Positions 1 to 64,000 of a stretch of DNA of 64,000 bases are shown here, piece by piece. Every line of letters begins with the position of its first letter. Positions within the stretch are counted from its first letter, which is position 1. The position numbers and the translations under genes were made by a program. The stretch spans positions 124,001 to 188,000 of the forward strand of contig JAJEGH010000043.1 in NCBI GenBank assembly GCA_022819985.1, written 5' to 3'. Under the pieces are notes generated by a model. The model saw only the letters and a program-made list of their open reading frames with translations. It had not been told where the DNA came from and did no database searches. Source of the stretch: Alphaproteobacteria bacterium. GTDB taxonomy: Bacteria > Pseudomonadota > Alphaproteobacteria > Bin65.

Positions 1-138
1 GCGCCGCGGCTGGCGCCCGGCGGTATCCTGCTCGGCGACCGGGACATGGGCTGCGCCGGCCTGACCCGGCTCGAAACCCCGGCCGTACCATTGCCCGAAG
101 GGATCGCCCCCTGGCCCTATTACCTGTACCGGCGGTAA
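1..138 (+). CDS. 3' end of an unidentified gene
   Basis: The first 45 codons of the window are open in frame 1 and end at a TAA (136-138). The fragment includes LAPGGILLGD and ends in PWPYYLYRR. The LxPGGxLLG stretch resembles the last core strand of class I SAM-dependent methyltransferases, but this is too short to identify a family. It converges with the serine hydrolase on the opposite strand, leaving 13 bp between the two stop codons. The 5' part lies outside the window. Confidence 0.5.
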   Translation, partial: APRLAPGGILLGDRDMGCAGLTRLETPAVPLPEGIAPWPYYLYRR

Positions 139-151
139 CGACAGGGCCCGC

Positions 152-1360
152 TCAACGTCGCGCGGCGACGATCAGGGAGACGAGCCGGCCGAACTCGCGG
201 CGCAGGATGAAGCGGTCGTTTCGGCAGAAACCGGAATGCCTTCGGGCGTCGTCGAAACATTCAAGGGCAAGCGATTCCAGCGCTGCCTTCGGCGTCATGC
301 CCCCGCCCCGGACCAGGCCGAGGAAGCGCCGGAAGAAAACGGTCATGTCCGCCTGGTGGACGATCGCCGTGCGCCACGCCGGCACCACGATGAGCGCCTG
401 ATGGCCGAGGCCGAGCGCCCAGAAACTGCCTGCCGGCAGCCCGGTTTCCGCCGCCGGCACCCACCACAGATAGCTGTACCCGGCCCGCATGCCGCCCATG
501 CCGGTTGTGATCGCTTCCGCTGCGATGCGGTCGATCCAGGAGCGGGGCAGAAGGCGCTTTCCCTCGAGCATTCCGCCGTTGAGATAAAGCCGCCCGAACA
601 GGGCAAGGTCGCGTCCGGACATGCGGAACATCGCTGCCCGATGTCTCGAAACCTGCGGCGCAGCGATGTAGGAAACATCCGCGGGCGAAAAATCCACCAT
701 CCCCGCCGGCCGTGCAATGCCGGCCATGAATGCCGCGCCGACCGACAGGCCCGTGCGTCGCTCGAAGATCGTGGTCAGGGCGTTATAGTCCCAATTGTTG
801 TACGCCCATTTCGAACCCGGTTCGTTTTCGCCGGTACCGAGGCGGCGCGTCCTTTCCTCGCGCTGCCCTTCCTCGGCGGCGGCCCGGCGATTTATACCCG
901 AAACGCTCCGGATGAGATGCCGGACGGTCGCACGTTTCTGTCGCGGCGACAGGGGGTCCGGCGAATCGTCGATGCCGAGCTGCGCCAGCGTTGCGTCGAG
1001 GTCGATCCGTTTCGGTCCCCGGCCGGCATGCTGCCCGACAAGCGCGCTCAACAGCGCCTTGCGAATCGAGTGCACATTGTATCGCCGCGCGGCGTCGCCC
1101 AGCGACGCAACCGTCCTGCCGCGCGAAACGATCAGCAGCGTATCGGTGCTCAGGGTTTTCGCGAACGCGACAACCGCATCGAGTCCGCCCTTGTCCCAGC
1201 CCAGCCGGAGCGCATCCGCAGCGGCGGAGCCCGTTCCGGAGTGCGGCTCTTGGGCTTCCACGACGCCGGCCGCCGCAAGACCGGCTGCCAGGGCGAGCAG
1301 GAACGCGCCCGTCCTGCGCCTCCGGCCGCCTCCCGGATTGCCTTTCGTTGCGTCCGTCAT
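152..1360 (-). CDS. Beta-lactamase-fold serine hydrolase, exported
   Basis: A 402-aa member of the class C beta-lactamase / penicillin-binding-protein-like serine hydrolase family. The frame is open further upstream, but the ATG at 1360 is preferred: it places an Arg-rich stretch followed by a hydrophobic segment (about residues 13-36, ending VVEAQ) at the N terminus as a signal peptide, and leaves a gap to xthA. Visible motifs are SIRK (98-101, the SxxK nucleophile and general base), a YNN triad in WAYNNWDY (the YxN motif), and GLGHQ near the C terminus where the family has HxG/KTG. It probably acts in the periplasm as an esterase, amidase or peptidase. The substrate cannot be told from sequence, and the family name does not imply antibiotic resistance. 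Confidence 0.85.
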   Translation of the reverse strand: MTDATKGNPGGGRRRRTGAFLLALAAGLAAAGVVEAQEPHSGTGSAAADALRLGWDKGGLDAVVAFAKTLSTDTLLIVSRGRTVASLGDAARRYNVHSIRKALLSALVGQHAGRGPKRIDLDATLAQLGIDDSPDPLSPRQKRATVRHLIRSVSGINRRAAAEEGQREERTRRLGTGENEPGSKWAYNNWDYNALTTIFERRTGLSVGAAFMAGIARPAGMVDFSPADVSYIAAPQVSRHRAAMFRMSGRDLALFGRLYLNGGMLEGKRLLPRSWIDRIAAEAITTGMGGMRAGYSYLWWVPAAETGLPAGSFWALGLGHQALIVVPAWRTAIVHQADMTVFFRRFLGLVRGGGMTPKAALESLALECFDDARRHSGFCRNDRFILRREFGRLVSLIVAARR

Positions 1361-1418
1361 CCGGCTGCATGTGGGGAACGGCCGCGGCACTGCAAGGGTG
1401 CCGCGCGGGGGCCGGCAG

Positions 1419-2207
1419 TCAGATATCCAGTTCGACAAGCACCGGCGCGTGATCCGATGCCCTTTCCCAGTCCCGTGCATCCATCACCACTCGGGCCGCC
1501 CGGATTTTCGGCGCCAGCGGCGGCGTGACCCAGATATGGTCCAGCCGCCGGCCCCGGTTCGAGGCGCGCCAGTCGCGCGCGCGGTAGCTCCACCAGCTGT
1601 ACAGCTTTTCCGCCGGGTCGATTTTCGTGCGCACCGCGTCGACCCACCGATGGGCCGCCTGCATCCGCCCGAAATGCTCGACCTCGACCGGCGTGTGGCT
1701 CACCACCTTCAGAAGCTGCCTGTGGGACCAGACGTCGGTTTCGAGCGGCGCAACATTCAGGTCGCCGACCAGGATGCGCGGCTTCGACGGGTCCTGCGCC
1801 GCCCACCATTCGGCTTGTTCGGTCATGAAGCGCAATTTGTGCGCGAATTTCGGATTGGTCTCCGGGTCGGGCTCGTCTCCGCCCGACGGCAGGTAGACAT
1901 TGTGCAACTCGATTCCGCCGGGCAGCATCGCCGACTGGTGGCGCGCATCGTCGATAGCGCACCAGTTATGCCGGGCGTGGCCTGTCAACGGTACGCGCGA
2001 AAGGACCGCCACTCCGTGATAGGCCTTCATGCCGAAGATTTCGATATGCGGGAAACCGGATGCGCGCAGCGCCTCCAGCGGAAACTTGCCGTCCTCGACC
2101 TTGGTTTCCTGCAGGCAGATGACGTCCGGGTCTTCGGCTGCGACCAGCCGTTCGATCAGATGGAGGCGCGGGCGGATCGAATTGATGTTCCAGGTGACGA
2201 GTTTCAT
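1419..2207 (-). CDS. xthA: Exodeoxyribonuclease III
   Basis: 262 aa, the normal length for XthA. The enzyme nicks DNA at abasic sites and removes 3' blocking groups in base excision repair; the family also has 3'-5' exonuclease activity. The EEP-fold motifs are all present: N-terminal WNINS, LQETK with metal ligand E34, Y105 in VYLPSGG, GDLNVAP (D149, N151) and the terminal SDHAPV with D252/H253. The start MKLVTWN is the family's usual N terminus. It lies between a serine hydrolase and an amidotransferase gene on the same strand, 58 bp and 32 bp away, so it may share a transcript with the amidotransferase upstream. Confidence 0.97.
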   Translation of the reverse strand: MKLVTWNINSIRPRLHLIERLVAAEDPDVICLQETKVEDGKFPLEALRASGFPHIEIFGMKAYHGVAVLSRVPLTGHARHNWCAIDDARHQSAMLPGGIELHNVYLPSGGDEPDPETNPKFAHKLRFMTEQAEWWAAQDPSKPRILVGDLNVAPLETDVWSHRQLLKVVSHTPVEVEHFGRMQAAHRWVDAVRTKIDPAEKLYSWWSYRARDWRASNRGRRLDHIWVTPPLAPKIRAARVVMDARDWERASDHAPVLVELDI

Positions 2208-2239
2208 GCCCGCAACGTCGTCCGAAGATCGGTGCGGCG

Positions 2240-3037
2240 CTATTCCGCGGCGGTCAGCAGGCCGCCAGCCGCGTCCGTGCCGGCATAGGCCCTGACCGCC
2301 GCGCCGAACGCCTCGAACAGGGTGCGGCTGTTATCGTCCGAGTCGTGGGTGATTTCGGGATGCCATTGCACGCCGAGCACGAAGCCGGGGCTTTCCGGAA
2401 AGTCGATCGCCTCGACGACCCCGTCGTCCGTCACCGCGTTGATCCGCGCGCCCGGCGCCGGCTCCCGGATGCCCTGCGCATGCAGCGTATTCACGACGAT
2501 CCTGTCGGCGTCGAGAATCCGGCGCAACAGGCCCTGCCCGGCGATGGCGATCGGGTGCTGGCGCGCCGACCGCACGCCCTTCGGCCGGGTCTTGTCCGAC
2601 CGGTGATCCCGGTGGCCCGGCACCTCGTGCAGCTTGCCGTGCAGGCTGCCGCCCATGGCGACGTTCAACTCCTGGATGCCGCGGCAGATGGCGAAAACCG
2701 GGATGCCGCGGCGGACTGCGCCGCGGATCAGCGGCAGTGTCGTGGCGTCCCGGTCCGGGTCGTTGAAATCGCCCTCGAAGGGTTCGGCGTCGTAGTGGTG
2801 GGGCTCGACATTCGACGGACTGCCGGTGAGAAGAAGGCCGTCCAGCCGGTCCAGAATGCTGTCGATCGCGCCGGCGGGAAACAGGCGCGCCATAGCAGGT
2901 ACCGCCAGCGGCACGCAGCCGGAGGTTTCCAGCAGCGCCTCGAGATTGCGCTCCATGACCCAGTGGCCGTGAAAAATGTCGAAAGCGCGCCGGCAGGCCG
3001 AAACGCCGACGATCGGGACGGGTCGGGAAACTGTCAT
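2240..3037 (-). CDS. Class I glutamine amidotransferase, gamma-glutamyl-GABA hydrolase-like
   Basis: A 265-aa Peptidase C26 / PuuD-type protein, predicted to hydrolyse gamma-glutamyl amides such as gamma-Glu-GABA in polyamine breakdown. The catalytic triad is visible: C118 in the nucleophile elbow FAICRGIQE, and H226 and E228 in GVQWHPE. LTGSPSNVEP (71-80) is the usual oxyanion-loop region. Start choice is uncertain: a GTG at 3046 lies three codons upstream and is about equally likely, because neither has a clean Shine-Dalgarno. No other put genes are nearby, so the substrate is inferred from family only. Confidence 0.88.
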   Translation of the reverse strand: MTVSRPVPIVGVSACRRAFDIFHGHWVMERNLEALLETSGCVPLAVPAMARLFPAGAIDSILDRLDGLLLTGSPSNVEPHHYDAEPFEGDFNDPDRDATTLPLIRGAVRRGIPVFAICRGIQELNVAMGGSLHGKLHEVPGHRDHRSDKTRPKGVRSARQHPIAIAGQGLLRRILDADRIVVNTLHAQGIREPAPGARINAVTDDGVVEAIDFPESPGFVLGVQWHPEITHDSDDNSRTLFEAFGAAVRAYAGTDAAGGLLTAAE

Positions 3038-3085
3038 GGCGCGCACTATAATCCCGCGCGCCGGGGCGTAAACCGCTTCTTCCGG

Positions 3086-3721
3086 CTACCGGTCATGCCC
3101 GGCATGCGGGAGGCGGTTCCCCGGCAGCGAAAACAGCATCGGATCGAGGGGCGGATCGAGCCGCGTTTCGGACAGCGTCACCCGCGTCAGCCGGTTCTGG
3201 GGATCGACGACCGTCCAGCCGGCCAGATCGAGAGTCTGCCGTTCGAATATCAGGATAATCCGGCCCTGGCGGGGTGCGCCGGCTCGCACGACAGTCACGA
3301 AGATCCGATGCGCCGTCCGGCGGATCCCGGTGACGCGAATGTCGCGGTCGAAGCGTATCCGCTCGCGCACCAGAATGCCGGCGGGCGTCGAATTCAGCGG
3401 AAAATACTGCGGTTCCCGGCGCTCGCCCTGAATCACGATCAGCCAGAGGCGCGAAGTGAGGAGCACCATGTCCCGCCGATCGAACTGGATGCGCATAAGG
3501 CCCGGCCGCTGGATGAAGATATCGCCGCGGAAGACTTCGCCGCCGGGCGAAACCTGCCGGAACCGGGTGCGCAGCGTGCGGAAGCCGTTGACCTTTTCTT
3601 CGATGCGCCTGAGGTCGGCGCGGTCCTCTGCGGTCAAACGGGCGGATGCCGGCGTCTGTGCGGCGACGCCGGTCGTCAGGACGAGCGCGGTCAGGGCCGG
3701 TAACGCGCGCAACAGCTTCAT
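3086..3721 (-). CDS. lolA: Outer-membrane lipoprotein carrier protein, LolA-like
   Basis: 211 aa with an N-terminal signal peptide (hydrophobic residues 4-20, likely cleavage near VAAQ). The rest fits the LolA / DUF2092-like half-barrel: a helix with FRTLRTRFRQVSPGGEVFRGDIFIQRPGLMR-type spacing, followed by beta strands ending in LFSLPGNRLP. LolA shuttles lipoproteins across the periplasm from LolCDE to LolB. It sits 48 bp downstream of ftsK on the same strand, the usual alphaproteobacterial order, and was probably co-transcribed with it. Sequence divergence in this family is high, so membership rests on pattern and synteny. Confidence 0.85.
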   Translation of the reverse strand: MKLLRALPALTALVLTTGVAAQTPASARLTAEDRADLRRIEEKVNGFRTLRTRFRQVSPGGEVFRGDIFIQRPGLMRIQFDRRDMVLLTSRLWLIVIQGERREPQYFPLNSTPAGILVRERIRFDRDIRVTGIRRTAHRIFVTVVRAGAPRQGRIILIFERQTLDLAGWTVVDPQNRLTRVTLSETRLDPPLDPMLFSLPGNRLPHAGHDR

Positions 3722-3769
3722 GGCGACCTCGAAAGCGGCCCGGCAGCGGGCCCCTGGGGCAACGACGGG

Positions 3770-6340
3770 TCAGGCGCCGGTCAGGATTTCCCGTTTCCCG
3801 GCATGGTTGGCCGGGCTCACGACGCCGCGCTGCTCCATCTGTTCGACGAGCCGCGCCGCCCGGTTATAGCCGATCTGCAGGCGGCGCTGAATGAAAGAGG
3901 TCGAGCATTTGCCCTCCGACATAACGATGTCGACCGCCTTGTTGTAGAGATCGTCGCCGCCGCTTTCCCCGCCGGCCGCGCCCGGCAGCCCGTCCTCTTC
4001 CTCTTCCTCGGTGATCCGGTCGAGATATTCCGGCTCGCCCTGGGTGCGCAGATAGGCCACCACTTCCTCGACCTCCTCGTCGCTGACGAAGGGGCCGTGC
4101 ACGCGGGTGATGCGCCCGCCGCCTGCCATGTAGAGCATGTCGCCCTGGCCGAGCAGCTGTTCTGCGCCCTGTTCTCCCAAGATGGTCCTGCTGTCGATCT
4201 TGGTCGTGACCTGGAAGGAGATGCGCGTCGGGAAGTTGGCCTTGATCGTGCCGGTAATGACGTCGACCGACGGGCGCTGGGTCGCCATGATGAGGTGGAT
4301 GCCGGCCGCCCGCGCCATCTGGGCAAGGCGCTGGACCGCGCCCTCGATATCCTTGCCCGCGACGAGCATGAGGTCGGCCATCTCGTCGACGATCACCACG
4401 ATGTAGGGCAGCGGGTCGAGGGACATTTCCCGCTCTTCCATGACCGGCCGGCCGTCTTCGTCGGTGCCGGTCCGGACATTCTCCGCGATCGTTTCCCCGT
4501 TCTTGCGGGCGTCGGCCAGGCGCTGGTTGTAGCCGTCGATATTGCGCACGCCCATTTTGGACATGGCCCGGTAGCGGTTCTCCATTTCCCGGACCGTCCA
4601 GCGCAAGGCGACGACCGCCTTTTTCGGATCGGTCACCACCGGCGCGAGCAACTGGGGTATGTCGTCGTAGATCGACAGCTCCAGCATCTTGGGGTCGATC
4701 ATGATGAACTTGCAGCGGTCCGGCGGCAGCCGGTAGAGCAGCGACAGGATCATCGTGTTGACCGCCACCGACTTGCCGGAACCCGTGGTGCCGGCGATCA
4801 GCAGGTGAGGCATCTTCGCCAGGTCGGCCAGGACCGGCGCGCCGCCGATATCCTTGCCCAACGCCAGCGCCAGCTTGTGGGTCGACCGCTCGAAGCTGCG
4901 CGCCGCCATCATCTCGCGCAGATAGACCGTCTCCCGGTTCTGGTTCGGCAATTCGATGCCGATCACGTTGCGGCCGGGCACGACGGCGACCCGGACCGAG
5001 AGGGCGCTCATCGACCGCGCGATGTCGTCCGCCAGGTTGATCACCCGGGACGATTTAACGCCCGGCGCCGGCTCCAGTTCGTACAGGGTGACTACCGGCC
5101 CCGGCCGGACCTTGACGATGCGCCCCTTGACGCCGAAGTCGGCCAGCACGGTTTCCAGATAGCGCGCATTCTGCTCCAGTGCCGTCGCGTCGAGATTGTC
5201 GCCGGCGCCGGGCGGAGGCTCCTGCAACAGGCTGAGGGCCGGGGTCTTGTACCGGCCCGGATCGAGATCGAGTTTCGGTTCGCGGGCTTCGCGCGCCCGG
5301 TCTCCCTGGGCCGGCGGCTTGGCCTTGTCAGCGATCAGCCGCGCGCCCCGTTTCAGGAACGGCCCGGTCCTGCCCCGTTTCGCCGCCCGCGCTGCGCCCT
5401 TCTTCCCGCCGGCGCCCGCTTCGGCATTGCCCGCTTCGGCCTCGCCCGGCGCACGGGATTTCCGCCGTCCGGCCTTCGCCTGTTCGCGTTTGACCTTGGA
5501 TGCGAGCGGTCGGGCCGCGATCTCCGCGGCCGGGCCGGCGTCCGGCGCTTCGGCGCCCGCGGAGTCCGGACCGAAATCGGGCTCTTCGCGCCCGCCCGGG
5601 CGCGCCGGGCGCTCGACCCGCAATTCGGTGCGCGCCGCGCGCCGCCGGAACGCAAGGCGCAGAGGCCAGAACAGCAGCCCACCGATCCGGCGCCACTCGC
5701 GCAGCGTCAGCCCCAGAACCGGCAACAGGAACACGGCGCCCAAGGCCAGGGCGGCCAGAACCGCGGGCCAGCCCTGCGCTGCGCTGCCGAGCAGGTCGCG
5801 CGCTGCGGTTGTCAGCGCCCGGCCGACGGCGCCGCCCGGCCCGGCATGGACCGGCCAGCCCTGCGCGCCCGGAATGCCGGCAAAGGCTGAGACCAGGAAC
5901 AGCAGGGCGAGGGGCAACAACAGCAGCCGCCAGCCGAAGGCGTCGAGCGGTGCGCCGCCGATCAGCCGTCCGGCCCAGGTGGCGAACGCCAGCACGACGA
6001 CATACCCGCCCACGCCGATCGCCTGCAGCACGGCGTCGGCCGCCCAGGCGCCGCCCCGTCCCAGGAGATTTCCGACCGGCGCCCCGGACTGCGTGTTCCA
6101 GGAGGAATCGGAAGGCGCATAGGTCAGCAGCGCCAGCAGGAAGGCGCCCGCAGCCAGCCCCAGCGCAATCCCGCAGACGCGGCGCCAACCGCGCTTCAGC
6201 AGATCTCTCATTTCCGGTGGCAGGAAGGTCCGCGCCGCGCCGCGCCGGGGCCGGGCGCCGGCCCGCGGCCCCGCGGTTCGTTTTTTCAACCGCCGGGGCG
6301 GGGGCTTGCCTTTGCCGGAAAGGGTGGCGGCGCGCGCCAT
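3770..6340 (-). CDS. ftsK: DNA translocase FtsK
   Basis: An 856-aa septal DNA pump that clears chromosome-dimer DNA from the closing septum. In order: a basic N terminus (1-55), several membrane segments (about 57-73, 111-128, 137-155, 193-210), a long Pro/Ala/Arg/Lys-rich linker (about 240-380), the alpha/beta motor with Walker A GTTGSGKS (517-524) and Walker B ending VDEMADLM (about 640), and a C-terminal winged-helix gamma domain (from about 790) containing [19 protein letters not shown], which reads KOPS and contacts XerD. The linker is much shorter than in E. coli FtsK, as in many alphaproteobacteria. Confidence 0.97.
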
Positions 6341-6412
6341 GGCTTCTCCCGATAGTGCCGAAACGATGCCGGGACCGCGTTTCGGTGGGCTGAAGTATAC
6401 AACAAACTACCG

Positions 6413-6443
6413 AAAATAAAAAAGGGGCGCTCAAGGCGCCCCT
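6413..6443 (-). terminator. Rho-independent terminator after the second amtB
   Basis: On the minus strand an 8-bp stem, AGGGGCGC pairing with GCGCCCCT around a five-base loop, is followed by a tract of nine Ts interrupted by one A. It starts 22 bp past the amtB stop, so it ends the glnK-amtB-amtB transcript and insulates ftsK, whose start is 73 bp further on. Confidence 0.9.
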
Positions 6444-6465
6444 GAATTACCGTAGAGTCAGGTGT

Positions 6466-7695
6466 TTATCGCTTTATGAATTCTTCTTCCGGATATGCAC
6501 CGATATTATGTATCGCAAGATCGGCGCCCCTGTCTTCTTCTTCCTCAGTCAGGCGAATGCCTATCGTAAATTTGACCACGCCATAGGCAATGGCGCCGGC
6601 TGCGAGCGCATAGCCGGCGCCGGCCAGCGAACCGACCAGTTGCGACAGGAAGGAGACGCCGCCCAGCCCGCCAAGCGCCGTCAGTCCGAAGATGCCGCAG
6701 GCGATGCCGCCCCACAGGCCGCACAGGCCGTGCAGCGGCCAGACGCCGAGAACGTCATCGATCTTCCAGCGGTTCTGGCACAGCATGAACGTGACGACGA
6801 ACAGCACGCCGGCCACCGCGCCGGTCGCCAGCGCGCCGATCGGATGCATCAGGTTGGAACCGGCGCAGACCGCGACCAGCCCTGCCAGCGCCCCGTTATG
6901 GACAAAGCCGGGGTCGCGCCTGCCGACGACGGTTGCGGCGAGCAGGCCGCCGGCCATCGCCATCACCGAATTGAGCGCGACCAGGCCGGTAACGTCGGCG
7001 AGCTTCTGGGCGCTCATGACGTTGAAGCCGAACCAGCCGACGGACAGGATCCAGCTGCCCAGGGCCAGGAACGGGATGTTGGACGGCGGAATGGGGCTCG
7101 CGCTGCCGTCCTTGCGATAGCGGCCCCGGCGCGCGCCGAGCAGCAGAACGGCCGACAGCGCCATCCAGCCGCCGACGGCGTGGACGACGATCGATCCGGC
7201 GAAATCGTTGAACGGCGCGCCGAAGCTGCTTTCCAGCCAACCCTGGATGCCGAAATTGCCGTTCCAGACGATGCCCTCGAACAGCGGATAGAACACACCG
7301 ACCAGGATCGCCGAGGCCAGCACCTGCGGCCAGAAGCGCGCCCGCTCGGCGATGCCGCCGGAAATGATGGCCGGGATCGCGGCGGCGAAGGTCAGCAGGA
7401 AGAAGAACTTCACCAGGTCGTAGCCGCTTTTGGCGAAGGGGCTGCCCTCGGCGGCGCCGGTCAGCATCGCCGCGTCGGCGAGGAAGTTCACGCCGTAGGC
7501 CACCATGTAGCCGATGAAGAAATAGACGACCGTCGACACGCAGAAATCGGCGAACAGCTTGACCAGCGCGTTGACCTGGTTCTTGCGCCGGACCGTGCCG
7601 ACCTCGAGAAACGCAAAGCCCGCATGCATGGCGAGCACCATGACCGCGCCCATCAGGACGAACAGAACGTCGCCGCCCGATTTGAATGCCTCCAT
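6466..7695 (-). CDS. amtB: Ammonium transporter, second AmtB paralogue
   Basis: A 409-aa Amt/Rh channel with about eleven membrane helices and no obvious cleaved signal peptide. The two pore histidines lie in IVVHAVGGW and WPLHGLCGLWGG. It differs clearly from the neighbouring amtB at 7904: the N terminus starts directly in a helix, and the C-terminal tail after the last helix is EEEEDRGADLAIHNIGAYPEEEFIKR-like, acidic and longer. It has its own strong Shine-Dalgarno (AGGAGGG) a few bases before the ATG. It lies 208 bp downstream of the first amtB, separated by a stable hairpin, and probably belongs to the same nitrogen-regulated transcript. Confidence 0.93.
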   Translation of the reverse strand: MEAFKSGGDVLFVLMGAVMVLAMHAGFAFLEVGTVRRKNQVNALVKLFADFCVSTVVYFFIGYMVAYGVNFLADAAMLTGAAEGSPFAKSGYDLVKFFFLLTFAAAIPAIISGGIAERARFWPQVLASAILVGVFYPLFEGIVWNGNFGIQGWLESSFGAPFNDFAGSIVVHAVGGWMALSAVLLLGARRGRYRKDGSASPIPPSNIPFLALGSWILSVGWFGFNVMSAQKLADVTGLVALNSVMAMAGGLLAATVVGRRDPGFVHNGALAGLVAVCAGSNLMHPIGALATGAVAGVLFVVTFMLCQNRWKIDDVLGVWPLHGLCGLWGGIACGIFGLTALGGLGGVSFLSQLVGSLAGAGYALAAGAIAYGVVKFTIGIRLTEEEEDRGADLAIHNIGAYPEEEFIKR

Positions 7696-7813
7696 GGATA
7701 TTCCCTCCTGTTTGAACTCTTTTCCGGCCCGCCGGGGCGGTTACGACTGTTCTGCCGTGCGCTGGCGGGTGCCGGCAACCGGGCGGTAAACCCGGTGGTA
7801 AACCCGGCGGCAG

Positions 7814-7844
7814 ACCCGGCCCGGGTCGTCGATCCGGGCCGGGT
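7814..7844. repeat. Perfect 11-bp inverted repeat between the two amtB genes
   Basis: ACCCGGCCCGG is followed after nine bases by its exact reverse complement. No T tract follows on either strand, so it is not a standard terminator. It could stabilise the upstream glnK-amtB mRNA end or lower read-through into the second amtB. Degenerate copies of GGTAAACCCGG lie just before it (about 7786-7818). Confidence 0.6.
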
Positions 7845-7903
7845 TCGCTCGATACTGCCGGAGCGGCGCCGGGGGCAGTTCGGCCCCGGCGCGTCCGGTC
7901 CGG

Positions 7904-9208
7904 TTACTGGACCGTTTCGCCATGGAGTTCGAGGTCGAGGCTGCCACGCTCGATCTCTTCGCTCACCCGAAGCCCGGTGATCGCCTTGACGACGACCAGA
8001 ATGACGAAGGTCAGGACGCCGGTCCACACGATGGTCGCGGCAATGCCGTAGATCTGCGGCAGGATCTGCGCGAAATTGCCGTCGATCCAGCCGACCGCGT
8101 CCTCGCCGCCGGTGACGAACCGGGTGGCGAAAACGCCGGTCAGCAGGGCGCCGACGATGCCGCCGACGCCGTGAATACCGAAAACGTCGAGCGAATCGTC
8201 GTATCCCAGCCTGTGCTTGAGGCTGGTAGACGCCCAGTAGCAGACCAGGCCGGCCGCAAGGCCGATGACGATCGCGCCCAGGACGCCGACGAAGCCGGAG
8301 GCCGGCGTGATCGCGACCAGGCCGGCGACGGCACCGGAGACGATGCCCAGGACGCTCGGCTTGCCCCGCTGCATCCACTCCGCGAAGGTCCAGGCGAGCG
8401 CCGCGACGGCGGTCGCCAGCTGGGTGACCAGCATGGCGAAGCCCGCGCCCGTTCCGGCGGTCAGCGCCGAGCCGGCATTGAAGCCGAACCAGCCGACCCA
8501 GAGGAGCGACGCGCCGATCACGCTCAGCGTGAGATTGTGGGGCGCCATGTTTTCCCGGCCGTAGTTCAGCCGCTTGCCGACCACGATGGCCGCGACCAGG
8601 GCGGCGACGCCGGAATTGATATGCACGACCGTGCCGCCGGCGAAGTCCAGCGCGCCGAGCCCGCCGATCCAGCCGCCCGATCCCCACACCCAGTGGCAGA
8701 TCGGCGCGTAAACGACGATCAGCCAGATGACCGTGAAGAGCAGCATGGCGGAGAATTTCATGCGGTCGACGAAGGCGCCGACGATCAGCGCCGGCGTGAT
8801 GATAGCGAAGGTCATCTGGAACATCGCGAAGACGCTCTCGGGGATCGAGCCGGACATGGAGTCCGGCGCGATGCCGGCCAGGAACAACTGCGAAAAGCCG
8901 CCGAGGAACGGACCCTCGCCGCCGAAGGCGATGGAATATCCGACGACGACCCAGACGACGGACGCGACACAGCAGACGGCGAAGACCTGCATCAGAACGC
9001 TCAGCACGTTCTTCTTGCGCACCATGCCGCCGTAAAACAGGGCGAGCCCCGGAATCGTCATCAGCAGGACGAGCGCCGTCGCGGTCAGCATCCAGGCCGT
9101 ATCGCCCGAATCCAGCTTGTCGGCTGCCATAGCCGTGCCGGGCAGCAGGAAGGCGGCGATCCCGGCGAGCGCCGCCGGGAGGCCGCATGTGTTGCGAAGG
9201 TTCGGCAT
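7904..9208 (-). CDS. amtB: Ammonium transporter, GlnK-paired AmtB
   Basis: 434 aa, canonical bacterial AmtB length. An N-terminal signal-like segment (about 8-29, ending TAMAADK) precedes eleven membrane helices. Pore histidines are in VVHINSG and FGIHGVGG, and the FYGGMVRKKNVLSVLMQ stretch in the first helices is typical. The gene starts 13 bp after the glnK stop; GlnK plugs this type of channel when nitrogen is plentiful. It is transcribed from the sigma54 promoter upstream of glnK. Confidence 0.96.
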   Translation of the reverse strand: MPNLRNTCGLPAALAGIAAFLLPGTAMAADKLDSGDTAWMLTATALVLLMTIPGLALFYGGMVRKKNVLSVLMQVFAVCCVASVVWVVVGYSIAFGGEGPFLGGFSQLFLAGIAPDSMSGSIPESVFAMFQMTFAIITPALIVGAFVDRMKFSAMLLFTVIWLIVVYAPICHWVWGSGGWIGGLGALDFAGGTVVHINSGVAALVAAIVVGKRLNYGRENMAPHNLTLSVIGASLLWVGWFGFNAGSALTAGTGAGFAMLVTQLATAVAALAWTFAEWMQRGKPSVLGIVSGAVAGLVAITPASGFVGVLGAIVIGLAAGLVCYWASTSLKHRLGYDDSLDVFGIHGVGGIVGALLTGVFATRFVTGGEDAVGWIDGNFAQILPQIYGIAATIVWTGVLTFVILVVVKAITGLRVSEEIERGSLDLELHGETVQ

Positions 9209-9221
9209 GCTCCGGACTCCC

Positions 9222-11094
<1,873 letters not shown>

Positions 11095-11132
11095 CCGCCG
11101 GCCGGGCCGGAGCGTGCATCGGATGGAGCTAC

Positions 11133-11300
11133 GGCCCCCTCGATACGGCCCCCTCGATACGGCCCCCTCGATACGGCCCCCTCGATACGGCGCTGGCGCG
11201 CCTACTCGGGATGAGGGAGTTGGGGGGTCCGGAAGCCTGAACGCCACTCTCACCCTCACCCTGAGTAGCCCCGGCCGTCAGGCCGGGGCGTATCGAAGGG
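11133..11300. repeat. Palindromic intergenic element, copy A
   Basis: It begins with four exact 14-bp copies of GGCCCCCTCGATAC (11133-11188). Next come GGCGCTGGCGCGCC and CTACTCGGGATGAGGG, a spacer, and the inverted partner CCCTGAGTAGCC, an 8-bp hairpin (11269-11288) and GTATCGAAGGG. The layout, with two opposed arms both carrying the CTACTCGGGATGAGGG / GTATCGA boxes, is shared with the element at 61895-62029, so this is a dispersed family. It fills the gap between two convergent genes and could also act as a bidirectional terminator. Confidence 0.85.
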
Positions 11301-11321
11301 TCCGCTGGAAACAGGCGCGAG

Positions 11322-11717
11322 CTACGGGTCCCGGCTGAGGCCCTTTTCTTCGAGCGCGTCCAGGTAGCGCTGCCAGATCGCGTCCTTGTTGCGGCCCAGG
11401 CCGTAGAGATAGGTCCAGCTGTAGATGCCGGTATCGTGCAGGTCGTCGAACTCGATCCGGATCGCGTAATTTCCCACCGGTTCGATGTTGACAATGCCGA
11501 CATGCCGGCGTCCGGCGACGATTTTCTTCTCGTCGCCGCCATGGCCCCGGACCTCGGCGGACGGGCTCTCGACGCGCAGCAGTTCGGCCGGATAGGTAAA
11601 GGTTTTGCCGTCCTCGAAGGCGACGGTCAGCCGTTTTTCGGCGCGGTCGAGATCGATCCCGGTCGGCCAGACCCGGGTGCCGTAAGCCGGGGTGCCGAGC
11701 GCCGGAGCTTCGGTCAT
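11322..11717 (-). CDS. DUF971 (gamma-butyrobetaine-hydroxylase-like N-terminal) domain protein
   Basis: A 131-aa stand-alone DUF971 protein. The conserved elements are the N-terminal [21 protein letters not shown] strand pair, [44 protein letters not shown] and a C-terminal LYGLGRNK. These proteins have been linked to Fe-S or hydroxylase chemistry but the function is unknown. The start overlaps the stop of the Trm112-like gene by 4 bp (ATGA), indicating translational coupling in a three-gene run with the Lon-domain gene. Confidence 0.88.
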
Positions 11718-11920
11718 TCGTCGACCGACAGGGCGCGCGCCTCGTCCTGCAGCATGATCGGGATGCCGTCGCGGATCGGGTAGGCGAGGCCGGCGGCTTC
11801 CGAGATCAGCTCTTGCGCCCCGGCGTCGTATGTCAGCGGTTGGCGGGTGACCGGGCAGACCAGGATTTCGAGCAGTTTCGGATCCACTGTCGGGACCTCT
11901 CCGGCGGCCGGTCCGGTCAT
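11714..11920 (-). CDS. Trm112/YcaR-like small protein
   Basis: A 68-aa homologue of Yca[15 protein letters not shown] is followed by [21 protein letters not shown], the diagnostic second half. Only the first cysteine of the usual CPxC knuckle is kept (CPVT), so zinc binding is doubtful. In eukaryotes Trm112 activates methyltransferases; the bacterial partner is unknown. It is coupled by a 4-bp overlap to the DUF971 gene. Confidence 0.88.
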
Positions 11921-11941
11921 TCCGTCGCTCTCCCCGGGGCG

Positions 11942-12598
11942 CTAGTTTATCCTGTCCGGCGCCGGCGCGCCGGCGCTGTCGATGGTCAGCATGGAAATGA
12001 TCAGTTCGGCCCGCTCGGTCAATGTGCGGCACTGCAGCAGGGCCTGTTTCTCCAGCGGCGAGAAGGGGCAGACCATCGCCACGATCGGGACCAGGTCTTC
12101 GGTCGGCGTCTTTTCGATGGCGTCCCAATCGGCGCCGAGCTGCCGGGCGGAGAGATAGGCCTTGAGGGCACCGGCCAAAGCCTCCCGGTCGATTTCGGCG
12201 GGCTCCGGCGGCGAAAAGTCCCCGGACCACGCGCCATAGTCGGGCCGGACCCGCCGGTATCCGTTATGCAGCGGCAGTTCTTCGGCGATATCGAAACGGC
12301 ACAGGCCGCGCAAACCGATCAGATACCGCCCGTCTCCCGTTTCCTCGAACGAAACGATCCGGCCGGCGCAGCCCAGGTCGTAGAGCGGCGGACGATCGTC
12401 CGGTTCCGTCTGTTCCGGCACCTTCGGCTGGATCATGCCGATGGTGCGATGGCTCGCCAGGGCATTGTCGACCATCGCCAGGTAGCGCGGCTCGAAAATG
12501 TTCAGCGGCAGCCGCGCGCCGGGCAGCAGCAGGGCGCCCTGCAGCGGAAAGACCGGGATCGGCGCGGGCATGTCGGCGATGGTCGAGGGTCGGGGCAT
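11942..12598 (-). CDS. Lon N-terminal substrate-binding-domain protein
   Basis: A 218-aa protein made only of the LonN (PUA-like) domain: IPVFPLQGALLLPGARLPLNIFEPRY near the N terminus, then GCAGRIVSFEETGDGRYLIGLRG, and a helical tail. No ATPase or protease domain follows. It is common in alphaproteobacteria next to Trm112- and thioredoxin-like genes, with no settled function. It lies 21 bp upstream of the Trm112-like gene on the same strand. Confidence 0.88.
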   Translation of the reverse strand: MPRPSTIADMPAPIPVFPLQGALLLPGARLPLNIFEPRYLAMVDNALASHRTIGMIQPKVPEQTEPDDRPPLYDLGCAGRIVSFEETGDGRYLIGLRGLCRFDIAEELPLHNGYRRVRPDYGAWSGDFSPPEPAEIDREALAGALKAYLSARQLGADWDAIEKTPTEDLVPIVAMVCPFSPLEKQALLQCRTLTERAELIISMLTIDSAGAPAPDRIN

Positions 12599-12670
12599 CT
12601 GCTGTTCGGTCGTACCTACATTGGCCCGGCCGGCCGGGGATGCAAGTCCCGCCGCCGCGCCCGGCTCCGG

Positions 12671-13435
12671 CTACCTGGCCTGCTTCGCCTGCCAGCGGCG
12701 CACGGTCCGGACCACCGCGGCCATGTGGTAGGCCGCCGGTTCGCGGTCGTAGGCCCAGGGGCGCCCGACCGGGCAGGCTCGGCGCGCCAGGCAGCCGACG
12801 GTCCGGCAGCCGCGCCCGGCCGGGCTTTCGACATGGTCGACGCAGGCCGGCGAATCGAAATCGGCAAACCGGATGCCCTCCGGCCCGCTCTCCGGCCCAA
12901 TTTCCGGTCCGATCTCCGGCAGAACGAAAGCGTCCGCCGGGCAGGTCGTCAGGCAGGGCTTGCCGGCGCAGGTCTCGCACGGATTGTCCAGCGCCGGCGT
13001 ATCGGGCAGCGGCAGTTTTTCCGCTGTCAGCAGGGCGCCGCGGAAGGTGTGCCACAGGCCGGATTCCGGGTGGATCACCAGGTTGATCGGCGAGCGGTGG
13101 CCGGCGCCGGCCCGCACCGCCCATTGCTGGATCGGCGGCCAGGGCGGGCGCATGGCATCGAGAAACTCCGCGTCCAGCGCCTCGGCCGCGGCGCGCAGGT
13201 GGCCGGCGACCCAGCCGTCCAGCGGATGGCGGGCGGACATGTCCGGCCCGCTCGCCCGGAATGCGCGCCACAGGTCGTTGCCGGCATTGCCGATCAGTAC
13301 GACCGTGCCGGTCGTCCGGCCGTCGGCGAGCGCCGGCACCGCGTCATCCGGCACAGGATGGAACGCGCCGCGCAGGAACAGGCCGCTGCCGGTCAGCGGC
13401 GCTTCGATCCGTCGGGTCCAGTCCGGTTGCGCCAT
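12671..13435 (-). CDS. 4Fe-4S ferredoxin-like protein, QueG-related C-terminal region
   Basis: 254 aa. A poorly conserved N-terminal domain is followed at about 150-170 by CETCAGKPCLTTCP, a 4Fe-4S binding motif, and then further cysteines (ACVDH, GCRTVGCLARRACP) that could complete a second cluster. The arrangement resembles the ferredoxin module of epoxyqueuosine reductase, but the cobalamin-binding domain is not recognisable. A GPEIGPESGPE insert lies between the cysteine groups, encoded by 12-bp tandem repeats (12882-12917). It is monocistronic or co-transcribed with alaS upstream (67-bp gap). Confidence 0.7.
   Translation of the reverse strand: MAQPDWTRRIEAPLTGSGLFLRGAFHPVPDDAVPALADGRTTGTVVLIGNAGNDLWRAFRASGPDMSARHPLDGWVAGHLRAAAEALDAEFLDAMRPPWPPIQQWAVRAGAGHRSPINLVIHPESGLWHTFRGALLTAEKLPLPDTPALDNPCETCAGKPCLTTCPADAFVLPEIGPEIGPESGPEGIRFADFDSPACVDHVESPAGRGCRTVGCLARRACPVGRPWAYDREPAAYHMAAVVRTVRRWQAKQAR
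12882..12917. repeat. Three 12-bp tandem units inside the ferredoxin-like gene
   Basis: Units GGCCCGCTCTCC, GGCCCAATTTCC and GGTCCGATCTCC are in frame and encode the (G-P-E-x)n insert between the two cysteine groups. They are an example of the codon-multiple repeats seen throughout this window. Confidence 0.7.
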
Positions 13436-13502
13436 CGCAGCGTTTCCCTGCCCTGCGGCCGTCGGGCCGTCCGCTTCAGGCCGCCCGCCTCAGGCCGCCC
13501 CT

Positions 13503-16184
<2,682 letters not shown>

Positions 16185-16323
16185 GGCGACAATCTATGGC
16201 TGGGGGCGCTGACAAGGAAGCGGCAAGAAAGCGGCAGCCGGACCGGCGCAACGCCCGATCGCCGCACGGCGTCCCCCGCACGAATGGGGCGCGGACAGGG
16301 GCACGGATGGGAGCACGACATAG

Positions 16324-16794
16324 ATGAGCAACCGCAACCGGAACGCAAGCCCGTCGCGCTGGTTCGAGGATTTCAGCCTGGGCGAAACCTATACCCTGCC
16401 GTCACGCACCCAGACCGGCGGCCTGTTCGCCATGTTCCAGGCGGCCTCCGGCGACAACGATCCGATCCACTACGATGCCGCCTATTGCCGGGCGCGCGGC
16501 CATCGCGACATGCTTGCCCACGGTATGCAGGTGATGATCCAGTCGGCGGCCGGCGCCGGAACCTTCCCGTCCGAGGTGGCCGACTCGCTGATCGCGATGC
16601 TCGACGTGAGCGGCTCCTTCCTCAAGCCGGTCTACCGCGAGGACACGCTCTATCCCCGGCTGGAAATCGTCGGCCTCGAACCGCAGAACACCACCGGCGT
16701 CATCGAGATGCGCGCCACGATCCACAACCAGGACGATGTCCTGGTGTTCGAGGGCCGGCACCGCTACCTGATCCGCAAGCGCCCGGCGGGCTGA
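16324..16794 (+). CDS. MaoC-like (R)-hydratase domain protein
   Basis: A 156-aa single-hotdog protein. The hydratase-2 motif ASGDNDPIHYD (about 39-49) carries the catalytic Asp/His pair, followed by AHGMQVM. Such proteins hydrate enoyl-CoAs with R stereochemistry, often feeding PHA or fatty-acid metabolism. It lies alone between alaS (divergent) and a long repeat-filled gap. The exact substrate is not predictable. Confidence 0.88.
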   Translation: MSNRNRNASPSRWFEDFSLGETYTLPSRTQTGGLFAMFQAASGDNDPIHYDAAYCRARGHRDMLAHGMQVMIQSAAGAGTFPSEVADSLIAMLDVSGSFLKPVYREDTLYPRLEIVGLEPQNTTGVIEMRATIHNQDDVLVFEGRHRYLIRKRPAG

Positions 16795-16821
16795 GCGCGA
16801 ACCGGCGGCAGGGGGAGGGTG

Positions 16822-17171
16822 TTGGAATGTCATGAAATGTCAGGATTTGTCATGGCGCTCCTTTCTTCGCCCTCTCCCGGCATTCCGACCGGTCGGGATA
16901 AGGGCCGGTGGATGTGTCATGAAATGTCATGATCCGTCATGGGGCTTCGGGCTCACACTGAACGCACCGCTGTGTCGCCCCGGACCCCGATCCGGACCCC
17001 GATCCGGGGCCCGGAGTCGACCCGAACGGTCTTCGCTCGCGGCCCCTTCGACAGGCTCAGGGCAGGCTCTGGTCTCCGGGTCGTCGCTGCGCTCCGTCCG
17101 GGGTGACAGGGGGTGTTGGGTGTGTCAGGGAATGTCATGAAATGTCAGGTTCCGTCATGGCGCTTCGGGCT
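16822..17171. repeat. Three clusters of 10-bp-phased GTCA(T/G) repeats; gap without genes
   Basis: The 532-bp gap 16795-17326 holds no supportable gene. It carries three related blocks (16828-16859, 16915-16953, about 17123-17171), each containing GTCAT or GTCAG repeated every 10 bp (GTCAT-N5-GTCAT-N5-GTCAT, four units in the last block). The second and third blocks also share the following GGCGCTTCGGGCT and TGAACGCA. Between blocks two and three (about 16980-17110) lies a separate GC-rich palindromic element (see 17044-17110). Confidence 0.8.
17044..17110. repeat. GC-rich REP-like element
   Basis: This segment contains CTTCGACAGGCTCAGGGCAGG and ends in GTCGCTGCGCTCCGTCCGGGGTGACAG. The last part resembles the right arm of the hairpin at 45229-45270 (CTTCGCTCCGGCCGGGGTGACAC), suggesting both derive from one dispersed intergenic family distinct from the 11133/61895 family. 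Confidence 0.55.
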
Positions 17172-17326
17172 TGTATTGAACGCAACACCGTGTCGCCGCA
17201 GCGCAAGGCCGGGGCGGCATCGTCGATTTTCCGGCAGCGGCGAACGAACGGTTGTCGCGGTCTTCGCCGGCATCCTCCCGCGGTCGGAGGAAAGGCCGGC
17301 GCTGCACAGCCCAAAGGAAAAGGGCC

Positions 17327-17794
17327 TTAGCCTTTCCGCGGCGGCAGGGGCGCGCGGTTGTCGGACTCCGCCGGAAAGTGGAGCCGGTCGGGCAGGTCGT
17401 AATAGTCGCCCTTGTCGTCGGCGTAGATGCCGAAGGCGGTCTCCAGGCCGGTCTTGCCGTCCAGGGTTCCGGCGGCGATCGAGATCTTGCCGGAGCCGGT
17501 GAATTCGAAGAACAGCGTCGCGCCGCAGCGCTCGCAGAAACCGCGCCGGCTGTGCGGTCCGGACGCGTACCAGCGCAGGCCGTCGGCCTTCTCCAGTTCG
17601 AAATCGCCCATCCACGCCTGGGTCGCCGCCAGGTAATGGCCCGTGGTCTTGCGGCAGGCGGTGCAATGGCACTCGATCACCGCGCGCAGCGGACCGCGCA
17701 CCCGGTAGGCGACGCCGCCGCACAGGCACGAACCGCGCTGCCCGGCCCCGGCGCCCCCGGCCGGGCCGGCGCCGCCGGATTCTTCCCCGGCCAT
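17327..17794 (-). CDS. GFA-family zinc protein
   Basis: A 155-aa member of the glutathione-dependent formaldehyde-activating (GFA/CENP-V) fold. Zinc ligands are visible as GSCLCGGVAYRV (about 21-32), CHCTACRK and CERCGATLFFE. Most members are not proven formaldehyde enzymes, so only the fold is claimed. The first 20 residues are a Gly/Ala-rich extension. It lies 40 bp downstream of recA on the same strand. Confidence 0.88.
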   Translation of the reverse strand: MAGEESGGAGPAGGAGAGQRGSCLCGGVAYRVRGPLRAVIECHCTACRKTTGHYLAATQAWMGDFELEKADGLRWYASGPHSRRGFCERCGATLFFEFTGSGKISIAAGTLDGKTGLETAFGIYADDKGDYYDLPDRLHFPAESDNRAPLPPRKG

Positions 17795-17834
17795 TACGGC
17801 GTCCGCCCGGCGCCGGTGCGAACGCCCGGCGCGG

Positions 17835-18917
<1,083 letters not shown>

Positions 18918-18992
18918 TGAACGCTCCCTTATTTCATATCCGCCGCGGCGTGACGAGGGGGTCGCGGCGGGGGCGAAACCTCACGAAGCCCT

Positions 18993-19021
18993 AATGTATC
19001 CTGTTTGTTCAAGTTCCGCAA
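18993..19021 (-). promoter_or_regulatory. recA promoter
   Basis: On the minus strand TTGCGG (19016-19021) and TACATT (18993-18998) are 17 bp apart, a good sigma70-type promoter about 75 bp before the recA start. The -35 hexamer lies inside the LexA box, so LexA binding would block polymerase. Confidence 0.75.
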
Positions 19022-19027
19022 GTGTTC
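19013..19027. promoter_or_regulatory. LexA box, alphaproteobacterial type
   Basis: GTTC-CGCAAGT-GTTC is an exact GTTC-N7-GTTC direct repeat, the operator recognised by LexA in alphaproteobacteria rather than the CTGT-N8-ACAG palindrome of E. coli. It overlaps the -35 of recA. Confidence 0.9.
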
Positions 19028-19081
19028 ATGTTGTGTCTGGTTTTGTTCTTTCCGCAATATCCGGGAACGGGCGGGAGCGCG

Positions 19082-20314
19082 TCAGGCGTCGTGGTGCCGG
19101 AACACCAGGCAGCAATTGGTGCCGCCGAAGCCGAAACTGTTGCTCATCACCTGGCGGAGGCCGGCCTCGTCGATCCGCTCGGTCGCCAGCGCCAGGCCGT
19201 CCGCCGCCGGGTCCGGCTCGTCCAGGTTGGCCGACGCGGCGACGAAATCCCCGTCCAGCATGATCAGCGAATAGATCGCCTCGTGCACGCCGGCCGCGCC
19301 CAGCGCGTGGCCGGTCAGCGACTTGGTCGAGGCGATATGGGGCTGCTGGTTGCCCTTGCCGTTGGTGAAGACGGTGCGGATCGCCTCCAGCTCCGTCGCG
19401 TCGCCGACCGGCGTGGAGGTGCCGTGGGTGTTGATATAGTCGACCGGCGCGTCGAGCCCCTCCATCGCCATGCGCATGCAGCGCACCGCGCCGTCGCCGG
19501 ACGGCTGGACCATGTCGTAGCCGTCGGACGTGGCGCCGTAGCCGACGATCTCGCCGTAGATTTTCGCACCGCGCGCCTTCGCATGCGCCAGCTCCTCGAC
19601 GACGACGCAGCCGCCGCCGCCGGAAATCACGAAACCGTCGCGGTTGACGTCGAACGGCCGCGAGGCCTTTTCCGGCGTGTCGTTGTAGCCGGAGGACAGC
19701 GCCGGCATGGCGTCGAACAGCATCGAGAGCGACCAGTGCAGTTCCTCGCCGCCGCCGGCGAACACGATATCCTGCTTGCCGAGCTGGATCTGCTCCAGGG
19801 CGTTGCCGATGCAGTGGGCGCTGGTCGAGCAGGCCGAGGTGATCGAATAGTTGACGCCCCGGATGCCGAAGGGCGTCGCCAGGGTCGCCGAATTGGTGCT
19901 CGACATGGTGCGCGGCACCATGAAGGGGCCGATCTTGCGCGTCGTGCCCTTGTCGCGCAGCAGGTCGGCGGCCAAGACCTGGTTGCGGGTCGAGGGTCCG
20001 CCCGAGCCCATGATCAGGCCGGTCCGCTCGTTCGAAATGTCGTGCGGCTCCAGCCCGGCGTCGGCAATGGCCTCTTCCATCGCGACATAGTTGTAGACCG
20101 CGCCGTCGCCCATGAAGCGGCGCAGCCGCCGGTCGACCGCCTTGTCCGGGTCCAGGCGGATCGCGCCGTGGATGTGGCTGCGGAAGCCCATGTCCCGGTA
20201 GGTCTCGCAGAAGCGGATGCCCGAGGCGCCGTCGCGCAGGGACTCCGTCACCTCGCGCCGGTTGTTGCCGATCGCCGAGACGATGCCGATGCCGGTGACG
20301 ACCGCGCGCCGCAT
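19082..20314 (-). CDS. fabB: 3-oxoacyl-ACP synthase I
   Basis: A 410-aa KAS I/II-fold condensing enzyme. The catalytic triad is C162 (SACSTS), H297 ([11 protein letters not shown]) and H336 ([10 protein letters not shown]), close to E. coli FabB numbering. Adjacency to fabA (13 bp downstream of its stop, same strand) identifies it as FabB, the elongating enzyme for unsaturated acyl chains, rather than FabF. Confidence 0.96.
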
Positions 20315-20327
20315 CCCGCCGCCCCCG

Positions 20328-20840
20328 TCAGCCGGCGAACAGGCCGACCCGGAGATCCCGGGCCTCGTAGATGACGTTGCCGTCGGCCAGCACCCGGCCG
20401 TCGGCCTGGCCGAGCACGAGCTTGCGCGCGATCACCCGGCGGAAATCGATCCGGTAGGTCACCAGGCCGACCGACGGCAGCACCTGGTCGGCGAACTTGA
20501 CCTCGCCGACGCCGAGCGCCCGGCCGCGGCCGGGATGGCCCAGCCAGCCGAGATGGAAGCCGGCGAGCTGCCACAGCGCGTCGACGCCCAGGCAGCCGGG
20601 CATCACCGGGTCGCTCTCGAAATGGCAGTCGAAGAACCACAGGTCCGGCCGGATATCGAGTTCGGCGGTCACCGCCCCCTTGCCGTGGACGCCGCCGTCC
20701 CGGACGATATCGGTGATGCGGTCGAACATCAGCATCGGCGGCAGCGGCAGGCGCGCGTTGCCCGGGCCGAACAGATCGCCGTGGCCGCAGGCGATCAGGT
20801 CGTCGTAATCGAAGGCGTTGCGGTCGCGGAAATCCGTCAT
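20328..20840 (-). CDS. fabA: 3-hydroxydecanoyl-ACP dehydratase/isomerase
   Basis: With the ATG at 20840 the protein is 170 aa, matching FabA closely from its second residue on. Catalytic H73 ([14 protein letters not shown]) and D87 ([11 protein letters not shown]) are present. It introduces the cis double bond at the C10 stage and works with FabB. The frame stays open upstream to another ATG at 20867 and to 20951; no clear ribosome-binding site separates these choices. A possible promoter (TTGGCG, 18 bp, TATATG on the minus strand near 20982-21011) lies in the gap to the GDPD gene. Confidence 0.95.
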
Positions 20841-21018
20841 CGGGCCGTCGGCGGGCTCTGGCGTCATCGGTGTCGGCAGGCACGCCAAAACCCTACGCAC
20901 CCGCCGGCCTCCGCTACGCAGACCGCAAGTCCGCAGGGGGCGTTGACGCACCCGGAACTGTCAACCTGTCCTTGGGGAAACGCATATAGGAAGCGGTTCC
21001 GCAAAACGCCAAGAAATT

Positions 21019-21741
21019 TTACAGCGCCGCGGCAATCGCGCCGGGACAGTCGGTGAATACCGCAGCGACGCCCCAGGACAGCAATTCGCGCGCCCGCGCC
21101 GGATCGTTGACCGTGTAGACACCGATCTCGATCCCCTCGGCGACGAGCGGGCGTACCGCCTCCCGGGTCAGGTTGCGCTCGCCGACATGAACGCTCGCCG
21201 CGCCGAGCGACGCGAAGGCCTCGCGCCAGCTGTCCGAGAGGGCCGGCGTGACGACGGCGACCGGCAGGTCGGTCCGCGCCTTGCGCACTGCGGCAAGGGC
21301 GGCATGGTCGAAGCTGGAAATCAGCGGCGGTTCGGCCGCCCGCCAGGCGCGCCCGAGTTCCCGGACCAGTGCGGCGGCCGCGGCGGAAGCCTCTCCGGGT
21401 CCGCATTTCAGCTCGATAATCGGGTGCAGGCCGAGGGCGTGCAGTTCGCCGACCGCCGCCGCCAGCGACGGCACCGGCTCGCCGGCGAAGGCCGGGCCGA
21501 AACGGGTGCCGGCGTCCATCCCGGCCAGCTGTGCCAGCGTCAGCGCGCCGACCCGGCCGGTCGAAGCCGTCGTCCGGTCGACCGTCTCGTCGTGCATCAG
21601 GACGAGACGGCCGTCGGCGGTGAGCCGGACATCGATCTCGACCCGGCGGCAACCCTGGCGGGCGGCTTCGCGCAGCCCCGCCAGCGTATTCTCCGGCGCG
21701 TCCCTTGCGGCGCCGCGATGGCCCACGATGCAGGGCGCCAT
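21019..21741 (-). CDS. Glycerophosphodiester phosphodiesterase
   Basis: A 240-aa GDPD-family TIM barrel. Metal/catalytic residues are in GHRGAARDAPENTLAG (the HR...EN signature) and EIDVRLTADGRLVLMHD (E, D, H). The remaining barrel strands end with the typical GVYTVND and VAAVFTDCPG. It cleaves glycerophosphodiesters to glycerol-3-phosphate plus alcohol. The start at 21741 is chosen because it sits directly before the first barrel strand and clears the end of pnp by 64 bp. No signal peptide is seen, so a cytoplasmic UgpQ-like role is likely. Confidence 0.92.
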   Translation of the reverse strand: MAPCIVGHRGAARDAPENTLAGLREAARQGCRRVEIDVRLTADGRLVLMHDETVDRTTASTGRVGALTLAQLAGMDAGTRFGPAFAGEPVPSLAAAVGELHALGLHPIIELKCGPGEASAAAAALVRELGRAWRAAEPPLISSFDHAALAAVRKARTDLPVAVVTPALSDSWREAFASLGAASVHVGERNLTREAVRPLVAEGIEIGVYTVNDPARARELLSWGVAAVFTDCPGAIAAAL

Positions 21742-21805
21742 CGGCCGGCGGCCCGGATGCGGGGCCAAAAACGCCGGCAGGCCGGGCAGTCGGCCGGGCA
21801 GGCGG

Positions 21806-24016
21806 TCAGGCGCGCCGGCGGGGCGGCCGGTCCCTGTCGCGGTCGCGGTCCCGATCGCGGTCGCGGTCCCTGTCGCGCCTCGGGCCGCGGCGCGGTTCGG
21901 CAACCTCGACATCGGTGCGTTCCTCGCCGGTCTCCTGGTCCACCTTGCGCATGGAGAGCTTGACCTTGCCGCGGTCGTCGAAGCCGATGCAGTAGACCTT
22001 CACCTCGTCGCCCTCGTCGACGACGTCGGTCACCTTGCCGACCCGGCCGTCGGTCAGTTCGCTGATATGGACCAGGCCGTCCTTCGCGCCCAGGAAGTTC
22101 ACGAAGGCGCCGAAATCCATGACCTTGACGACCTTGCCGGTATAGATCTTGCCGGCCTCCGGCTCGGCGACGATGCCCTCGATCCAGTCGATGGCGGCCT
22201 GGGTCGCCGCCTCGTCGGTTGCGGCGATCTTCACCGTGCCGTCGTCGTCGATGTCGATCTTGGTGCCGGTCTGCTCGGTGATCTCGCGGATCACCTTGCC
22301 GCCGGTGCCGATGATGTCGCGGATCTTGTCCTTGGCGATCTGGATGGTGGTGATGCGCGGCGCGTGGGCGCTCACGCTCTCGCGCGAGTCCGCGATGGCC
22401 TTGCCCATCTCGTCCAGGATGTGCAGCCGGCCCTCGCGCGCCTGCTCCAGCGCGACCTGCATGATCTCCCGGGTGATCGAGGTGATCTTGATGTCCATCT
22501 GGAGCGAGGTGATGCCCTCGGCCGTGCCCGCGACCTTGAAATCCATGTCGCCCAGATGGTCCTCGTCGCCCAGGATGTCGGACAGGACGGCGAAGCGCTC
22601 GCCCTCCTTGATCAGGCCCATGGCGATGCCGGCGATCGGCCGCCGGATCGGCACGCCGGCGTCCATCATGGCGAGGGAGGCGCCGCAGACCGTCGCCATC
22701 GAGGACGACCCGTTCGATTCCGTGATCTCGGAGACGACCCGGACGGTGTAGGGGAAATCCTCCTCGCCCGGCATCATCGGGCGGACGGCGCGCCAGGCCA
22801 GCTTGCCGTGGCCGACCTCGCGCCGGCCGGTGAAGCCGACGCGGCCGGTCTCGCCGACCGAGAAGGGCGGGAAATTGTAGTGCAGCAGGAAGTTCTCCCG
22901 GTACTCGCCCTCCATCGCGTCGATGATCTGCTCGTCCTGGCCGGTGCCCAGCGTGGCGGTGACCATGGCCTGGGTCTCGCCGCGGGTGAACAGGGCCGAG
23001 CCGTGGGTGCGCGGCAGGACGCCGACCTCGGCCACGATCTGGCGCACCGTGCCCGTGTCCCGGCCGTCGATCCGGTTGCCGGTGTCGAGAATGTCGCCGC
23101 GGACGATTTCCTTTTCCAGCTTCTTGAAGGCGTCGGCCGCGACTGCCTGCCTGTCCTCGTCGTCCGAGACCGCGGCGAAGGCCTTGTCGCGCACGGCGCC
23201 GATCTTCGCGTGGCGCTCCTGCTTGACCGTTTCGGCATAGGCTTCGCGCAGATCCCTGTCGATGCCGGCCTCGCGCCAGGCGCCGTCGACCTCGGCGAGC
23301 GCGGCCGGCGGGTCCGGCACGTCCCGGGGCTCTTTGGCCGAGGCTTCGGCCATGTCGATGATCGTGTCGATGACCGGCTGGAAGCTCTCATGGCCGAAGC
23401 TCACGGCGCCGAGCATGATCTCCTCGGTCAGTTCGCGGGCTTCCGATTCGACCATCAGCACGCCGTCGCGGGTGCCGGCGACGACCAGCTCCAGCGCCGA
23501 TTCGTCCAGCTGGTCGAAGGTGGGGTTGAGGATGTATTCGCCGTTGGCGTAGCCGACCTTGGCGCCGCCGATCGGCCCCATGAAGGGGATGCCGGAGATC
23601 GTCAGGGCCGCCGAGGCGGCGATCATCGCCGGGATGTCGGCGTCGTTCTCCATGTCATAGCTCATGACCTGGAGCATCACCTGGGTCTCGTTGCGGAACC
23701 CGCCGGCGAACAGCGGCCGGATCGGCCGATCGATCAGGCGCGAGACCAGCGTTTCCTTTTCGCTCGGCCGGCCTTCGCGCTTGAAAAAGCCGCCGGGAAT
23801 CTTTCCGGCGGCGTAGGTTTTTTCCATGTAGTGGACGGAGAGCGGGAAGAAATCGATGCCCTCGCGCGGGGTCCTTTCGGCGACGACCGTCGCCAGGACC
23901 GTGGTTTCTCCGTAGCTGACGAGCACGGCGCCGTCCGCCTGGCGGGCGATCCGGCCGGTTTCGAGCGTCAGCGTACGGCCGCCCCACTCGATGGAGCGTT
24001 TGCAGATGTCGAACAT
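21806..24016 (-). CDS. pnp: Polyribonucleotide nucleotidyltransferase (PNPase)
   Basis: 736 aa. Two RNase PH domains separated by a helical domain, then a KH domain ([25 protein letters not shown], near 560-600) and an S1 domain ([28 protein letters not shown]). It phosphorolytically degrades RNA 3'-5' and is a degradosome core. The C terminus is unusual: after S1 the chain runs into alternating Arg-Asp dipeptides and a basic end, replacing the Gly-rich tail that in related species binds RNase E. rpsO lies 172 bp upstream on the same strand. Confidence 0.98.
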
Positions 24017-24188
24017 GTAGGGGTTTGTCCTGTATGCCTTGCGTTACCCGCCGGCCGGATTGCCTGCGGGGCCTTCCAGGGCCCGCCGTTCGGGGACGGG
24101 CCGCACGATATCGCCGATGGTTTGCCGATGGTTCGCCGGGGGGCCGGGCCGGGCGGTGCGCCTCGAGCCGGGGCCGGCGGAGCGAATC

Positions 24189-24458
24189 CTATCGCCGAAT
24201 TCCGAGGCTCTCGATCAGCGATGCATACCGGCTCTCGTCCTTGCCTTTCAGATAGTCGAGCAGCCGGCGGCGCTGGCCCACCATGATCAGCAGGCCGCGG
24301 CGCGAATGGTGATCCTTGCGGTGATCGCCCAGATGGTCCGTCAGGTTGCGGATGCGCTCGGTCAGGATGGCGACCTGGACTTCCGGCGACCCCGTGTCGC
24401 CCGTCTGCCGGCCGTATTCCTCGATGAGCGCCTGCTTCCGCTCGGCGGTAATCGACAT
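24189..24458 (-). CDS. rpsO: 30S ribosomal protein S15
   Basis: 89 aa, full length and canonical ([50 protein letters not shown]). S15 binds the three-way junction of 16S rRNA and helps place S6 and S18. It lies 18 bp downstream of truB and upstream of pnp, the classical order. The 172-bp gap to pnp contains a GC-rich inverted repeat (GGCCCG at 24080-24085 pairing with CGGGCC at 24097-24102), a possible RNA-processing hairpin like those that precede pnp elsewhere. Confidence 0.99.
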
Positions 24459-24476
24459 CGTTCGCCTCCTCGGGGG

Positions 24477-25451
24477 CTAGAGATTGAAAACCCGCACCGG
24501 TTGCGCCAAACGGCCGTTCAGTCGCATCAGCGCGATCGCTTCGCCGTTCAGCAACGCACACAGGGCGGCGTTGTCGGGAAGGCCGTCGATCCGCCGGCGG
24601 TTGCCGGTCCGAAGAACCGGCACCGGCTGTCCGTTGCGGATGCGGGCGGCCTCACTCTCGGTCACGTCCAGGGCCGGGATGTCGTCCAGCGCCTTGGCGA
24701 CCGGTTGCAGCAGGGCTGCACACTCGATGGCGGAAACGCCCGAGGAAATTTCCGGGGCGCCGCCATCCTGCGCGCCCATATGGCGCGGCTTCGGGAGTTT
24801 TTCCAGTGGAATCGCGTCGCAGTCGCGAAACGGGCCGTTGCGGGTGCGCCGCAGGCCGCTGACATGCCCTACCGTGCCCAGCGCCACCGCAAGGTCGCGG
24901 GCCAGGCTGCGGACATAGGCGCCCTTGCGGCAGTCCATCTCGAAAACGGCGCGATCGGCGTCGAGCGTTTCGACCAGGTCCAGCCGGTCGATGACGACCG
25001 GCCGCGCCGCCGGTTCGACCGGCGTGCCGGCCCGCGCCAGCCGGTAGGCGCGCTCGCCGTTCACCCTGATGGCGGAGAAGGCCGGCGGCGCCTGCGCGAT
25101 CTCGCCGACGAAGGCGGGCAGGGCGCGCTCGATTTCGGCTTCGGTGGGCCGCCGGCCGCTGGTCGCGACGACCGCGCCTTCGCTGTCGTCGGTGTCCCGC
25201 GCCTCGCCCCAGCAGACGGTAAAGCGGTAGGATTTCCGCCCGTCCATCACGAAGGGGACGGTCTTGGTCGCCTCGCCCAGGGCGACCGGGAGAACGCCGG
25301 AGGCCAGCGGGTCGAGGGTGCCGGCATGGCCGGCCTTCTGCGCGTCGAAGGCGCGCCGGACGATGCCCACGGCGCGCGTGGAGCCGATGCCGGCCGGCTT
25401 GTCGAGATTGATCCAGCCGTGAACCGGCCGCCCGCGCCGCCTACGGGCCAT
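24477..25451 (-). CDS. truB: tRNA pseudouridine-55 synthase
   Basis: 324 aa. The catalytic Asp is D47 in AGHAGTLDPLASG. The HGWINLDKPAG start, KSYRFTVCWGEARDTDD and KGAYVRSLARDL are standard TruB motifs. It makes psi55 in the T-loop of tRNAs. The start overlaps the rbfA stop by 11 bp, indicating coupling. Confidence 0.97.
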   Translation of the reverse strand: MARRRRGRPVHGWINLDKPAGIGSTRAVGIVRRAFDAQKAGHAGTLDPLASGVLPVALGEATKTVPFVMDGRKSYRFTVCWGEARDTDDSEGAVVATSGRRPTEAEIERALPAFVGEIAQAPPAFSAIRVNGERAYRLARAGTPVEPAARPVVIDRLDLVETLDADRAVFEMDCRKGAYVRSLARDLAVALGTVGHVSGLRRTRNGPFRDCDAIPLEKLPKPRHMGAQDGGAPEISSGVSAIECAALLQPVAKALDDIPALDVTESEAARIRNGQPVPVLRTGNRRRIDGLPDNAALCALLNGEAIALMRLNGRLAQPVRVFNL

Positions 25452-25848
25452 CGTCGGCCGTTTCGGTCCCGCGGTCGAGGTCGCGCGCCACCCGGCGGTC
25501 CCGCAACAGGGCGTCGACGGCGCTGGCGGCGTCGTAGGACGGATCGGCGCGAAAGACGATCCGCGGCGTGAATTTGAGATGGACCGCGCGCCCCAGCCGC
25601 CCGCGCAGGAAGCCCGCCGCCCGGTTCAGCGCGGCGGCGACCTCTTCCGCCGAACGGCCGCCCAGCGGACAGACGAAGGCCTCGGCCGTCTTCAGGTCGC
25701 GGCCCGGCCGCACTTCGCTGACGGTGATCGACACGTCCCGCAGCGCCGGGTCGCGGAAATTCTCGTCGGCCAGCAGGCGGACCAGCGCGTGGCGGATTTC
25801 CTCGCCGACGCGCAATTGCCGCTGGGTCGGGGGCTTGCCTGCGGTCAT
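25441..25848 (-). CDS. rbfA: Ribosome-binding factor A
   Basis: A 135-aa KH-type 30S assembly factor: RQLRVGEEIRHALVRLL at the N terminus, then VSITVSEVRPGRDLKTAEAFVCPLGG and LRGRLGRAVHLKFTPRIVFRADPSYD. The ATG at 25848 gives the usual N terminus. It overlaps truB by 11 bp at its end and lies 53 bp after infB, where CCTCGAACGGT is repeated twice. Confidence 0.95.
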   Translation of the reverse strand: MTAGKPPTQRQLRVGEEIRHALVRLLADENFRDPALRDVSITVSEVRPGRDLKTAEAFVCPLGGRSAEEVAAALNRAAGFLRGRLGRAVHLKFTPRIVFRADPSYDAASAVDALLRDRRVARDLDRGTETADDGP

Positions 25849-25901
25849 CGGCCTATAGCCTCGAACGGTCGCCTCGAACGGTAGCGGCGGGCTGCGCCGG
25901 A

Positions 25902-28721
25902 CTACAGCGCGCGCTGCACCTCCTCCACCTCGAAACACTCGATCTGGTCGCCGATGCGGATGTCCTGGTACCGCTCGAACGACATGCCGCACTCCATGCC
26001 GCCATGGACCTCGCGCACCTCGTCCTTGAAGCGCTTGAGGGTCGCCAGCGTGCCTTCGTGGATCACCACCCGGTCGCGCAGCAGCCGGACGCCCGCGCCG
26101 CGCCGCACGACGCCTTCGGTGACCCGGCAGCCGGCGACGTTGCCGACCTTCGACACCCGGAACACTTCGAGGATCTCGGCATAGCCCAGGAACGTCTCGC
26201 GGATTTCCGGCGCCAGCATGCCCGACAACATCGCTTTGATGTCGTCGTTGATGTCGTAGATGATCGAGTAGTAGCGGATATCGATGCCGTCGCGCGCCGC
26301 CATGTCGCGCGCCTGGCTGTTGGCCCGGACGTTGAAGGCGAGGATCATCGCTTCCGACGCCTTGGCCAGCGTGATGTCCGATTCGCTGATCGCGCCGACG
26401 CCGCTGTGCAGGATGCGGACCTTGACCTCGTCGGTCGACAGCTTGTCCAGCATGCCGGCGATGGCTTCGGCCGAGCCCTGGACGTCCGTCTTGATCAGGA
26501 TGGGAAGTTCCTGCGCTTCGCCGGCCTGGATGCGGGAGAACATCTGCTCGATAGAGCTGCGCGGCAGGCCGGCGTCCTTCTTGGCGACGCGCTGGCGGTA
26601 TTCGGAGATTTCCCGCGCCCGGCCCTCGTCGTCGACGACCAGGAAATCGTCGCCCGCGCCGGGGGTGCCGTTCAGGCCGAGAACCTCGACCGGCGTCGAC
26701 GGGCCGGCCGTCCGGGCCGCCTCGCCGCGGTCGTCGACCAGCGCGCGCACCTTGCCCCATTCCTGGCCGACCACGAAAATGTCGCCGACCGAAAGCGTGC
26801 CGCGCTGCACCAGCACGGTGGCGACGGCGCCGCGGCCGCGCTCCAGCTTCGCTTCCACGACCACGCCCTGGGCCTCGCGCTCCGGGTTCGCCTTGAGGTC
26901 CATCAGTTCGGCCTGGAGCAGGATGGCTTCTTCCAGCTTGTCCAGGTTGGTTTTTTCCGTCGCCGACACTTCCACGCACAGCACGTCGCCGCCCATCGGC
27001 TCGACCTGGATGTCGTGTTGCAGCAGTTCGGTCATCACCCGCTTCGCGTCGGCGCCCCTGGCGTCGATCTTGTTGACGGCGACAACGATGGGCACCCCGG
27101 CCGCCTTGGCATGGGCGATCGCCTCGACGGTCTGCGGCTGGACGCCGTCGTCCGCCGCCACGACCAGGACCACGATGTCGGTGACCGTGGCGCCCCGCGA
27201 GCGCATTTCGGTAAAGGCGGCATGGCCGGGCGTATCGAGGAAGGTGATCTGCCCGCCGCCCGCCAGGGACACCCGGTAGGCGCCGATATGCTGGGTGATG
27301 CCGCCGGCTTCGCGCCCGGCGACATCGGTTTCGCGCAGGGCGTCGAGCAGCGATGTTTTGCCGTGGTCGACATGCCCCATGACGGTGACCACCGGGGGCC
27401 GCGCCTGCAGCGTCTCTTCGGCGTCCGGCGCGCCTTCCAGGCCGATTTCGACATCGGCTTCCGATACGCGTCGGATCTTGTGGCCGAATTCCTCGACGAT
27501 CAACTCCGCCGTATCGGCGTCGATCGACTGGGTGAGCGTCGCCATGACGCCCATCTTCATCAGCGATTTGACCAGGTCCGCGCCCTTTTCCGCCATCCGG
27601 TTGGCCAGTTCCTGCACCGTGATGGTCTCCGGGACGACCACTTCGCGGCTCTGCTTGCGGTGCTCGATCGGGCCTTTCTGGGCGCGCTGCCTTTCCTTTT
27701 CCCGCCGCCGGCGCGCGGCCGCTTCGGACCGCTTGCGCTCCATTCCGGCGTCGCCGATCTCCAGCGCCTGCGTGATGGTCAGGCGGCCGGTCCGGCGGCG
27801 CGGCTCGCCCCGCTTGCCGGCTGCCGGGCGCTTGGGCTCGGCGCGCCGCCGCCGCTCGTCGCGGTCTTCCTCGCGGCCGGGGGCGGCGTCCGCCGGTCCG
27901 GCGCCCCGGTCCGGCGCCGGCGCCGGGCGCGCCGGCGGTTTCGGCGCGACTTTCGTGCTCGGCGTGAATCCGACGCCCAGTTCCTGGGAGGCCAGCCGGC
28001 GCGCCAGGTCGTCGGCCTTGGCGCGCTCTTCGGCGTAGCGGCGCATCTTCTCCGCGTCCGCCGGATCGGGCTGCTCGTCTTCCGGCTGCACCACATCGGG
28101 CGCCGCGCGGGCCCCGTCCGCCGCCGCGGCTTGCGAACCGCTCTCCGAACCGCTTTCCCCCACGCTTTTCCCCGCGCTTTCCCCCACGCTTTCCGGGGCG
28201 GGAATCCCGAGATCCGGCTGGGGCGCCTCGCCGGGATCGACGGTCTCCGCCGCCCCGGCCAGGAGTTCCGGCGGCGCATCGGTTTCCGGCCGGCCAGCGT
28301 CGAGCCGGCCAGTGTCGGTCCGATCGGTGTCGGGCCGGTCCTCTTCGGCCGGCGTCAACTGCTCGGGCCGGTCGGGCTGCCCGGGCTGCTCGGGGCGCGC
28401 CGGGGCGACGTCGGCCTGTTTCAGCGCGCGCATCCGGGCTTCGCGCTCGGCCTTGCTGAGCACCGGCCCGGCGGCGTCCTTCTTCTCGGCGAAGGCGCCT
28501 TCCGCGCTTTCCGCCGCTTCCTCCTTGACCTCGGCCATCCGGCCGCTCTCGCCGCGCCGGAAGGTGCGCTTCTTTTTCACTTCGACGGCGACGGTTTTCG
28601 ACCGGCCGTGGGAGAAGCTCTGCTTCACCACACCGGATTCGACCGTCTTCTTGAGTTCGAGGCGGCCGGGCCGTGTCAGCGTCAGCGGCTTCTTTTCTGC
28701 GTCCTGTTTCGTCTCAGCCAT
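25902..28721 (-). CDS. infB: Translation initiation factor IF-2
   Basis: 939 aa. A long charged N-terminal region (1-350) holds the IF2 N domain at its start, a low-complexity acidic/Ser-rich part (150-290), and a basic helix. The IF2_N domain ([20 protein letters not shown]) precedes the G domain with GHVDHGKT at 449-456, DTPGHAAF and NKID. Domains II, III and C2 follow. It delivers fMet-tRNA to the 30S subunit. The region around residues 175-200 is encoded by 12-bp tandem repeats (28153-28200). Confidence 0.98.
28153..28200. repeat. Four 12-bp tandem units inside infB
   Basis: Units CTTTCCCCCACG, CTTTTCCCCGCG, CTTTCCCCCACG and CTTTCCGGGGCG are in frame and encode repeating Ser/Gly/Glu/Lys tetrapeptides in the IF-2 linker (about residues 174-190). 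Confidence 0.7.
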
Positions 28722-28725
28722 GCCG

Positions 28726-29487
28726 TTACCGTCCCTGCGCCGCGTCGTGCGCCGTTTCCCCGTCTTTCGCCGGGGCCAATCCGGAAACCGTTCCCGCGGC
28801 CGTTCCGGCGTCGCCGCCGGCCGCCTCCGCCGTCCCGCCCGTGCCTGTTACGTCCGTGCCTGTTACGTCCGTGCCTCTTGCGCCCGTGCCTCTCACGCCG
28901 GCCAGCCGCTGCAGATCGCGGTACAGGCGATCGGCCAGCGGACTGTCCGCCACCGCGACATGGACCAGCCGCTCGCGGCCGAGGGCGGCGCCGAGCTCGG
29001 CCGAGTCCAGCGCCGCGCCGGTCCGCACGCGCCGGCGCCCGGCCGCCGCCCGCCGGGCAAGCTCCCGGCTGTCCCTGCCCGCACTGTCGCGCGCCGTCAA
29101 CATCAGCGTGGCCCCGCCGGCCGCAATTGCGGCCCGCACCTTGTCGAACCCGGCATCGACCAGCCCGGCCCGGCGCGCCAGGCCGAGGGTGGCCCGGCAG
29201 CGCTCGGCGAGCAGCCGCTCGACCGTATCCGCCAGCCCGTCCGGCACCGATACCCGTTTGCGAGCCGACCGCGCCGCCGCTTTCGCCAGGCCCGGCGCAG
29301 TGAGCGCGTCCCGGGCCGCCGCGATCCAGACGCCGCGGCCCGGCAGGGTCTCCGCCAGGTCCGGTGTCAGCGTTCCGTCCGGCGCCACGACGAACCGGAT
29401 CAGGCCGTCGCGCGGGCCGGAGCGGCGGGTGACCGCGCAGCGCCGCGGATTGCCGCCGACCCGCTCGCTTTCGGCGCGGCCGTCCAC
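28726..29487 (-). CDS. ylxR: YlxR/DUF448 RNA-binding protein fused to an L7Ae-like domain
   Basis: About 253 aa from the GTG at 29487. An N-terminal YlxR domain ([39 protein letters not shown]) is followed by an L7Ae/L30e-like domain ([21 protein letters not shown]), the standard alphaproteobacterial fusion between nusA and infB. The C terminus carries a Thr/Gly tail from 15-bp repeats. The start is uncertain: the frame is open back into the end of nusA without an ATG, and the strongest Shine-Dalgarno (GAGGGAG) stands eight bases before an in-frame ATC codon at 29547 instead. Confidence 0.88.
28840..28899. repeat. Four 15-bp tandem units at the 3' end of ylxR
   Basis: CGTGCCTGTTACGTC occurs twice exactly, then CGTGCCTCTTGCGCC and CGTGCCTCTCACGCC. 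The units are in frame and encode the (G-T-x-x-x) repeats near the C terminus of the YlxR protein. Confidence 0.8.
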
Positions 29488-29585
29488 ATCCGGCCCGGAG
29501 AGGTCCGGGTCGGCGGGGCAGGCCGGCGTTGGGGTCGCAGCGTCGATGGGTCGGTCTCCCTCGGTCTCGGTTCCGTTCGTATCGG

Positions 29586-31328
29586 TCAGGCCGCTGCCGG
29601 CGCTTCGCCCTCGGCGGCGTCCGCTTCGGCTTCCGCCGCCAGGGCGGCCAGGTCTTCGTCGGTCACCCAGCCGGCGGCCTTGCGGGCGTCCATGACGATG
29701 GCCTCGGCCTCCTCGGTGTTGAGCGGGCTCGGCTGCACCATGGCGGCGAGCTTGTAGGGCTTGAGGAAGTTCAGCATGTCGAGGGTGAGATCGATCTTGT
29801 TGTCCTCGTCCGGGGTCTGGCCGGCCATCAGCCGGGCCCGGCGGTTCTCGTTGACATGGCCGAGATCGTCGGCCGAGATGCGCGCCTCTTTCGTCAGGAC
29901 GATGAAGCGCAGCTCCTCGGAACTGAGGTCCGCCAGATCGTCCATCTGCCTGACCCCGGCCTCGCCGAGCTGGACCAGCATGGCGGGCGTGAGGCCGTCG
30001 ATTTCCGCCAGCACGTCCTCGACGCCGAGCGTCCGGCGCCGTTCGGTCAGCTCGGCGTCGCGCCGCTCGAGGAAATCCCGGGCGCGCTCGCGCAGGGCCT
30101 CGGCGATATCCTCGTCGAAGGCCTCGATCGCCATCAGGTCTTCGAGCGGCACGAAGGCGACCTCCTCGATCGTCGAGAAGCCCTCGGTCACCAGCAGGTG
30201 GGCGATCACGTCGTCGACATCGAGCGCCTCGATGAACATGGCGCTGCGGGTGAGGAACTCTTCCTGCCGGCGCTCGGATTCGGCCTGTTCGGTCAGGATG
30301 TCGATGTGCCAGCCGGTGAGTTGCGAGGCGAGGCGGACATTCTGGCCGCGCCGGCCGATGGCGAGGCTCTGCTGCTCGTCCGGGACGACGACCTCGATGG
30401 TGCCGGTATCCTCGTCCAGCACGACCTTGGCGACCTCGGCCGGGGCCAGGGCGTTGACGACGAAGGTGGCGTGGTCGCGCGACCACGGGATGATGTCGAT
30501 CTTCTCGCCCTGCAGCTCCTGCACGACGGCCTGGACCCGGCTGCCGCGCATGCCGACGCAGGCGCCGACCGGGTCGATCGAACTGTCGTTGGAAATCACG
30601 GCGATCTTCGCCCGCGAGCCGGGATCGCGCGCCACGGCGCGGATCTCGATGATGCCGTCGTAGATTTCCGGCACCTCCTGGGCGAACAGCTTCGCCATGA
30701 ACTGCGGATGGGTGCGCGACAGGAAGATCTGCGGTCCGCGCTGCTCCTGGCGCACGTCGTAGATGTAGGCGCGGATGCGGTCGCCCTGGCGGAAATTCTC
30801 GCGCGGAATCAGTTCGTCGCGCCGGACGATGGCTTCGGCCCGGCCCAGATCGACCATGACATGGCCGAACTCGACCCGCTTGACGACGCCGTGGACGACT
30901 TCGGTCACCCGGTCTTTGTATTCCTCGTATTGCCGGCCGCGCTCGGCCTCGCGCACCTTCTGGACGATGACCTGCTTGGCGGTCTGGGCCGCGATACGGC
31001 CGAAATCGATCGGCGGCAACGGATCGACGATGAAATCGCCGACCTTCTTCTCCGGATCGATCCGGGCGGCGTGCTCGGGGGTGATCTGGGCGCCCTCGTC
31101 CTCGATCTCCTCGGCGACCTCCCGGTAGCGCGCCAACAGGATCTCGCCGTTGTTGCGGTTGATCGAGGCGCGGATATCCAGTTCGTGACCGTATTTCGAG
31201 CGGCCGGCCTTCTGGATGGCCTGTTCCATGGCGTCCAGAACCTCGTCCCGGTCGATGCCCTTCTCGCGGGCCACCGTGTCGGCGACCTGGATCAGTTCCG
31301 GCCGGTGCAGCGTCGTTACCACGTTCAT
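29586..31328 (-). CDS. nusA: Transcription termination/antitermination factor NusA
   Basis: A 580-aa NusA with N-terminal RNAP-binding domain ([24 protein letters not shown]), S1 domain ([22 protein letters not shown]), two KH domains ([36 protein letters not shown]) and two acidic helix-hairpin-helix repeats at the C terminus, the second ending [15 protein letters not shown]. It modulates pausing, termination and antitermination. It sits second in the rimP-nusA-ylxR-infB run. Confidence 0.98.
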
Positions 31329-31362
31329 GGCGCAATCCCGTGCGAAGTCATGTCTCGGTTCC

Positions 31363-31884
31363 TCATGCGTTGGTCCGGGCCCGCTGCCCCCGCGCCCCGG
31401 TGCCGGGAGCGCCGGGAGCGCCGGGCCCGCGGGCCGGGATCAGCCGGGCCTTCTCGATGTCCGGCAGGGCGAGGCGGCAGGGGCCGTCGCCGGTTTCCAG
31501 AAGGACGGTTTCCCCCTCCAGGCCGCGCAATACGCCCCTGAAGCGCTTCCGGCCGTCGACCGGCAGGCTCAACTCGATGCGCGCCTCGCAGCCGGCGAAG
31601 CGGTCGAAATCCTTCGGCCGGGTGAGCGGCCGGTCGAGCCCCGGAGAGCTCACTTCCAGCGTGTATTCGCCGGCGATCGGGTCCTCGACGTCCAGCACCG
31701 CCGAGGCCAGCCGGCTGATTTCCGCGCAATCGTCCAGCGTGAGCCCCTGCCCGTCCAGCCGGTCGCACATGATCTGCAATGTCGGGCTGCGCCGGCCGCC
31801 GCCGAGCTGCACGCGCACGATCTCATAGCCCATCGCCGCCAGGGCGGGCTCGATCGTCTCGGCAATCCGGTCGGTCAATTGCAT
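31363..31884 (-). CDS. rimP: Ribosome maturation factor RimP
   Basis: 173 aa from the ATG at 31884, which has GGAG five bases upstream and gives the usual N terminus [15 protein letters not shown]. Core motifs [35 protein letters not shown] and [14 protein letters not shown] are complete. It is required for 30S maturation. The extreme C terminus is a low-complexity Gly/Ala/Pro tail. It is the first gene of the nusA-infB operon, behind an attenuator-like leader. Confidence 0.96.
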
Positions 31885-31982
31885 GGCGCTCCGTGGCGGC
31901 TGGCCGCCGGGGAAACAGGGTGCCGGACGGGGTCGGGAAACGCAGCGCTGCCGGCGGGCCCGCTGCGCGCGGTTTCGCCAAC

Positions 31983-32035
31983 AAAAAAGAGCGGGCCGCC
32001 AGGCCCACCCTTTGCACCGGGCCCCTCGGGGACCC
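31983..32035 (-). terminator. Attenuator-like terminator in the rimP-nusA leader
   Basis: On the minus strand a 7-bp stem (GTGGGCC/GGCCCGC, loop TGGC) is followed by TCTTTTTTG, ending about 100 bp before rimP. An upstream hairpin (32019-32035, GGGTCCC/GGGGCCC) overlaps in pairing ability with the terminator's 5' arm, so the two structures could be alternatives. This would let transcription of the operon be switched in the leader. Confidence 0.7.
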
Positions 32036-32058
32036 ATCGGGTTTTTGTTCTAGCGCGC

Positions 32059-32086
32059 AATATACGCGCTTCGGCCGCACTGGCAA
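32059..32086 (-). promoter_or_regulatory. Promoter of the rimP-nusA-infB operon
   Basis: TTGCCA (32081-32086 on the minus strand) and TATATT (32059-32064) are separated by 16 bp. This is the only good sigma70-like pair upstream of rimP; it gives a leader of about 70 nt up to the terminator and about 170 nt to the rimP start. Confidence 0.7.
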
Positions 32087-32156
32087 GAACATTAGCCGGC
32101 TTTGTTGCGCCGCAGTCGAGAGCGCGGCCCGGCGGGCGGAGCGGACAATCGTCTAT

Positions 32157-32573
32157 CTAGCGGAGATCGGAACCGGGCGCGGCGCCGGGAGGGCCGAGAA
32201 ACTCACGCAGCCGTTCCGTCAACGCGGCCGGTTCGATCTCGCATTCCCAAACGACGAGAGAATCCCATCCGTCATCGCTCAGGAGCTTGCGGTTTGCGCT
32301 GTCCCGTTCCCGGTTGCGGGAAATCTTTTGGACCCAATATGCCCGATTGTTTTTGGGAACGCGCGCGCCGCGCTTGCAGTCGTGGCCGTGCCAGAAGCAC
32401 CCGTGAACGAAAATGGTCTTGCGCCGCGCCGGAAAAACCAGGTCCGGCTTGCCGGGCAGATCGCGTCGATGAAGTCGGTATCGGTATCCCATGGCGTGAC
32501 ATAAACGGCGCACAGCCATTTCCGGGGCTGTATCTGCGCTGCGGACCCGCCGCATAACCTCGCTGCGGTCCAT
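32157..32573 (-). CDS. vsr: Very-short-patch repair endonuclease Vsr
   Basis: 138 aa. The catalytic Asp D44 is in GKPDLVF, the intercalating and metal-site cluster is HGCFWHGHDC (57-66), and RVPKNNRAYWVQKISRNRERD follows, all as in the Vsr family. Vsr nicks 5' of T in T:G mismatches left by deamination of 5-methylcytosine, so it is the natural companion of the C5 methyltransferase two genes upstream. It lies 6 bp after the GIY-YIG gene and was probably acquired with it. Confidence 0.96.
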   Translation of the reverse strand: MDRSEVMRRVRSADTAPEMAVRRLCHAMGYRYRLHRRDLPGKPDLVFPARRKTIFVHGCFWHGHDCKRGARVPKNNRAYWVQKISRNRERDSANRKLLSDDGWDSLVVWECEIEPAALTERLREFLGPPGAAPGSDLR

Positions 32574-32579
32574 GACGGG

Positions 32580-33269
32580 CTACGTCTGAGAATCGCTCTT
32601 CGAAGACGGTGACTTATCGAAATCCTTTAGACGCTCATTCGCTAGCGCCTCCAACCGCCGGGCCTGCGCAACCAGCGTATGCCGCAAACCGGGGTTGACC
32701 TGCCGTTCGCTGATGACTTGCGCGAGACGGGAGATCGTCAGGGCGCGCCGTGCGATGCGCACATCCGGGTGGTCGCGCACTTCCTTAACTCTTTCCGAAA
32801 CGACAGAGTCGCGAAACGAGTCCGGAACCGGCGTTGTCAAGTCGACAGCCGGCGGCTCCTTTTCATTCAGAATGGCACCAAAAGCCGAGTCGGCGATAAG
32901 CCGTTCGAAAATCCGACGCTCAAGGCCATTCAGAATTTCTTCCGCTTCGTTGTATCTTTGCTGGTCGCCCTTTTTCGTAACGCCTTGAAATTCGACAAGC
33001 GGCCAGACTTCGATTTCGCCGACCTCGAAAGGGTCCAGCACCGACATAGCGACAGCGTCCGTACGCTGATTGGTGAGATGCCTGCGAATCCGCGTACTTA
33101 CTTTCTCTTTGGTTTGGCCGACATAGATCGGTTCACGGTCATAATCGTAGAAGGCGTAAACGCCGAACGTATATTGTCCGATCGGACGCCCGCGGAAATC
33201 CGACTTCAAGAAAGCGTCCAGTTTGCGCCGCAATTCCGTTGTTTCGAAGGACGTTTCCGTTTTCGCCAT
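32580..33269 (-). CDS. GIY-YIG endonuclease, probable restriction enzyme (Eco29kI-like type)
   Basis: 229 aa from the ATG at 33269, four bases past the methyltransferase stop. The GIY-YIG core is GVYAF (36-40), PIYVGQT (47-53), basic residues in STRIRRHL (58-65), a Glu-bearing helix LNGLERRIFERL (E117) and N135. The C-terminal 100 residues are helical and charged. Position between a C5 methyltransferase and vsr, and a length close to Eco29kI (a GIY-YIG restriction enzyme), make a Type II restriction role likely. The recognition site is not readable from sequence; UvrC- or homing-type use is less likely. Confidence 0.82.
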   Translation of the reverse strand: MAKTETSFETTELRRKLDAFLKSDFRGRPIGQYTFGVYAFYDYDREPIYVGQTKEKVSTRIRRHLTNQRTDAVAMSVLDPFEVGEIEVWPLVEFQGVTKKGDQQRYNEAEEILNGLERRIFERLIADSAFGAILNEKEPPAVDLTTPVPDSFRDSVVSERVKEVRDHPDVRIARRALTISRLAQVISERQVNPGLRHTLVAQARRLEALANERLKDFDKSPSSKSDSQT

Positions 33270-33273
33270 GAGT

Positions 33274-34413
33274 CTAGGCGGCCAACTTTGCGGTTGCCGG
33301 CCGGCGAGCGCATTCCAAAAGCGGTTTGAACAGCTTTTCGGAAAGGTGGCGCGCAACCGGCACAGCGACCCCATCGCCGGCCAGATGGTAGGCGGCGTTA
33401 TAGTTTTCCGGTAGGCGATAGTCGTCCGGCAACCCCATCAATCGTGCAGCCTCCCGGGCGCTCAGGAGCCGGGTTCGAATGCCTTCCGGCCCGACCAAGA
33501 TAACGGTTTGCCGGCTTGAACCGCCGGCAGGTGTTCTCAGGCATCCCGCAACACCGTCGAAACGGACTTCCGCCCGCACAACGCCCTGCCGCGTTCGCTT
33601 GTAAACGGATCCGACCGCGCGCTTGTTGGTCCGCCGCAACGCCTCAATCTTGTTTAGGTTGATTTCCGACATCGAGTCGATCAGCGCGGCCGTGCTCCTT
33701 GCTGAATTCCAGCCGACATCCTTCGGGTCGGTTTCGATGAGGTCCGCAAGTTGCGTGTTGCGAGCAGCCGGCGCCGGCAAACGCCACCACAGCCAGTTTT
33801 CGGCGGCGCCCTCCGGCAAACTCTCCCAGGCGCGCACCAGAGAAGCGGGATGGTAGTCGCCGTTCGGCCCGGTCGAGAGGCGCCGACGATCCGGTTCGAT
33901 CTCCCTGTGCAGGCCAATGACGAACAATCTCGGGCGGGATTGCGGCACGAACTGCACAGCATCGACAACCAGCGCGCCGAACCTGTAGCCGAGCGAAACG
34001 AGAGCGTCAGCGATTTGCGCAAAGTCGCGCCCGCCATTCGACGATAGGGTTCCGACAACATTCTCAATGGCGATAATCGCCGGCGCGCGCTCTTCCTGCC
34101 GCAGAGCCGACATTAGGCGGATAAATTCCCAAAACAGACCGGAACGCTTCCCGGTCAATCCTGCCCCGGCGCCAGCGAGCGACAAATCCTGACAGGGAAA
34201 AGACGCCCACGCCAAGTCGGCTGCGCCCGGAAGGTCTTCGATTCTCAGTGCGGCGATATCGGCGACCAGCAATTCTCTGTCGCCCCAGTTGTCCCGATAG
34301 GCAGCGGCTTTCGCCGCGTCGATGTCGTTAGCCAAAAGACACTGCCAGCCGTTGCCAAAACCGCAACGAACCATCCCGCCACCGGCAAAAAATTCATAGA
34401 AATTGTATGCCAT
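33274..34413 (-). CDS. DNA (cytosine-5) methyltransferase
   Basis: 379 aa. The motifs appear in order: I (YEFFAGGGMVRCGF, 6-19), IV (SFPCQDLS with catalytic C74), VI (ENVVG, 117-121), VIII (QSRPRLFVIG, 158-167), a variable target-recognition region (about 200-310), and IX/X (RLLSAREAARLMGLPDDY, GDGVAVPVARHLSEKL). It is complete. The ATG at 34413 places motif I at the N terminus as usual; the longer open frame to 34578 looks untranslated and contains the operator. It protects host DNA from the GIY-YIG nuclease encoded next to it. Confidence 0.95.
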   Translation of the reverse strand: MAYNFYEFFAGGGMVRCGFGNGWQCLLANDIDAAKAAAYRDNWGDRELLVADIAALRIEDLPGAADLAWASFPCQDLSLAGAGAGLTGKRSGLFWEFIRLMSALRQEERAPAIIAIENVVGTLSSNGGRDFAQIADALVSLGYRFGALVVDAVQFVPQSRPRLFVIGLHREIEPDRRRLSTGPNGDYHPASLVRAWESLPEGAAENWLWWRLPAPAARNTQLADLIETDPKDVGWNSARSTAALIDSMSEINLNKIEALRRTNKRAVGSVYKRTRQGVVRAEVRFDGVAGCLRTPAGGSSRQTVILVGPEGIRTRLLSAREAARLMGLPDDYRLPENYNAAYHLAGDGVAVPVARHLSEKLFKPLLECARRPATAKLAA

Positions 34414-34446
34414 CGCCCTAGGTACACCATATATGGCTAATTTGGC

Positions 34447-34468
34447 GCCGGCAACAATTTGTTCCGGC
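34447..34468. promoter_or_regulatory. Inverted-repeat operator before the restriction-modification cassette
   Basis: GCCGG-C-AACAA-T-TTGTT-CCGGC is a near-perfect 22-bp palindrome. A TATTAT -10 candidate (34479-34484, minus strand) lies just upstream, placing the palindrome at the expected transcription start. It could be bound by the methyltransferase itself or by an unlinked repressor. No C-protein gene is seen. Confidence 0.5.
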
Positions 34469-34702
34469 GACAGAACATATAATAAACAAACATAGAGCGC
34501 CAGAAAGGAATCCAACGCATGTTGGCTGAGGGACGGCTGCTTGTCCAGACGACATGGGGCGGTCGGAACCGTTACCATCCAATATTCGCGGCGGTTCGGT
34601 TCGCGGGCCGCCTAATTCTTTGAACCGGGCCGCCCTTTCGGGCAAGAAGGCGGACGGACCGGTCCGACCGGATACGCAAAGGGCAGACGGGGGCATCGCG
34701 GC

Positions 34703-36283
34703 ATGACCGACGGACGGCTGAAATTCTGGGGCTGGGGCTGGGAAGGCGAGGGCGCGACGGACGCGGAGATTGCGCATCTCCAGCGCACCTACGGCGCGGC
34801 GCTGGGCATCGACGGGTTTCCGGCCGATCCGCCGCCGCGCGCGGACGAGTTCGACCTGCCGGCGCCCCGGCTCCGGCCGCCCGCGGCGCTGGAAGCGATC
34901 TGCGCAAGCGATCGGCACACCCGCCTGGTCCACGCCATGGGCAAGTCGCTGCCCGATGCCGTGCGGATGTTCGACCGGCAGGCGCCCCACGTCCCCGACA
35001 TCGTCGCTTTCCCGGAGACCGAAGAGCAGGTGCTCGCGGTCATGGACTGGGCCGCCGGGGCCGGGGCGGCGCTGATCCCGTTCGGCGGCGGCAGCTCGGT
35101 GGTCGGCGGCGTCGAGCCCAAGGTCGGCGACGGCTACGCGGCGGCGATCACGCTCTCCACCGTGCGCATGGCCGGCGTGGCCGAGGTGGACCGGACGTCC
35201 CGTGCGGCGCGGATTCGCGGCGGCACGCGGGTGCCGGACCTGGAGGCGGCGCTGAAGCCCCACGGGCTGACCCTGCGCCATTTTCCGCAGAGCTTCCCGA
35301 TGGCGACGGTCGGCGGCATGATCGCGACCCGCTCCGGCGGCCATTTCGCCATGCTCTACACCCATATCGACGATTTCGTCGAATCGCTGCGCACGGTGAC
35401 GCCGGCGGGCGCGATGGAGAGCCGCCGCCTGCCCGGCAGCGGCGCCGGGCCGAGCCCGGACCGCTTCGTCATCGGCTCCGAAGGCTCGGTCGGCGTCATT
35501 ACCGAGGCCTGGCTGCGGCTGCAGGACAAGCCGGCCTTCCGCGCCAACGCGGCGGCGACCTTCGAGGATTTTCATGCGGCGGCCGAGGCCGTGCGGGCGG
35601 TCGCGCAATCCGGCCTGAACCCGGCCAACTGCCGCCTGGTCGACGGCGAGGAATGCCGGATCAACGGCGTGAGCGACAACGGCCGGCACCTGCTGGTGCT
35701 GGGCTTCGAATCGGCCCATGCCGATGTCGCCCCGGCGATGGCGCGGGCGAAGGAACTGGTGCAGGACCATGGCGGCCTGGTCGACGACAGCGGCCATGCC
35801 GAAGGCGCGGTCGGCCGCTGGCGCACCGCCTTTATCCGCATGCCCTATTTCCGCGAGGTCATCACGCCCTGGGGGGTGCTGAACGACACCTTCGAGACCA
35901 GCATCACCTGGGACCGCTTCCCCGACTTCCACCGCAACGTGATGGCCGCAACGCGGTCCGCGATCCGCGCGGCGACCGGGCGCGACGGCATCGTCACCTG
36001 CCGCTTCACCCATGTCTATCCCGACGGGCCGGCGCCCTATTTCACGCTGCATTGCAAGGCCGACCGGGCTCGCATGATGGAGCAGTGGACCGCGATCAAG
36101 CGGGCGGCGTCCGACGCGGTGATCGACAATGGCGGCACGATCACCCACCACCACGCCGTCGGCCGCGACCACCAGCCCTGGTACGAGCGCCAGCGGCCGG
36201 CGCTGTTCGGTGCGGCCTACGGCGCGGCCAAGCGGGCGCTCGATCCGGCCGGCATCATGAATCCCGGCGTAATCGTCGGCTGA
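34703..36283 (+). CDS. FAD-binding oxidase, alkylglycerone-phosphate-synthase-like
   Basis: A 526-aa VAO/PCMH flavoprotein. The FAD-binding region contains PFGGGSSVVGG (about 133-143), the SFPMATVGGMIATRSGGH loop and FVIGSEGSVGVITEAWLRL. The C terminus HHHAVGRDHQPWYERQRP followed by LDPAGIMNPG is characteristic of the alkyldihydroxyacetonephosphate synthase branch. True ether-lipid synthesis is unproven in bacteria of this type, so an oxidase of an unknown hydroxy acid or lipid precursor is equally possible. It begins a plus-strand stretch just past the restriction-modification cassette. Confidence 0.85.
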   Translation: MTDGRLKFWGWGWEGEGATDAEIAHLQRTYGAALGIDGFPADPPPRADEFDLPAPRLRPPAALEAICASDRHTRLVHAMGKSLPDAVRMFDRQAPHVPDIVAFPETEEQVLAVMDWAAGAGAALIPFGGGSSVVGGVEPKVGDGYAAAITLSTVRMAGVAEVDRTSRAARIRGGTRVPDLEAALKPHGLTLRHFPQSFPMATVGGMIATRSGGHFAMLYTHIDDFVESLRTVTPAGAMESRRLPGSGAGPSPDRFVIGSEGSVGVITEAWLRLQDKPAFRANAAATFEDFHAAAEAVRAVAQSGLNPANCRLVDGEECRINGVSDNGRHLLVLGFESAHADVAPAMARAKELVQDHGGLVDDSGHAEGAVGRWRTAFIRMPYFREVITPWGVLNDTFETSITWDRFPDFHRNVMAATRSAIRAATGRDGIVTCRFTHVYPDGPAPYFTLHCKADRARMMEQWTAIKRAASDAVIDNGGTITHHHAVGRDHQPWYERQRPALFGAAYGAAKRALDPAGIMNPGVIVG

Positions 36284-36336
36284 AGGCGCGGCGGGCAGGT
36301 GGACAGACGGGCGGACGGACGGAGAGACCGGGGCCG

Positions 36337-37011
36337 ATGTGCGGGCGCTATTCCCTGACCGATCCGGACAAGGCGATCCGCGAGCTGTTCGGCTATGACG
36401 GGCCGCCGCTGAACTGGCCGCCCCTGTACAATATCGCGCCGACGCTGGAGGTGCCGGCGGTCGTCCGGGGCTCCGGCGGCAGGCCGCGCGCGCTGGTCAA
36501 GGCCCGCTGGGGGCTGATCCCGCCCTGGGCGAAGGACATGAAGATCGGCGCGAAGCTCACCAACGCGCGGGCCGAGACCGTCGCCGAAAAGCCGAGCTAC
36601 CGCAGCGCCTGGAAGGGGCGGCGTTGCCTGATCGCCGCCGACGGTTTCTACGAATGGCAAGCGGACGGCGCGGCAAAGGTACCCTTCCGGGTGTCCTACG
36701 AAGACGAGCGGCCCTTCGCCTTTGCCGGCCTGTGGGAGCGCTGGGACGGCCCGGACGGGCCGGTGCGCTCCTGCACCATAATCACGACGGCGGCCAACGC
36801 CGTGCTGGCGCCGATCCACCACCGCATGCCGGTCATCGTCGATCCGGAGAATTTCGCGCGCTGGCTGGGCCTCGAACCGGCGACGGAGGGCGATCTGCAC
36901 GCGCTGCTGACGCCGCGCGAGATCGAAGGCTTCCGCCCCTACCGGGTCGGCGACCGGGTGAACAAGGTGCAGAACAACGATCCTTCGGTCCTGGAGCCGC
37001 TGGCCGCCTGA
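36337..37011 (+). CDS. SRAP/HMCES family abasic-site DNA-protein crosslinker (YedK)
   Basis: 224 aa starting MCGRY; C2 becomes the N terminus after Met removal and forms a thiazolidine with abasic sites in single-stranded DNA. Other active-site residues are visible: N32 (YNIAPT), N76 (LTNARAET), E106 (DGFYEW) and H162 (HHRMP). This shields abasic sites at forks and fits the nearby DNA-processing genes, although the link to the restriction cassette is only positional. Confidence 0.95.
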   Translation: MCGRYSLTDPDKAIRELFGYDGPPLNWPPLYNIAPTLEVPAVVRGSGGRPRALVKARWGLIPPWAKDMKIGAKLTNARAETVAEKPSYRSAWKGRRCLIAADGFYEWQADGAAKVPFRVSYEDERPFAFAGLWERWDGPDGPVRSCTIITTAANAVLAPIHHRMPVIVDPENFARWLGLEPATEGDLHALLTPREIEGFRPYRVGDRVNKVQNNDPSVLEPLAA

Positions 37012-37174
37012 AGCCGGCGCGCTCCTTACCGGGCCTCCCGGCCCCGGCAGCGCGATGTGGCGCAGCGTAAACGCGCCGTCTTTCCGATCCGGCCGGTAAA
37101 GCCCAAATTTCCGGGATCCAGATTTCCGGATAACGCGCCCCGCGCTTCCATCCTTCACGGCGAAAGCGAACGGC

Positions 37175-37795
37175 ATGTCGAAGACCGCACTACAGGCGCT
37201 GGCGATCGCTCTGGTCGCCGCCGTTGCCGGCGCCGCCGGAGTCTATCTGTGGCGCGCCGGCGGCGACGCGCAGCAAGCGGCCGAAGCGCGCAGCACGGGC
37301 AAGCCCCTGATCGGCGGCCCGTTCGCCCTGGTCGACCACACCGGCGCGGCCCGGACGGAGAAGGACCTGCTCGGCAGGTTCGCCGTGGTCAATTTCGGTT
37401 TCACCAACTGCCCGGATGTCTGCCCGACGACGCTGCAGACGATTTCGGACGCGCTCGAACTGATGGGGCCGGCGGCGCAGCGCATCCGGCCGGTCTTCGT
37501 CAGCGTCGATCCGGACCGCGATACGCCCGACCGCCTCAAGACCTACCGCGAAGCCTTCGACGAGCGCTTCCTGATGCTGACCGGCAGCGAGGCGGCGGTC
37601 GCCCGGGCGGCCAAGGCCTACAAGGTCGGCTACAGCCGCATGAAGCCGGCGGCAGACGGCAGCTACATGGTGAACCACACGGCGCTCATCTACCTGATGG
37701 GCCCGGACGGCGCCTACATCACCCATTTCCCCTTCCGCATCGCGCCCGACAAGCTGGCGGCGTCGCTGAAAAAATGGGTCGGCAGCGGCAGTTGA
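37175..37795 (+). CDS. SCO1/SenC-family copper chaperone
   Basis: 206 aa. A membrane anchor or signal (about 7-26) precedes a thioredoxin-fold domain with CPDVC (C79, C83) and a later His in VNHTALIYL, the three copper ligands of SCO proteins. These proteins load the CuA site of cytochrome oxidase or act as thiol reductases. No cox genes are present in the window, so the partner oxidase is elsewhere. Confidence 0.93.
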   Translation: MSKTALQALAIALVAAVAGAAGVYLWRAGGDAQQAAEARSTGKPLIGGPFALVDHTGAARTEKDLLGRFAVVNFGFTNCPDVCPTTLQTISDALELMGPAAQRIRPVFVSVDPDRDTPDRLKTYREAFDERFLMLTGSEAAVARAAKAYKVGYSRMKPAADGSYMVNHTALIYLMGPDGAYITHFPFRIAPDKLAASLKKWVGSGS

Positions 37796-37825
37796 AGATC
37801 GTCTTCGGTAAGAGGGATCGATCCC

Positions 37826-38170
37826 GTGACGACGTTGAAAATCGGCATCGACAGCTACGACCGGATGAAGGCGCGCACGATGGCGATAGCACGCGGCGAG
37901 CGCAAACCTGCCGAGGGCGAACCGTCGGTCTGGTTCGTATCGGTGGCGAGTTTCGCGAGGGCGTTGTCCGAACGCAATCGGGAACTCCTGGCCCGGCTTG
38001 AGAGTGAAAAGCCGGAATCGTAACCCGACCCGGCGAAGATTGCGGGGCGAAACAAATCGAACCTGTCGTGCGCCCTCAAGACCATGTCGCGATACGATCT
38101 CGTCGTCTTGAAGCGGGCTCGTCCGGGCCGGCTGTCGCCGCCTTGCCTTCGCACCGTCCCCGCGCCATGA
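37826..38170 (+). pseudogene. HTH transcriptional regulator (HVO_A0114-like) with an in-frame stop
   Basis: A GTG start (37826, with AGAGGGA upstream) opens a 65-codon frame with SYDRMKARTMAIARGE and PSVWFVSVASFARALSERNRELL, the N-terminal half of a family of small HTH regulators. It stops at a TAA (38021-38023). Reading through in the same frame, the next 48 codons include KIAGRNKSNLSCALKTMSRYDLVVLKR, which is the helix-turn-helix half of the same family, ending at TGA 38170. The intact gene would be about 115 codons. A single nonsense change (or sequencing error) therefore splits it. Family members often partner a toxin gene; none is seen here. Confidence 0.75.
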
Positions 38171-38177
38171 TGCGGGC

Positions 38178-38393
38178 ATGAATTCGCCCGCCACCCCGGC
38201 CCTGCCCGCTCGCGCAACCCTGCGGTCCCTGTCGCGCCGGCAGATTGCCCTGTCCGGTGCCGCACTGGCCGGCAGTGCTTCGGGCGCGCTGTTTGCGGGC
38301 GAGATCGTCCAGGCCGCGACCGGCGTGTGGAGCGCCTTTGTCGTTCCGGCCTTTTTCGAGCTGCTGCTGAGCGGTATTCCCTTCTGCGCCTGA
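38178..38393 (+). CDS. Possible small membrane protein
   Basis: 71 codons from an ATG 7 bp after the pseudogene. SRRQIALSG is followed by two hydrophobic stretches (about 24-45 and 48-68). No family is recognised. The composition fits a real membrane peptide, but GC-rich DNA often gives such frames by chance and there is no clear ribosome-binding site. Confidence 0.3.
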   Translation: MNSPATPALPARATLRSLSRRQIALSGAALAGSASGALFAGEIVQAATGVWSAFVVPAFFELLLSGIPFCA

Positions 38394-38428
38394 CGCCGCC
38401 GGCGATCGCGCGGCAGCCACAGGGCCGG

Positions 38429-39463
38429 CTACAGGGCGGCCCGCATCTGCGCCGCGCCCGCGGTCATGGCCGCCAGCTTTTGTTTCGCGATGTAGCGCGG
38501 CAAGGCGGAGAAGCCGCAGTCGGCGGTGATCCACAATGCGTCTGCCGGAATGTGCCGGAGGCACAGGTCGATCCGCCGGGCGACCGTGTCCGCGTCCTCG
38601 ACCAGGAAATTCTTGACGTCGATCACGCCGGCCGCGATGGCGAAGCGGTCCGCCAGCGCCGCCATCAGCTCCAACTCCGCCATCTCCCGGTTGGCGAATT
38701 CGAACATCAGCACGTCGCAGGGCAGCGATTGGATGGCGTCCATCATCGGCCCGATGCGGCGGTCGGCGAACGGCCGGCCGGCATTGTTGCCGAAGCAGAC
38801 ATGGACGACGGTCCGCGCCGCGACGCCGTCCAGGCAGCGGCCGATAATTTCGGCGCCTTCGGCGAAGGAGAGACCGTGCGGGGCGCGGGGCAGGCCGGGT
38901 TCGTCGATCTGCACCAGCGCCGCGCCGGCTTCGGCGAGCGCAACCAGCTCGGCGCGCACGATGGCGGCCAGCCGGTCGACAACGGCATCCCGGCCGCCGC
39001 CGTCCGTTTCGATGGCCTGGAGGAAGGTCAGCGGGCCGGGGATGGCGACCTTGAGGGCGGAGGCCGGCGCCAGGGCCGCGAGCAGCGCGAATTCCCCGGC
39101 CGCGCCCAGCCCGTCCGGCGCCTCGATTTCGCCGGCGACGGTGAAATGCGGCGCCATGTCGTAGCCGGCGATGCCGAGGCGCCGGCGCGGCGCCACGCGC
39201 TCGAGGCCGGTCAGCCGGTCGAACATCTCGTAGACGAAGCGCTGGCGGCGCAATTCGCCGTCGCTGACGATGTCGACGCCGGCGTCGAGCTGGTCCGTCA
39301 CGACGGTCCGCGTCGCGTCCTCGAACAGCTCCTCGACGTCGTGGTCGCCCCATTCGCCCTTTCGCGCGGCGCGCCAGGAGGCGATAAACCAGCCGGGCGC
39401 CGCCATCGAGCCGACGCCCATGGTCGGCAGCGGAGGCAGCGCCGGAAACGGAATAGGGTTCAT
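38429..39463 (-). CDS. Cobalamin-independent methionine-synthase-like (MetE C-terminal domain) protein
   Basis: 344 aa, equal to the catalytic C-terminal half of MetE alone. Zinc-ligand candidates are VHVCFGN (His and Cys) and TADCGFS (second Cys), with a Glu in DVLMFEFAN between them. The N-terminal folate-binding half of full MetE is absent, as in a family of short homologues that use varied methyl donors or thiol acceptors. It is a single gene convergent with the small reading frame at 38178 and divergent from the metallo-beta-lactamase gene. Confidence 0.88.
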   Translation of the reverse strand: MNPIPFPALPPLPTMGVGSMAAPGWFIASWRAARKGEWGDHDVEELFEDATRTVVTDQLDAGVDIVSDGELRRQRFVYEMFDRLTGLERVAPRRRLGIAGYDMAPHFTVAGEIEAPDGLGAAGEFALLAALAPASALKVAIPGPLTFLQAIETDGGGRDAVVDRLAAIVRAELVALAEAGAALVQIDEPGLPRAPHGLSFAEGAEIIGRCLDGVAARTVVHVCFGNNAGRPFADRRIGPMMDAIQSLPCDVLMFEFANREMAELELMAALADRFAIAAGVIDVKNFLVEDADTVARRIDLCLRHIPADALWITADCGFSALPRYIAKQKLAAMTAGAAQMRAAL

Positions 39464-39580
39464 GCGGATCGCCCTCTCGACTGACCGGCCCGACTGTCGC
39501 AACGTGCGTGACCGGAAGCAATGGGCTTCGCGCCGCCGCTCCGGGCCGCAAACGCAGGAAGAGGAAGAAAGCGACCCCAG

Positions 39581-40450
39581 ATGAGCCGGCAAGCCGCAGT
39601 CGAAACCTTCTTTCACGAGCCGACCTACACCGCCACCCACGTCGCCTGGTGCCCGGACACCGGCAAGGCTGCCATCGTCGATTCCGTGCGCGATTTCTGT
39701 CACCGGTCGGGCCGGCTGTCCTCGGTGGCGGCCGAAGAGGTCGCCGCCTTCGTCCGCGGCCGGGGGCTGACGGTCGAGCGCATTCTCGAAACCCACGCCC
39801 ATGCCGACCATCTCAGCGCCGCGCCCTGGCTCAAACGGGCGCTGGGCGGGCGCATCGGCATCGGTGCCGGGATTGTCGACGTGCAGCGGGCCTTCGCCGA
39901 TGTCTTCAACAGCGGGCCGGATTTCAGCGCCGACGGCTCGCAGTTCGACGACCTGTTCGGCGACGGCGACCGCTTCGACCTCGGCGGGCTGACCGTCGAG
40001 GTTGTGCACACGCCGGGGCATACGCCGGCCTGCGTGAGCTATCTCGTCGGCGATGCCGCGTTCGTCGGCGATACGATTTTCATGCCGGACTACGGCAGCG
40101 CGCGCTGCGACTTTCCCGGCGGCGACGCGCGCACGCTGTACCGCTCCGTGCAGCGCCTCTTCGCCCTGCCCGACGAGACGAGGGTCTTCCTGTGCCACGA
40201 CTACAAGGCGCCGGGCCGGGACGCGTTCGCCTGGCAGACCACCATCGGCGAAGAAAGACGGCGAAACATCCATATCCATGAGGGGGTCGACGAGGACGGC
40301 TTCGTCGAAATGCGCACGCGCCGGGACGAGACGCTGGATATGCCGCTGCTCATCATCCCCTCGATCCAGGTCAACATGCGCGCCGGCCGTATGCCGCCGG
40401 CCGAAGACGACGGCGCGGTCTATCTGAAAGTGCCGCTGAACCGGCTGTAG
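39581..40450 (+). CDS. Metallo-beta-lactamase-fold protein, persulfide-dioxygenase-like
   Basis: 289 aa from the ATG at 39581, which has a purine-rich AGGAAGAGGAAG upstream. Metal motif THAHADHL (71-78), then VVHTPGHTPAC, FVGDTIFMPDYGSARCDFPGGDA and VFLCHDYKAPGR. This pattern belongs to the ETHE1/BLH-type branch, mononuclear iron enzymes that oxidise glutathione persulfide to sulfite. A rhodanese partner is not adjacent, so the physiological substrate is inferred. Confidence 0.88.
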   Translation: MSRQAAVETFFHEPTYTATHVAWCPDTGKAAIVDSVRDFCHRSGRLSSVAAEEVAAFVRGRGLTVERILETHAHADHLSAAPWLKRALGGRIGIGAGIVDVQRAFADVFNSGPDFSADGSQFDDLFGDGDRFDLGGLTVEVVHTPGHTPACVSYLVGDAAFVGDTIFMPDYGSARCDFPGGDARTLYRSVQRLFALPDETRVFLCHDYKAPGRDAFAWQTTIGEERRRNIHIHEGVDEDGFVEMRTRRDETLDMPLLIIPSIQVNMRAGRMPPAEDDGAVYLKVPLNRL

Positions 40451-40484
40451 CCGCGCCGCCACGCACGGGAATCCGGCAACCGCC

Positions 40485-41747
40485 ATGACCCACTCTCCGC
40501 AGCCCGCCCTCCACGTCAGGGAACAGCCCTATGGCTGGGTCATGGTGGCCGTCACCTTCCTGCTGTCGATCCTGACCTTCGGCGGCCTGCCCGCCGTCGC
40601 CGTTTTCATCAAGCCGCTGACCCTGGAATTCGGCTGGACCCGGGGCGAAACCTCCCTGGGCTACACCGCCATCGCCGTTTCGGCCGCCGTGGCCGGGCTG
40701 GCCTATGGCGAGCTGGCCGACCGCTTCGGCACGCGCGCCATCATCCTGGTGGCCGCCGTCGGCATGGGCGCCGCCTATCTGCTGCAATCCGGCCAGTCGA
40801 CGCTGACCGAATACTATCTCGCCCACATCCTGTTCGGCGCGACCGGCCTGGCCGTGGTCAGCGGTCCCATGCTGATCGGCATCGGCTTCTGGTTCGGCCG
40901 CAACAAGGGGCTCGCCATCGGCATCGTCGCCTGCGGCGGCGGCGTCGGGCAGGCGCTCATGCCGGTGGTCAACCACTGGCTGATCGAGGCCGACGGGTGG
41001 CGCGACGCCCTGTTCGACCTCGGCCTGATCTATCTGGCGCTCGGCGTGCCGCTGGCCCTGCTGGTGCGCGATGCGCCGGTCCGCCTGGCGGCGCGTGCCG
41101 CCGGCAGCGGGGCCTCCGATGCGCTGACCCGGAGCCAGACCGGCCTGCCGGCCTACGAGGTCATCGCCTGGCTCTCGGTCGCGGTTTCCCTGTGCTGCAC
41201 CTGCATGGCGGTGCTGATCGTGCATCTCGTGCCGCTGATGACCGACCGCGGCGTCGATTCGGCGACCGCCGTGCAGATTCTGTCGGCCCTGATGCTGGCC
41301 GGCGCCGGCGGCCGCCTGGTCGGCGGCACGATCGCCGACACGCTCGGCGTCCTGCCGACCTATTTCATCATGTCGGTGGGGCAGACCGCGGTGATCTACT
41401 GGTTCGTCGCGGTCGACAGCATGGCGCTGATCTGGATTCTGGCGATCCTGTTCGGCCTGTTTTTCGCCGGCGTCATGGTGTCCTTCATCACCTGCTGCCG
41501 GGAATTCATCCCGCCGCGCATCGGCGGCCGGGGCATGGCGGTGGTCGCCCTGCTCGGCTGGGGCGGCATGGGTTTCGGCGGATATATCGGCGGTGCCGGC
41601 TTCGACTGGACCGGCGACTACCGCCTGGCCTTCGCCCTGGCGGTCGCGGCCGGCATCGCCAACCTGGTCGTGATCGCCTTCCTGGCCGGCCGGATCCGCC
41701 GGAGCGGCCGCATGAAGCTGTGGCTGCCGCGCCGCGCCGCGGCGTGA
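40485..41747 (+). CDS. MFS transporter, monocarboxylate/oxalate-formate type
   Basis: A 420-aa, 12-helix major facilitator. The A-motif equivalent is GELADRFGTRAI between helices 2 and 3, and GGRLVGGTIADTLGV in the second half. Helix 4-5 contains GIGFWFGRNKGLAIGI, typical of the MCT/OFA-like branch that carries small organic acids. It follows the metallo-beta-lactamase gene by 34 bp and is probably co-transcribed; its substrate may belong with the neighbouring oxygenase cluster. Confidence 0.88.
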   Translation: MTHSPQPALHVREQPYGWVMVAVTFLLSILTFGGLPAVAVFIKPLTLEFGWTRGETSLGYTAIAVSAAVAGLAYGELADRFGTRAIILVAAVGMGAAYLLQSGQSTLTEYYLAHILFGATGLAVVSGPMLIGIGFWFGRNKGLAIGIVACGGGVGQALMPVVNHWLIEADGWRDALFDLGLIYLALGVPLALLVRDAPVRLAARAAGSGASDALTRSQTGLPAYEVIAWLSVAVSLCCTCMAVLIVHLVPLMTDRGVDSATAVQILSALMLAGAGGRLVGGTIADTLGVLPTYFIMSVGQTAVIYWFVAVDSMALIWILAILFGLFFAGVMVSFITCCREFIPPRIGGRGMAVVALLGWGGMGFGGYIGGAGFDWTGDYRLAFALAVAAGIANLVVIAFLAGRIRRSGRMKLWLPRRAAA

Positions 41748-41756
41748 CGGCCGCCG

Positions 41757-42821
41757 CTACCGGAAGTGCGGCATCACCTCTTGCGAGAACAGGCGCATGG
41801 ACGCGAGCGCATCCTCGTAGGAGACCGTGTTGAAGTTGACCTGGAGGGACGCGACCTCGAATCCGCCGGTCAGTTCCTGATAGTCGGCGATCCGCTGCCG
41901 GATGGCCGCCGGCGTGCCGACCCAGGCCGCGCCTTTTTCGACCTGGCTCTCGAAGGACTCTTTGGCGAGCCCGGCGATGATCTTGTCGTAGCCCGGATAG
42001 TCCTTGGAGGTCGTCCCGCCGGTCCAGTGGGACGCCGCGCTGACCAGCGATTTCAGATAGGCGTTGAGCGGCCGGCGCGCGATCTCCGCCGCCCGTTCGG
42101 CGTCCTCGTGGCACAGCATGTGGAAGGCGAGCATGACCTCGCCCCTGCCGGGATGGCCGGCCTCCTGCCAGGCCTCGCGGTAGAGCGCCAGCAACTCCTT
42201 CATCTTGCCGCCGGCGAGCGGGATCGCCATGACCTTGTGGCCCGCCTTTCCGGCGTTGGTGAAGCTCTCCGGCGTGGCGAAGGCGGCGATCCAGAAGGGC
42301 GGGCGCGGCTTCTGGGTCGGCCGCGGCAGCGAGGTGACGTGCTTGAAGCTGTGGAATTGGCCCTCGTAGGACACGTCTTCCTCTTCGAGCAGCCGGCGCA
42401 CGATCTCCATGCCCTCCTCGAACCGCGCGCGGCTCTCGTCCAGGCTGACGCCGAAATTCTCGAACTCGTGGGGCAGGAAGGCGCGGGCGAAGCCGCATTC
42501 CATGCGGCCGCCGGTGATCGCGTCCATCATGCCGATCTCGCCGGCGATCTTGAGCGGATGGTTGAAGGCCGGCAGGACGGCGCCGGTGACGAAGCGGGCC
42601 TTGCGGGTGCGCATCGACGCCGCCGACAGGAAGAGGTGCGGGTTGGGCGAATAGCCGCCGTAGGGCAGGAAATAGTGCTCGACCGTGCGCAGGTTGGTGT
42701 AGCCCAGCGCGTCCATATGGTCGACCAGAGCCAGCGCCTCGCCCCAATAGGCGTCGGCCGGCTGGATTTCCGGGCCGACATCCGGGAAGAACTGGAGTCC
42801 GAACTCGACCCTGCCTGCCAT
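41757..42821 (-). CDS. Luciferase-like (LLM) flavin-dependent monooxygenase
   Basis: A 354-aa LLM-fold TIM barrel: VEFGLQFFPDV start, LGYTNLRTVEHYF, ITGGRMECGFARAFLPHEF and PPFWIAAFATPESFTNAG. It uses FMNH2 (supplied by a reductase) to oxygenate small substrates. It is divergent from the marR-FAH pair with two palindromes in the 128-bp space between, so MarR control is likely. Combined with the FAH hydrolase and the MFS carrier it suggests a catabolic cluster for an organic acid or ring compound of unknown identity. Confidence 0.9.
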   Translation of the reverse strand: MAGRVEFGLQFFPDVGPEIQPADAYWGEALALVDHMDALGYTNLRTVEHYFLPYGGYSPNPHLFLSAASMRTRKARFVTGAVLPAFNHPLKIAGEIGMMDAITGGRMECGFARAFLPHEFENFGVSLDESRARFEEGMEIVRRLLEEEDVSYEGQFHSFKHVTSLPRPTQKPRPPFWIAAFATPESFTNAGKAGHKVMAIPLAGGKMKELLALYREAWQEAGHPGRGEVMLAFHMLCHEDAERAAEIARRPLNAYLKSLVSAASHWTGGTTSKDYPGYDKIIAGLAKESFESQVEKGAAWVGTPAAIRQRIADYQELTGGFEVASLQVNFNTVSYEDALASMRLFSQEVMPHFR

Positions 42822-42870
42822 GAACGTCTCCCTCGGCGGTGCATCCGCGTCGATGCTCTGCGGATCGAAT

Positions 42871-42923
42871 GTCAGTATACAGACGAGTTATGCGCCGGCA
42901 ATCCGTTTTATCAGTATACGGAT
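42871..42923. promoter_or_regulatory. Pair of palindromic operators between LLM and marR
   Basis: GTCAGTATACAGAC (42871-42884) and ATCAGTATACGGAT (42910-42923) are both dyads of the form TC-N-GTATAC-N-GA, with centres 39 bp apart. They sit between the divergent LLM and marR genes and are the likely MarR binding sites. GTATAC could overlap -10 elements for both directions. Confidence 0.65.
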
Positions 42924-42949
42924 CAATCCGCGGGGCTTATGATCGCCGG

Positions 42950-43516
42950 ATGGATGGACGGAAACCCGCTGCCGATGAGCGCGCCGCGCCGGGCCGCATG
43001 CCGCCGGACGGCGCGGCGCGGCGGATCGACCGGGTCGCGCTGCACGAAACGCCGGGGCACCTGCTGCGCCGGGCCCAGCAGCGCGCCGTCGACTTGTTCG
43101 TGCAGGCGGTCGGCGAACGGGGGCTGCGGCCGCCGCAATTCGCCCTGCTGCTGGCGGCCCACCAGAATCCGGGCGCCAACCAGAGCGAGCTCGTCCGCAT
43201 CACCGGCATCGACCGCAGCACGGCCGCCGACATGATCACGCGCCTGGCCGGCCGCGGCCTGATCCGGCGCATCCGCACGGAGGCGGACGGGCGCGCCAAC
43301 CGGCTCAGCGTCACTGCCGAAGGCGTGGCCGCACTGGAAGCGGCGGCGGACCGGGCCGACCGCGCGCAGGAAAGTATCGTCGCGCCGATCCCGGCCGGCC
43401 AGCGGGCGCAGTTTCTCAGGAATCTGGCGCGGATCGCCGATCTTCCCGATCCGTCGGCCGAATCGCGCCCGATCGGATCGCGCCCGGACGGCAGGGCGAA
43501 CCGCGAAGGAGGCTGA
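42950..43516 (+). CDS. MarR-family transcriptional regulator
   Basis: 188 aa from the ATG at 42950; the frame is open upstream through the operator region, which argues against the longer form. The winged HTH is clear: FALLLAAHQNPGANQSELVRITGIDRSTAADMITRLAGRGLIRRI, then the wing with ADGRANRLSVTAEG. It is a probable repressor of itself, the FAH gene (2 bp downstream) and the divergent LLM gene. Confidence 0.9.
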   Translation: MDGRKPAADERAAPGRMPPDGAARRIDRVALHETPGHLLRRAQQRAVDLFVQAVGERGLRPPQFALLLAAHQNPGANQSELVRITGIDRSTAADMITRLAGRGLIRRIRTEADGRANRLSVTAEGVAALEAAADRADRAQESIVAPIPAGQRAQFLRNLARIADLPDPSAESRPIGSRPDGRANREGG

Positions 43517-43518
43517 CC

Positions 43519-44376
43519 ATGCGTTTGTGCCGCTACAACGACAACCGCCTCGGTCTGGTCGAGGGCGACCGGATCGCCGATGTCACCGCCGCGCTGGACG
43601 CCATCCCGGCGGTGTCCTGGCCGCTGCCGCCCGGCGACCTGCTGATCCGGCATCTGGATGCGGTGTGTGCGCGCGCAGCCGAGGTCGCCGCCGGCGCTGC
43701 GCGGACCGCCGCTGCCGACGCCCGCTTCCTCAGCCCGGTCGCCAACCCGACCAAGGTGGTCGGGATCCCGGTCAACTACCAGCTCCATATCGACGAGGCG
43801 ATGGAGGACACCGGCCTCTCGGCCGGCAACCGGATCCTCAAGATCGAACAGGCCGGCCCGTTCCTGAAGGCGTGTTCCGCCCTGGTCGGCCCGTCCGAGG
43901 GCGTGGCGCTGCGCTTCGCCGACCGGCGCAACGACCACGAGGTCGAACTGGCGGCGATTATCGGCAGGACCGCCGACCGGGTGCCGATGGAAGGCGCGCT
44001 GGATTATATCGCCGCCTACGCCATCGGCCTCGACATGACGGTGCGCGGCAGCGAGGACCGCTCCGTGCGCAAGAGCATCGACAGCTACGCGGTGCTCGGC
44101 CCGTGGCTGGTGACGGCGGACGAGATCGCCGATCCGGACAACCTCGATCTGGAAATCCGGGTGAACGGCGAGACCCGGCAGAAATCCAACACGCGGAACA
44201 TGATCTTTTCGGTCGCGCGGCTGATCGAGTTCTGCTCCGCCTTCTACACCCTGCATCCCGGCGACGTCATCATGACCGGCACGCCCGAAGGCGTCGGCCC
44301 CGTCGAGGCCGGCGATACGATGCACTGCACGGTCGAGGGGATCGGGTCGATGGACGTACCCGTGCGCGATGCCTGA
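43519..44376 (+). CDS. Fumarylacetoacetate-hydrolase-family protein
   Basis: 285 aa. The metal-binding signature is DHEVELAAIIG (ExE) and YAIGLDMTVRGSE (D), with GTPEGVGPVEAGD near the C terminus. FAH-family enzymes hydrolyse or decarboxylate beta-diketones and acylpyruvates in aromatic breakdown. GGAGG precedes the start, and the gene begins 2 bp after marR, so the two form an operon. Confidence 0.92.
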   Translation: MRLCRYNDNRLGLVEGDRIADVTAALDAIPAVSWPLPPGDLLIRHLDAVCARAAEVAAGAARTAAADARFLSPVANPTKVVGIPVNYQLHIDEAMEDTGLSAGNRILKIEQAGPFLKACSALVGPSEGVALRFADRRNDHEVELAAIIGRTADRVPMEGALDYIAAYAIGLDMTVRGSEDRSVRKSIDSYAVLGPWLVTADEIADPDNLDLEIRVNGETRQKSNTRNMIFSVARLIEFCSAFYTLHPGDVIMTGTPEGVGPVEAGDTMHCTVEGIGSMDVPVRDA

Positions 44377-44430
44377 GCGCCACGCCTGAATGCGACATTC
44401 TGACCCGGCCCGGCGCCGTGTGCCGGGTCT

Positions 44431-44458
44431 CTTGAAGCTGCGGGGACAATCCCCAAAT
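44431..44458 (+). promoter_or_regulatory. Heat-shock sigma32 (RpoH)-type promoter
   Basis: CTTGAA (44431-44436) and CCCCAAAT (44451-44458), 14 bp apart, match the RpoH pattern CTTGAA / CCCCATNT. It lies 137 bp before the small heat-shock gene, leaving a leader that holds the ROSE structure. Confidence 0.75.
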
Positions 44459-44504
44459 GACAGTCGTTCCGGATGCCGATTGCGGGTCCGGGACCTGTCA
44501 AAAC

Positions 44505-44595
44505 CGGCTGTCGACCATGGTGGTGGCAGCCTGCGCCCCGATCGCACTTCTCGATCCCATCGGGGCCGTCACATTGCTTCGAAGGAGGATGTGCA
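44505..44595 (+). promoter_or_regulatory. ROSE-type RNA thermometer
   Basis: Three consecutive stem-loops precede the hsp20 start: 44506-44531 (GGCTG/CAGCC), 44535-44566 (GCCCCGAT/ATCGGGGC) and 44570-44593. In the last one CACATTGCTTC pairs with GGAGGATGTG around a GAA loop; the Shine-Dalgarno GGAGG is fully paired, opposite the conserved UUGCU with its G (44576) bulged. This is the diagnostic ROSE feature: at growth temperature the ribosome-binding site is hidden, and heat melts the stem. Confidence 0.85.
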
Positions 44596-45057
44596 ATGAC
44601 CCGTCTCGATTTCACCCCCCTGTTCCGCTCCACCGTCGGTTTCGACCGCGTCTCGCGCCTGCTCGAAGCGGCGATGAACGAGAACGCCGGCACCGCGGCG
44701 GCCTACCCGCCCTACAATATCGAGAAGCTGTCCGACGACGCCTATCGCATCGTCATGGCGGTCGCCGGCTTCGGCGAGGCGGACATCGCCGTCACGGTGA
44801 AGGAGAACACGCTCTACGTCGAAGGCCGCGTGGCCGGCAAGGACGATGGCGCGCGCTACCTGCACCGCGGCATCGCGGGCCGGGCGTTCGAGCGCCATTT
44901 CGATCTGGCCGACCATATCCAGGTCGAGGGCGCGTCGCTCGAAAACGGCCTGCTGGTCATCGACCTGCGCCGGGAAATCCCGGAAGCGCTGAAGCCGCGG
45001 ACCATCGCCATCAGGTCCGCCGACGCCCCGAAGGTGATCGGCAAGAAGGCCGCGTAG
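44596..45057 (+). CDS. Small heat-shock protein, Hsp20/IbpA type
   Basis: A 153-aa alpha-crystallin-domain chaperone. PPYNIEKLSDDAYRIVMAVAGF opens the domain, followed by ENTLYVEGR, GIAGRAFERHFDLADHIQV and ENGLLVIDLRRE, with a C-terminal RTIAI that includes the IxI anchoring motif. It holds unfolding proteins during heat stress. The start at 44596 has AGGAGG upstream, which is sequestered by the ROSE hairpin; the sigma32 promoter adds transcriptional heat control. Confidence 0.97.
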   Translation: MTRLDFTPLFRSTVGFDRVSRLLEAAMNENAGTAAAYPPYNIEKLSDDAYRIVMAVAGFGEADIAVTVKENTLYVEGRVAGKDDGARYLHRGIAGRAFERHFDLADHIQVEGASLENGLLVIDLRREIPEALKPRTIAIRSADAPKVIGKKAA

Positions 45058-45228
45058 CCGCTCTTCCCGTTCGATCGCGGAAACCGAGCGCCGGCCGCCC
45101 GGAATACCGGGCGGCCGGTTGCATTCTGCTGAGAAAAGACCGGCACGGAGTCGGTTCGGACTTTCGGTCCGGGCAGGACCCGATGTCTTTGCCGACAAAC
45201 CGAAGCGCCATCCCAGGTTCACTTCCAG

Positions 45229-45270
45229 GTGTCACCCCGGCTCTCCGCTTCGCTCCGGCCGGGGTGACAC
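45229..45270. repeat. Perfect 13-bp hairpin, REP-like
   Basis: GTGTCACCCCGGC is followed after 16 bases by its exact reverse complement. It lies downstream of hsp20 and could end that transcript. The right half resembles the end of the element at 17044-17110. Confidence 0.75.
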
Positions 45271-45469
45271 GAGAGGGGTGTTGGAGAAGCAGCGTTTCTG
45301 AATACCGTCTACAGGAGAACTCGCGGGCGCCCGGTCCTGCTGCGTCCGATAATTTCAAATTGAGTCAGCACCAAGGGCTTGACAACGGAGTATAAGAACA
45401 TTATATGAACGATAGAACGCTGGCGCTGGCCGGCCCCGAGGCAGAAGCGCAGTGTAAAAAAACGATGGA

Positions 45470-45485
45470 TAGACCGGTCTGTCTA
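45470..45485. promoter_or_regulatory. TetR-like operator palindrome without a linked regulator
   Basis: TAGAC-CGGTCT-GTCTA contains the perfect AGACCGGTCT dyad, a pattern common in TetR-family operators. No TetR gene lies nearby, and the nearest gene starts 545 bp away. It may be a chance palindrome. Confidence 0.35.
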
Positions 45486-46029
45486 ATTTCTCTTGGCCGG
45501 AAAATGGCGCAAATCTGCAGCTTTGCGGCATCGAGAAATTGAACAAACGCTAAAAAATAGGGGAATCATATGCTATCTTAGCCATGCCCAGGCTTGCCGC
45601 GCGTGCCTAGTCTTGCGTTCGTTGGCTTTCGGAATGCGAATCGACGGGTCAGGCCGCTTGATGGCGGATAGCATCGCGCGCCCGACACGTTCCGGGTTGG
45701 CGTCGATCTTCGGCAAGGGCTTCGGAGGGCACTTCGGCTTGTCTGTCGTTTTCTAATGATGTGTGATGTCAAGGAATTTCCGGGCGACCTTGTGGAAGGC
45801 GCTGTGAACAAGGTGGCTAAATCACCAAGGCGTCCCGCCAAAAATCTTTTCACCACTAGGTGAACATTTGAAGGCAAGGTAAAGCTTCCACACAATCTCG
45901 CCGCTGATTCACCCCCTGCGCTGTCGGCGAAAAGCCATGACACACCTAGCTTTGAGCGTGCTTTTGACGTGGGGCTGTGATACTATCCACAAGAGATATC
46001 CACGGGAAAAGAGCGGTTGATGGACGGTC

Positions 46030-46773
46030 ATGAGTGCCACCTTGACAGCGCCTGTACAGCACTTGAGTCAGCATTCGTTGGCCTCTACGGAATCCGAAGC
46101 CCCACAGCATCGCTTTGAGGTTCGGATGTCAGCCAGCCTTCACAGCGTCATGATTGCTGACGCAGCGCTAGTAGTGTCTATTGATGAGCAAATGCTGGCT
46201 CTCCAATGGGAGCAACTCAAGCATGACGAATCCTATCACAAGGATATCGTCATTTTGCCGCTCGCAGCCCGTCTCAAGCACATGGCGCTGCACAACGCGA
46301 AATATACTGCGCATTTTCTGTCCGCCGTACATGTTGGCGATTCGAAGCTCTTTGAGAAGACCTTGCTGGATGCCTTCGTTATCTCCCTAGCGAGCGCTAA
46401 CGCATTGAATCAAAATCTCGGAGTGGCTGTTACCAAGGCCGTTGGAGATGCGGCCTCATTGAAGGAGGCGGGTGCCCTGCTGGCAAAAAGGCTGCCGCGC
46501 GACGGAAGCGATTGCCTGTGGCTGCCGCGGACCTTCGCCGAGCATAACGGAAAGTTCGCCAAAGCGTGCGAGTCGCTCGATCATATCGAAGATGACGTGC
46601 CGTTCAAGAAATGGATGAAGGAAGCTAACTGTTCCTTGTTCAAGGTGATACTCGCGGAGGCGAGCGCTCAGAAGATTGACCTACTGCCCTTGTACCGCAG
46701 CCGAATGCGGGAAATCGAAGCAAAGTCCATTTTCGATAACAAATATTGTTCCGGTGCTGGCGGAGAGGCATGA
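46030..46773 (+). CDS. Unknown, probably all-helical protein, first gene of a two-gene module
   Basis: 247 aa, not recognised. It is rich in Leu, Ala, Lys and His and predicted mostly helical: a first bundle around 52-100 (LQWEQLKHDESYHKD, LAARLKHMALHNAKYTAHFL) and a second helix EKTLLDAFVISLASANALNQNL (109-130), then a charged C-terminal region. The spacing loosely recalls the all-alpha NTP pyrophosphatase (MazG-like) superfamily, but the full ExxE...ExxD signature is missing, so this is only a hint. A shorter start (ATG 46126, with GAGG upstream) is possible. Its stop overlaps the start of the next gene by 4 bp (ATGA). Lower GC than its surroundings suggests transfer. Confidence 0.8.
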   Translation: MSATLTAPVQHLSQHSLASTESEAPQHRFEVRMSASLHSVMIADAALVVSIDEQMLALQWEQLKHDESYHKDIVILPLAARLKHMALHNAKYTAHFLSAVHVGDSKLFEKTLLDAFVISLASANALNQNLGVAVTKAVGDAASLKEAGALLAKRLPRDGSDCLWLPRTFAEHNGKFAKACESLDHIEDDVPFKKWMKEANCSLFKVILAEASAQKIDLLPLYRSRMREIEAKSIFDNKYCSGAGGEA

Positions 46774-47474
46774 TGTTCTGGGGGGACAATACTCTCAGAG
46801 CAAGACTCGAAGAACTGATAACGCCTTACAATCAAAGCCGAATCGAGGGCGCATCCTACCGCATGAGCGTAGGAAAGGAAGTATTCGTCTCTCCGACTAG
46901 TAAGCCGATCGATCCTAGATTTAAATTGCCAACCATCCTTTGTCATAAGGAATGGTTCACCATCCCGCCCGGCCAATTCGGTTTCATTCTTACCGAAGAA
47001 CATGTGTCAGTCCCTGAAAGCGCAATTGCGCTGATCTCCATACGAGCGAGGTACAAATTTCGAGGATTGGTGAATGTATCAGGATTCCATGTAGATCCCG
47101 GGTATAGCGGTCGCCTGATGTTTTCAGTATTCAATTCAGGCCCCAATTCAGTTCACCTTCGCCGCGGCGACGAGTGCTTTCTCATTTGGTATGCAGAACT
47201 TGACGGGCCATCGGCTGTAAGCGCAAAAGAACCGCGCAATGAAATTCCTTCGGAATTGACAGGGCCCCTCTCCGAAGGTATGGAGTCGTTTTCCATGTTG
47301 CGCTCAGAAATTGAAAATTTGAAACAGAGCGTACGAGTCATTGTAACGGTTGCAAGCGCTTTAATTCCAGTTGCTCTACTGGGTGTAGCCTTGTTAAGTT
47401 GGTCAACATCTAAGGGTGCGCCCAAGATATCACAGGTGCCCTCCTCTACTTCACATGGACCTCAAAATCCGTGA
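46770..47474 (+). CDS. dCTP-deaminase/dUTPase-fold protein with a C-terminal membrane anchor, active site degenerate
   Basis: 234 aa. Residues 1-145 match the Dcd/dUTPase fold, best around HVDPGYSGRLMFSVFNSG (107-124), equivalent to the RIDPGWSG...LEFYNSG segment of E. coli Dcd. The catalytic Glu (E138 in E. coli) is replaced by Ser (S119), and the SSxAR motif before it is not recognisable, so deamination is unlikely; nucleotide binding may remain. A coiled-coil-like stretch (about 170-187) leads to one membrane helix (188-210) and a short polar tail. GGAGAGG precedes the ATG, which overlaps the upstream stop. Fold plus anchor suggests a membrane-tethered nucleotide sensor or effector. Confidence 0.85.
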   Translation: MMFWGDNTLRARLEELITPYNQSRIEGASYRMSVGKEVFVSPTSKPIDPRFKLPTILCHKEWFTIPPGQFGFILTEEHVSVPESAIALISIRARYKFRGLVNVSGFHVDPGYSGRLMFSVFNSGPNSVHLRRGDECFLIWYAELDGPSAVSAKEPRNEIPSELTGPLSEGMESFSMLRSEIENLKQSVRVIVTVASALIPVALLGVALLSWSTSKGAPKISQVPSSTSHGPQNP

Positions 47475-47557
47475 ATTTGCAACTCTAGTAGCCTTGGCCA
47501 GTTAGGCGTATAATTCGCAAAACAGCAGGAAAAATGTCGTAAAAGGAAAAATCTCCG

Positions 47558-48232
47558 CTACAGGTCGGGCGCGGCGAGCGTCCGCCAGTCTTCGGCCAGC
47601 CGCAGGCGCGCCTCGGCCTTGCCCTGAAGCGCGGCGAAATCGATGCCGTCGATCATTTCGCGCACGACCGGGCCGTCGTCGGCGATGTCGATCACGGCGT
47701 AGTCGGAGTAGATCCGGTCGACGCAGCGCTGCCCGGTCAGCGGATAGGTGCAGTTTTCGAGGATTTTCGGCGCGCCCTTGCGGGTGCACAGCTCCATCAT
47801 CACGAAGATGCCGTTCGCGCCCATCGCGAGGTCCATCGCGCCGCCGATCCCCGGCAGCCGGCTTTCGTCGCCGGTCGACCAGTTCGCCAGGTCGCCGTGC
47901 GCGGAAACCTGGTAGGCGCCGAGCACGCACAGGTCGAGATGGCCGCCGCGGACGATGGCGAAACTGTCGGTATGGTGGAAATAGGCCCCGCCCGGCACCA
48001 GCGTGACCGGCTTCTTGCCGGCGTTGATGAGGTCCCAGTCCTCCTCGCCTTCGGCCGGCGACGGCCCCAGGCCCAGAATGCCGTTCTCGCTGTGCAGCAT
48101 GACCTCGCGGCCGTCGGGCAGATGGTCCGCGACCATCTCGGGCATGCCGATGCCCAGGTTGACATAGGCGCCGTCCGGGATGTCCTGGGCGATGCGCCAG
48201 GCGATCTGCGGCCGGGTCAGCGGTTCTGCCAT
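47558..48232 (-). CDS. 3-oxoacid CoA-transferase, subunit B
   Basis: 224 aa. The catalytic Glu is in SENGILGLGP, and the chain begins with GIGMPEMVADHLP as in ScoB/AtoA/PcaJ. With subunit A it moves CoA from succinyl-CoA (or acetyl-CoA) to a 3-oxoacid such as acetoacetate. The start lies 2 bp after the subunit A stop. PcaJ of beta-ketoadipate breakdown cannot be excluded, but no other pca genes are near. Confidence 0.95.
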   Translation of the reverse strand: MAEPLTRPQIAWRIAQDIPDGAYVNLGIGMPEMVADHLPDGREVMLHSENGILGLGPSPAEGEEDWDLINAGKKPVTLVPGGAYFHHTDSFAIVRGGHLDLCVLGAYQVSAHGDLANWSTGDESRLPGIGGAMDLAMGANGIFVMMELCTRKGAPKILENCTYPLTGQRCVDRIYSDYAVIDIADDGPVVREMIDGIDFAALQGKAEARLRLAEDWRTLAAPDL

Positions 48233-48234
48233 GC

Positions 48235-48900
48235 TCAGCGCTCCACCTTGACGACGGCGTCGACGAAGATGCCGGGGGTAACGATCCGCTCCGGATCCAG
48301 CCCGTCGCCGTTGCGGATTTCGTAAACCTCGGCGATCGTCCGCCGGCCCGCCATGGCCATCGAGGGGCCGAAATTGCGCGCCGCCTTGCGGTAGGTCAGG
48401 TTGCCGAACCGGTCGGCGACATGGCCCTTGACCAGCGCCACGTCGCCGCGGATCGGCAGTTCGAGGACATAGTCCCTGCCGTCGATGCGCCGGACCTCCT
48501 TGCCGTCGGCGACCTGTGTGCCCACCCCGGTCGGCGTGAAGAAGCCGCCGAGGCCCGCGCCGCCGGCCCGGATGCGTTCGCTGAGCGTGCCCTGGGGCAC
48601 GACCTCCAGCTCGATCTTCCCGGCGGCGTACAACTCCGGGAACACTACGCTGCCCACGCTGCGCGGGAAGGAACAGACCATCTTGCGCACCCGGCCGGCC
48701 GCCAGCAGCGCCGCGATGCCGTGGCGGCCGACGCCGGCATTGTTGTTGACCAGCACGAGGTCGCGCGCGCCCTGCTCGATCAGGCCTTCGACCAGGACGT
48801 TCGGCACCCCGGCCTCGCCGAAGCCGCTGACCAGCACGGTCGAGCCGTCCTCGATCCCCTCGAGGGCTTCGGCGACGGTGCGGGCGATTTTATCGATCAT
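48235..48900 (-). CDS. 3-oxoacid CoA-transferase, subunit A
   Basis: 221 aa. LVSGFGEAGVPNVLVEGL and NNNAGVGRHGIAALL form the CoA-binding region, followed by GTLSERIRAGGAGLGGFFTPTGVGT, the standard subunit A signature. It pairs with subunit B downstream. A promoter was not clearly seen in the 222-bp gap to 49122, which holds only GC-rich sequence with a run of seven Gs near 49100. Confidence 0.95.
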   Translation of the reverse strand: MIDKIARTVAEALEGIEDGSTVLVSGFGEAGVPNVLVEGLIEQGARDLVLVNNNAGVGRHGIAALLAAGRVRKMVCSFPRSVGSVVFPELYAAGKIELEVVPQGTLSERIRAGGAGLGGFFTPTGVGTQVADGKEVRRIDGRDYVLELPIRGDVALVKGHVADRFGNLTYRKAARNFGPSMAMAGRRTIAEVYEIRNGDGLDPERIVTPGIFVDAVVKVER

Positions 48901-49122
48901 GCAAACCCTGCGGTTCGTGACGGGAAACCGGCGGCCGGTGCGCGCCGCCTGCGCACTCCCAAGCGTACCCCCGAGCGTATCCCGGTAGCCGGGAATAGCA
49001 GATTTGCCGGGCCGCGTTCGGTTTTTCTAGCGGGTCGGCGCGGAGTTTTGGCGCAATCCGGTGTCGCAGCGTGCCGGTCGGGGGGCGCGGGTCGGGGGGG
49101 GATTGCGCCGGGCGCATGGCGC

Positions 49123-50658
49123 TCAGGCGCCGAACGCGAACAGGGCGCCCGCCACGATGGCGAAGGCGGCGAGGGTGAAGAGGCCGTTCCAGCGCCAGGA
49201 CAGCGTCGTGCCCCGGACGCCGGTCGCCCGGCCCAGCATCAGCACGGTCGTGCCGAACGGCGAGCCGGTCAGATTGAGGCACCAGCCCATGACGAAGGCG
49301 AAGCCGAGCAGCGACGGATCCAGGCCGAGCGCCGGATTGCCGATCAGCACGCTGCCGAAGAAGGTGACGACGAGGATCGGCGGCGCTGCCAGCTGGGACA
49401 GCAGCGGCACGATGGCGGCGGCGAGCAGGTAGATCGCCTCCGCCGGCAGCCGGTCGATCTGCAGCCAGGCGCCGACGCGCGCCGGCTCGAGCAGGCCGGC
49501 CAGCATCAGGCCGCAATAGCCGCCGGTCGCCAGGGTCAGCGCCTCGGGCAGGCTGCGCGGCACCGAGACCGTCGCGAGGCCGCGCACCCGCGCCGCGAAG
49601 GAACCGCCCTCCGCCGGGCCCTTGCCGGCGCGCCGCGCGGCGCGGGCCTGGACCAGAAGCCAGGCCAGGGTGGTAAGCGCCGCCACCGGCATCAGCGCGA
49701 CGATCACGGTAACGCCGGACGCCAGCACGACCAGCGCGCATCCGCCGATCAGCGCCAGGCAGACGGCCGAGAACCGGACCGCCGCCGCGCGCGGGAATGT
49801 CCGCCGGAGCCCGGCGGGCAGCAGGCCCTCGCGCGCCAGCCGCCGGCGCGCGCGGCGGCCGACGATCCGGTCGTTCAGCCAGCCCAGCGGCAGCATCGCC
49901 GCGGCGACCGCCGCGCCCATGCCGGCGACGGCGAGCGGGTCCGCGCCGATCACGGCGACCGGGATCAGCGCCTGGGTGATCGCCGTCGGCGACCAGGCGA
50001 TGACCCAGGAAAAGCCCCGCATCAACGCCGACAGCTGCCGCTGCTCGCGGACCGCTGCCGCGCCGGGCTCGTCCCGGCGGGTGGCGTCGACGCCGCGCAC
50101 GATCAGCGGCCCGAACAGGCTGAGCGTGCCGAAATTCAGCAGGACGCCGAGGATATGGCTGCCGGTGTGGATCGCCAGATAGCGCCGGCCGGGCGGCTGG
50201 CGGGTCAGGTAATCGCCGAGCGCCAGCACCGACGACGAGGTGCCGGCGCCGACCCGGAGCAGCCCGATCAGGATCATGAAAGTGGCCAGAAAGGCGGCCC
50301 GCTCCAGCGACCGCCCGGCCAGCGCCGCCGGCGCGTCATGGCTCAGCGCCGCCGCGGCCGTCACGGCCAGCGCGGCGGCAAGCAGGCTGCGCTCCCGCCA
50401 GCCGACCCGGCCCAGGCCGAGCGCGAAACACAGCACGAGGCAGGCCGATGCGGCCAGCGCCGCCTCCCGCAGTCCGGCATACAGATGGATCAGGACCCCG
50501 GCGCACAGCAGCAGCAGCCCGGCGCACAACAGCCGGTGCAGCGCCCCGCCGGCCGGCCCGTCTCCCGTTGGGTCGTCCCCCACCGGCCCTTTTCCCGCCG
50601 GCCCTTTTCCCGCCGGCCCGTCTCCCGTCGGACGGCCGGATCCGCCGTCAACCGCCAT
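49123..50658 (-). CDS. Multi-pass transporter, ion-transporter (SLC13/ArsB) superfamily-like
   Basis: 511 aa with about 10-12 membrane helices in two pseudo-repeats. Re-entrant-loop candidates are WVIAWSPTAITQALIPVAV in the first half and WCLNLTGSPFGTTVLMLGRATG in the second, a layout typical of the IT superfamily (dicarboxylate, sulfate, citrate, arsenite carriers). The substrate is not evident. The first 40 residues are a (G-P-x-G-K/D)n tail from 15-bp DNA repeats. It is followed 6 bp upstream by plsC. Confidence 0.75.
   Translation of the reverse strand: MAVDGGSGRPTGDGPAGKGPAGKGPVGDDPTGDGPAGGALHRLLCAGLLLLCAGVLIHLYAGLREAALAASACLVLCFALGLGRVGWRERSLLAAALAVTAAAALSHDAPAALAGRSLERAAFLATFMILIGLLRVGAGTSSSVLALGDYLTRQPPGRRYLAIHTGSHILGVLLNFGTLSLFGPLIVRGVDATRRDEPGAAAVREQRQLSALMRGFSWVIAWSPTAITQALIPVAVIGADPLAVAGMGAAVAAAMLPLGWLNDRIVGRRARRRLAREGLLPAGLRRTFPRAAAVRFSAVCLALIGGCALVVLASGVTVIVALMPVAALTTLAWLLVQARAARRAGKGPAEGGSFAARVRGLATVSVPRSLPEALTLATGGYCGLMLAGLLEPARVGAWLQIDRLPAEAIYLLAAAIVPLLSQLAAPPILVVTFFGSVLIGNPALGLDPSLLGFAFVMGWCLNLTGSPFGTTVLMLGRATGVRGTTLSWRWNGLFTLAAFAIVAGALFAFGA
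50555..50629. repeat. Five 15-bp tandem units at the 5' end of the transporter gene
   Basis: GGCCCTTTTCCCGCC occurs twice exactly (50585-50614), flanked by GGCCCGTCTCCCGTT/C copies and one degenerate unit. The units are in frame and encode the N-terminal Gly/Pro/Asp/Lys repeats, ahead of the first membrane helix. Confidence 0.8.
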
Positions 50659-50664
50659 GAAGCG

Positions 50665-51468
50665 TCAGGCCCGGTCGTCGGCGGGCCGGGCCGTCCCGTC
50701 CCGGCGACCGTTGTCCCGGCGGCCGTTGTCCCGGCGGCCGGCGTCCCGGCCGGCGAGTTCCGCCTCGTAGAGCCGCCGGGCCGCGGTCTCGATGCGCTCT
50801 TCCAGGGTCGCCATGAAGGGTTCCCGGTCCAGGCCGGGCGGGATCGGCTCGAGGAACTCGATCGCGATGACGCCGGGCCGTTTCAGGAACCCGTTGCGCG
50901 GCCAGAACAGCCCGGCATTGTGGGCGACCGGGACGACCGGCAGGCCGAGATACTTGTACAGCGCGTAGACGCCCGGATGGTAGCGGCCAGTCCGGCCCGG
51001 CGGCATCCGCGTCCCCTCCGGCATGATGAGCAGGTGCCGGCCGATGTCGACCATGGCGCGGGCGCTGCGCAGCATCCGTTTGAGCGCCGCGCCGCGCGCC
51101 GAGCGGCGGATCGGCACCATGCCGGCGCGGCTCAGATACCAGCCGTAGAACGGCAGGTGCTTCAACTCCTCCTTGAGCACCGCGGCGAAGGCCGGCGCGA
51201 TAACCGGGAAGGCGATGGTCTCCCACGCGGACTGGTGCTTGACGGCATAGATGTAGCGGGCGTCCGGATCCGGCTGCACGCATCCGACGACCCGGTGCCG
51301 GAGGCCCACGGCGACGCGCAGCAGCCACAGCACGGTACGGGCCCAGACGACCGCCAGCGCGAAGGCCGTCCGCCGCGGCGCTGCCAGCAGCGGCAGGCCG
51401 GCCAGGCCGGCGGCCAGGGTGACGAGCCACAGGCCGGCCGTAAACGCCACCGACCGGACGGCGATCAT
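50665..51468 (-). CDS. plsC: 1-acylglycerol-3-phosphate O-acyltransferase, PlsC family
   Basis: 267 aa. A membrane segment (about 8-30) precedes the acyltransferase core: HQSAWE (H78...E83, the HX4D/E motif with Glu), GMVPIRRSARG, MPEGTR (149-154) and VVPVAHNAG. It adds the second acyl chain of phosphatidic acid. The start overlaps the ydcF stop by 4 bp. The C terminus is a DxGRRDNGRRD repeat from 15-bp DNA units. Confidence 0.92.
   Translation of the reverse strand: MIAVRSVAFTAGLWLVTLAAGLAGLPLLAAPRRTAFALAVVWARTVLWLLRVAVGLRHRVVGCVQPDPDARYIYAVKHQSAWETIAFPVIAPAFAAVLKEELKHLPFYGWYLSRAGMVPIRRSARGAALKRMLRSARAMVDIGRHLLIMPEGTRMPPGRTGRYHPGVYALYKYLGLPVVPVAHNAGLFWPRNGFLKRPGVIAIEFLEPIPPGLDREPFMATLEERIETAARRLYEAELAGRDAGRRDNGRRDNGRRDGTARPADDRA
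50708..50752. repeat. 15-bp tandem units at the 3' end of plsC
   Basis: CCGTTGTCCCGGCGG occurs twice exactly and once degenerately, encoding GRRDN-type repeats at the PlsC C terminus. Confidence 0.8.
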
Positions 51469-52127
51469 GAATCCGGCCCGCCCGGCGCCAGGATCATGCG
51501 GATCAGGGCGGCCGCAAACTTGTAGAACTCGCCGTTGACGATGGCGATGCCGCCCAGGCTGCGCCACCATTGCCCGCGCGATACCGCCGGCGGGAAAACG
51601 GGATGCGCGATCAGGCGCGCGTCCGGCAGGGCGCTGCGCAGTTCGAGCAGGCTGCGCCGCATATGGTAGTTGGACGTCACCAGGCGCAGCGAGTCGAGCT
51701 TTCGCGCCCGCGCCCACAGGGCGGTTTCGTTGGCGTTGCCCTGTGTGTGTTCGGCCCGGTAGCCGAGGACGATCCGGGATGCCAGCGCGTCCGGCACGCC
51801 GCCGGCGCCGCGCAGCACCGACTGCCTGTCGACCCGCGGATCGACGCCGGAGACGAACAGGACCGGCGCGACGCCGGCCGCGAGCAGCCGGATGCCTTCG
51901 GCCAGCCGCCCCGAGCCGCCGGTCAGGACAACGATGGCGTCCGTCTTCGTCCGCCCGTCGGCCGGCGTCTGCGGCATGGTGAAGCCGAACCAGGCCAGCC
52001 CGGCCAGCCAGACGAGCGCGGGCAGCGCGCAAAGCGCGAGCAGCCGGCGCAGGAGGCGCGGCCGTCTGCGCCGGTGGCTGGGAAACGACCGGCGCCGGTC
52101 CATGGGTGTCAGGGCGTGCCGGTTCAT
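51465..52127 (-). CDS. YdcF/SanA-like membrane protein (DUF218)
   Basis: 220 aa with an Arg-rich N terminus and one membrane helix (about 28-49), then the DUF218 domain: TDAIVVLTGGSGRLAEGIRLL, VLFVSGVDPRV and NANETALWARA...LVTSNYHMRRS. Family members (SanA, ElyC) affect envelope permeability or peptidoglycan/lipid carrier metabolism. It fits the envelope/division run ftsE-ftsX-ydcF-plsC. Confidence 0.9.
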   Translation of the reverse strand: MNRHALTPMDRRRSFPSHRRRRPRLLRRLLALCALPALVWLAGLAWFGFTMPQTPADGRTKTDAIVVLTGGSGRLAEGIRLLAAGVAPVLFVSGVDPRVDRQSVLRGAGGVPDALASRIVLGYRAEHTQGNANETALWARARKLDSLRLVTSNYHMRRSLLELRSALPDARLIAHPVFPPAVSRGQWWRSLGGIAIVNGEFYKFAAALIRMILAPGGPDS

Positions 52128-52131
52128 CGGC

Positions 52132-53061
52132 TCAGGTCATACGCCGGAGGGTCCGGAGCACGGTGATCCGGGCGGTCAGCAGCGCGACCAGCGCCGCAAC
52201 GCCCGGCAGGCAGGCGAAGATCGCCCACTGCGCCGGGGTGAAGATGGCGGCGTCGGCCGGCTGGAGTTCGGCCTCGCCGGCGAGATGGACGACCCCGAAG
52301 ACCGTGCCGACGGCAAGGGCGACGCCGACGACCGCGCCCTGCAGGCTGAGCCACAGCGCCTGGCGCTCGAACTGGCGCGCGATATAGCGGTCGTGCGCCC
52401 CGATCAGGTGGAGCAGGCCGATCACCCGGCGGTGGATGCGCAGCCCGGTCCGCGTCGCGAAGACGACGGTGATGACCGTGGCCAGCCCGATCAGCGCGAC
52501 GACGATCAGCGCGACCAGCCAGATCGACCGCGCCAGCCCGATCAGCCGCCCGGCCCAGCGGGCGTGGTTTTCCGTGACGGCGCCCGGCGCCGCCCTGGCG
52601 ACCCTGGCGGCGAGCGCCGCCGAATCGATGTCCGCGCCCGCCGCGGTGCGCACGTCGATCAGGATCGGCAGCGGCAGGCCGCCGGCGTCCGCATCGCCGC
52701 CCTTTCCCCCGTTGCCCTTTCCCCCGTCGCCCTTTCCCTCGTCGCCCAGCCACGGGCGCACGAGGCGAAGCACCTCCGCCCGCGGCAGGCGCCGGGCCTC
52801 GCCGATACCGGGGGTCTTCCGGAGCAGCGCGAGCACGGCGTCGGCGTGCTGCTGCGCCTTCGGAAAGGCCGTTCCGGCCGGAATCTGGATGGTCAGTGTG
52901 CCGCTCAGGCCGGACGACCAGGTCGAGACGGCGCCGTTCAGGGCGATGGCGCCGGCGATGGCGACCCCGGACAGGTAGATCATGATCGCCACGATCCAGG
53001 GCAGCAGCCGGCCGGCCGGGTCCTGCTCGAAGGGAATATCGGTCTGGCGGCGGATCAGCAC
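52132..53061 (-). CDS. ftsX: Cell-division ABC transporter permease FtsX
   Basis: 309 aa, four membrane helices (first about 19-40, the other three in the C-terminal half), a periplasmic loop between helices 1 and 2, and the FtsX domain with VIGLLHLIGAHDRYIARQFERQALWLSLQG. FtsEX couples ATP hydrolysis to peptidoglycan hydrolase activation at the septum. The periplasmic loop contains a Gly/Lys/Asp insert (about 106-125) encoded by three 15-bp repeats. The start overlaps the ftsE stop by 7 bp. Confidence 0.92.
   Translation of the reverse strand: MLIRRQTDIPFEQDPAGRLLPWIVAIMIYLSGVAIAGAIALNGAVSTWSSGLSGTLTIQIPAGTAFPKAQQHADAVLALLRKTPGIGEARRLPRAEVLRLVRPWLGDEGKGDGGKGNGGKGGDADAGGLPLPILIDVRTAAGADIDSAALAARVARAAPGAVTENHARWAGRLIGLARSIWLVALIVVALIGLATVITVVFATRTGLRIHRRVIGLLHLIGAHDRYIARQFERQALWLSLQGAVVGVALAVGTVFGVVHLAGEAELQPADAAIFTPAQWAIFACLPGVAALVALLTARITVLRTLRRMT
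52699..52743. repeat. Three 15-bp tandem units inside ftsX
   Basis: GCCCTTTCCCCCGTT, GCCCTTTCCCCCGTC and GCCCTTTCCCTCGTC encode (D/N)-G-G-K-G repeats in the extracytoplasmic loop of FtsX. Confidence 0.8.
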
Positions 53062-53777
53062 GGCGGCGACGGGGTCCGGATCAACTTCAGGGCGCCGTCT
53101 TCCAGATCCAGCCTGGGATAACGGAACCGGTCGACCAGACCGAAGTTATGGGTGGCGATGACGACCGTAGTGCCCATCCGGTTCAACTCCTCGAACAGGT
53201 GGATCAGGCGGACGCCGATATTGTCGTCGACATTGCCGGTCGGCTCGTCGGCGAGCAGCAGGTCGGGCCGGTTGATGACCGCCCGGGCGATGGCGACGCG
53301 CTGCTGCTCGCCGCCGGACAGCGTCGGCGGCTTTGCGGCCAGCCGTTCGCCCAGGCCGACCCAGCGCAACAGTTCGGAGACGTGGTTCCTGACGTCGGGC
53401 CCGCGCGCCCCGGCGACGCGCAGCGGCAGCGCAACATTGTCGACCGCCGTCAGATGGTCGAGCAGCCGGAAATCCTGGTAGACCACGCCGATGCGCCGGC
53501 GCAGGTCGGGGACCCTGTCGCGCGGCAGGGTCGCGGTATCGCGGCCGAACAGGTGCACCAGCCCCCGGGTCGGCCGCAGCGACAGGTGGATGAGGCGCAT
53601 GAGGGTGGATTTGCCGGCGCCGCTTTCGCCGGTCAGGAAATGGAAGCTGCCCGGCTCGAGGCTGAAGGCGATGTCCCGGAGCACCTCGGGCCCGGCGCCG
53701 TAGCGCACGCCCACCTGGTCGAACCTCACGACCGGTTTCTCGCCATCGAAGAGATCGGTTCTCAACGATTTCCCCAC
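53055..53777 (-). CDS. ftsE: Cell-division ATP-binding protein FtsE
   Basis: A 240-aa ABC ATPase: Walker A TGESGAGKST (about 48-57), signature LSGGEQQR, Walker B LLLADEPTGNVD and a switch His in IATHNFGLV. It pairs with FtsX. The start is uncertain: the GTG at 53777 is used, but a TTG five codons later with GGGGA upstream is also possible. The upstream gap to 54075 holds two tandem-repeat tracts and no gene. Confidence 0.95.
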   Translation of the reverse strand: MGKSLRTDLFDGEKPVVRFDQVGVRYGAGPEVLRDIAFSLEPGSFHFLTGESGAGKSTLMRLIHLSLRPTRGLVHLFGRDTATLPRDRVPDLRRRIGVVYQDFRLLDHLTAVDNVALPLRVAGARGPDVRNHVSELLRWVGLGERLAAKPPTLSGGEQQRVAIARAVINRPDLLLADEPTGNVDDNIGVRLIHLFEELNRMGTTVVIATHNFGLVDRFRYPRLDLEDGALKLIRTPSPPC

Positions 53778-53778
53778 C

Positions 53779-53838
53779 GGTATTCGGGCCGGAATTCGGG
53801 TCGGTATTCGGGCCGCTTTCCGGGCCGCTTTCCGGAAC
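53779..53838. repeat. Five degenerate 12-bp units upstream of ftsE
   Basis: GGTATTCGGGCC, GGAATTCGGGTC, GGTATTCGGGCC, GCTTTCCGGGCC and GCTTTCCGGAAC lie directly before the ftsE start. Confidence 0.8.
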
Positions 53839-53992
53839 GCCTGCCGAAGCGGTCGCCCATCCGTCCCGCCGCCGGCGGAGGCTTGGCGCTTGACCCGCCG
53901 GCCCCGCTACGGCAAAGCCCGCCTTCCATGCCGCCGCCAGCATCCCATGTTAGCCACATAGCCTTGACGCCTATCAGCGGCGGTACGACCCG

Positions 53993-54037
53993 GTCAACCG
54001 GGATGGAGTCGACGGGGATGGAGTCAACCGGCATGGA
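53993..54037. repeat. Three 15-bp units in the ftsE / zinc-ribbon gap
   Basis: GTCAACCGGGATGGA, GTCGACGGGGATGGA and GTCAACCGGCATGGA lie 38 bp before the zinc-ribbon gene; each holds a GGATGG/GCATGG core. Confidence 0.8.
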
Positions 54038-54075
54038 AAGGATCGTCGAACCGAAACCCCGGCTGTGATACGGCG

Positions 54076-54519
54076 ATGATACTCAAGTGCCCGAATTGCG
54101 CGACGCGGTTTCTGGTCGATCCGGCCGCGCTGGGGCCTGCCGGGCGCACGGTGCGGTGCGGCGCGTGCGGTCGCGAGTGGCGGCAGGAGCCGGACCGGCC
54201 GGCCGAGCGCAGCTTTACGGCGCCGGCGACCGCAGAAGCGCCCGAAGAGACGTCCGAAGAGACGCGGGAAAGCACGGATGGCCTGAGGAGCGAAGCGCCG
54301 CCCGCGCGACCGCTGCCCGCGGCGCGCCGCCGGCCCCGGCAGCCGCGCGCGCTCTTTTCGCTGGTCCTGCTCGCGGCGATCGCCGTCGTCCTGCTCGGCT
54401 GCTACCAGTTCCGCAGCATCATCGTCGCCTACTGGCCGGACACGGCGCCGTTCTACGACGTGCTCGACATCGACGCGAAACCGCACCCGAGCATCCGCCC
54501 CGCAACGGCGAACCGATAG
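54076..54519 (+). CDS. MJ0042-type zinc-ribbon, single-pass membrane protein
   Basis: 147 aa. The N-terminal zinc ribbon has C5, C8, C28 and C31 (KCPNCATRFLVDPAALG, VRCGACG). An acidic/Pro-rich linker leads to one membrane helix (about 93-112) and a short C-terminal domain ending PFYDVLDIDAKPHPS. This gene next to ftsE is conserved in alphaproteobacteria; function unknown. It is divergent from ftsE and convergent with TIGR02302. Confidence 0.92.
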   Translation: MILKCPNCATRFLVDPAALGPAGRTVRCGACGREWRQEPDRPAERSFTAPATAEAPEETSEETRESTDGLRSEAPPARPLPAARRRPRQPRALFSLVLLAAIAVVLLGCYQFRSIIVAYWPDTAPFYDVLDIDAKPHPSIRPATANR

Positions 54520-54563
54520 TCCGGCAGGCCGGGAATCCCGCCGGCGGTTCGGAACCGCCCGAT

Positions 54564-57047
54564 TCAGAATCGTCTGAGCAGCCGCTCGATATAGTCGCGT
54601 TCCAGCTTCGGCCGCCCGGTTTCGCCCGACCGCCGGCGCAGTTCGCGCAGGATATCGCGGGCCTGCTTGCGTTCGGCTTCGGTCGGCACCTTGACGTCGT
54701 TCCGGTCGAGCGGGCCCAGCCCGTCCTGGCGACGGCCGAGCGGGTCGCGGTCGGGGCCGAAGCGCCGGTTCCGGTCGCCGCGGTAGCGGTTGCCCTCGGC
54801 CGGCCCCATGCCGAAACGCCGGGCCATCTGGCGCATCGCCCGGTTCATGCCGCGCGACAGTTCCCGCAGGGCCCGGCCCTGCGGTCCGACCGACCGGCCC
54901 GGCCGACCCTGACCCAGGTCGCGCTGCGACCGGCGCATTTCGCGTTCCGCCCGGCCGAAATTCTCCGGCACCCGGCCGGCCATCTCGCCGAGCCGTCGCA
55001 TCAGCTCGCCCAGCCGCTTGCGCAGTTCGCCCTGGCGGCGGGCGGCGTCGCGATCCGCTTCGCGCTCGCGCTCGCTGCCGTCCCGCGGTTGCTGGCCCCG
55101 GCGGAAGCTCTCGTCCATGAGCTGCTGCTGCCGGCGGATCAGACCGTCGAGTTCCCGCATCATCCGGCGGGCCGGGTTGTTGCGGTCGGCCTGCTGGCGC
55201 CCCTGGCGCAGGTTCTGCATCATCTCGCGCAGTTGCGAGAGCATCCGGCGCAGGGCGTCCTTGTCGCCGTTGCGCAGCATGCCCCGCATTCTTTCGAGCA
55301 TCCGCCGGATGTCCCGCTCGGTCAGCCGGCGGTTCGGGTCGCGGGAGAACCGCCGGTCGAACTGCCGGTCGAACTGCCCGGGATCGCGCTCCATCTCCCG
55401 GCGCAGGGCGTCCATGTATTCCTGCATCGAGCGGCGCAGCTCCTCGAGCAGCCGCCGCAGCTCCTCGTCCTTGATGTCCCGGCGGGACAGCAGCTCCATC
55501 AGCTTGTCCTGAATGCGCGCCAGTTCCCGCTCGGATACGGCGGTCTCGCCCTTGTCGATACGCAGGGCGGTCTCCCACAGGATCGGCTGGACCGCGCGGA
55601 TGGCGGCGTCGCGGTTGCGGCGGATCGACGTGTCGTCGCGCCCGTTGTGCCGGGCGCCGAGGATCAGCCGGCCCTGCGCAACGCGCAGCGCCAGGTAGAC
55701 CACGGGATCGCTGTCGAACGCACCGCGGTCGTCGGCGATATGGCCCAGGACCGCGACGACCCGGTCGAGCTTTTCGGGTTCGACCGTCAGGATCTTGCGC
55801 TGGGCGATGATCGCGCGGGCGACCGGATGGCGGAAAATCCGCTCCGGCAGCGTCATGTCCCGGAACCCGCTGCGCCCGCTCTGGCCGAGGTCGTCCTCGG
55901 TCTCGAACATCATCGATACGTCGAGGCCGGCCCAGCGGTGGGGCGTCAGGTCCCGGTAAACGCGCCCGGCGACCGTCTTGCCGCCGGCGACCGGCGCCTC
56001 GATCGCGATGGTGTCGGTCTCGCCGGCCCGGGCGATATGGACCCGGACCCTGCGCACGCCGTGATCGTCTTCCGCCTTGTAGTCCAGGCGGATGTTCTGG
56101 CGCTGCGTCACCGTGGGATCCTCCGCCCAGGCGACCGTCGGCGGCAGGTCCGGCGTCACGGAGATTTTCCACTCCACCGCGTTGCGCGCGCGCTGGCGGA
56201 CGACCAGGTCGCCGCTTTCCGCCAGCAGCATCTCGCCCTGCCAGCCCGACCGGTCGAGCGCCTCCAGGCCGAAACGCTGGCGGCCCAGCGTCACGACCGG
56301 CCGGCCCTTGCCGCCGCGATACTGGAGCAGGAGTTTCGACTGCGCGGGCACGACGATGGGTTTGCCGTCGTGCGCCAGCGTGACCATGCGCGGGTGCCCG
56401 CCGGTATAGTCCGGCGGCGTGAACCAGGCCTCGACCGCGACCGGTTCGGCGACCCCGCTCTCGAAATCCGGCAGGAAGGCCCGGGCGAGGCGGTCGGGCG
56501 CATCCTGCCAGCCGGCGGTCAGGCCGAGCGCCAGCAGAATGACGGCGAGGCCCCGCAGGGCGAAGGGATCGCGCCGGGCGACCCGCGGCCGCGGCGGCCC
56601 GACGCGCAGCCGTTCGAGCGCTTTGAGCGCGCGCGCGCGGTGACGCCGCCAGAGCGCCTCGGCAAAAGCGTCGCCGGCGCCGACGGTAATCCGGTCCCGC
56701 GCCGCCGTGAGCGGCCGGTGCGCCAGGCCGCTGGTCCGCTCCAGCCGCCGCCGGGCGGCCGTGGCGCCGGGCAGGCGCAGGCGGCGGAGGCTGCGGAACA
56801 GGGCGAAGCAGAAGGCCAGGGCGAGTGCCGCCAGCACGGCGACATGGAGCCAGCCGGGCAGCAGCGGCAGGACATCGAGCAGGACGATTGCGGCGAACAG
56901 GAAGGCGACGGCGGCGACGGGCCAGAGGCGCGGCCACAGCCGCTCCCAGGCGAGCGCCAGCCAGGACAGCGCGGTCGGCACACCGTAGCCGGGGCCGCGC
57001 GCCGCGCCTTCGGCGGGTCCCTTCCAGCCCTCGTCCGAAGCGCTCAT
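54564..57047 (-). CDS. TIGR02302/DUF4175 family membrane protein
   Basis: 827 aa. Two N-terminal membrane helices (about 39-62, 67-86) and a third near 165-180 precede an extracytoplasmic beta-rich region (PDYTGGHPRMVTLAHDGKPIVVPAQSKLLLQ...) and a very long Arg/Gln/Glu-rich helical tail (from about 470) with strong coiled-coil character. The family is restricted to alphaproteobacteria and lies between lysA and the ftsE region; function unknown, an envelope role is likely. Confidence 0.92.
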   Translation of the reverse strand: MSASDEGWKGPAEGAARGPGYGVPTALSWLALAWERLWPRLWPVAAVAFLFAAIVLLDVLPLLPGWLHVAVLAALALAFCFALFRSLRRLRLPGATAARRRLERTSGLAHRPLTAARDRITVGAGDAFAEALWRRHRARALKALERLRVGPPRPRVARRDPFALRGLAVILLALGLTAGWQDAPDRLARAFLPDFESGVAEPVAVEAWFTPPDYTGGHPRMVTLAHDGKPIVVPAQSKLLLQYRGGKGRPVVTLGRQRFGLEALDRSGWQGEMLLAESGDLVVRQRARNAVEWKISVTPDLPPTVAWAEDPTVTQRQNIRLDYKAEDDHGVRRVRVHIARAGETDTIAIEAPVAGGKTVAGRVYRDLTPHRWAGLDVSMMFETEDDLGQSGRSGFRDMTLPERIFRHPVARAIIAQRKILTVEPEKLDRVVAVLGHIADDRGAFDSDPVVYLALRVAQGRLILGARHNGRDDTSIRRNRDAAIRAVQPILWETALRIDKGETAVSERELARIQDKLMELLSRRDIKDEELRRLLEELRRSMQEYMDALRREMERDPGQFDRQFDRRFSRDPNRRLTERDIRRMLERMRGMLRNGDKDALRRMLSQLREMMQNLRQGRQQADRNNPARRMMRELDGLIRRQQQLMDESFRRGQQPRDGSEREREADRDAARRQGELRKRLGELMRRLGEMAGRVPENFGRAEREMRRSQRDLGQGRPGRSVGPQGRALRELSRGMNRAMRQMARRFGMGPAEGNRYRGDRNRRFGPDRDPLGRRQDGLGPLDRNDVKVPTEAERKQARDILRELRRRSGETGRPKLERDYIERLLRRF

Positions 57048-57057
57048 CGACTCTCCT

Positions 57058-58368
57058 TCAGGCGGACCCCAGCCAGTCCGGCACCGATTCCTGCCGGATC
57101 AGGTCGTCCACCGTCTGCCGGGCCCGCACCACCGCAAGCCGCGCGCCGCTCACCAGAACCTCCGGCGCCGGCGGGCGGCTATTGTAGGCCGACGACATAA
57201 CCGAACCATACGCCCCTGCCGATCCGAACGCCACAAGATCTCCGGGCACCAGGGGCGGCAGGCGGCGCGCAACGGCGAAGGTGTCGCCGCTTTCGCAGAT
57301 CGGTCCGACAACATCCATTTCCACCCAATCTGGGCTATTTTGAGGCTGCGTCACCGGCACGATGGCGTGATAGGCATCGTACATGGCCGGGCGGGCGAGA
57401 TCGTTCATCGCGGCGTCGACCACCGCGATCGGCCGGATGCCGCCGTCCTTCACATAGAGGACGCGCGCCACGAGGATGCCGGCGTTGCCGACCAGCGACC
57501 GGCCGGGCTCGAACACCAGCTCGCAGCCCAGTCCGCCGACCGTCTCGCGCACCACGGCGGCGTAGTCCTCGAAGCGCGGCGGCGCCTCGTCCCGGTAGGT
57601 GATGCCGACGCCGCCGCCGAGATCGAGGCTGGTTACCTCGTGCCCGGCCGCGCGCAGGGCGCGGACCTGTTCGGCCAGCCGCCCGAACGCCGCCCGGTAG
57701 GGCGCCACATCCAGCAGCTGGGACCCGATATGCATCGCGAGGCCGGCCGGCGTCAGGTTCGGCAGGTCCGCCGCCCGGGCGTAGGCCGGTAGCGTCCGGC
57801 CGATGGCGATGCCGAACTTGTCCTGCTTGCGGCCGGTCGAAATCTTGTCGTGGGTCCGGGCGTCGACATCGGGGTTGATGCGCAGCGACACGCGCGCGGT
57901 GACGCCGGCCTCGGTTGCGGCGGCAGAGATCAGGTCGAGCTCCGCTTCCGATTCGACGTTGATCTGGCGGATGCCCGAGCGCAGCGCGAGCGCAATCTCG
58001 TCTCGCGTCTTGCCGACTCCGGAAAACACGATCCGGTCGGCCGGGATGCCCGCGGCGAGGGCCCGGCGCAGTTCGCCGCCCGACACCACGTCCGCACCGG
58101 CGCCCAGCTGCGCGAACGCGGCGATGACCGCCTGGTTGGAATTGGCCTTCAGGGCGTAGCAGATCGTGGCGGGAAGCCCGGCCAGCCCTGCCAATGCCGC
58201 CTCCAGCGCCCGGTAGCTGCGGGTGAGTCCGGCCAGCGAATAGCAATAGAAAGGCGTGCCGATTTCGGCCGCGACGTCGGGCAGCGGCAGGCGCTCGGCG
58301 CGCAGGGTTCGGCCGGCGTAGGAAAAATCGGGCGACGGTATTCGATTGCTCATCGGGCGGTCGGTCAT
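57058..58368 (-). CDS. lysA: Diaminopimelate decarboxylase
   Basis: 436 aa, fold-type III PLP enzyme. The PLP lysine is K74 in CYALKANSNQ; GADVVSGGEL, HIGSQLLDVAPYR, LDLGGGVGI and FEPGRSLVGNAG follow, and CESGDTFA supplies the active-site Cys of the partner subunit. It makes lysine from meso-DAP. A start five codons later (58353) is possible. Confidence 0.97.
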   Translation of the reverse strand: MTDRPMSNRIPSPDFSYAGRTLRAERLPLPDVAAEIGTPFYCYSLAGLTRSYRALEAALAGLAGLPATICYALKANSNQAVIAAFAQLGAGADVVSGGELRRALAAGIPADRIVFSGVGKTRDEIALALRSGIRQINVESEAELDLISAAATEAGVTARVSLRINPDVDARTHDKISTGRKQDKFGIAIGRTLPAYARAADLPNLTPAGLAMHIGSQLLDVAPYRAAFGRLAEQVRALRAAGHEVTSLDLGGGVGITYRDEAPPRFEDYAAVVRETVGGLGCELVFEPGRSLVGNAGILVARVLYVKDGGIRPIAVVDAAMNDLARPAMYDAYHAIVPVTQPQNSPDWVEMDVVGPICESGDTFAVARRLPPLVPGDLVAFGSAGAYGSVMSSAYNSRPPAPEVLVSGARLAVVRARQTVDDLIRQESVPDWLGSA

Positions 58369-58486
58369 TCGGCGAAGTCCGCAGTTGCGCCCGGCAGCGC
58401 AACGGGTGTGTTCAGACGGGACGGGGTGGGGCGGGACGAGGCGGGGGCGGGACGATGCGGGGGCTGGGCGGCGGCTCCACGCTGCC

Positions 58487-58663
58487 CTATTCGGGCCCCG
58501 GATTGCGGAAGATCGTCACCGTGCCGGCCGGCGCGCCGGCGGGGTAGCCGGCCGGATAGCGGTCGTCCCCGCCGGCGACCCGCGGATCGTCCTTCTTGCC
58601 GCACGCCGCCAACCCGAGCGCGAGCACGCCGGCCGCCAGCAATATCCCCGCCATACGGGCCAT
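58487..58663 (-). CDS. lptM: LPS-assembly lipoprotein LptM-like
   Basis: A 58-aa lipoprotein: signal peptide with lipobox LAAC (Cys about residue 21), then a short KKDDPRVAGGDDRYP... tail. Small lipoproteins between argH and lysA are a conserved feature; E. coli LptM (YifL) helps mature the LptD translocon. In-frame GTG codons upstream (to 58705, overlapping the argH stop) would add a [11 protein letters not shown] tail, each with its own AAGGGAG; the true start could be any of these. Confidence 0.85.
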   Translation of the reverse strand: MARMAGILLAAGVLALGLAACGKKDDPRVAGGDDRYPAGYPAGAPAGTVTIFRNPGPE

Positions 58664-58673
58664 GCCCCCGTCT

Positions 58674-58708
58674 CCCTTCACAGCTCCCTTCACAGCTCCC
58701 TTCACAGC
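58674..58708. repeat. Triplicated 12-bp Shine-Dalgarno unit before lptM
   Basis: On the minus strand GTGAAGGGAGCT occurs three times in a row (last copy partial), spanning the argH stop and the lptM leader. Each unit contains GTG and AAGGGAG, so it repeats a start codon and a ribosome-binding site. Confidence 0.8.
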
Positions 58709-60108
58709 GCGCGTCCCGCCGCCAAGGCGGTGCGCGCCGCCGCCGCCGCCGCCCGGACATTGTCCGGGGCGGTGCCGCCGAGCGAGGTTCGGCTGGCGAC
58801 GGCATGGTGCACGCTCAGTACGTCGAAGACAGCATCGGTCAGCCGTGGCTCGATGCCCCGCATCTGCTCCAGGCTCAGGCCGGCCAGATCGACATCCTGC
58901 GCTTCGGCCAGCTTCACCAGCGCCCCGGTGACGCGGTGCGCCTCGCGGAAGGGCAGGCCGAGTTCGCGCACCAGCCAGTCTGCCAGATCGGTCGCGGTCG
59001 CAAAGCCCGCGCCGGCGGCGTCGCGGAGCGCATCCTCGTCGATCGTCAATCCGCGGATCGTGCCGGCCGTCGCCCGAATGCAGAGGGCGAGGCTGTCCGC
59101 CGCGTCGAACACCGGCTCCTTGTCCTCCTGCATGTCCTTCGAATAGGCGAGCGGCAGCCCCTTCATGACAACCGCGAGGCCGGTCAGAGCGCCGATAATC
59201 CGGCCGGCCTTGGCGCGCACCAGTTCGGCGGCGTCCGGGTTGCGCTTCTGCGGCATGATCGAGCTGCCGGTCGAAAAGCTGTCCGACAGGGCGACGAAGC
59301 CGAACTGCACGCTCGACCAGAGGACGATCTCCTCGGCCAGGCGCGACAGATGGGTGGCGCAGATCGCGCAGGCGGCAAGGAACTCGAGCGCGAAATCCCG
59401 CGCCGAGACCGCGTCCAGCGAATTGGCCATCGGCCGGTCGAAGCCGAGCGCGGCGGCGGTCTGCGCCCGGTCGATCGGAAAGGAGGTGCCGGCAAGCGCG
59501 GCGGCGCCGAGCGGCGATTCGTTGACCCGCCGCCGCGCGTCCTGCATCCGCGCCCGGTCGCGGTCGAACATCGCGGTATAGGCCAGCATGTGGTGCCCGA
59601 AGGTGACCGGCTGGGCCGATTGCAGATGGGTGAAGCCCGGCATGACCGCGCCGGCATGGGCCTCGGCCCTGTCGATCAGGGCCGATTGCAGGTCTGCAAG
59701 GTCCGCGTCGAGGCCGTCGATGGCGGCGCGCACCCAGAGGCGCAGGTCCGTCGCCACCTGGTCGTTGCGCGAGCGCGCGGTGTGCAGCCGGCCGGCCGCG
59801 GGACCGATCAGCTCGGCGAGCCGCGCCTCGACATTCATGTGGATATCTTCCAGCGCCGCGCTGAAGGCGAAATTGCCGCTCTCGATCTCTTGAAGGATCG
59901 TGTCGAGCCCCCGCCCGATTGCCGCCGCATCTTCTTCCGATATGATGCCGCAATCGGCGAGCATCGCCGCATGGGCCTTCGACCCCGCGATATCGCAGGC
60001 ATAGAGGCGCCGGTCGAAGCCGATCGAGGCGTTGATCGCCTCCATCAGGGCGTCGGGTCCGGCGGCGAAGCGGCCGCCCCACAGCGCGTTTGCGTTCGAT
60101 TCGGACAT
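58702..60108 (-). CDS. argH: Argininosuccinate lyase
   Basis: 468 aa of the fumarase/aspartase superfamily. Motifs: [17 protein letters not shown], the catalytic loop [12 protein letters not shown], and [15 protein letters not shown] near the N terminus. It forms arginine and fumarate. It starts 15 bp from the divergent tlpA start, so the two promoters must overlap the opposite coding sequences or share this gap. Confidence 0.98.
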
Positions 60109-60123
60109 GAGCGGGAGTTAGGC

Positions 60124-60780
60124 GTGAAGCGGAACGGGACAACGGAACGGAATTTCCTGGCGCGCCTGGCCGGACTCCCGGCCGCCGGCGTGTTGGCGCT
60201 GCTCGCCATCGGCCTGCTGGCGTTTCTCGCCGCGGCGCCGCTGCCGGCCGCCGAGGCGGCGCCGGGGCCGAAGCGCGCCGCCGGCCCGGCCCCCGAACCG
60301 CCGCCCTTCAACGGCACGGCGCGGCCCTTCATCTTCCTGAAGAAGCCGCTGGCCGTGCAGATCGGCCCCTTTGCCGACGCCGGCGGCAAGCCCGTGACCC
60401 TGGAGCGCTACAAGGGCAAGGTTCTGCTGGTCAATTTCTGGGCGACCTGGTGCGGCCCCTGCGTCCACGAAATGCCAACGCTCGACCGGCTGCAGGCGGC
60501 GCTGGGCGGGCCGGACTTCGCCGTGCTCACTGTCTCGCTCGACCGCAAGGGCATGGCTGCGGTCGGGCCGTTCTGGGAGGAGCAGGGTTACAGGAACCTG
60601 CCGATCCTGCTCGATTCGCGCTGGAAGACCGCCCGGCGCCTCGGCGTCAGCGGCCTGCCGGCGACATTCCTGCTCGACCGCAGGCACCGGATCGTCGGCT
60701 ATCTGCTCGGCCCCGCCGAGTGGGATTCGCCGCAGGCGAAGGCCTTCCTGCGCTTCTATATTGCCCGGCCCGGCGGTTGA
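60124..60780 (+). CDS. TlpA-like periplasmic thiol-disulfide oxidoreductase
   Basis: 218 aa from a GTG at 60124 with GGGAG upstream. A membrane anchor (about 22-44) leads to a thioredoxin fold with WATWCGPC (C110, C113) and the cis-Pro loop SGLPATFLLD. TlpA proteins reduce cytochrome c or SCO/CuA thiols in the periplasm; the SCO gene at 37175 could be a partner, though it is not linked. The gene order tlpA-argH is conserved. Confidence 0.93.
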   Translation: MKRNGTTERNFLARLAGLPAAGVLALLAIGLLAFLAAAPLPAAEAAPGPKRAAGPAPEPPPFNGTARPFIFLKKPLAVQIGPFADAGGKPVTLERYKGKVLLVNFWATWCGPCVHEMPTLDRLQAALGGPDFAVLTVSLDRKGMAAVGPFWEEQGYRNLPILLDSRWKTARRLGVSGLPATFLLDRRHRIVGYLLGPAEWDSPQAKAFLRFYIARPGG

Positions 60781-60822
60781 GGTTTCCCGCAATTCCGCCG
60801 TTTTCGGCCCGAAGGCCACCAA

Positions 60823-61887
60823 GTGCAAACCAGCCCCATGACCAAGACGAACCCCGGCAACTTCTTCGAGGATTTCCGCATCGGGCAGGAGATCCGGCAC
60901 GCCACGCCGCGCACGCTGACCGAGGGCGACGCGGCGCTCTACACCGCGCTCACCGGCAGCCGCTTCGCCGTGCAGTCGTCGGACGCCTTTGCGCAGGCCG
61001 TCGGTTTCGCGCGCGCGCCGCTCGACGACCTGCTGGTGTTCCACACAGTGTTCGGCACGACGGTGCCGGACATCTCGCTGAACGCCGTCGCCAACCTGGG
61101 CTATGCCGATTGCGCGTTCGGCGCGCCGGTCTGGCCCGGCGACAGCCTGACGGCCCGCTCCGAGGTGCTCGGCCTGCGCGAGAACGCCAACGGCAGGACC
61201 GGCATCGTCTGGGTCCGCACCACCGGCGAGAACCAGCGCGGCGAGACGGTCCTTGGCTATGTCCGCTGGGTCATGGTGCGCAAGCGGGATACGTCCGCGC
61301 CGGCGCCCGAACCGGCCGTGCCCGACCTGCTGAAGACGGTCGCCGCCGAGAAACTCACACCGCCCGCCGGCTTCGACGCGGCCGGCTGGGACGATGCGCT
61401 GTCCGGCGAGGCGTGGCGCTGGGGCGACTATACGCCGGGCGAGAAGATCGACCATGTCGACGGCATGACGATCGAGGAGGCCGAGCACGCCACCGCGACC
61501 CGGCTCTACCAGAACACGGCGAAGGTGCACTTCAACCAGCATACGGAAGGGCAGGGGCGGTTCGGCCGGCGGCTGGTCTATGGCGGCCACATCATCAGCC
61601 TGGCGCGGGCGCTCAGCTTCAACGGCCTCGCCAACGCCTTCCGGATCGCCGCGATCGACGGCGGGCGGCACGTCAATCCGGTGTTCGCGGGCGATACGAT
61701 CTATGCCTGGTCGGAGGTCGTCGGGCGGATCGAACTGCCGGGCCACGCGGCCCTAGGCGCGCTCCGGCTGCGCACGGTGGCGGTGAAAGACACGCCCTGC
61801 GCCGGCTTCCCGGACCGGGACGCCGAAGGCCGCTACCCCGAAAGCGTCGTGCTGGACCTGGATTACACCGTCCTAGTCCCGCGCTAG
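60823..61887 (+). CDS. mch: Mesaconyl-CoA (beta-methylmalyl-CoA) hydratase
   Basis: 354 aa, a double-hotdog MaoC-type hydratase that is very close to the ethylmalonyl-CoA pathway enzyme Mch: NPGNFFEDFRIGQEI, EGDAALYTALTGSRFAVQSSD, DGMTIEEAEHATATRLYQNTAKVHFN and GGHIISLARALSFNGLANAF. It interconverts mesaconyl-C1-CoA and methylmalyl-CoA. The GTG at 60823 has GAAGG upstream; ATG 60838 is an alternative. Its position just before sdhCDA fits flow into the TCA cycle. Mcl, Ccr and Ecm genes are not in the window. Confidence 0.9.
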   Translation: MQTSPMTKTNPGNFFEDFRIGQEIRHATPRTLTEGDAALYTALTGSRFAVQSSDAFAQAVGFARAPLDDLLVFHTVFGTTVPDISLNAVANLGYADCAFGAPVWPGDSLTARSEVLGLRENANGRTGIVWVRTTGENQRGETVLGYVRWVMVRKRDTSAPAPEPAVPDLLKTVAAEKLTPPAGFDAAGWDDALSGEAWRWGDYTPGEKIDHVDGMTIEEAEHATATRLYQNTAKVHFNQHTEGQGRFGRRLVYGGHIISLARALSFNGLANAFRIAAIDGGRHVNPVFAGDTIYAWSEVVGRIELPGHAALGALRLRTVAVKDTPCAGFPDRDAEGRYPESVVLDLDYTVLVPR

Positions 61888-61894
61888 GCCCCGC

Positions 61895-62029
61895 CCCTCG
61901 ATACGTCCCTCGATACGTCCCTCGATACGGCGCTGACGCGCCTACTCGGGATGAGGGTTTCTTTATTCTCCAGGGATAACAAGATACTCCCTCATCCCGA
62001 GTAGCCGCCGCAGGCGGCGTATCGAGGGG
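61895..62029. repeat. Palindromic intergenic element, copy B
   Basis: Three 12-bp copies of CCCTCGATACGT/G (61895-61930) lead into GGCGCTGACGCGCC and CTACTCGGGATGAGGG. After a spacer of about 30 bp comes the inverted arm CCCTCATCCCGAGTAGCC, a 6-bp hairpin (62004-62018) and GTATCGAGGGG. The two arms are imperfect reverse complements of about 40 bp. The element matches copy A at 11133-11300. Confidence 0.88.
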
Positions 62030-62168
62030 CGCCACGGTCCCATCCAAAACGGGCACACGCCCGCCGCGGCAACGCAAATTCGCCGCAAGCCGCGGCCATG
62101 CATCTTGCCTCGCACCGGCAGGGGCGCAATAAACTACCGTCACAGTTTCCGCCCCCGACGGATGGCAC

Positions 62169-62582
62169 ATGGCTTCCGACCCCCCGGCCCGGCGCGACCG
62201 GCCGCTCTCGCCCCACCTCCAGGTCTACAAGCCGCAATGGACATCGGTGCTGTCCATCCTCCACCGGATCACCGGCGTGGCGCTGGCGGCCGGGACGCTG
62301 CTGCTGGTCTGGTGGCTCGCCGCCGCGGCCTCGAGCGCGGACTATTTCGCCTGGGTTCAGGGCTTCATGGCCAGCTGGGCCGGCATCGTCCTGCTGATCG
62401 GCTGGGCCTTCGCGCTCTACTACCATCTGTGCAACGGCATCCGGCACCTGTTCTGGGACGCCGGGATCGGCCTTGAGCTCGGGCCGGCGCGGCTGAGCGG
62501 CATGGCCGTCGTCGCTGCGGCGGCGGCGCTCACCGTCGTCTCCACCGTCATCGCGCTTGCGCCCCAGGGAGCGCCGGCATGA
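62169..62582 (+). CDS. sdhC: Succinate dehydrogenase cytochrome b556 subunit
   Basis: 137 aa, three membrane helices. RPLSPHLQVYKPQWTSVLSILHRITG is the family start, and the haem-ligand His is in YYHLCNGIRHLFWD. It anchors complex II and binds ubiquinone. It overlaps sdhD by 4 bp (ATGA). Confidence 0.96.
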   Translation: MASDPPARRDRPLSPHLQVYKPQWTSVLSILHRITGVALAAGTLLLVWWLAAAASSADYFAWVQGFMASWAGIVLLIGWAFALYYHLCNGIRHLFWDAGIGLELGPARLSGMAVVAAAAALTVVSTVIALAPQGAPA

Positions 62583-62959
62583 GCTTCCGGACTCCGCTCG
62601 GCCGGGTCCGCGGCCTCGGCAGCGCCAGGGACGGCACCCATCACTGGTGGGCCCAGCGGGTCACCGCCATCGCGCTGGTGCCGCTGACGGTCTGGTTCGT
62701 CGTCAGCATCCTGATGCTGGCCGGAGCCGACCGTGTCGCCATCGTCGACTGGCTCGGCAATCCGGTCACGGCCGGCCTGCTGGTCATGCTCATCCTGGCG
62801 AGCTTCCATCACGGCCAGCTCGGCCTCCAGGTCGTCATCGAGGACTATGTCCATAACGAGGGCTGGAAGATCGGCCTGATCGTCTTCGTCAAGCTCGCCG
62901 CCCTGCTGTTCGGCGGCATCGCCGTCATTTCCGCGCTCAAGCTGGCTTTCGGCGGCTAG
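62579..62959 (+). CDS. sdhD: Succinate dehydrogenase membrane anchor subunit
   Basis: 126 aa, three membrane helices, starting [22 protein letters not shown] as in alphaproteobacterial SdhD, with the second haem/quinone-side His in [18 protein letters not shown]. It is translationally coupled to sdhC and lies 38 bp before sdhA. Confidence 0.95.
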
Positions 62960-62997
62960 GGCGGCGGACCAGGGACGGGACAGGGGACGGGACAGGC

Positions 62998-64000
62998 ATG
63001 GGCAAGGCCTACGAGATCGTCGAGCATCAATACGATGTCGTGGTTGTCGGCGCCGGCGGGGCGGGCCTGCGCGCCACCTTCGGCATGGCGGAAAAGGGCC
63101 TGCGCACCGCCTGCATCACCAAGGTGTTCCCGACGCGCTCTCACACCGTCGCGGCCCAGGGCGGCATCTCGGCCGCGCTCGGCAACATGGGCGACGACGA
63201 CTGGCGCTGGCACATGTACGACACCGTCAAGGGCGCCGACTGGCTCGGCGACCAGGACGCCATCGAATATATGTGCAAGGAGGCGATTCCGGCGATCATC
63301 GAGCTGGAGCATCACGGCGTGCCGTTCAGCCGGACGCCGGAGGGCAAGATCTACCAGCGCGCCTTCGGCGGCATGACGACCAACTATGGCGAGGGCATCG
63401 CGCAACGCACCTGCGCCGCGGCCGACCGGACCGGCCATGCCATCCTGCATACGCTCTATCAGCAGAGCCTGCGCCACAATGCGGAATTCTTTGTCGAGTA
63501 TTTCGCCATCGACCTGCTGGTCGAGGACGGCGAGGTGCTGGGCGTCATCGCCTGGAACCTGGACGACGGCACGATCCACCGCTTCCGCGCCCACCAGACC
63601 GTGCTGGCGACCGGCGGCTACGGCCGCATCTATTTCTCCTGCACCGGGGCGCATACGCAGACCGGCGACGGCAACGCCATGGCCCTGCGCGCCGGCGTGC
63701 CCTGCCAGGACATGGAGTTCGTGCAGTTCCACCCGACCGGCATCTACGGCGCCGGCTGCCTGATCACCGAGGGGGTGCGCGGCGAGGGCGGCTATCTGAC
63801 CAATTCCGAGGGCGAGCGCTTCATGGAGCGCTATGCGCCCTCGGCCAAGGACCTCGCCTCGCGCGACGTCGTCAGCCGGTCGATGACCCTGGAGATCCGC
63901 GAGGGCCGCGGCGTCGGGCCGGACGCCGACCACATCTTCCTGCATATCGAGCATCTGGACCCGGAGGCGATCGCCAAGCGGTTGCCGGGCATTTCCGAGA
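62998..64000 (+). CDS. sdhA: Succinate dehydrogenase flavoprotein subunit, cut by the window end
   Basis: The first 334 residues are present. FAD-binding [20 protein letters not shown], covalent-FAD His in [36 protein letters not shown] and [20 protein letters not shown] are all intact. It oxidises succinate to fumarate. sdhB is expected next, outside the window. Confidence 0.98.

Follow-up and report, generated by a model that had tools for sequence, protein, structure and literature searches.

Convergent REP-like doublets with a covarying hairpin frame and outward tandem growth in an alphaproteobacterial genome

The window analysed here, a 64,000-nucleotide stretch of an alphaproteobacterial genome, contains two intergenic elements whose family numbers at least 86 copies in that genome. 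The elements are of a known kind, the REP doublet or BIME. New in them are a two-sided covarying frame, a replaceable inner hairpin, outward tandem growth of the ends and the finding of no linked RAYT. With moderate confidence, they are regarded as non-autonomous REP doublets (BIME/REPIN-like) which would have spread in single-stranded form by an enzyme not detected as Y1/RAYT, their ends then growing by slippage at the hairpin base. We infer, rather than observe, the mobiliser and the function of the doublets.

Copy 1 starts with a tandem array at 11130..11191 (TRF: period 14, 4.4 units of consensus TACGGCCCCCTCGA, 100% matches), within which CCCTCGATAC begins at 11137, 11151, 11165 and 11179. 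The left, A-type arm consists of the inner hairpin GGCGCTGGCGCGC(C) at 11189..11201 and the core CTACTCGGGATGAGGG at 11202..11217 on the plus strand. After a central spacer (11218..11252), the right, B-type arm shows the core CTACTCAGGGTGAGGG on the minus strand (11253..11268, 2 mismatches to CTACTCGGGATGAGGG), the inner hairpin CCCCGGCCGTCAGGCCGGGG with the C preceding GTATCGA (11269..11289) and the outer box GTATCGAAGGG (11290..11300). Copy 2 has the same layout, with a 5' array of CCCTCGATACGT at 61895..61929 (TRF: period 12, 2.9 units, 100% matches), a left arm made of the inner hairpin GGCGCTGACGCGC(C) at 61929..61941 and the core CTACTCGGGATGAGGG at 61942..61957 (plus strand), a spacer at 61958..61988, and a right arm with the core CTACTCGGGATGAGGG on the minus strand (61989..62004), the inner hairpin CCGCCGCAGGCGG plus C (62005..62018) and the outer box GTATCGAGGGG (62019..62029). 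It is thus an A/A pair, a composition found in just 2 of the 86 elements of the genome. The first-pass annotation had described two opposed arms, a spacer and tandem outer ends of four 14-bp units in copy 1 and three 12-bp units in copy 2, and all of this was borne out by TRF and by core matches above those of shuffled sequence. At ≤3 mismatches CTACTCGGGATGAGGG gave 4 matches in the window against a shuffle mean of 0.60, and 0/100 shuffles reached 4; CCCTCGATAC at ≤1 mismatch gave 16 against a mean of 3.89 and a largest value of 11. The inner hairpin sizes given there (8 bp in copy 1, 6 bp in copy 2) describe roughly the right-hand hairpins, while each element has two arm hairpins and not one, GGCGCtggcGCGCC (left arm) and CCCCGGCCgtcaGGCCGGGG (right arm) in copy 1, and GGCGCtgacGCGCC and CCGCCgcaGGCGG in copy 2. 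Copy 1 is situated between convergent genes, a FAD-binding monooxygenase-like gene (PF01494; 9775..11094, plus strand) which resembles UbiH/COQ6 hydroxylases and ends 38 bp before 11133, and a gene with a GBBH-like N-terminal domain (PF06155; 11322..12230, minus strand). The 12 best plasmid records listed for the monooxygenase-like gene come from genera of the Alphaproteobacteria, in line with the origin of the window. Copy 2 lies shortly after the stop codon of a MaoC-like / mesaconyl-CoA hydratase-like gene (PF19315, PF01575; 60823..61887, plus strand) and is followed by a succinate dehydrogenase membrane subunit gene (PF01127; 62169..62582, plus strand).

In the genome of the window (G000; 4,042,993 bases or 4.04 Mb, 51 contigs, 97.4% complete), the core CTACTCGGGATGAGGG gave 149 matches at ≤2 mismatches and the reversed pattern gave 1. 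The core matches listed merge into 84 clusters, and the fetched stretches contain at least 86 distinct elements, a lower bound with three more places (C7:43148, C11:32297 and C27:102) outside the set; the idea that only two copies might exist is therefore false. Paired arms were found in 78 of the 86 elements, as 75 A/B, 2 A/A and 1 B/B pairs, and the other 8 are single. The A/B pairs are convergent and composed of unlike arms, the A arms mostly with CTCGATAC and CGGG and the B arms mostly with TTCGATAC and CAGG. The spacer measures 16-62 bp (median 38) and falls within 25-45 bp in 75/78 pairs. CTAC/GTAG is present in 155 of 164 arm cores collected at ≤2 mismatches. At two loci, L012 (G000:C15:192564-195579) and L110 (G000:C47:52149-55311), two doublets stand back to back with a common junction, which is a duplication of the whole element. 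Half of the single copies (4/8; L021, L091, L097 and L098) sit at contig ends, where the arm is cut by another sequence. The cut is at an identical arm point, between CCTCATCC and TTTTATGAGGC, in the end of L021 (C27), in L091 1-906 (C35) and in the starts of L097 and L098 (C37, C38). In L091 the cutting sequence codes for the C-terminal portion of a transposase of the IS110/IS116 type (PF02371), and judged by its sequence it is a putative IS which targets the repeat. Other ISs that target REPs exist.

Read with GTAG at its 5' side, the arm has the form YCCY-GAGTAG-(inner hairpin)-C-GTATCGA-RGGR, an imperfect hairpin with a fixed frame. Covariation was analysed in 96 distinct G000 arms in which the frame and a stem of at least 3 bp were required, a filter which dropped 19 of 115 matches. 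The -1/+1 position is T-A in 58 arms, C-G in 37 and C-A in 1, and it is also paired in 33/34 G004 arms and 28/28 G001 arms. Because T-A and C-G exchange at this position, the difference between A and B arms is a compensated pair within the arm. Position -4/+4 is paired in 91/96 G000 arms when G-T is counted, and -5/+5 in just 12/96. The base separating the hairpin from GTATC is C in all 96 arms, while the inner hairpin itself varies in sequence and in length from 3 to 10 bp, 3 being the floor set by the filter. By hand, the frame can be paired with itself: GA stands opposite GA, followed by the pairs G-C, T-A and A-T, and two bases bulge out singly. In DNA, a Py-GA-Pu context makes tandem G.A pairs stable. 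When five typed arms were folded as DNA, the inner hairpin came out in 5/5 and an outer stem in 4/5; two arms clearly surpassed their shuffles (z -3.7, -3.0), and the remaining three had z values of -1.7, -1.6 and +0.1. As a single strand, the arm would form a hairpin with an outer stem YCCY/RGGR, then GAG..CGA, then TAG..GTAT round the freely replaceable inner hairpin.

Tandem growth of the outer end was found to be a trait of the family as a whole. Exact tandem duplications with a unit of at least 8 bp occur on the outside of 31/78 pairs and on the inside of 1/78, and in 0/154 control segments taken 400-500 bp away from the pairs. What has been duplicated, in those arrays that were read, is the segment between the flank and the hairpin base. 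Two or more outer units are present in 44/83 A arms (46 spacings of 13-14 bp, 2 of 12 bp, 16 of 39 bp and a few others) and in 14/71 B arms, where spacings are mostly 17-18 bp; these counts need the GATAC box and exclude 5/88 A arms and 5/76 B arms which have none. The 16 spacings of 39 bp contain a second repeat of CCTTCGGCTTCGCTCAGGGCAGGCT type. The arrays are consistent with end slippage, and the tandem units are most simply explained by slippage where a hairpin has stalled the replication fork. The interleaved second repeat goes beyond what simple slippage of local sequence creates. Outward arrays at the base of known hairpins would offer a natural record of replication slippage, one which can be compared among close relatives.

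Comparison with congeners showed that copy 1 is not present throughout the genus. At its orthologous site G001, G002 and G003 have no element, and G004 has one with a single unit plus a degenerate one and with different inner hairpins. Of the 19 locus pairs listed for G004 or G001, alignments were made for 11, and in 8 of these both genomes have an element at the site; L322/L009 and L324/L070 (unreadable) and L307/L074 (an empty site) were left out of the shared set. Unit number, counted by eye, differs in 6/8 shared elements. Inner hairpins differ clearly in 4/5 G004 pairs and are of one type in 3/3 G001 pairs. Genome specificity is also seen in the B hairpins of CCCCGGCC type, which make up 43/56 in G000, 7/12 in G001 and 0/14 in G004. 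Hairpins that are particular to one genome at many of its loci suggest copying, or gene conversion between elements, and replaced hairpins at shared sites could also be independent insertions at one place. Two G004 elements are absent from G000. Their joints are too diverged to define a target, no empty/filled pair in the G000/congener comparisons was clean enough to show a target or a target-site duplication, and no excision or insertion event was seen in these comparisons.

The usual explanation of REPs makes them passengers of RAYT transposases, and the first-pass annotation had likewise compared the elements to BIMEs moved by a RAYT. The BIME/REPIN-like doublet is upheld by at least 86 copies, by their pairing and by their tandem ends; the RAYT is not, as no Y1/RAYT match was found in G000. 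Neither Y1_Tnp (PF01797, E ≤ 0.001) nor REP_Tyr_transpos (NF047646, E ≤ 1) had a match in this 97.4% complete genome. The E. coli RAYT was detected as a control, so the search was able to see a RAYT, while diverged RAYTs score low (30 bits in G003) and could be missed by a profile. Of the two observations named at first pass as speaking against RAYT movement, the restriction to two copies is thus contradicted and the lack of a RAYT gene is true as far as the profiles see. A Y1 transposase within or beside the copies, by which IS200/IS605 elements are recognised, was not found. Within the genus, PF01797 is present in 2/7 genomes, G003 and G004; beyond the genus, G172 also has a RAYT. A transposase gene flanked by the same arms, which had been suggested as a check, did not emerge: an exact copy of the frame was found close to 1 of 60 Y1/RAYT loci (L348; several of the loci are one gene fetched twice), and the arms of this family are absent from the 3.2 and 1.9 kb read around the RAYTs of G003 and G004. 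These RAYTs stand between copies of another palindrome, GTAGGGGAGGGTTTnAAACCCTCCCCTAC. The RAYT genes of G003 (L045 1207-3231), G004 (L044) and G172 (L166) are all flanked by GTAGGGG-type palindromes, and with such flanks they were rejected as mobilisers of the present family. The G003 gene is closely followed by an error-prone DNA polymerase gene (NF004225), whose fragment at the end of the locus scores below the family cut-off, and in G172, of another family, the order of RAYT and polymerase is by eye seemingly the same.

On the preferred reading, an enzyme that recognises the frame, whatever the inner hairpin, would copy the doublet in its single-stranded state to new sites. Since the searches detected no Y1/RAYT gene, this enzyme may be of another kind, may have been lost, may be missed by the profiles or may act from elsewhere. 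After insertion, the hairpin would stall replication, and backward slippage of the nascent strand over the 12-18 bases that adjoin the hairpin base on its outer side (CTCGATACGGCC.. for A arms, TTCGATACGCCCC.. for B arms) would add tandem units. The strict frame, the replaceable hairpins and the lack of a detectable Y1/RAYT in 29 of 44 hosts turn this into a concrete question, the movement of REPs without a RAYT and with a defined substrate.

The same elements could be classical GTAG REPs mobilised by a RAYT which G000 has lost or which the profiles miss; this is unlikely. GTAG directly 5' of a hairpin and the dominance of inverted doublets are as in the GTAG REPs and REPINs described in PMC3733652 and PMC3116915. 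Deletion of the REP-RAYT unit is mentioned for many E. coli strains in PMC3733652, and PMC8266576 states that E. coli TnpA-REP requires GTAG and an irregular (bulged) stem, both of which the arm has. RAYTs do exist in G003, G004 and G172. When each box was allowed one mismatch, a sequence resembling the frame was found at 2/34 Y1/RAYT loci (L035/L052), which are one place near the Y1 gene of G022; this match is weak and chance-like. Against this stands the distribution of the transposase, for PF01797 is present in 15 of the 44 frame-bearing genomes and absent in 29, among them the frame-rich G363 (155 matches), G364 (136) and G216 (118). It occurs in 16/61 relatives, a set overlapping partly with the 44, so that no clear enrichment is seen. 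The single exact frame among the 60 loci and the foreign palindrome round the congeners' RAYTs also argue against a classical RAYT, as does the predominance of GGAG over GTAG in the 44 genomes (1336 of 1572 frame matches).

Slippage itself has a competitor, with the data on the tandem units fitting both. The units might be scars or staging sites of enzyme action, made by repeated strand transfer of the outer box, a proposal we consider unlikely. The confinement of exact units to the outer side of the hairpin (31/78 against 1/78) and the other repeat interleaved in the arrays at a constant 39-bp spacing in 16 cases would suit it, yet unit length and sequence track the local sequence (mostly 13-14 bp in A and 17-18 bp in B arms), as slippage predicts. 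It is quite improbable that the elements are immobile RNA-level signals, terminators or stabilisers of mRNA 3' ends, kept by selection without transposition. Their positions between convergent genes (copy 1) and just past a stop codon (copy 2) would agree with such a role, and copy 1 folds as RNA better than 200/200 shuffles (z -3.7). However, the copy 1 site is empty in 3/4 congeners compared, the genome-specific inner hairpins at many loci imply copying, and an Rfam search of the window gave no family at or above its gathering score. Very improbable is a MITE-like derivative of a DNA transposon, with terminal inverted repeats and a DDE-type transposase. The whole element is indeed an inverted repeat with CCCTCGATAC/GTATCGAGGG-like ends, some copies lie within a further inverted repeat (28/158 element flanks against 9/167 control segments, and L299 in G004), and copy 1 as DNA folds into a four-way junction (z -2.7, 3/200 shuffles equally good). 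The -1/+1 covariation, however, links the two sides of each arm and not the two ends of the element, the four-way fold puts A and B ends against each other as a C/A mismatch, the ends are uneven and lengthened by tandem units, and the comparisons showed no target-site duplication. The four-way junction was accordingly rejected as the conserved fold, the mismatches and the covariation fitting a single-arm hairpin better.

The frame of these doublets is distributed well beyond the genus. The form CTGAGTAG-N8-28-GTATCGA was found in 16/385 genomes of the class, several of which have a single chance-like match without a hairpin, and CTGAGGAG-N8-28-GTCTCGA in 58/385, many with tens of copies; for this second form the reversed controls gave 0-1. 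The GTCTCGA-form matches are often in convergent pairs among the matches listed. The 44 frame-bearing genomes were those with at least 3 matches, G373 (three matches) being left out. Their 1572 matches comprise 228 GTAG/GTATC, 1336 GGAG/GTCTC and, by subtraction, 8 mixed. G002, G003 and G004 hold both forms with 0/133 mixed, although G004 has just two GGAG matches, one of them chance-looking. The two forms fit an exchange of T-A and G-C within the stem; an identical table would also result from two families inherited separately. In a scan of named genomes, CCTGAGTAG-N-GTATCGAAGG was found, among the matches listed, in Sphingomonas, Sphingobium and Herbaspirillum, and also in MAGs labelled Defluviicoccus, Nitrospinota, Anaerolineae, Bacteroidales and Peregrinibacteria, labels which may err. 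The scan gave 106 matches in 80 of at least 119 stretches; the best stem adjoins GTAG and ends one base before GTATC in 89/106, and is at least 4 bp long in 65/106, these being counts without a random control. By arithmetic, about 39 chance matches are expected in the full 257 Gb, so some single matches are due to chance. Tentatively, there may be a REP superfamily across the class and reaching other phyla, defined by the covarying frame CCY-GAG-KAG-(any hairpin)-C-GTMT-CGA-RGG and not by a palindrome, and possibly recognised in single-stranded DNA by a non-Y1 enzyme, of which the short repeat CCTGAG-(loop)-TCGAAGG would be the frame minus its inner module.

Alphaproteobacteria have other intergenic mosaic palindromes, the RIME / RPE-type elements of rhizobia and rickettsias. 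Literature searches by arm sequence and by topic, judged by titles and the opening of abstracts, returned no description of the frame; supplementary files or figures may contain one. Like the REPINs and BIMEs of Pseudomonas and E. coli, the present elements consist of two inverted palindromic REPs with a variable spacer, reach tens to hundreds of copies, lie between genes where read and are missing from the orthologous site in some relatives. They differ from them in having no cognate RAYT that was found, long imperfect arm hairpins with a freely replaceable inner hairpin, arms that are nearly always unlike (A/B) and outer ends that grow in tandem. With the GTAG REPs of Di Nocera et al. 2013 (PMC3733652) they share GTAG beside a hairpin, tail-to-tail dimers with GTAG inside and the nesting of some REPs in other palindromes. 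Here, in contrast, GTAG lies inside a longer stem which covaries and has a fixed GTATCGA opposite, most frame copies are GGAG/GTCTC, and an association with a transposase was not seen. The two are set apart by the text description in that paper, and the frame may equal one of the 24 family consensuses in its figures. The CGTC REPs outlined in the same source are also mostly from Alphaproteobacteria and are reported there without a dedicated transposase, but their CGTC tag, their 8-9 bp stem starting with A/T pairs and their CCA tail were not seen in the arms.

Other repeats accompany the doublets. A shorter one, CCTGAG-(CTTGT, CCTGT, CGAAGC..)-CGAAGG, has 29 distinct occurrences in the stretches round the elements (31 counted minus two frame arms) and corresponds to the frame's outer half, with TAG-hairpin-GTAT missing. 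In the G004 element L299, CCTGAG-loop-CGAAGG stands at the place of the inner module of the right arm, one clear case which suggests that this repeat and the frame are one structure without and with the inner module. The window has a single repeat of this type in a strict scan, CCTGCCCTGAGCCTGTCGAAGGGGCCG at 17040-17066 on the minus strand. A looser pattern, GAG-loop-CGA with any 3-bp outer stem, gave 3 matches in the window against 2-10 in block shuffles and was set aside, the CCT..AGG form being kept. Some of the doublets, for example at L092, L107 and L109, are enclosed by a third repeat, which is inverted and larger (..AGAGCGCGTCCGTT..GGAAGCGCC..), and in L299 the doublet is positioned at its centre.

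What the first reader, a model, noticed from the sequence alone, without database searches (positions are those of the whole stretch)
44505..44595. ROSE RNA thermometer in front of hsp20
The last of three stem-loops pairs the whole Shine-Dalgarno with UUGCU and leaves one G bulged, exactly the conserved ROSE geometry. A sigma32-like promoter at 44431-44458 places this structure in the 5' leader, giving dual transcriptional and translational heat control. ROSE elements were first described in rhizobia (established); this one extends the observation to this lineage.
Basis: partly seen in the sequence, partly recalled or inferred. Interest (0 to 1): 0.6.

Follow-up and report, generated by a model that had tools for sequence, protein, structure and literature searches.

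The report
ROSE RNA thermometer before hsp20
This is a real but ordinary heat-sensing mRNA leader (a ROSE-type RNA thermometer) in front of a small heat-shock chaperone gene in an alphaproteobacterium; the less ordinary part is that its first hairpin carries the same bulged-G motif as the sensing hairpin, conserved across the class.

Summary
Confirmed, with corrections. Window 44570-44593 folds UUGCU against the Shine-Dalgarno of an hsp20 gene (start 44596), with G44576 bulged. Rfam misses it (ROSE 19.1 bits, cut-off 45). A covariance model built only from hsp20 leaders outside the window's genus finds it as the one significant hit in the 4.04-Mb genome (E 2.4e-4; next 6.9). Across alphaproteobacterial hsp20 leaders the hairpin covaries strongly, and 102 of 105 carry U(U/C)GCU opposite the SD. 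A single RpoH-like promoter lies at 44431-44458. So this is a ROSE-like thermometer with probable sigma32 plus translational control, already known for alpha- and gammaproteobacterial small heat-shock genes: a new member of a known kind. Two less expected points: hairpin I holds a conserved bulged-G module, 5'-YGCY-3'/5'-RGG-3', with the geometry of the sensing core (81/105 leaders versus 1.6 expected in shuffles); and the same core occurs directly upstream of rpoH in six of 190 sampled alphaproteobacterial genomes. Temperature response itself was not tested.

The parts
44431..44458 (+). RpoH (sigma32)-like promoter, CTTGAA-N14-CCCCAAAT
   Evidence: Only match on either strand of the window; a CTTGA-type -35 followed by a C-rich -10 box recurs in most related leaders; distance from CTTG to the hairpin I bulged G is 43-45 nt in 34 of 49 leaders, 44 nt here; RpoH is encoded in the genome.
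44466..44494 (+).
   Evidence: Best hit in the genome of a model built without the window's genus (E 0.0105); 8-bp helix with 98.7% paired cells and 6 pairs with double changes in related leaders; unforced consensus fold of six genus leaders.
44506..44531 (+). Hairpin II, with bulged G44513
   Evidence: Predicted; two pairs with compensatory change in the genus.
44535..44566 (+). Hairpin III, a stable GC stem with loop variable in length and sequence
   Evidence: Folds; loop is much shorter in two genus members.
44570..44593 (+). Hairpin IV, the ROSE core: UUGCU (44574-44578) against the SD, bulged G44576
   Evidence: Held-out covariance model R1: E 2.4e-4, 27.5 bits, only significant hit in the genome; covariation in related leaders.
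44582..44589 (+). Shine-Dalgarno AAGGAGGA
   Evidence: Sequence.
44596..45057 (+). hsp20 small heat-shock protein gene (153 aa)
   Evidence: Pfam PF00011, 60.8 bits; best NCBIfam resemblance IbpA, 151 bits, below its cut-off of 212.

Best explanation
A four-hairpin ROSE-type RNA thermometer. sigma32 probably transcribes hsp20 from 44431-44458, with a start near 44465 (inferred). At growth temperature hairpin IV holds the Shine-Dalgarno against UUGCU around the bulged G44576 (structure supported by covariation); the weak U-G / bulged-G core opens on heating so that ribosomes can bind (inferred from characterised ROSE elements). Hairpins I-III remain stable and probably act as a 5'-end and folding scaffold (inferred). 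The result is heat induction of Hsp20 at both transcription and translation (inferred).
For: Held-out model R1 finds this site alone in 4.04 Mb at E 2.4e-4. Covariation in 58 related hairpins: 91.5% of cells paired against 81.6% in shuffles and at most 62% in slid versions, 58 cells with double changes against 21.8. The pair next to the bulge covaries: all 13 leaders with AGAA have UUGCU, none UCGCU (Fisher p 1e-4), which supports the bulged-G register. Hairpin IV is near-invariant in five other genomes of the genus that hold the gene. Of the 74 class-wide R1 hits inspected, at least 48 lie before hsp20. Predicted stability of hairpin IV falls from -8.9 to -5.2 kcal/mol between 25 and 42 C while the other hairpins stay at or below -12. 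Removing G44576 in silico stabilises the hairpin by about 3-4 kcal/mol; deleting the corresponding G reduced heat induction in a characterised ROSE-like element, and abolished it together with U43C (PMC11342760).
Against: No Rfam ROSE model reaches its cut-off (19.1 of 45 bits; ROSE_3 24 of 43). The single-sequence fold is no more stable than shuffles. Nearest-neighbour prediction gives only a small change in SD exposure, 0.13 to 0.23 from 25 to 42 C. The rows of the covariation alignment were located by a pairing-aware script, which favours pairing. No transcript or protein data.
Confidence: 0.92

Rival explanations
1. Only a static SD-sequestering hairpin that lowers translation, without useful temperature sensing; heat control is wholly transcriptional through sigma32.
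For: The predicted change in SD exposure with temperature is small; the promoter alone could give heat induction.
Against: The destabilising bulged G and the U(U/C)GCU sequence are kept in 102 of 105 leaders while flanking pairs change; a static lid would not need the bulge.
Confidence: 0.06
2. The conservation reflects something other than a thermometer, such as an upstream reading frame through the conserved CCAUGG of hairpin II or a protein-binding leader.
For: Hairpin II carries a conserved AUG in the genus; hairpins I and II are conserved beyond the SD hairpin.
Against: The frame opened by that AUG differs between genus members: out of frame with hsp20 in the window, in frame in G001 (reading the leaders); changes are compensatory.
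Confidence: 0.02

Closest known systems
ROSE element of rhizobia (Bradyrhizobium japonicum hspA; Rfam RF00435)
   Same: 5' leader of a small heat-shock gene; several hairpins (four in B. japonicum hspA, PMC9450479), the last pairing U(U/C)GCU with the SD around a bulged G; the Rfam consensus also shows a bulged G in its first hairpin.
   Different: Four hairpins where the Rfam model has three, different loop lengths, and a score far below the curated cut-off (19.1 of 45 bits).
Rfam ROSE_3 (RF02523)
   Same: Its first hairpin aligns to hairpin I, bulged G included.
   Different: 24 of 43 bits; the match does not reach the SD hairpin of this leader.
ROSE-like ibpA thermometers of Pseudomonas (PMC3669281)
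   Same: U(U/C)GCU/SD core, stable upstream hairpin, small heat-shock gene.
   Different: Two hairpins (61 nt in P. aeruginosa) there; four hairpins in about 130 nt here.
Providencia stuartii oppF ROSE-like thermometer (PMC11342760)
   Same: Crystal structure of the core: U-G wobble, bulged G, C-G pair, the geometry predicted for hairpin IV and, with C-G or U-G at the first position, for hairpin I.
   Different: Controls an ABC transporter gene.

Membership tests
[quoted passage not shown]
   44574-44578 against 44584-44589; held-out model E 2.4e-4.
ROSE / ROSE-like RNA thermometer | Bulged G opposite the SD | tested here: met
   G44576; register supported by covariation of the neighbouring pair.
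ROSE / ROSE-like RNA thermometer | Two to four hairpins in the 5' leader of a small heat-shock gene | tested here: met
   Four hairpins; Hsp20.
[quoted passage not shown]
   Promoter-like sequence with conserved spacing; transcription start not mapped.
ROSE / ROSE-like RNA thermometer | Temperature-dependent translation | not testable with these tools
   Needs a reporter or structure probing; predictions are weak.
Rfam RF00435 ROSE | Score at or above the gathering cut-off (45 bits) | tested here: not met
   19.1 bits. Other alphaproteobacterial hsp20 leaders with clear ROSE cores also fall below it, best 30.4 bits.
Rfam RF02523 ROSE_3 | Score at or above the gathering cut-off (43 bits) | tested here: not met
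   24 bits, covering hairpin I and part of II.

The most novel reading that the evidence does not exclude
Alphaproteobacterial ROSE leaders are multi-module: the 5'-terminal hairpin I carries a GC-stabilised copy of the sensing core (5'-YGCY-3'/5'-RGG-3' with a bulged G) that is functionally required, for example as a second melting step, a folding guide or a protein or RNase recognition site, rather than a passive scaffold; and in some lineages the same core is also used on rpoH, so that the heat-shock sigma factor and its chaperone target would share one RNA sensor.
Probability: 0.35. Interest if true: 0.55.

Novelty: new member of a known kind. Interest (0 to 1): 0.28.

Why it matters
By itself it adds one genus to a well-studied regulator. 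The comparative work suggests that the first hairpin of alphaproteobacterial ROSE leaders is under strong, so far unexplained, constraint; the literature read here notes a conserved first hairpin (in Pseudomonas) without a demonstrated role (PMC3669281). It also shows that the current Rfam cut-offs miss these leaders and points to rpoH as an additional ROSE target in some alphaproteobacteria.

Tried and rejected
Rfam at gathering and permissive thresholds: no curated hit. Single-sequence folding statistic: not informative. Second R2 hit in the genome (C21:6122-6144, E 0.024): lies inside a hydantoinase/oxoprolinase-type reading frame (named by eye), taken as chance. Second R1 hit (C22:76371, E 6.9): chance level. 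Second hsp20 of the genome (C30): no ROSE core seen upstream of the gene and no R1 hit there. Upstream reading frame from the hairpin II AUG: frame not conserved. Alignment A3 of hairpin I with variable loops was misaligned on the 3' arm and replaced by the fixed-length A4. E. coli ibpA region: the coordinates I gave landed in yidE, so no comparison was made. A plasmid search for the locus found, in the rows listed, only the upstream FAA-hydrolase part. Nocker 2001 (PMC96696) is not held.

Full report
What is there. The gene at 44596-45057 is a small heat-shock protein (Pfam HSP20, 60.8 bits). Its leader contains the SD AAGGAGGA (44582-44589) and, 5' of it, UUGCU (44574-44578). Hairpin IV (44570-44593) pairs C77-G87, U78-A86, U79-G85 and C80-G84 inside and U75-G88, U74-A89, A73-U90, C72-G91, A71-U92, C70-G93 outside, leaving G44576 bulged (last two digits of the window coordinate). 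Hairpins II (44506-44531) and III (44535-44566) precede it. An unforced consensus fold of the six genus leaders gives the same four hairpins, with bulged Gs in I, II and IV.

Is it more than chance? Rfam finds nothing at its cut-offs and only weak ROSE (19.1 bits) and ROSE_3 (24 bits) matches below them; related leaders score below the cut-off too. A single-sequence fold is uninformative. The stronger test was a covariance model (R1) built from 58 hairpins of hsp20 leaders outside the window's genus. In the whole genome it has one significant hit, this one (E 2.4e-4, 27.5 bits; the next is E 6.9). In the same 58 sequences 91.5% of pair cells are paired and 58 cells carry changes on both sides, against 21.8 in shuffles. 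The register with G bulged is supported independently: leaders with AGAA instead of AGGA always have UUGCU and never UCGCU (13 of 13; p 1e-4). Caveat: the sequences were located by a script that looks for pairing, so control (a) of the pair count is not unbiased, and session E-values are rough; the held-out genome search and the shuffled-leader counts are the safer figures.

Promoter. CTTGAA-N14-CCCCAAAT at 44431-44458 is the only match to the RpoH-like pattern used on either strand of the window. In 49 related leaders where both features were located, CTTG lies 43-45 nt before the bulged G of hairpin I in 34 (44 nt here), so hairpin I begins at or within a few bases of the predicted transcript start. 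The genome encodes RpoH (382 bits). The start site itself is not mapped.

How it most likely works. Hairpin IV is the only weak hairpin (-8.9 kcal/mol at 25 C, -5.2 at 42 C; the others at or below -12 at 42 C). By analogy with characterised ROSE elements, heating opens the U-G/bulged-G core and frees the SD. The nearest-neighbour prediction of SD exposure changes little (0.13 to 0.23, 25 to 42 C), so temperature sensing is inferred, not shown.

Hairpin I. In 105 alphaproteobacterial hsp20 leaders, 81 carry upstream a hairpin with the module 5'-YGCY-3'/5'-RGG-3', a bulged G and at least five outer pairs, against 1.6 (maximum 4) in dinucleotide shuffles; hairpins with a single-base 5' bulge are clearly enriched only when the bulge is G (95 against 22.8), not when it is A, C or U. 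The outer pairs covary (98.7% paired; rows located by a pairing-aware script), and a held-out model places window hairpin I first in the genome (E 0.0105) and finds hairpin I at the expected place in many leaders it was not built from. The geometry equals that of the sensing core (Y-R pair, bulged G, C-G pair). The Rfam ROSE consensus already shows a bulged G in its first hairpin, so the feature is implicit there; I found no paper in the held library that discusses it, but the original rhizobial paper I looked for is not held. Its function is unknown.

Other targets. R1 run over 190 alphaproteobacterial genomes gives hits at E 0.01 or better in 79 of them. I classified 74 hits from fetched regions: at least 48 lie before hsp20, and some of the unclassified ones before divergent or frame-misread hsp20 genes; six lie directly before rpoH (L121, L127, L130, L135, L185, L191), all six above the sigma-32 subfamily cut-off. 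L121 also has hairpin I (E 0.0017). A 2014 review states that the ROSE family is always associated with small heat-shock genes (PMC4166951); a 2024 paper adds ABC transporter genes (PMC11342760). I found no report of ROSE on alphaproteobacterial rpoH, but literature access here is partial. The window's own rpoH genes gave no R1 hit.

Verdict. The finding is right in substance and ordinary in kind: a new member of the ROSE-like class with a known type of dual control. The interest lies in the unexplained constraint on hairpin I and in rpoH as an additional target, both of which are comparative observations awaiting experiment.

Noticed in passing
L121, L127, L130, L135, L185, L191: ROSE SD-hairpin directly upstream of rpoH (sigma32) in six of 190 sampled alphaproteobacterial genomes; L121 also has hairpin I with its bulged G.
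   Followed up: partly
Window 44506-44531, bulged G44513; related leaders: Hairpin II also carries a single bulged G, invariant in the genus; by eye many other alphaproteobacterial leaders show one in the equivalent hairpin (CCCG[G]CC..GGCGGG, GCCY[G]UCC..GGARGGC).
   Followed up: partly
L137 (G075:C1:57250-58400): Promoter-like sequence, hairpin I and ROSE hairpin in front of a 61-codon reading frame of unknown identity rather than hsp20.
   Followed up: no
G000:C30:33096-33464 (L003): Second hsp20 of the same genome without a recognisable ROSE core upstream.
   Followed up: partly
Window linker GUC near 44497-44499 with GAC near 44598-44600 (A5 columns 40-42 with 144-146): Consensus fold adds a three-pair long-range helix enclosing hairpins II-IV and touching the start codon; kept in all six genus leaders with one G-U change.
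   Followed up: no
Window 45231-45268: Strong inverted repeat GTCACCCCGGC...GCCGGGGTGAC downstream of hsp20; single copy in the window and in the genome.
   Followed up: partly
Rfam RF00435 and RF02523: Curated cut-offs miss this and the other alphaproteobacterial hsp20 leaders scanned although their ROSE cores are clear.
   Followed up: partly
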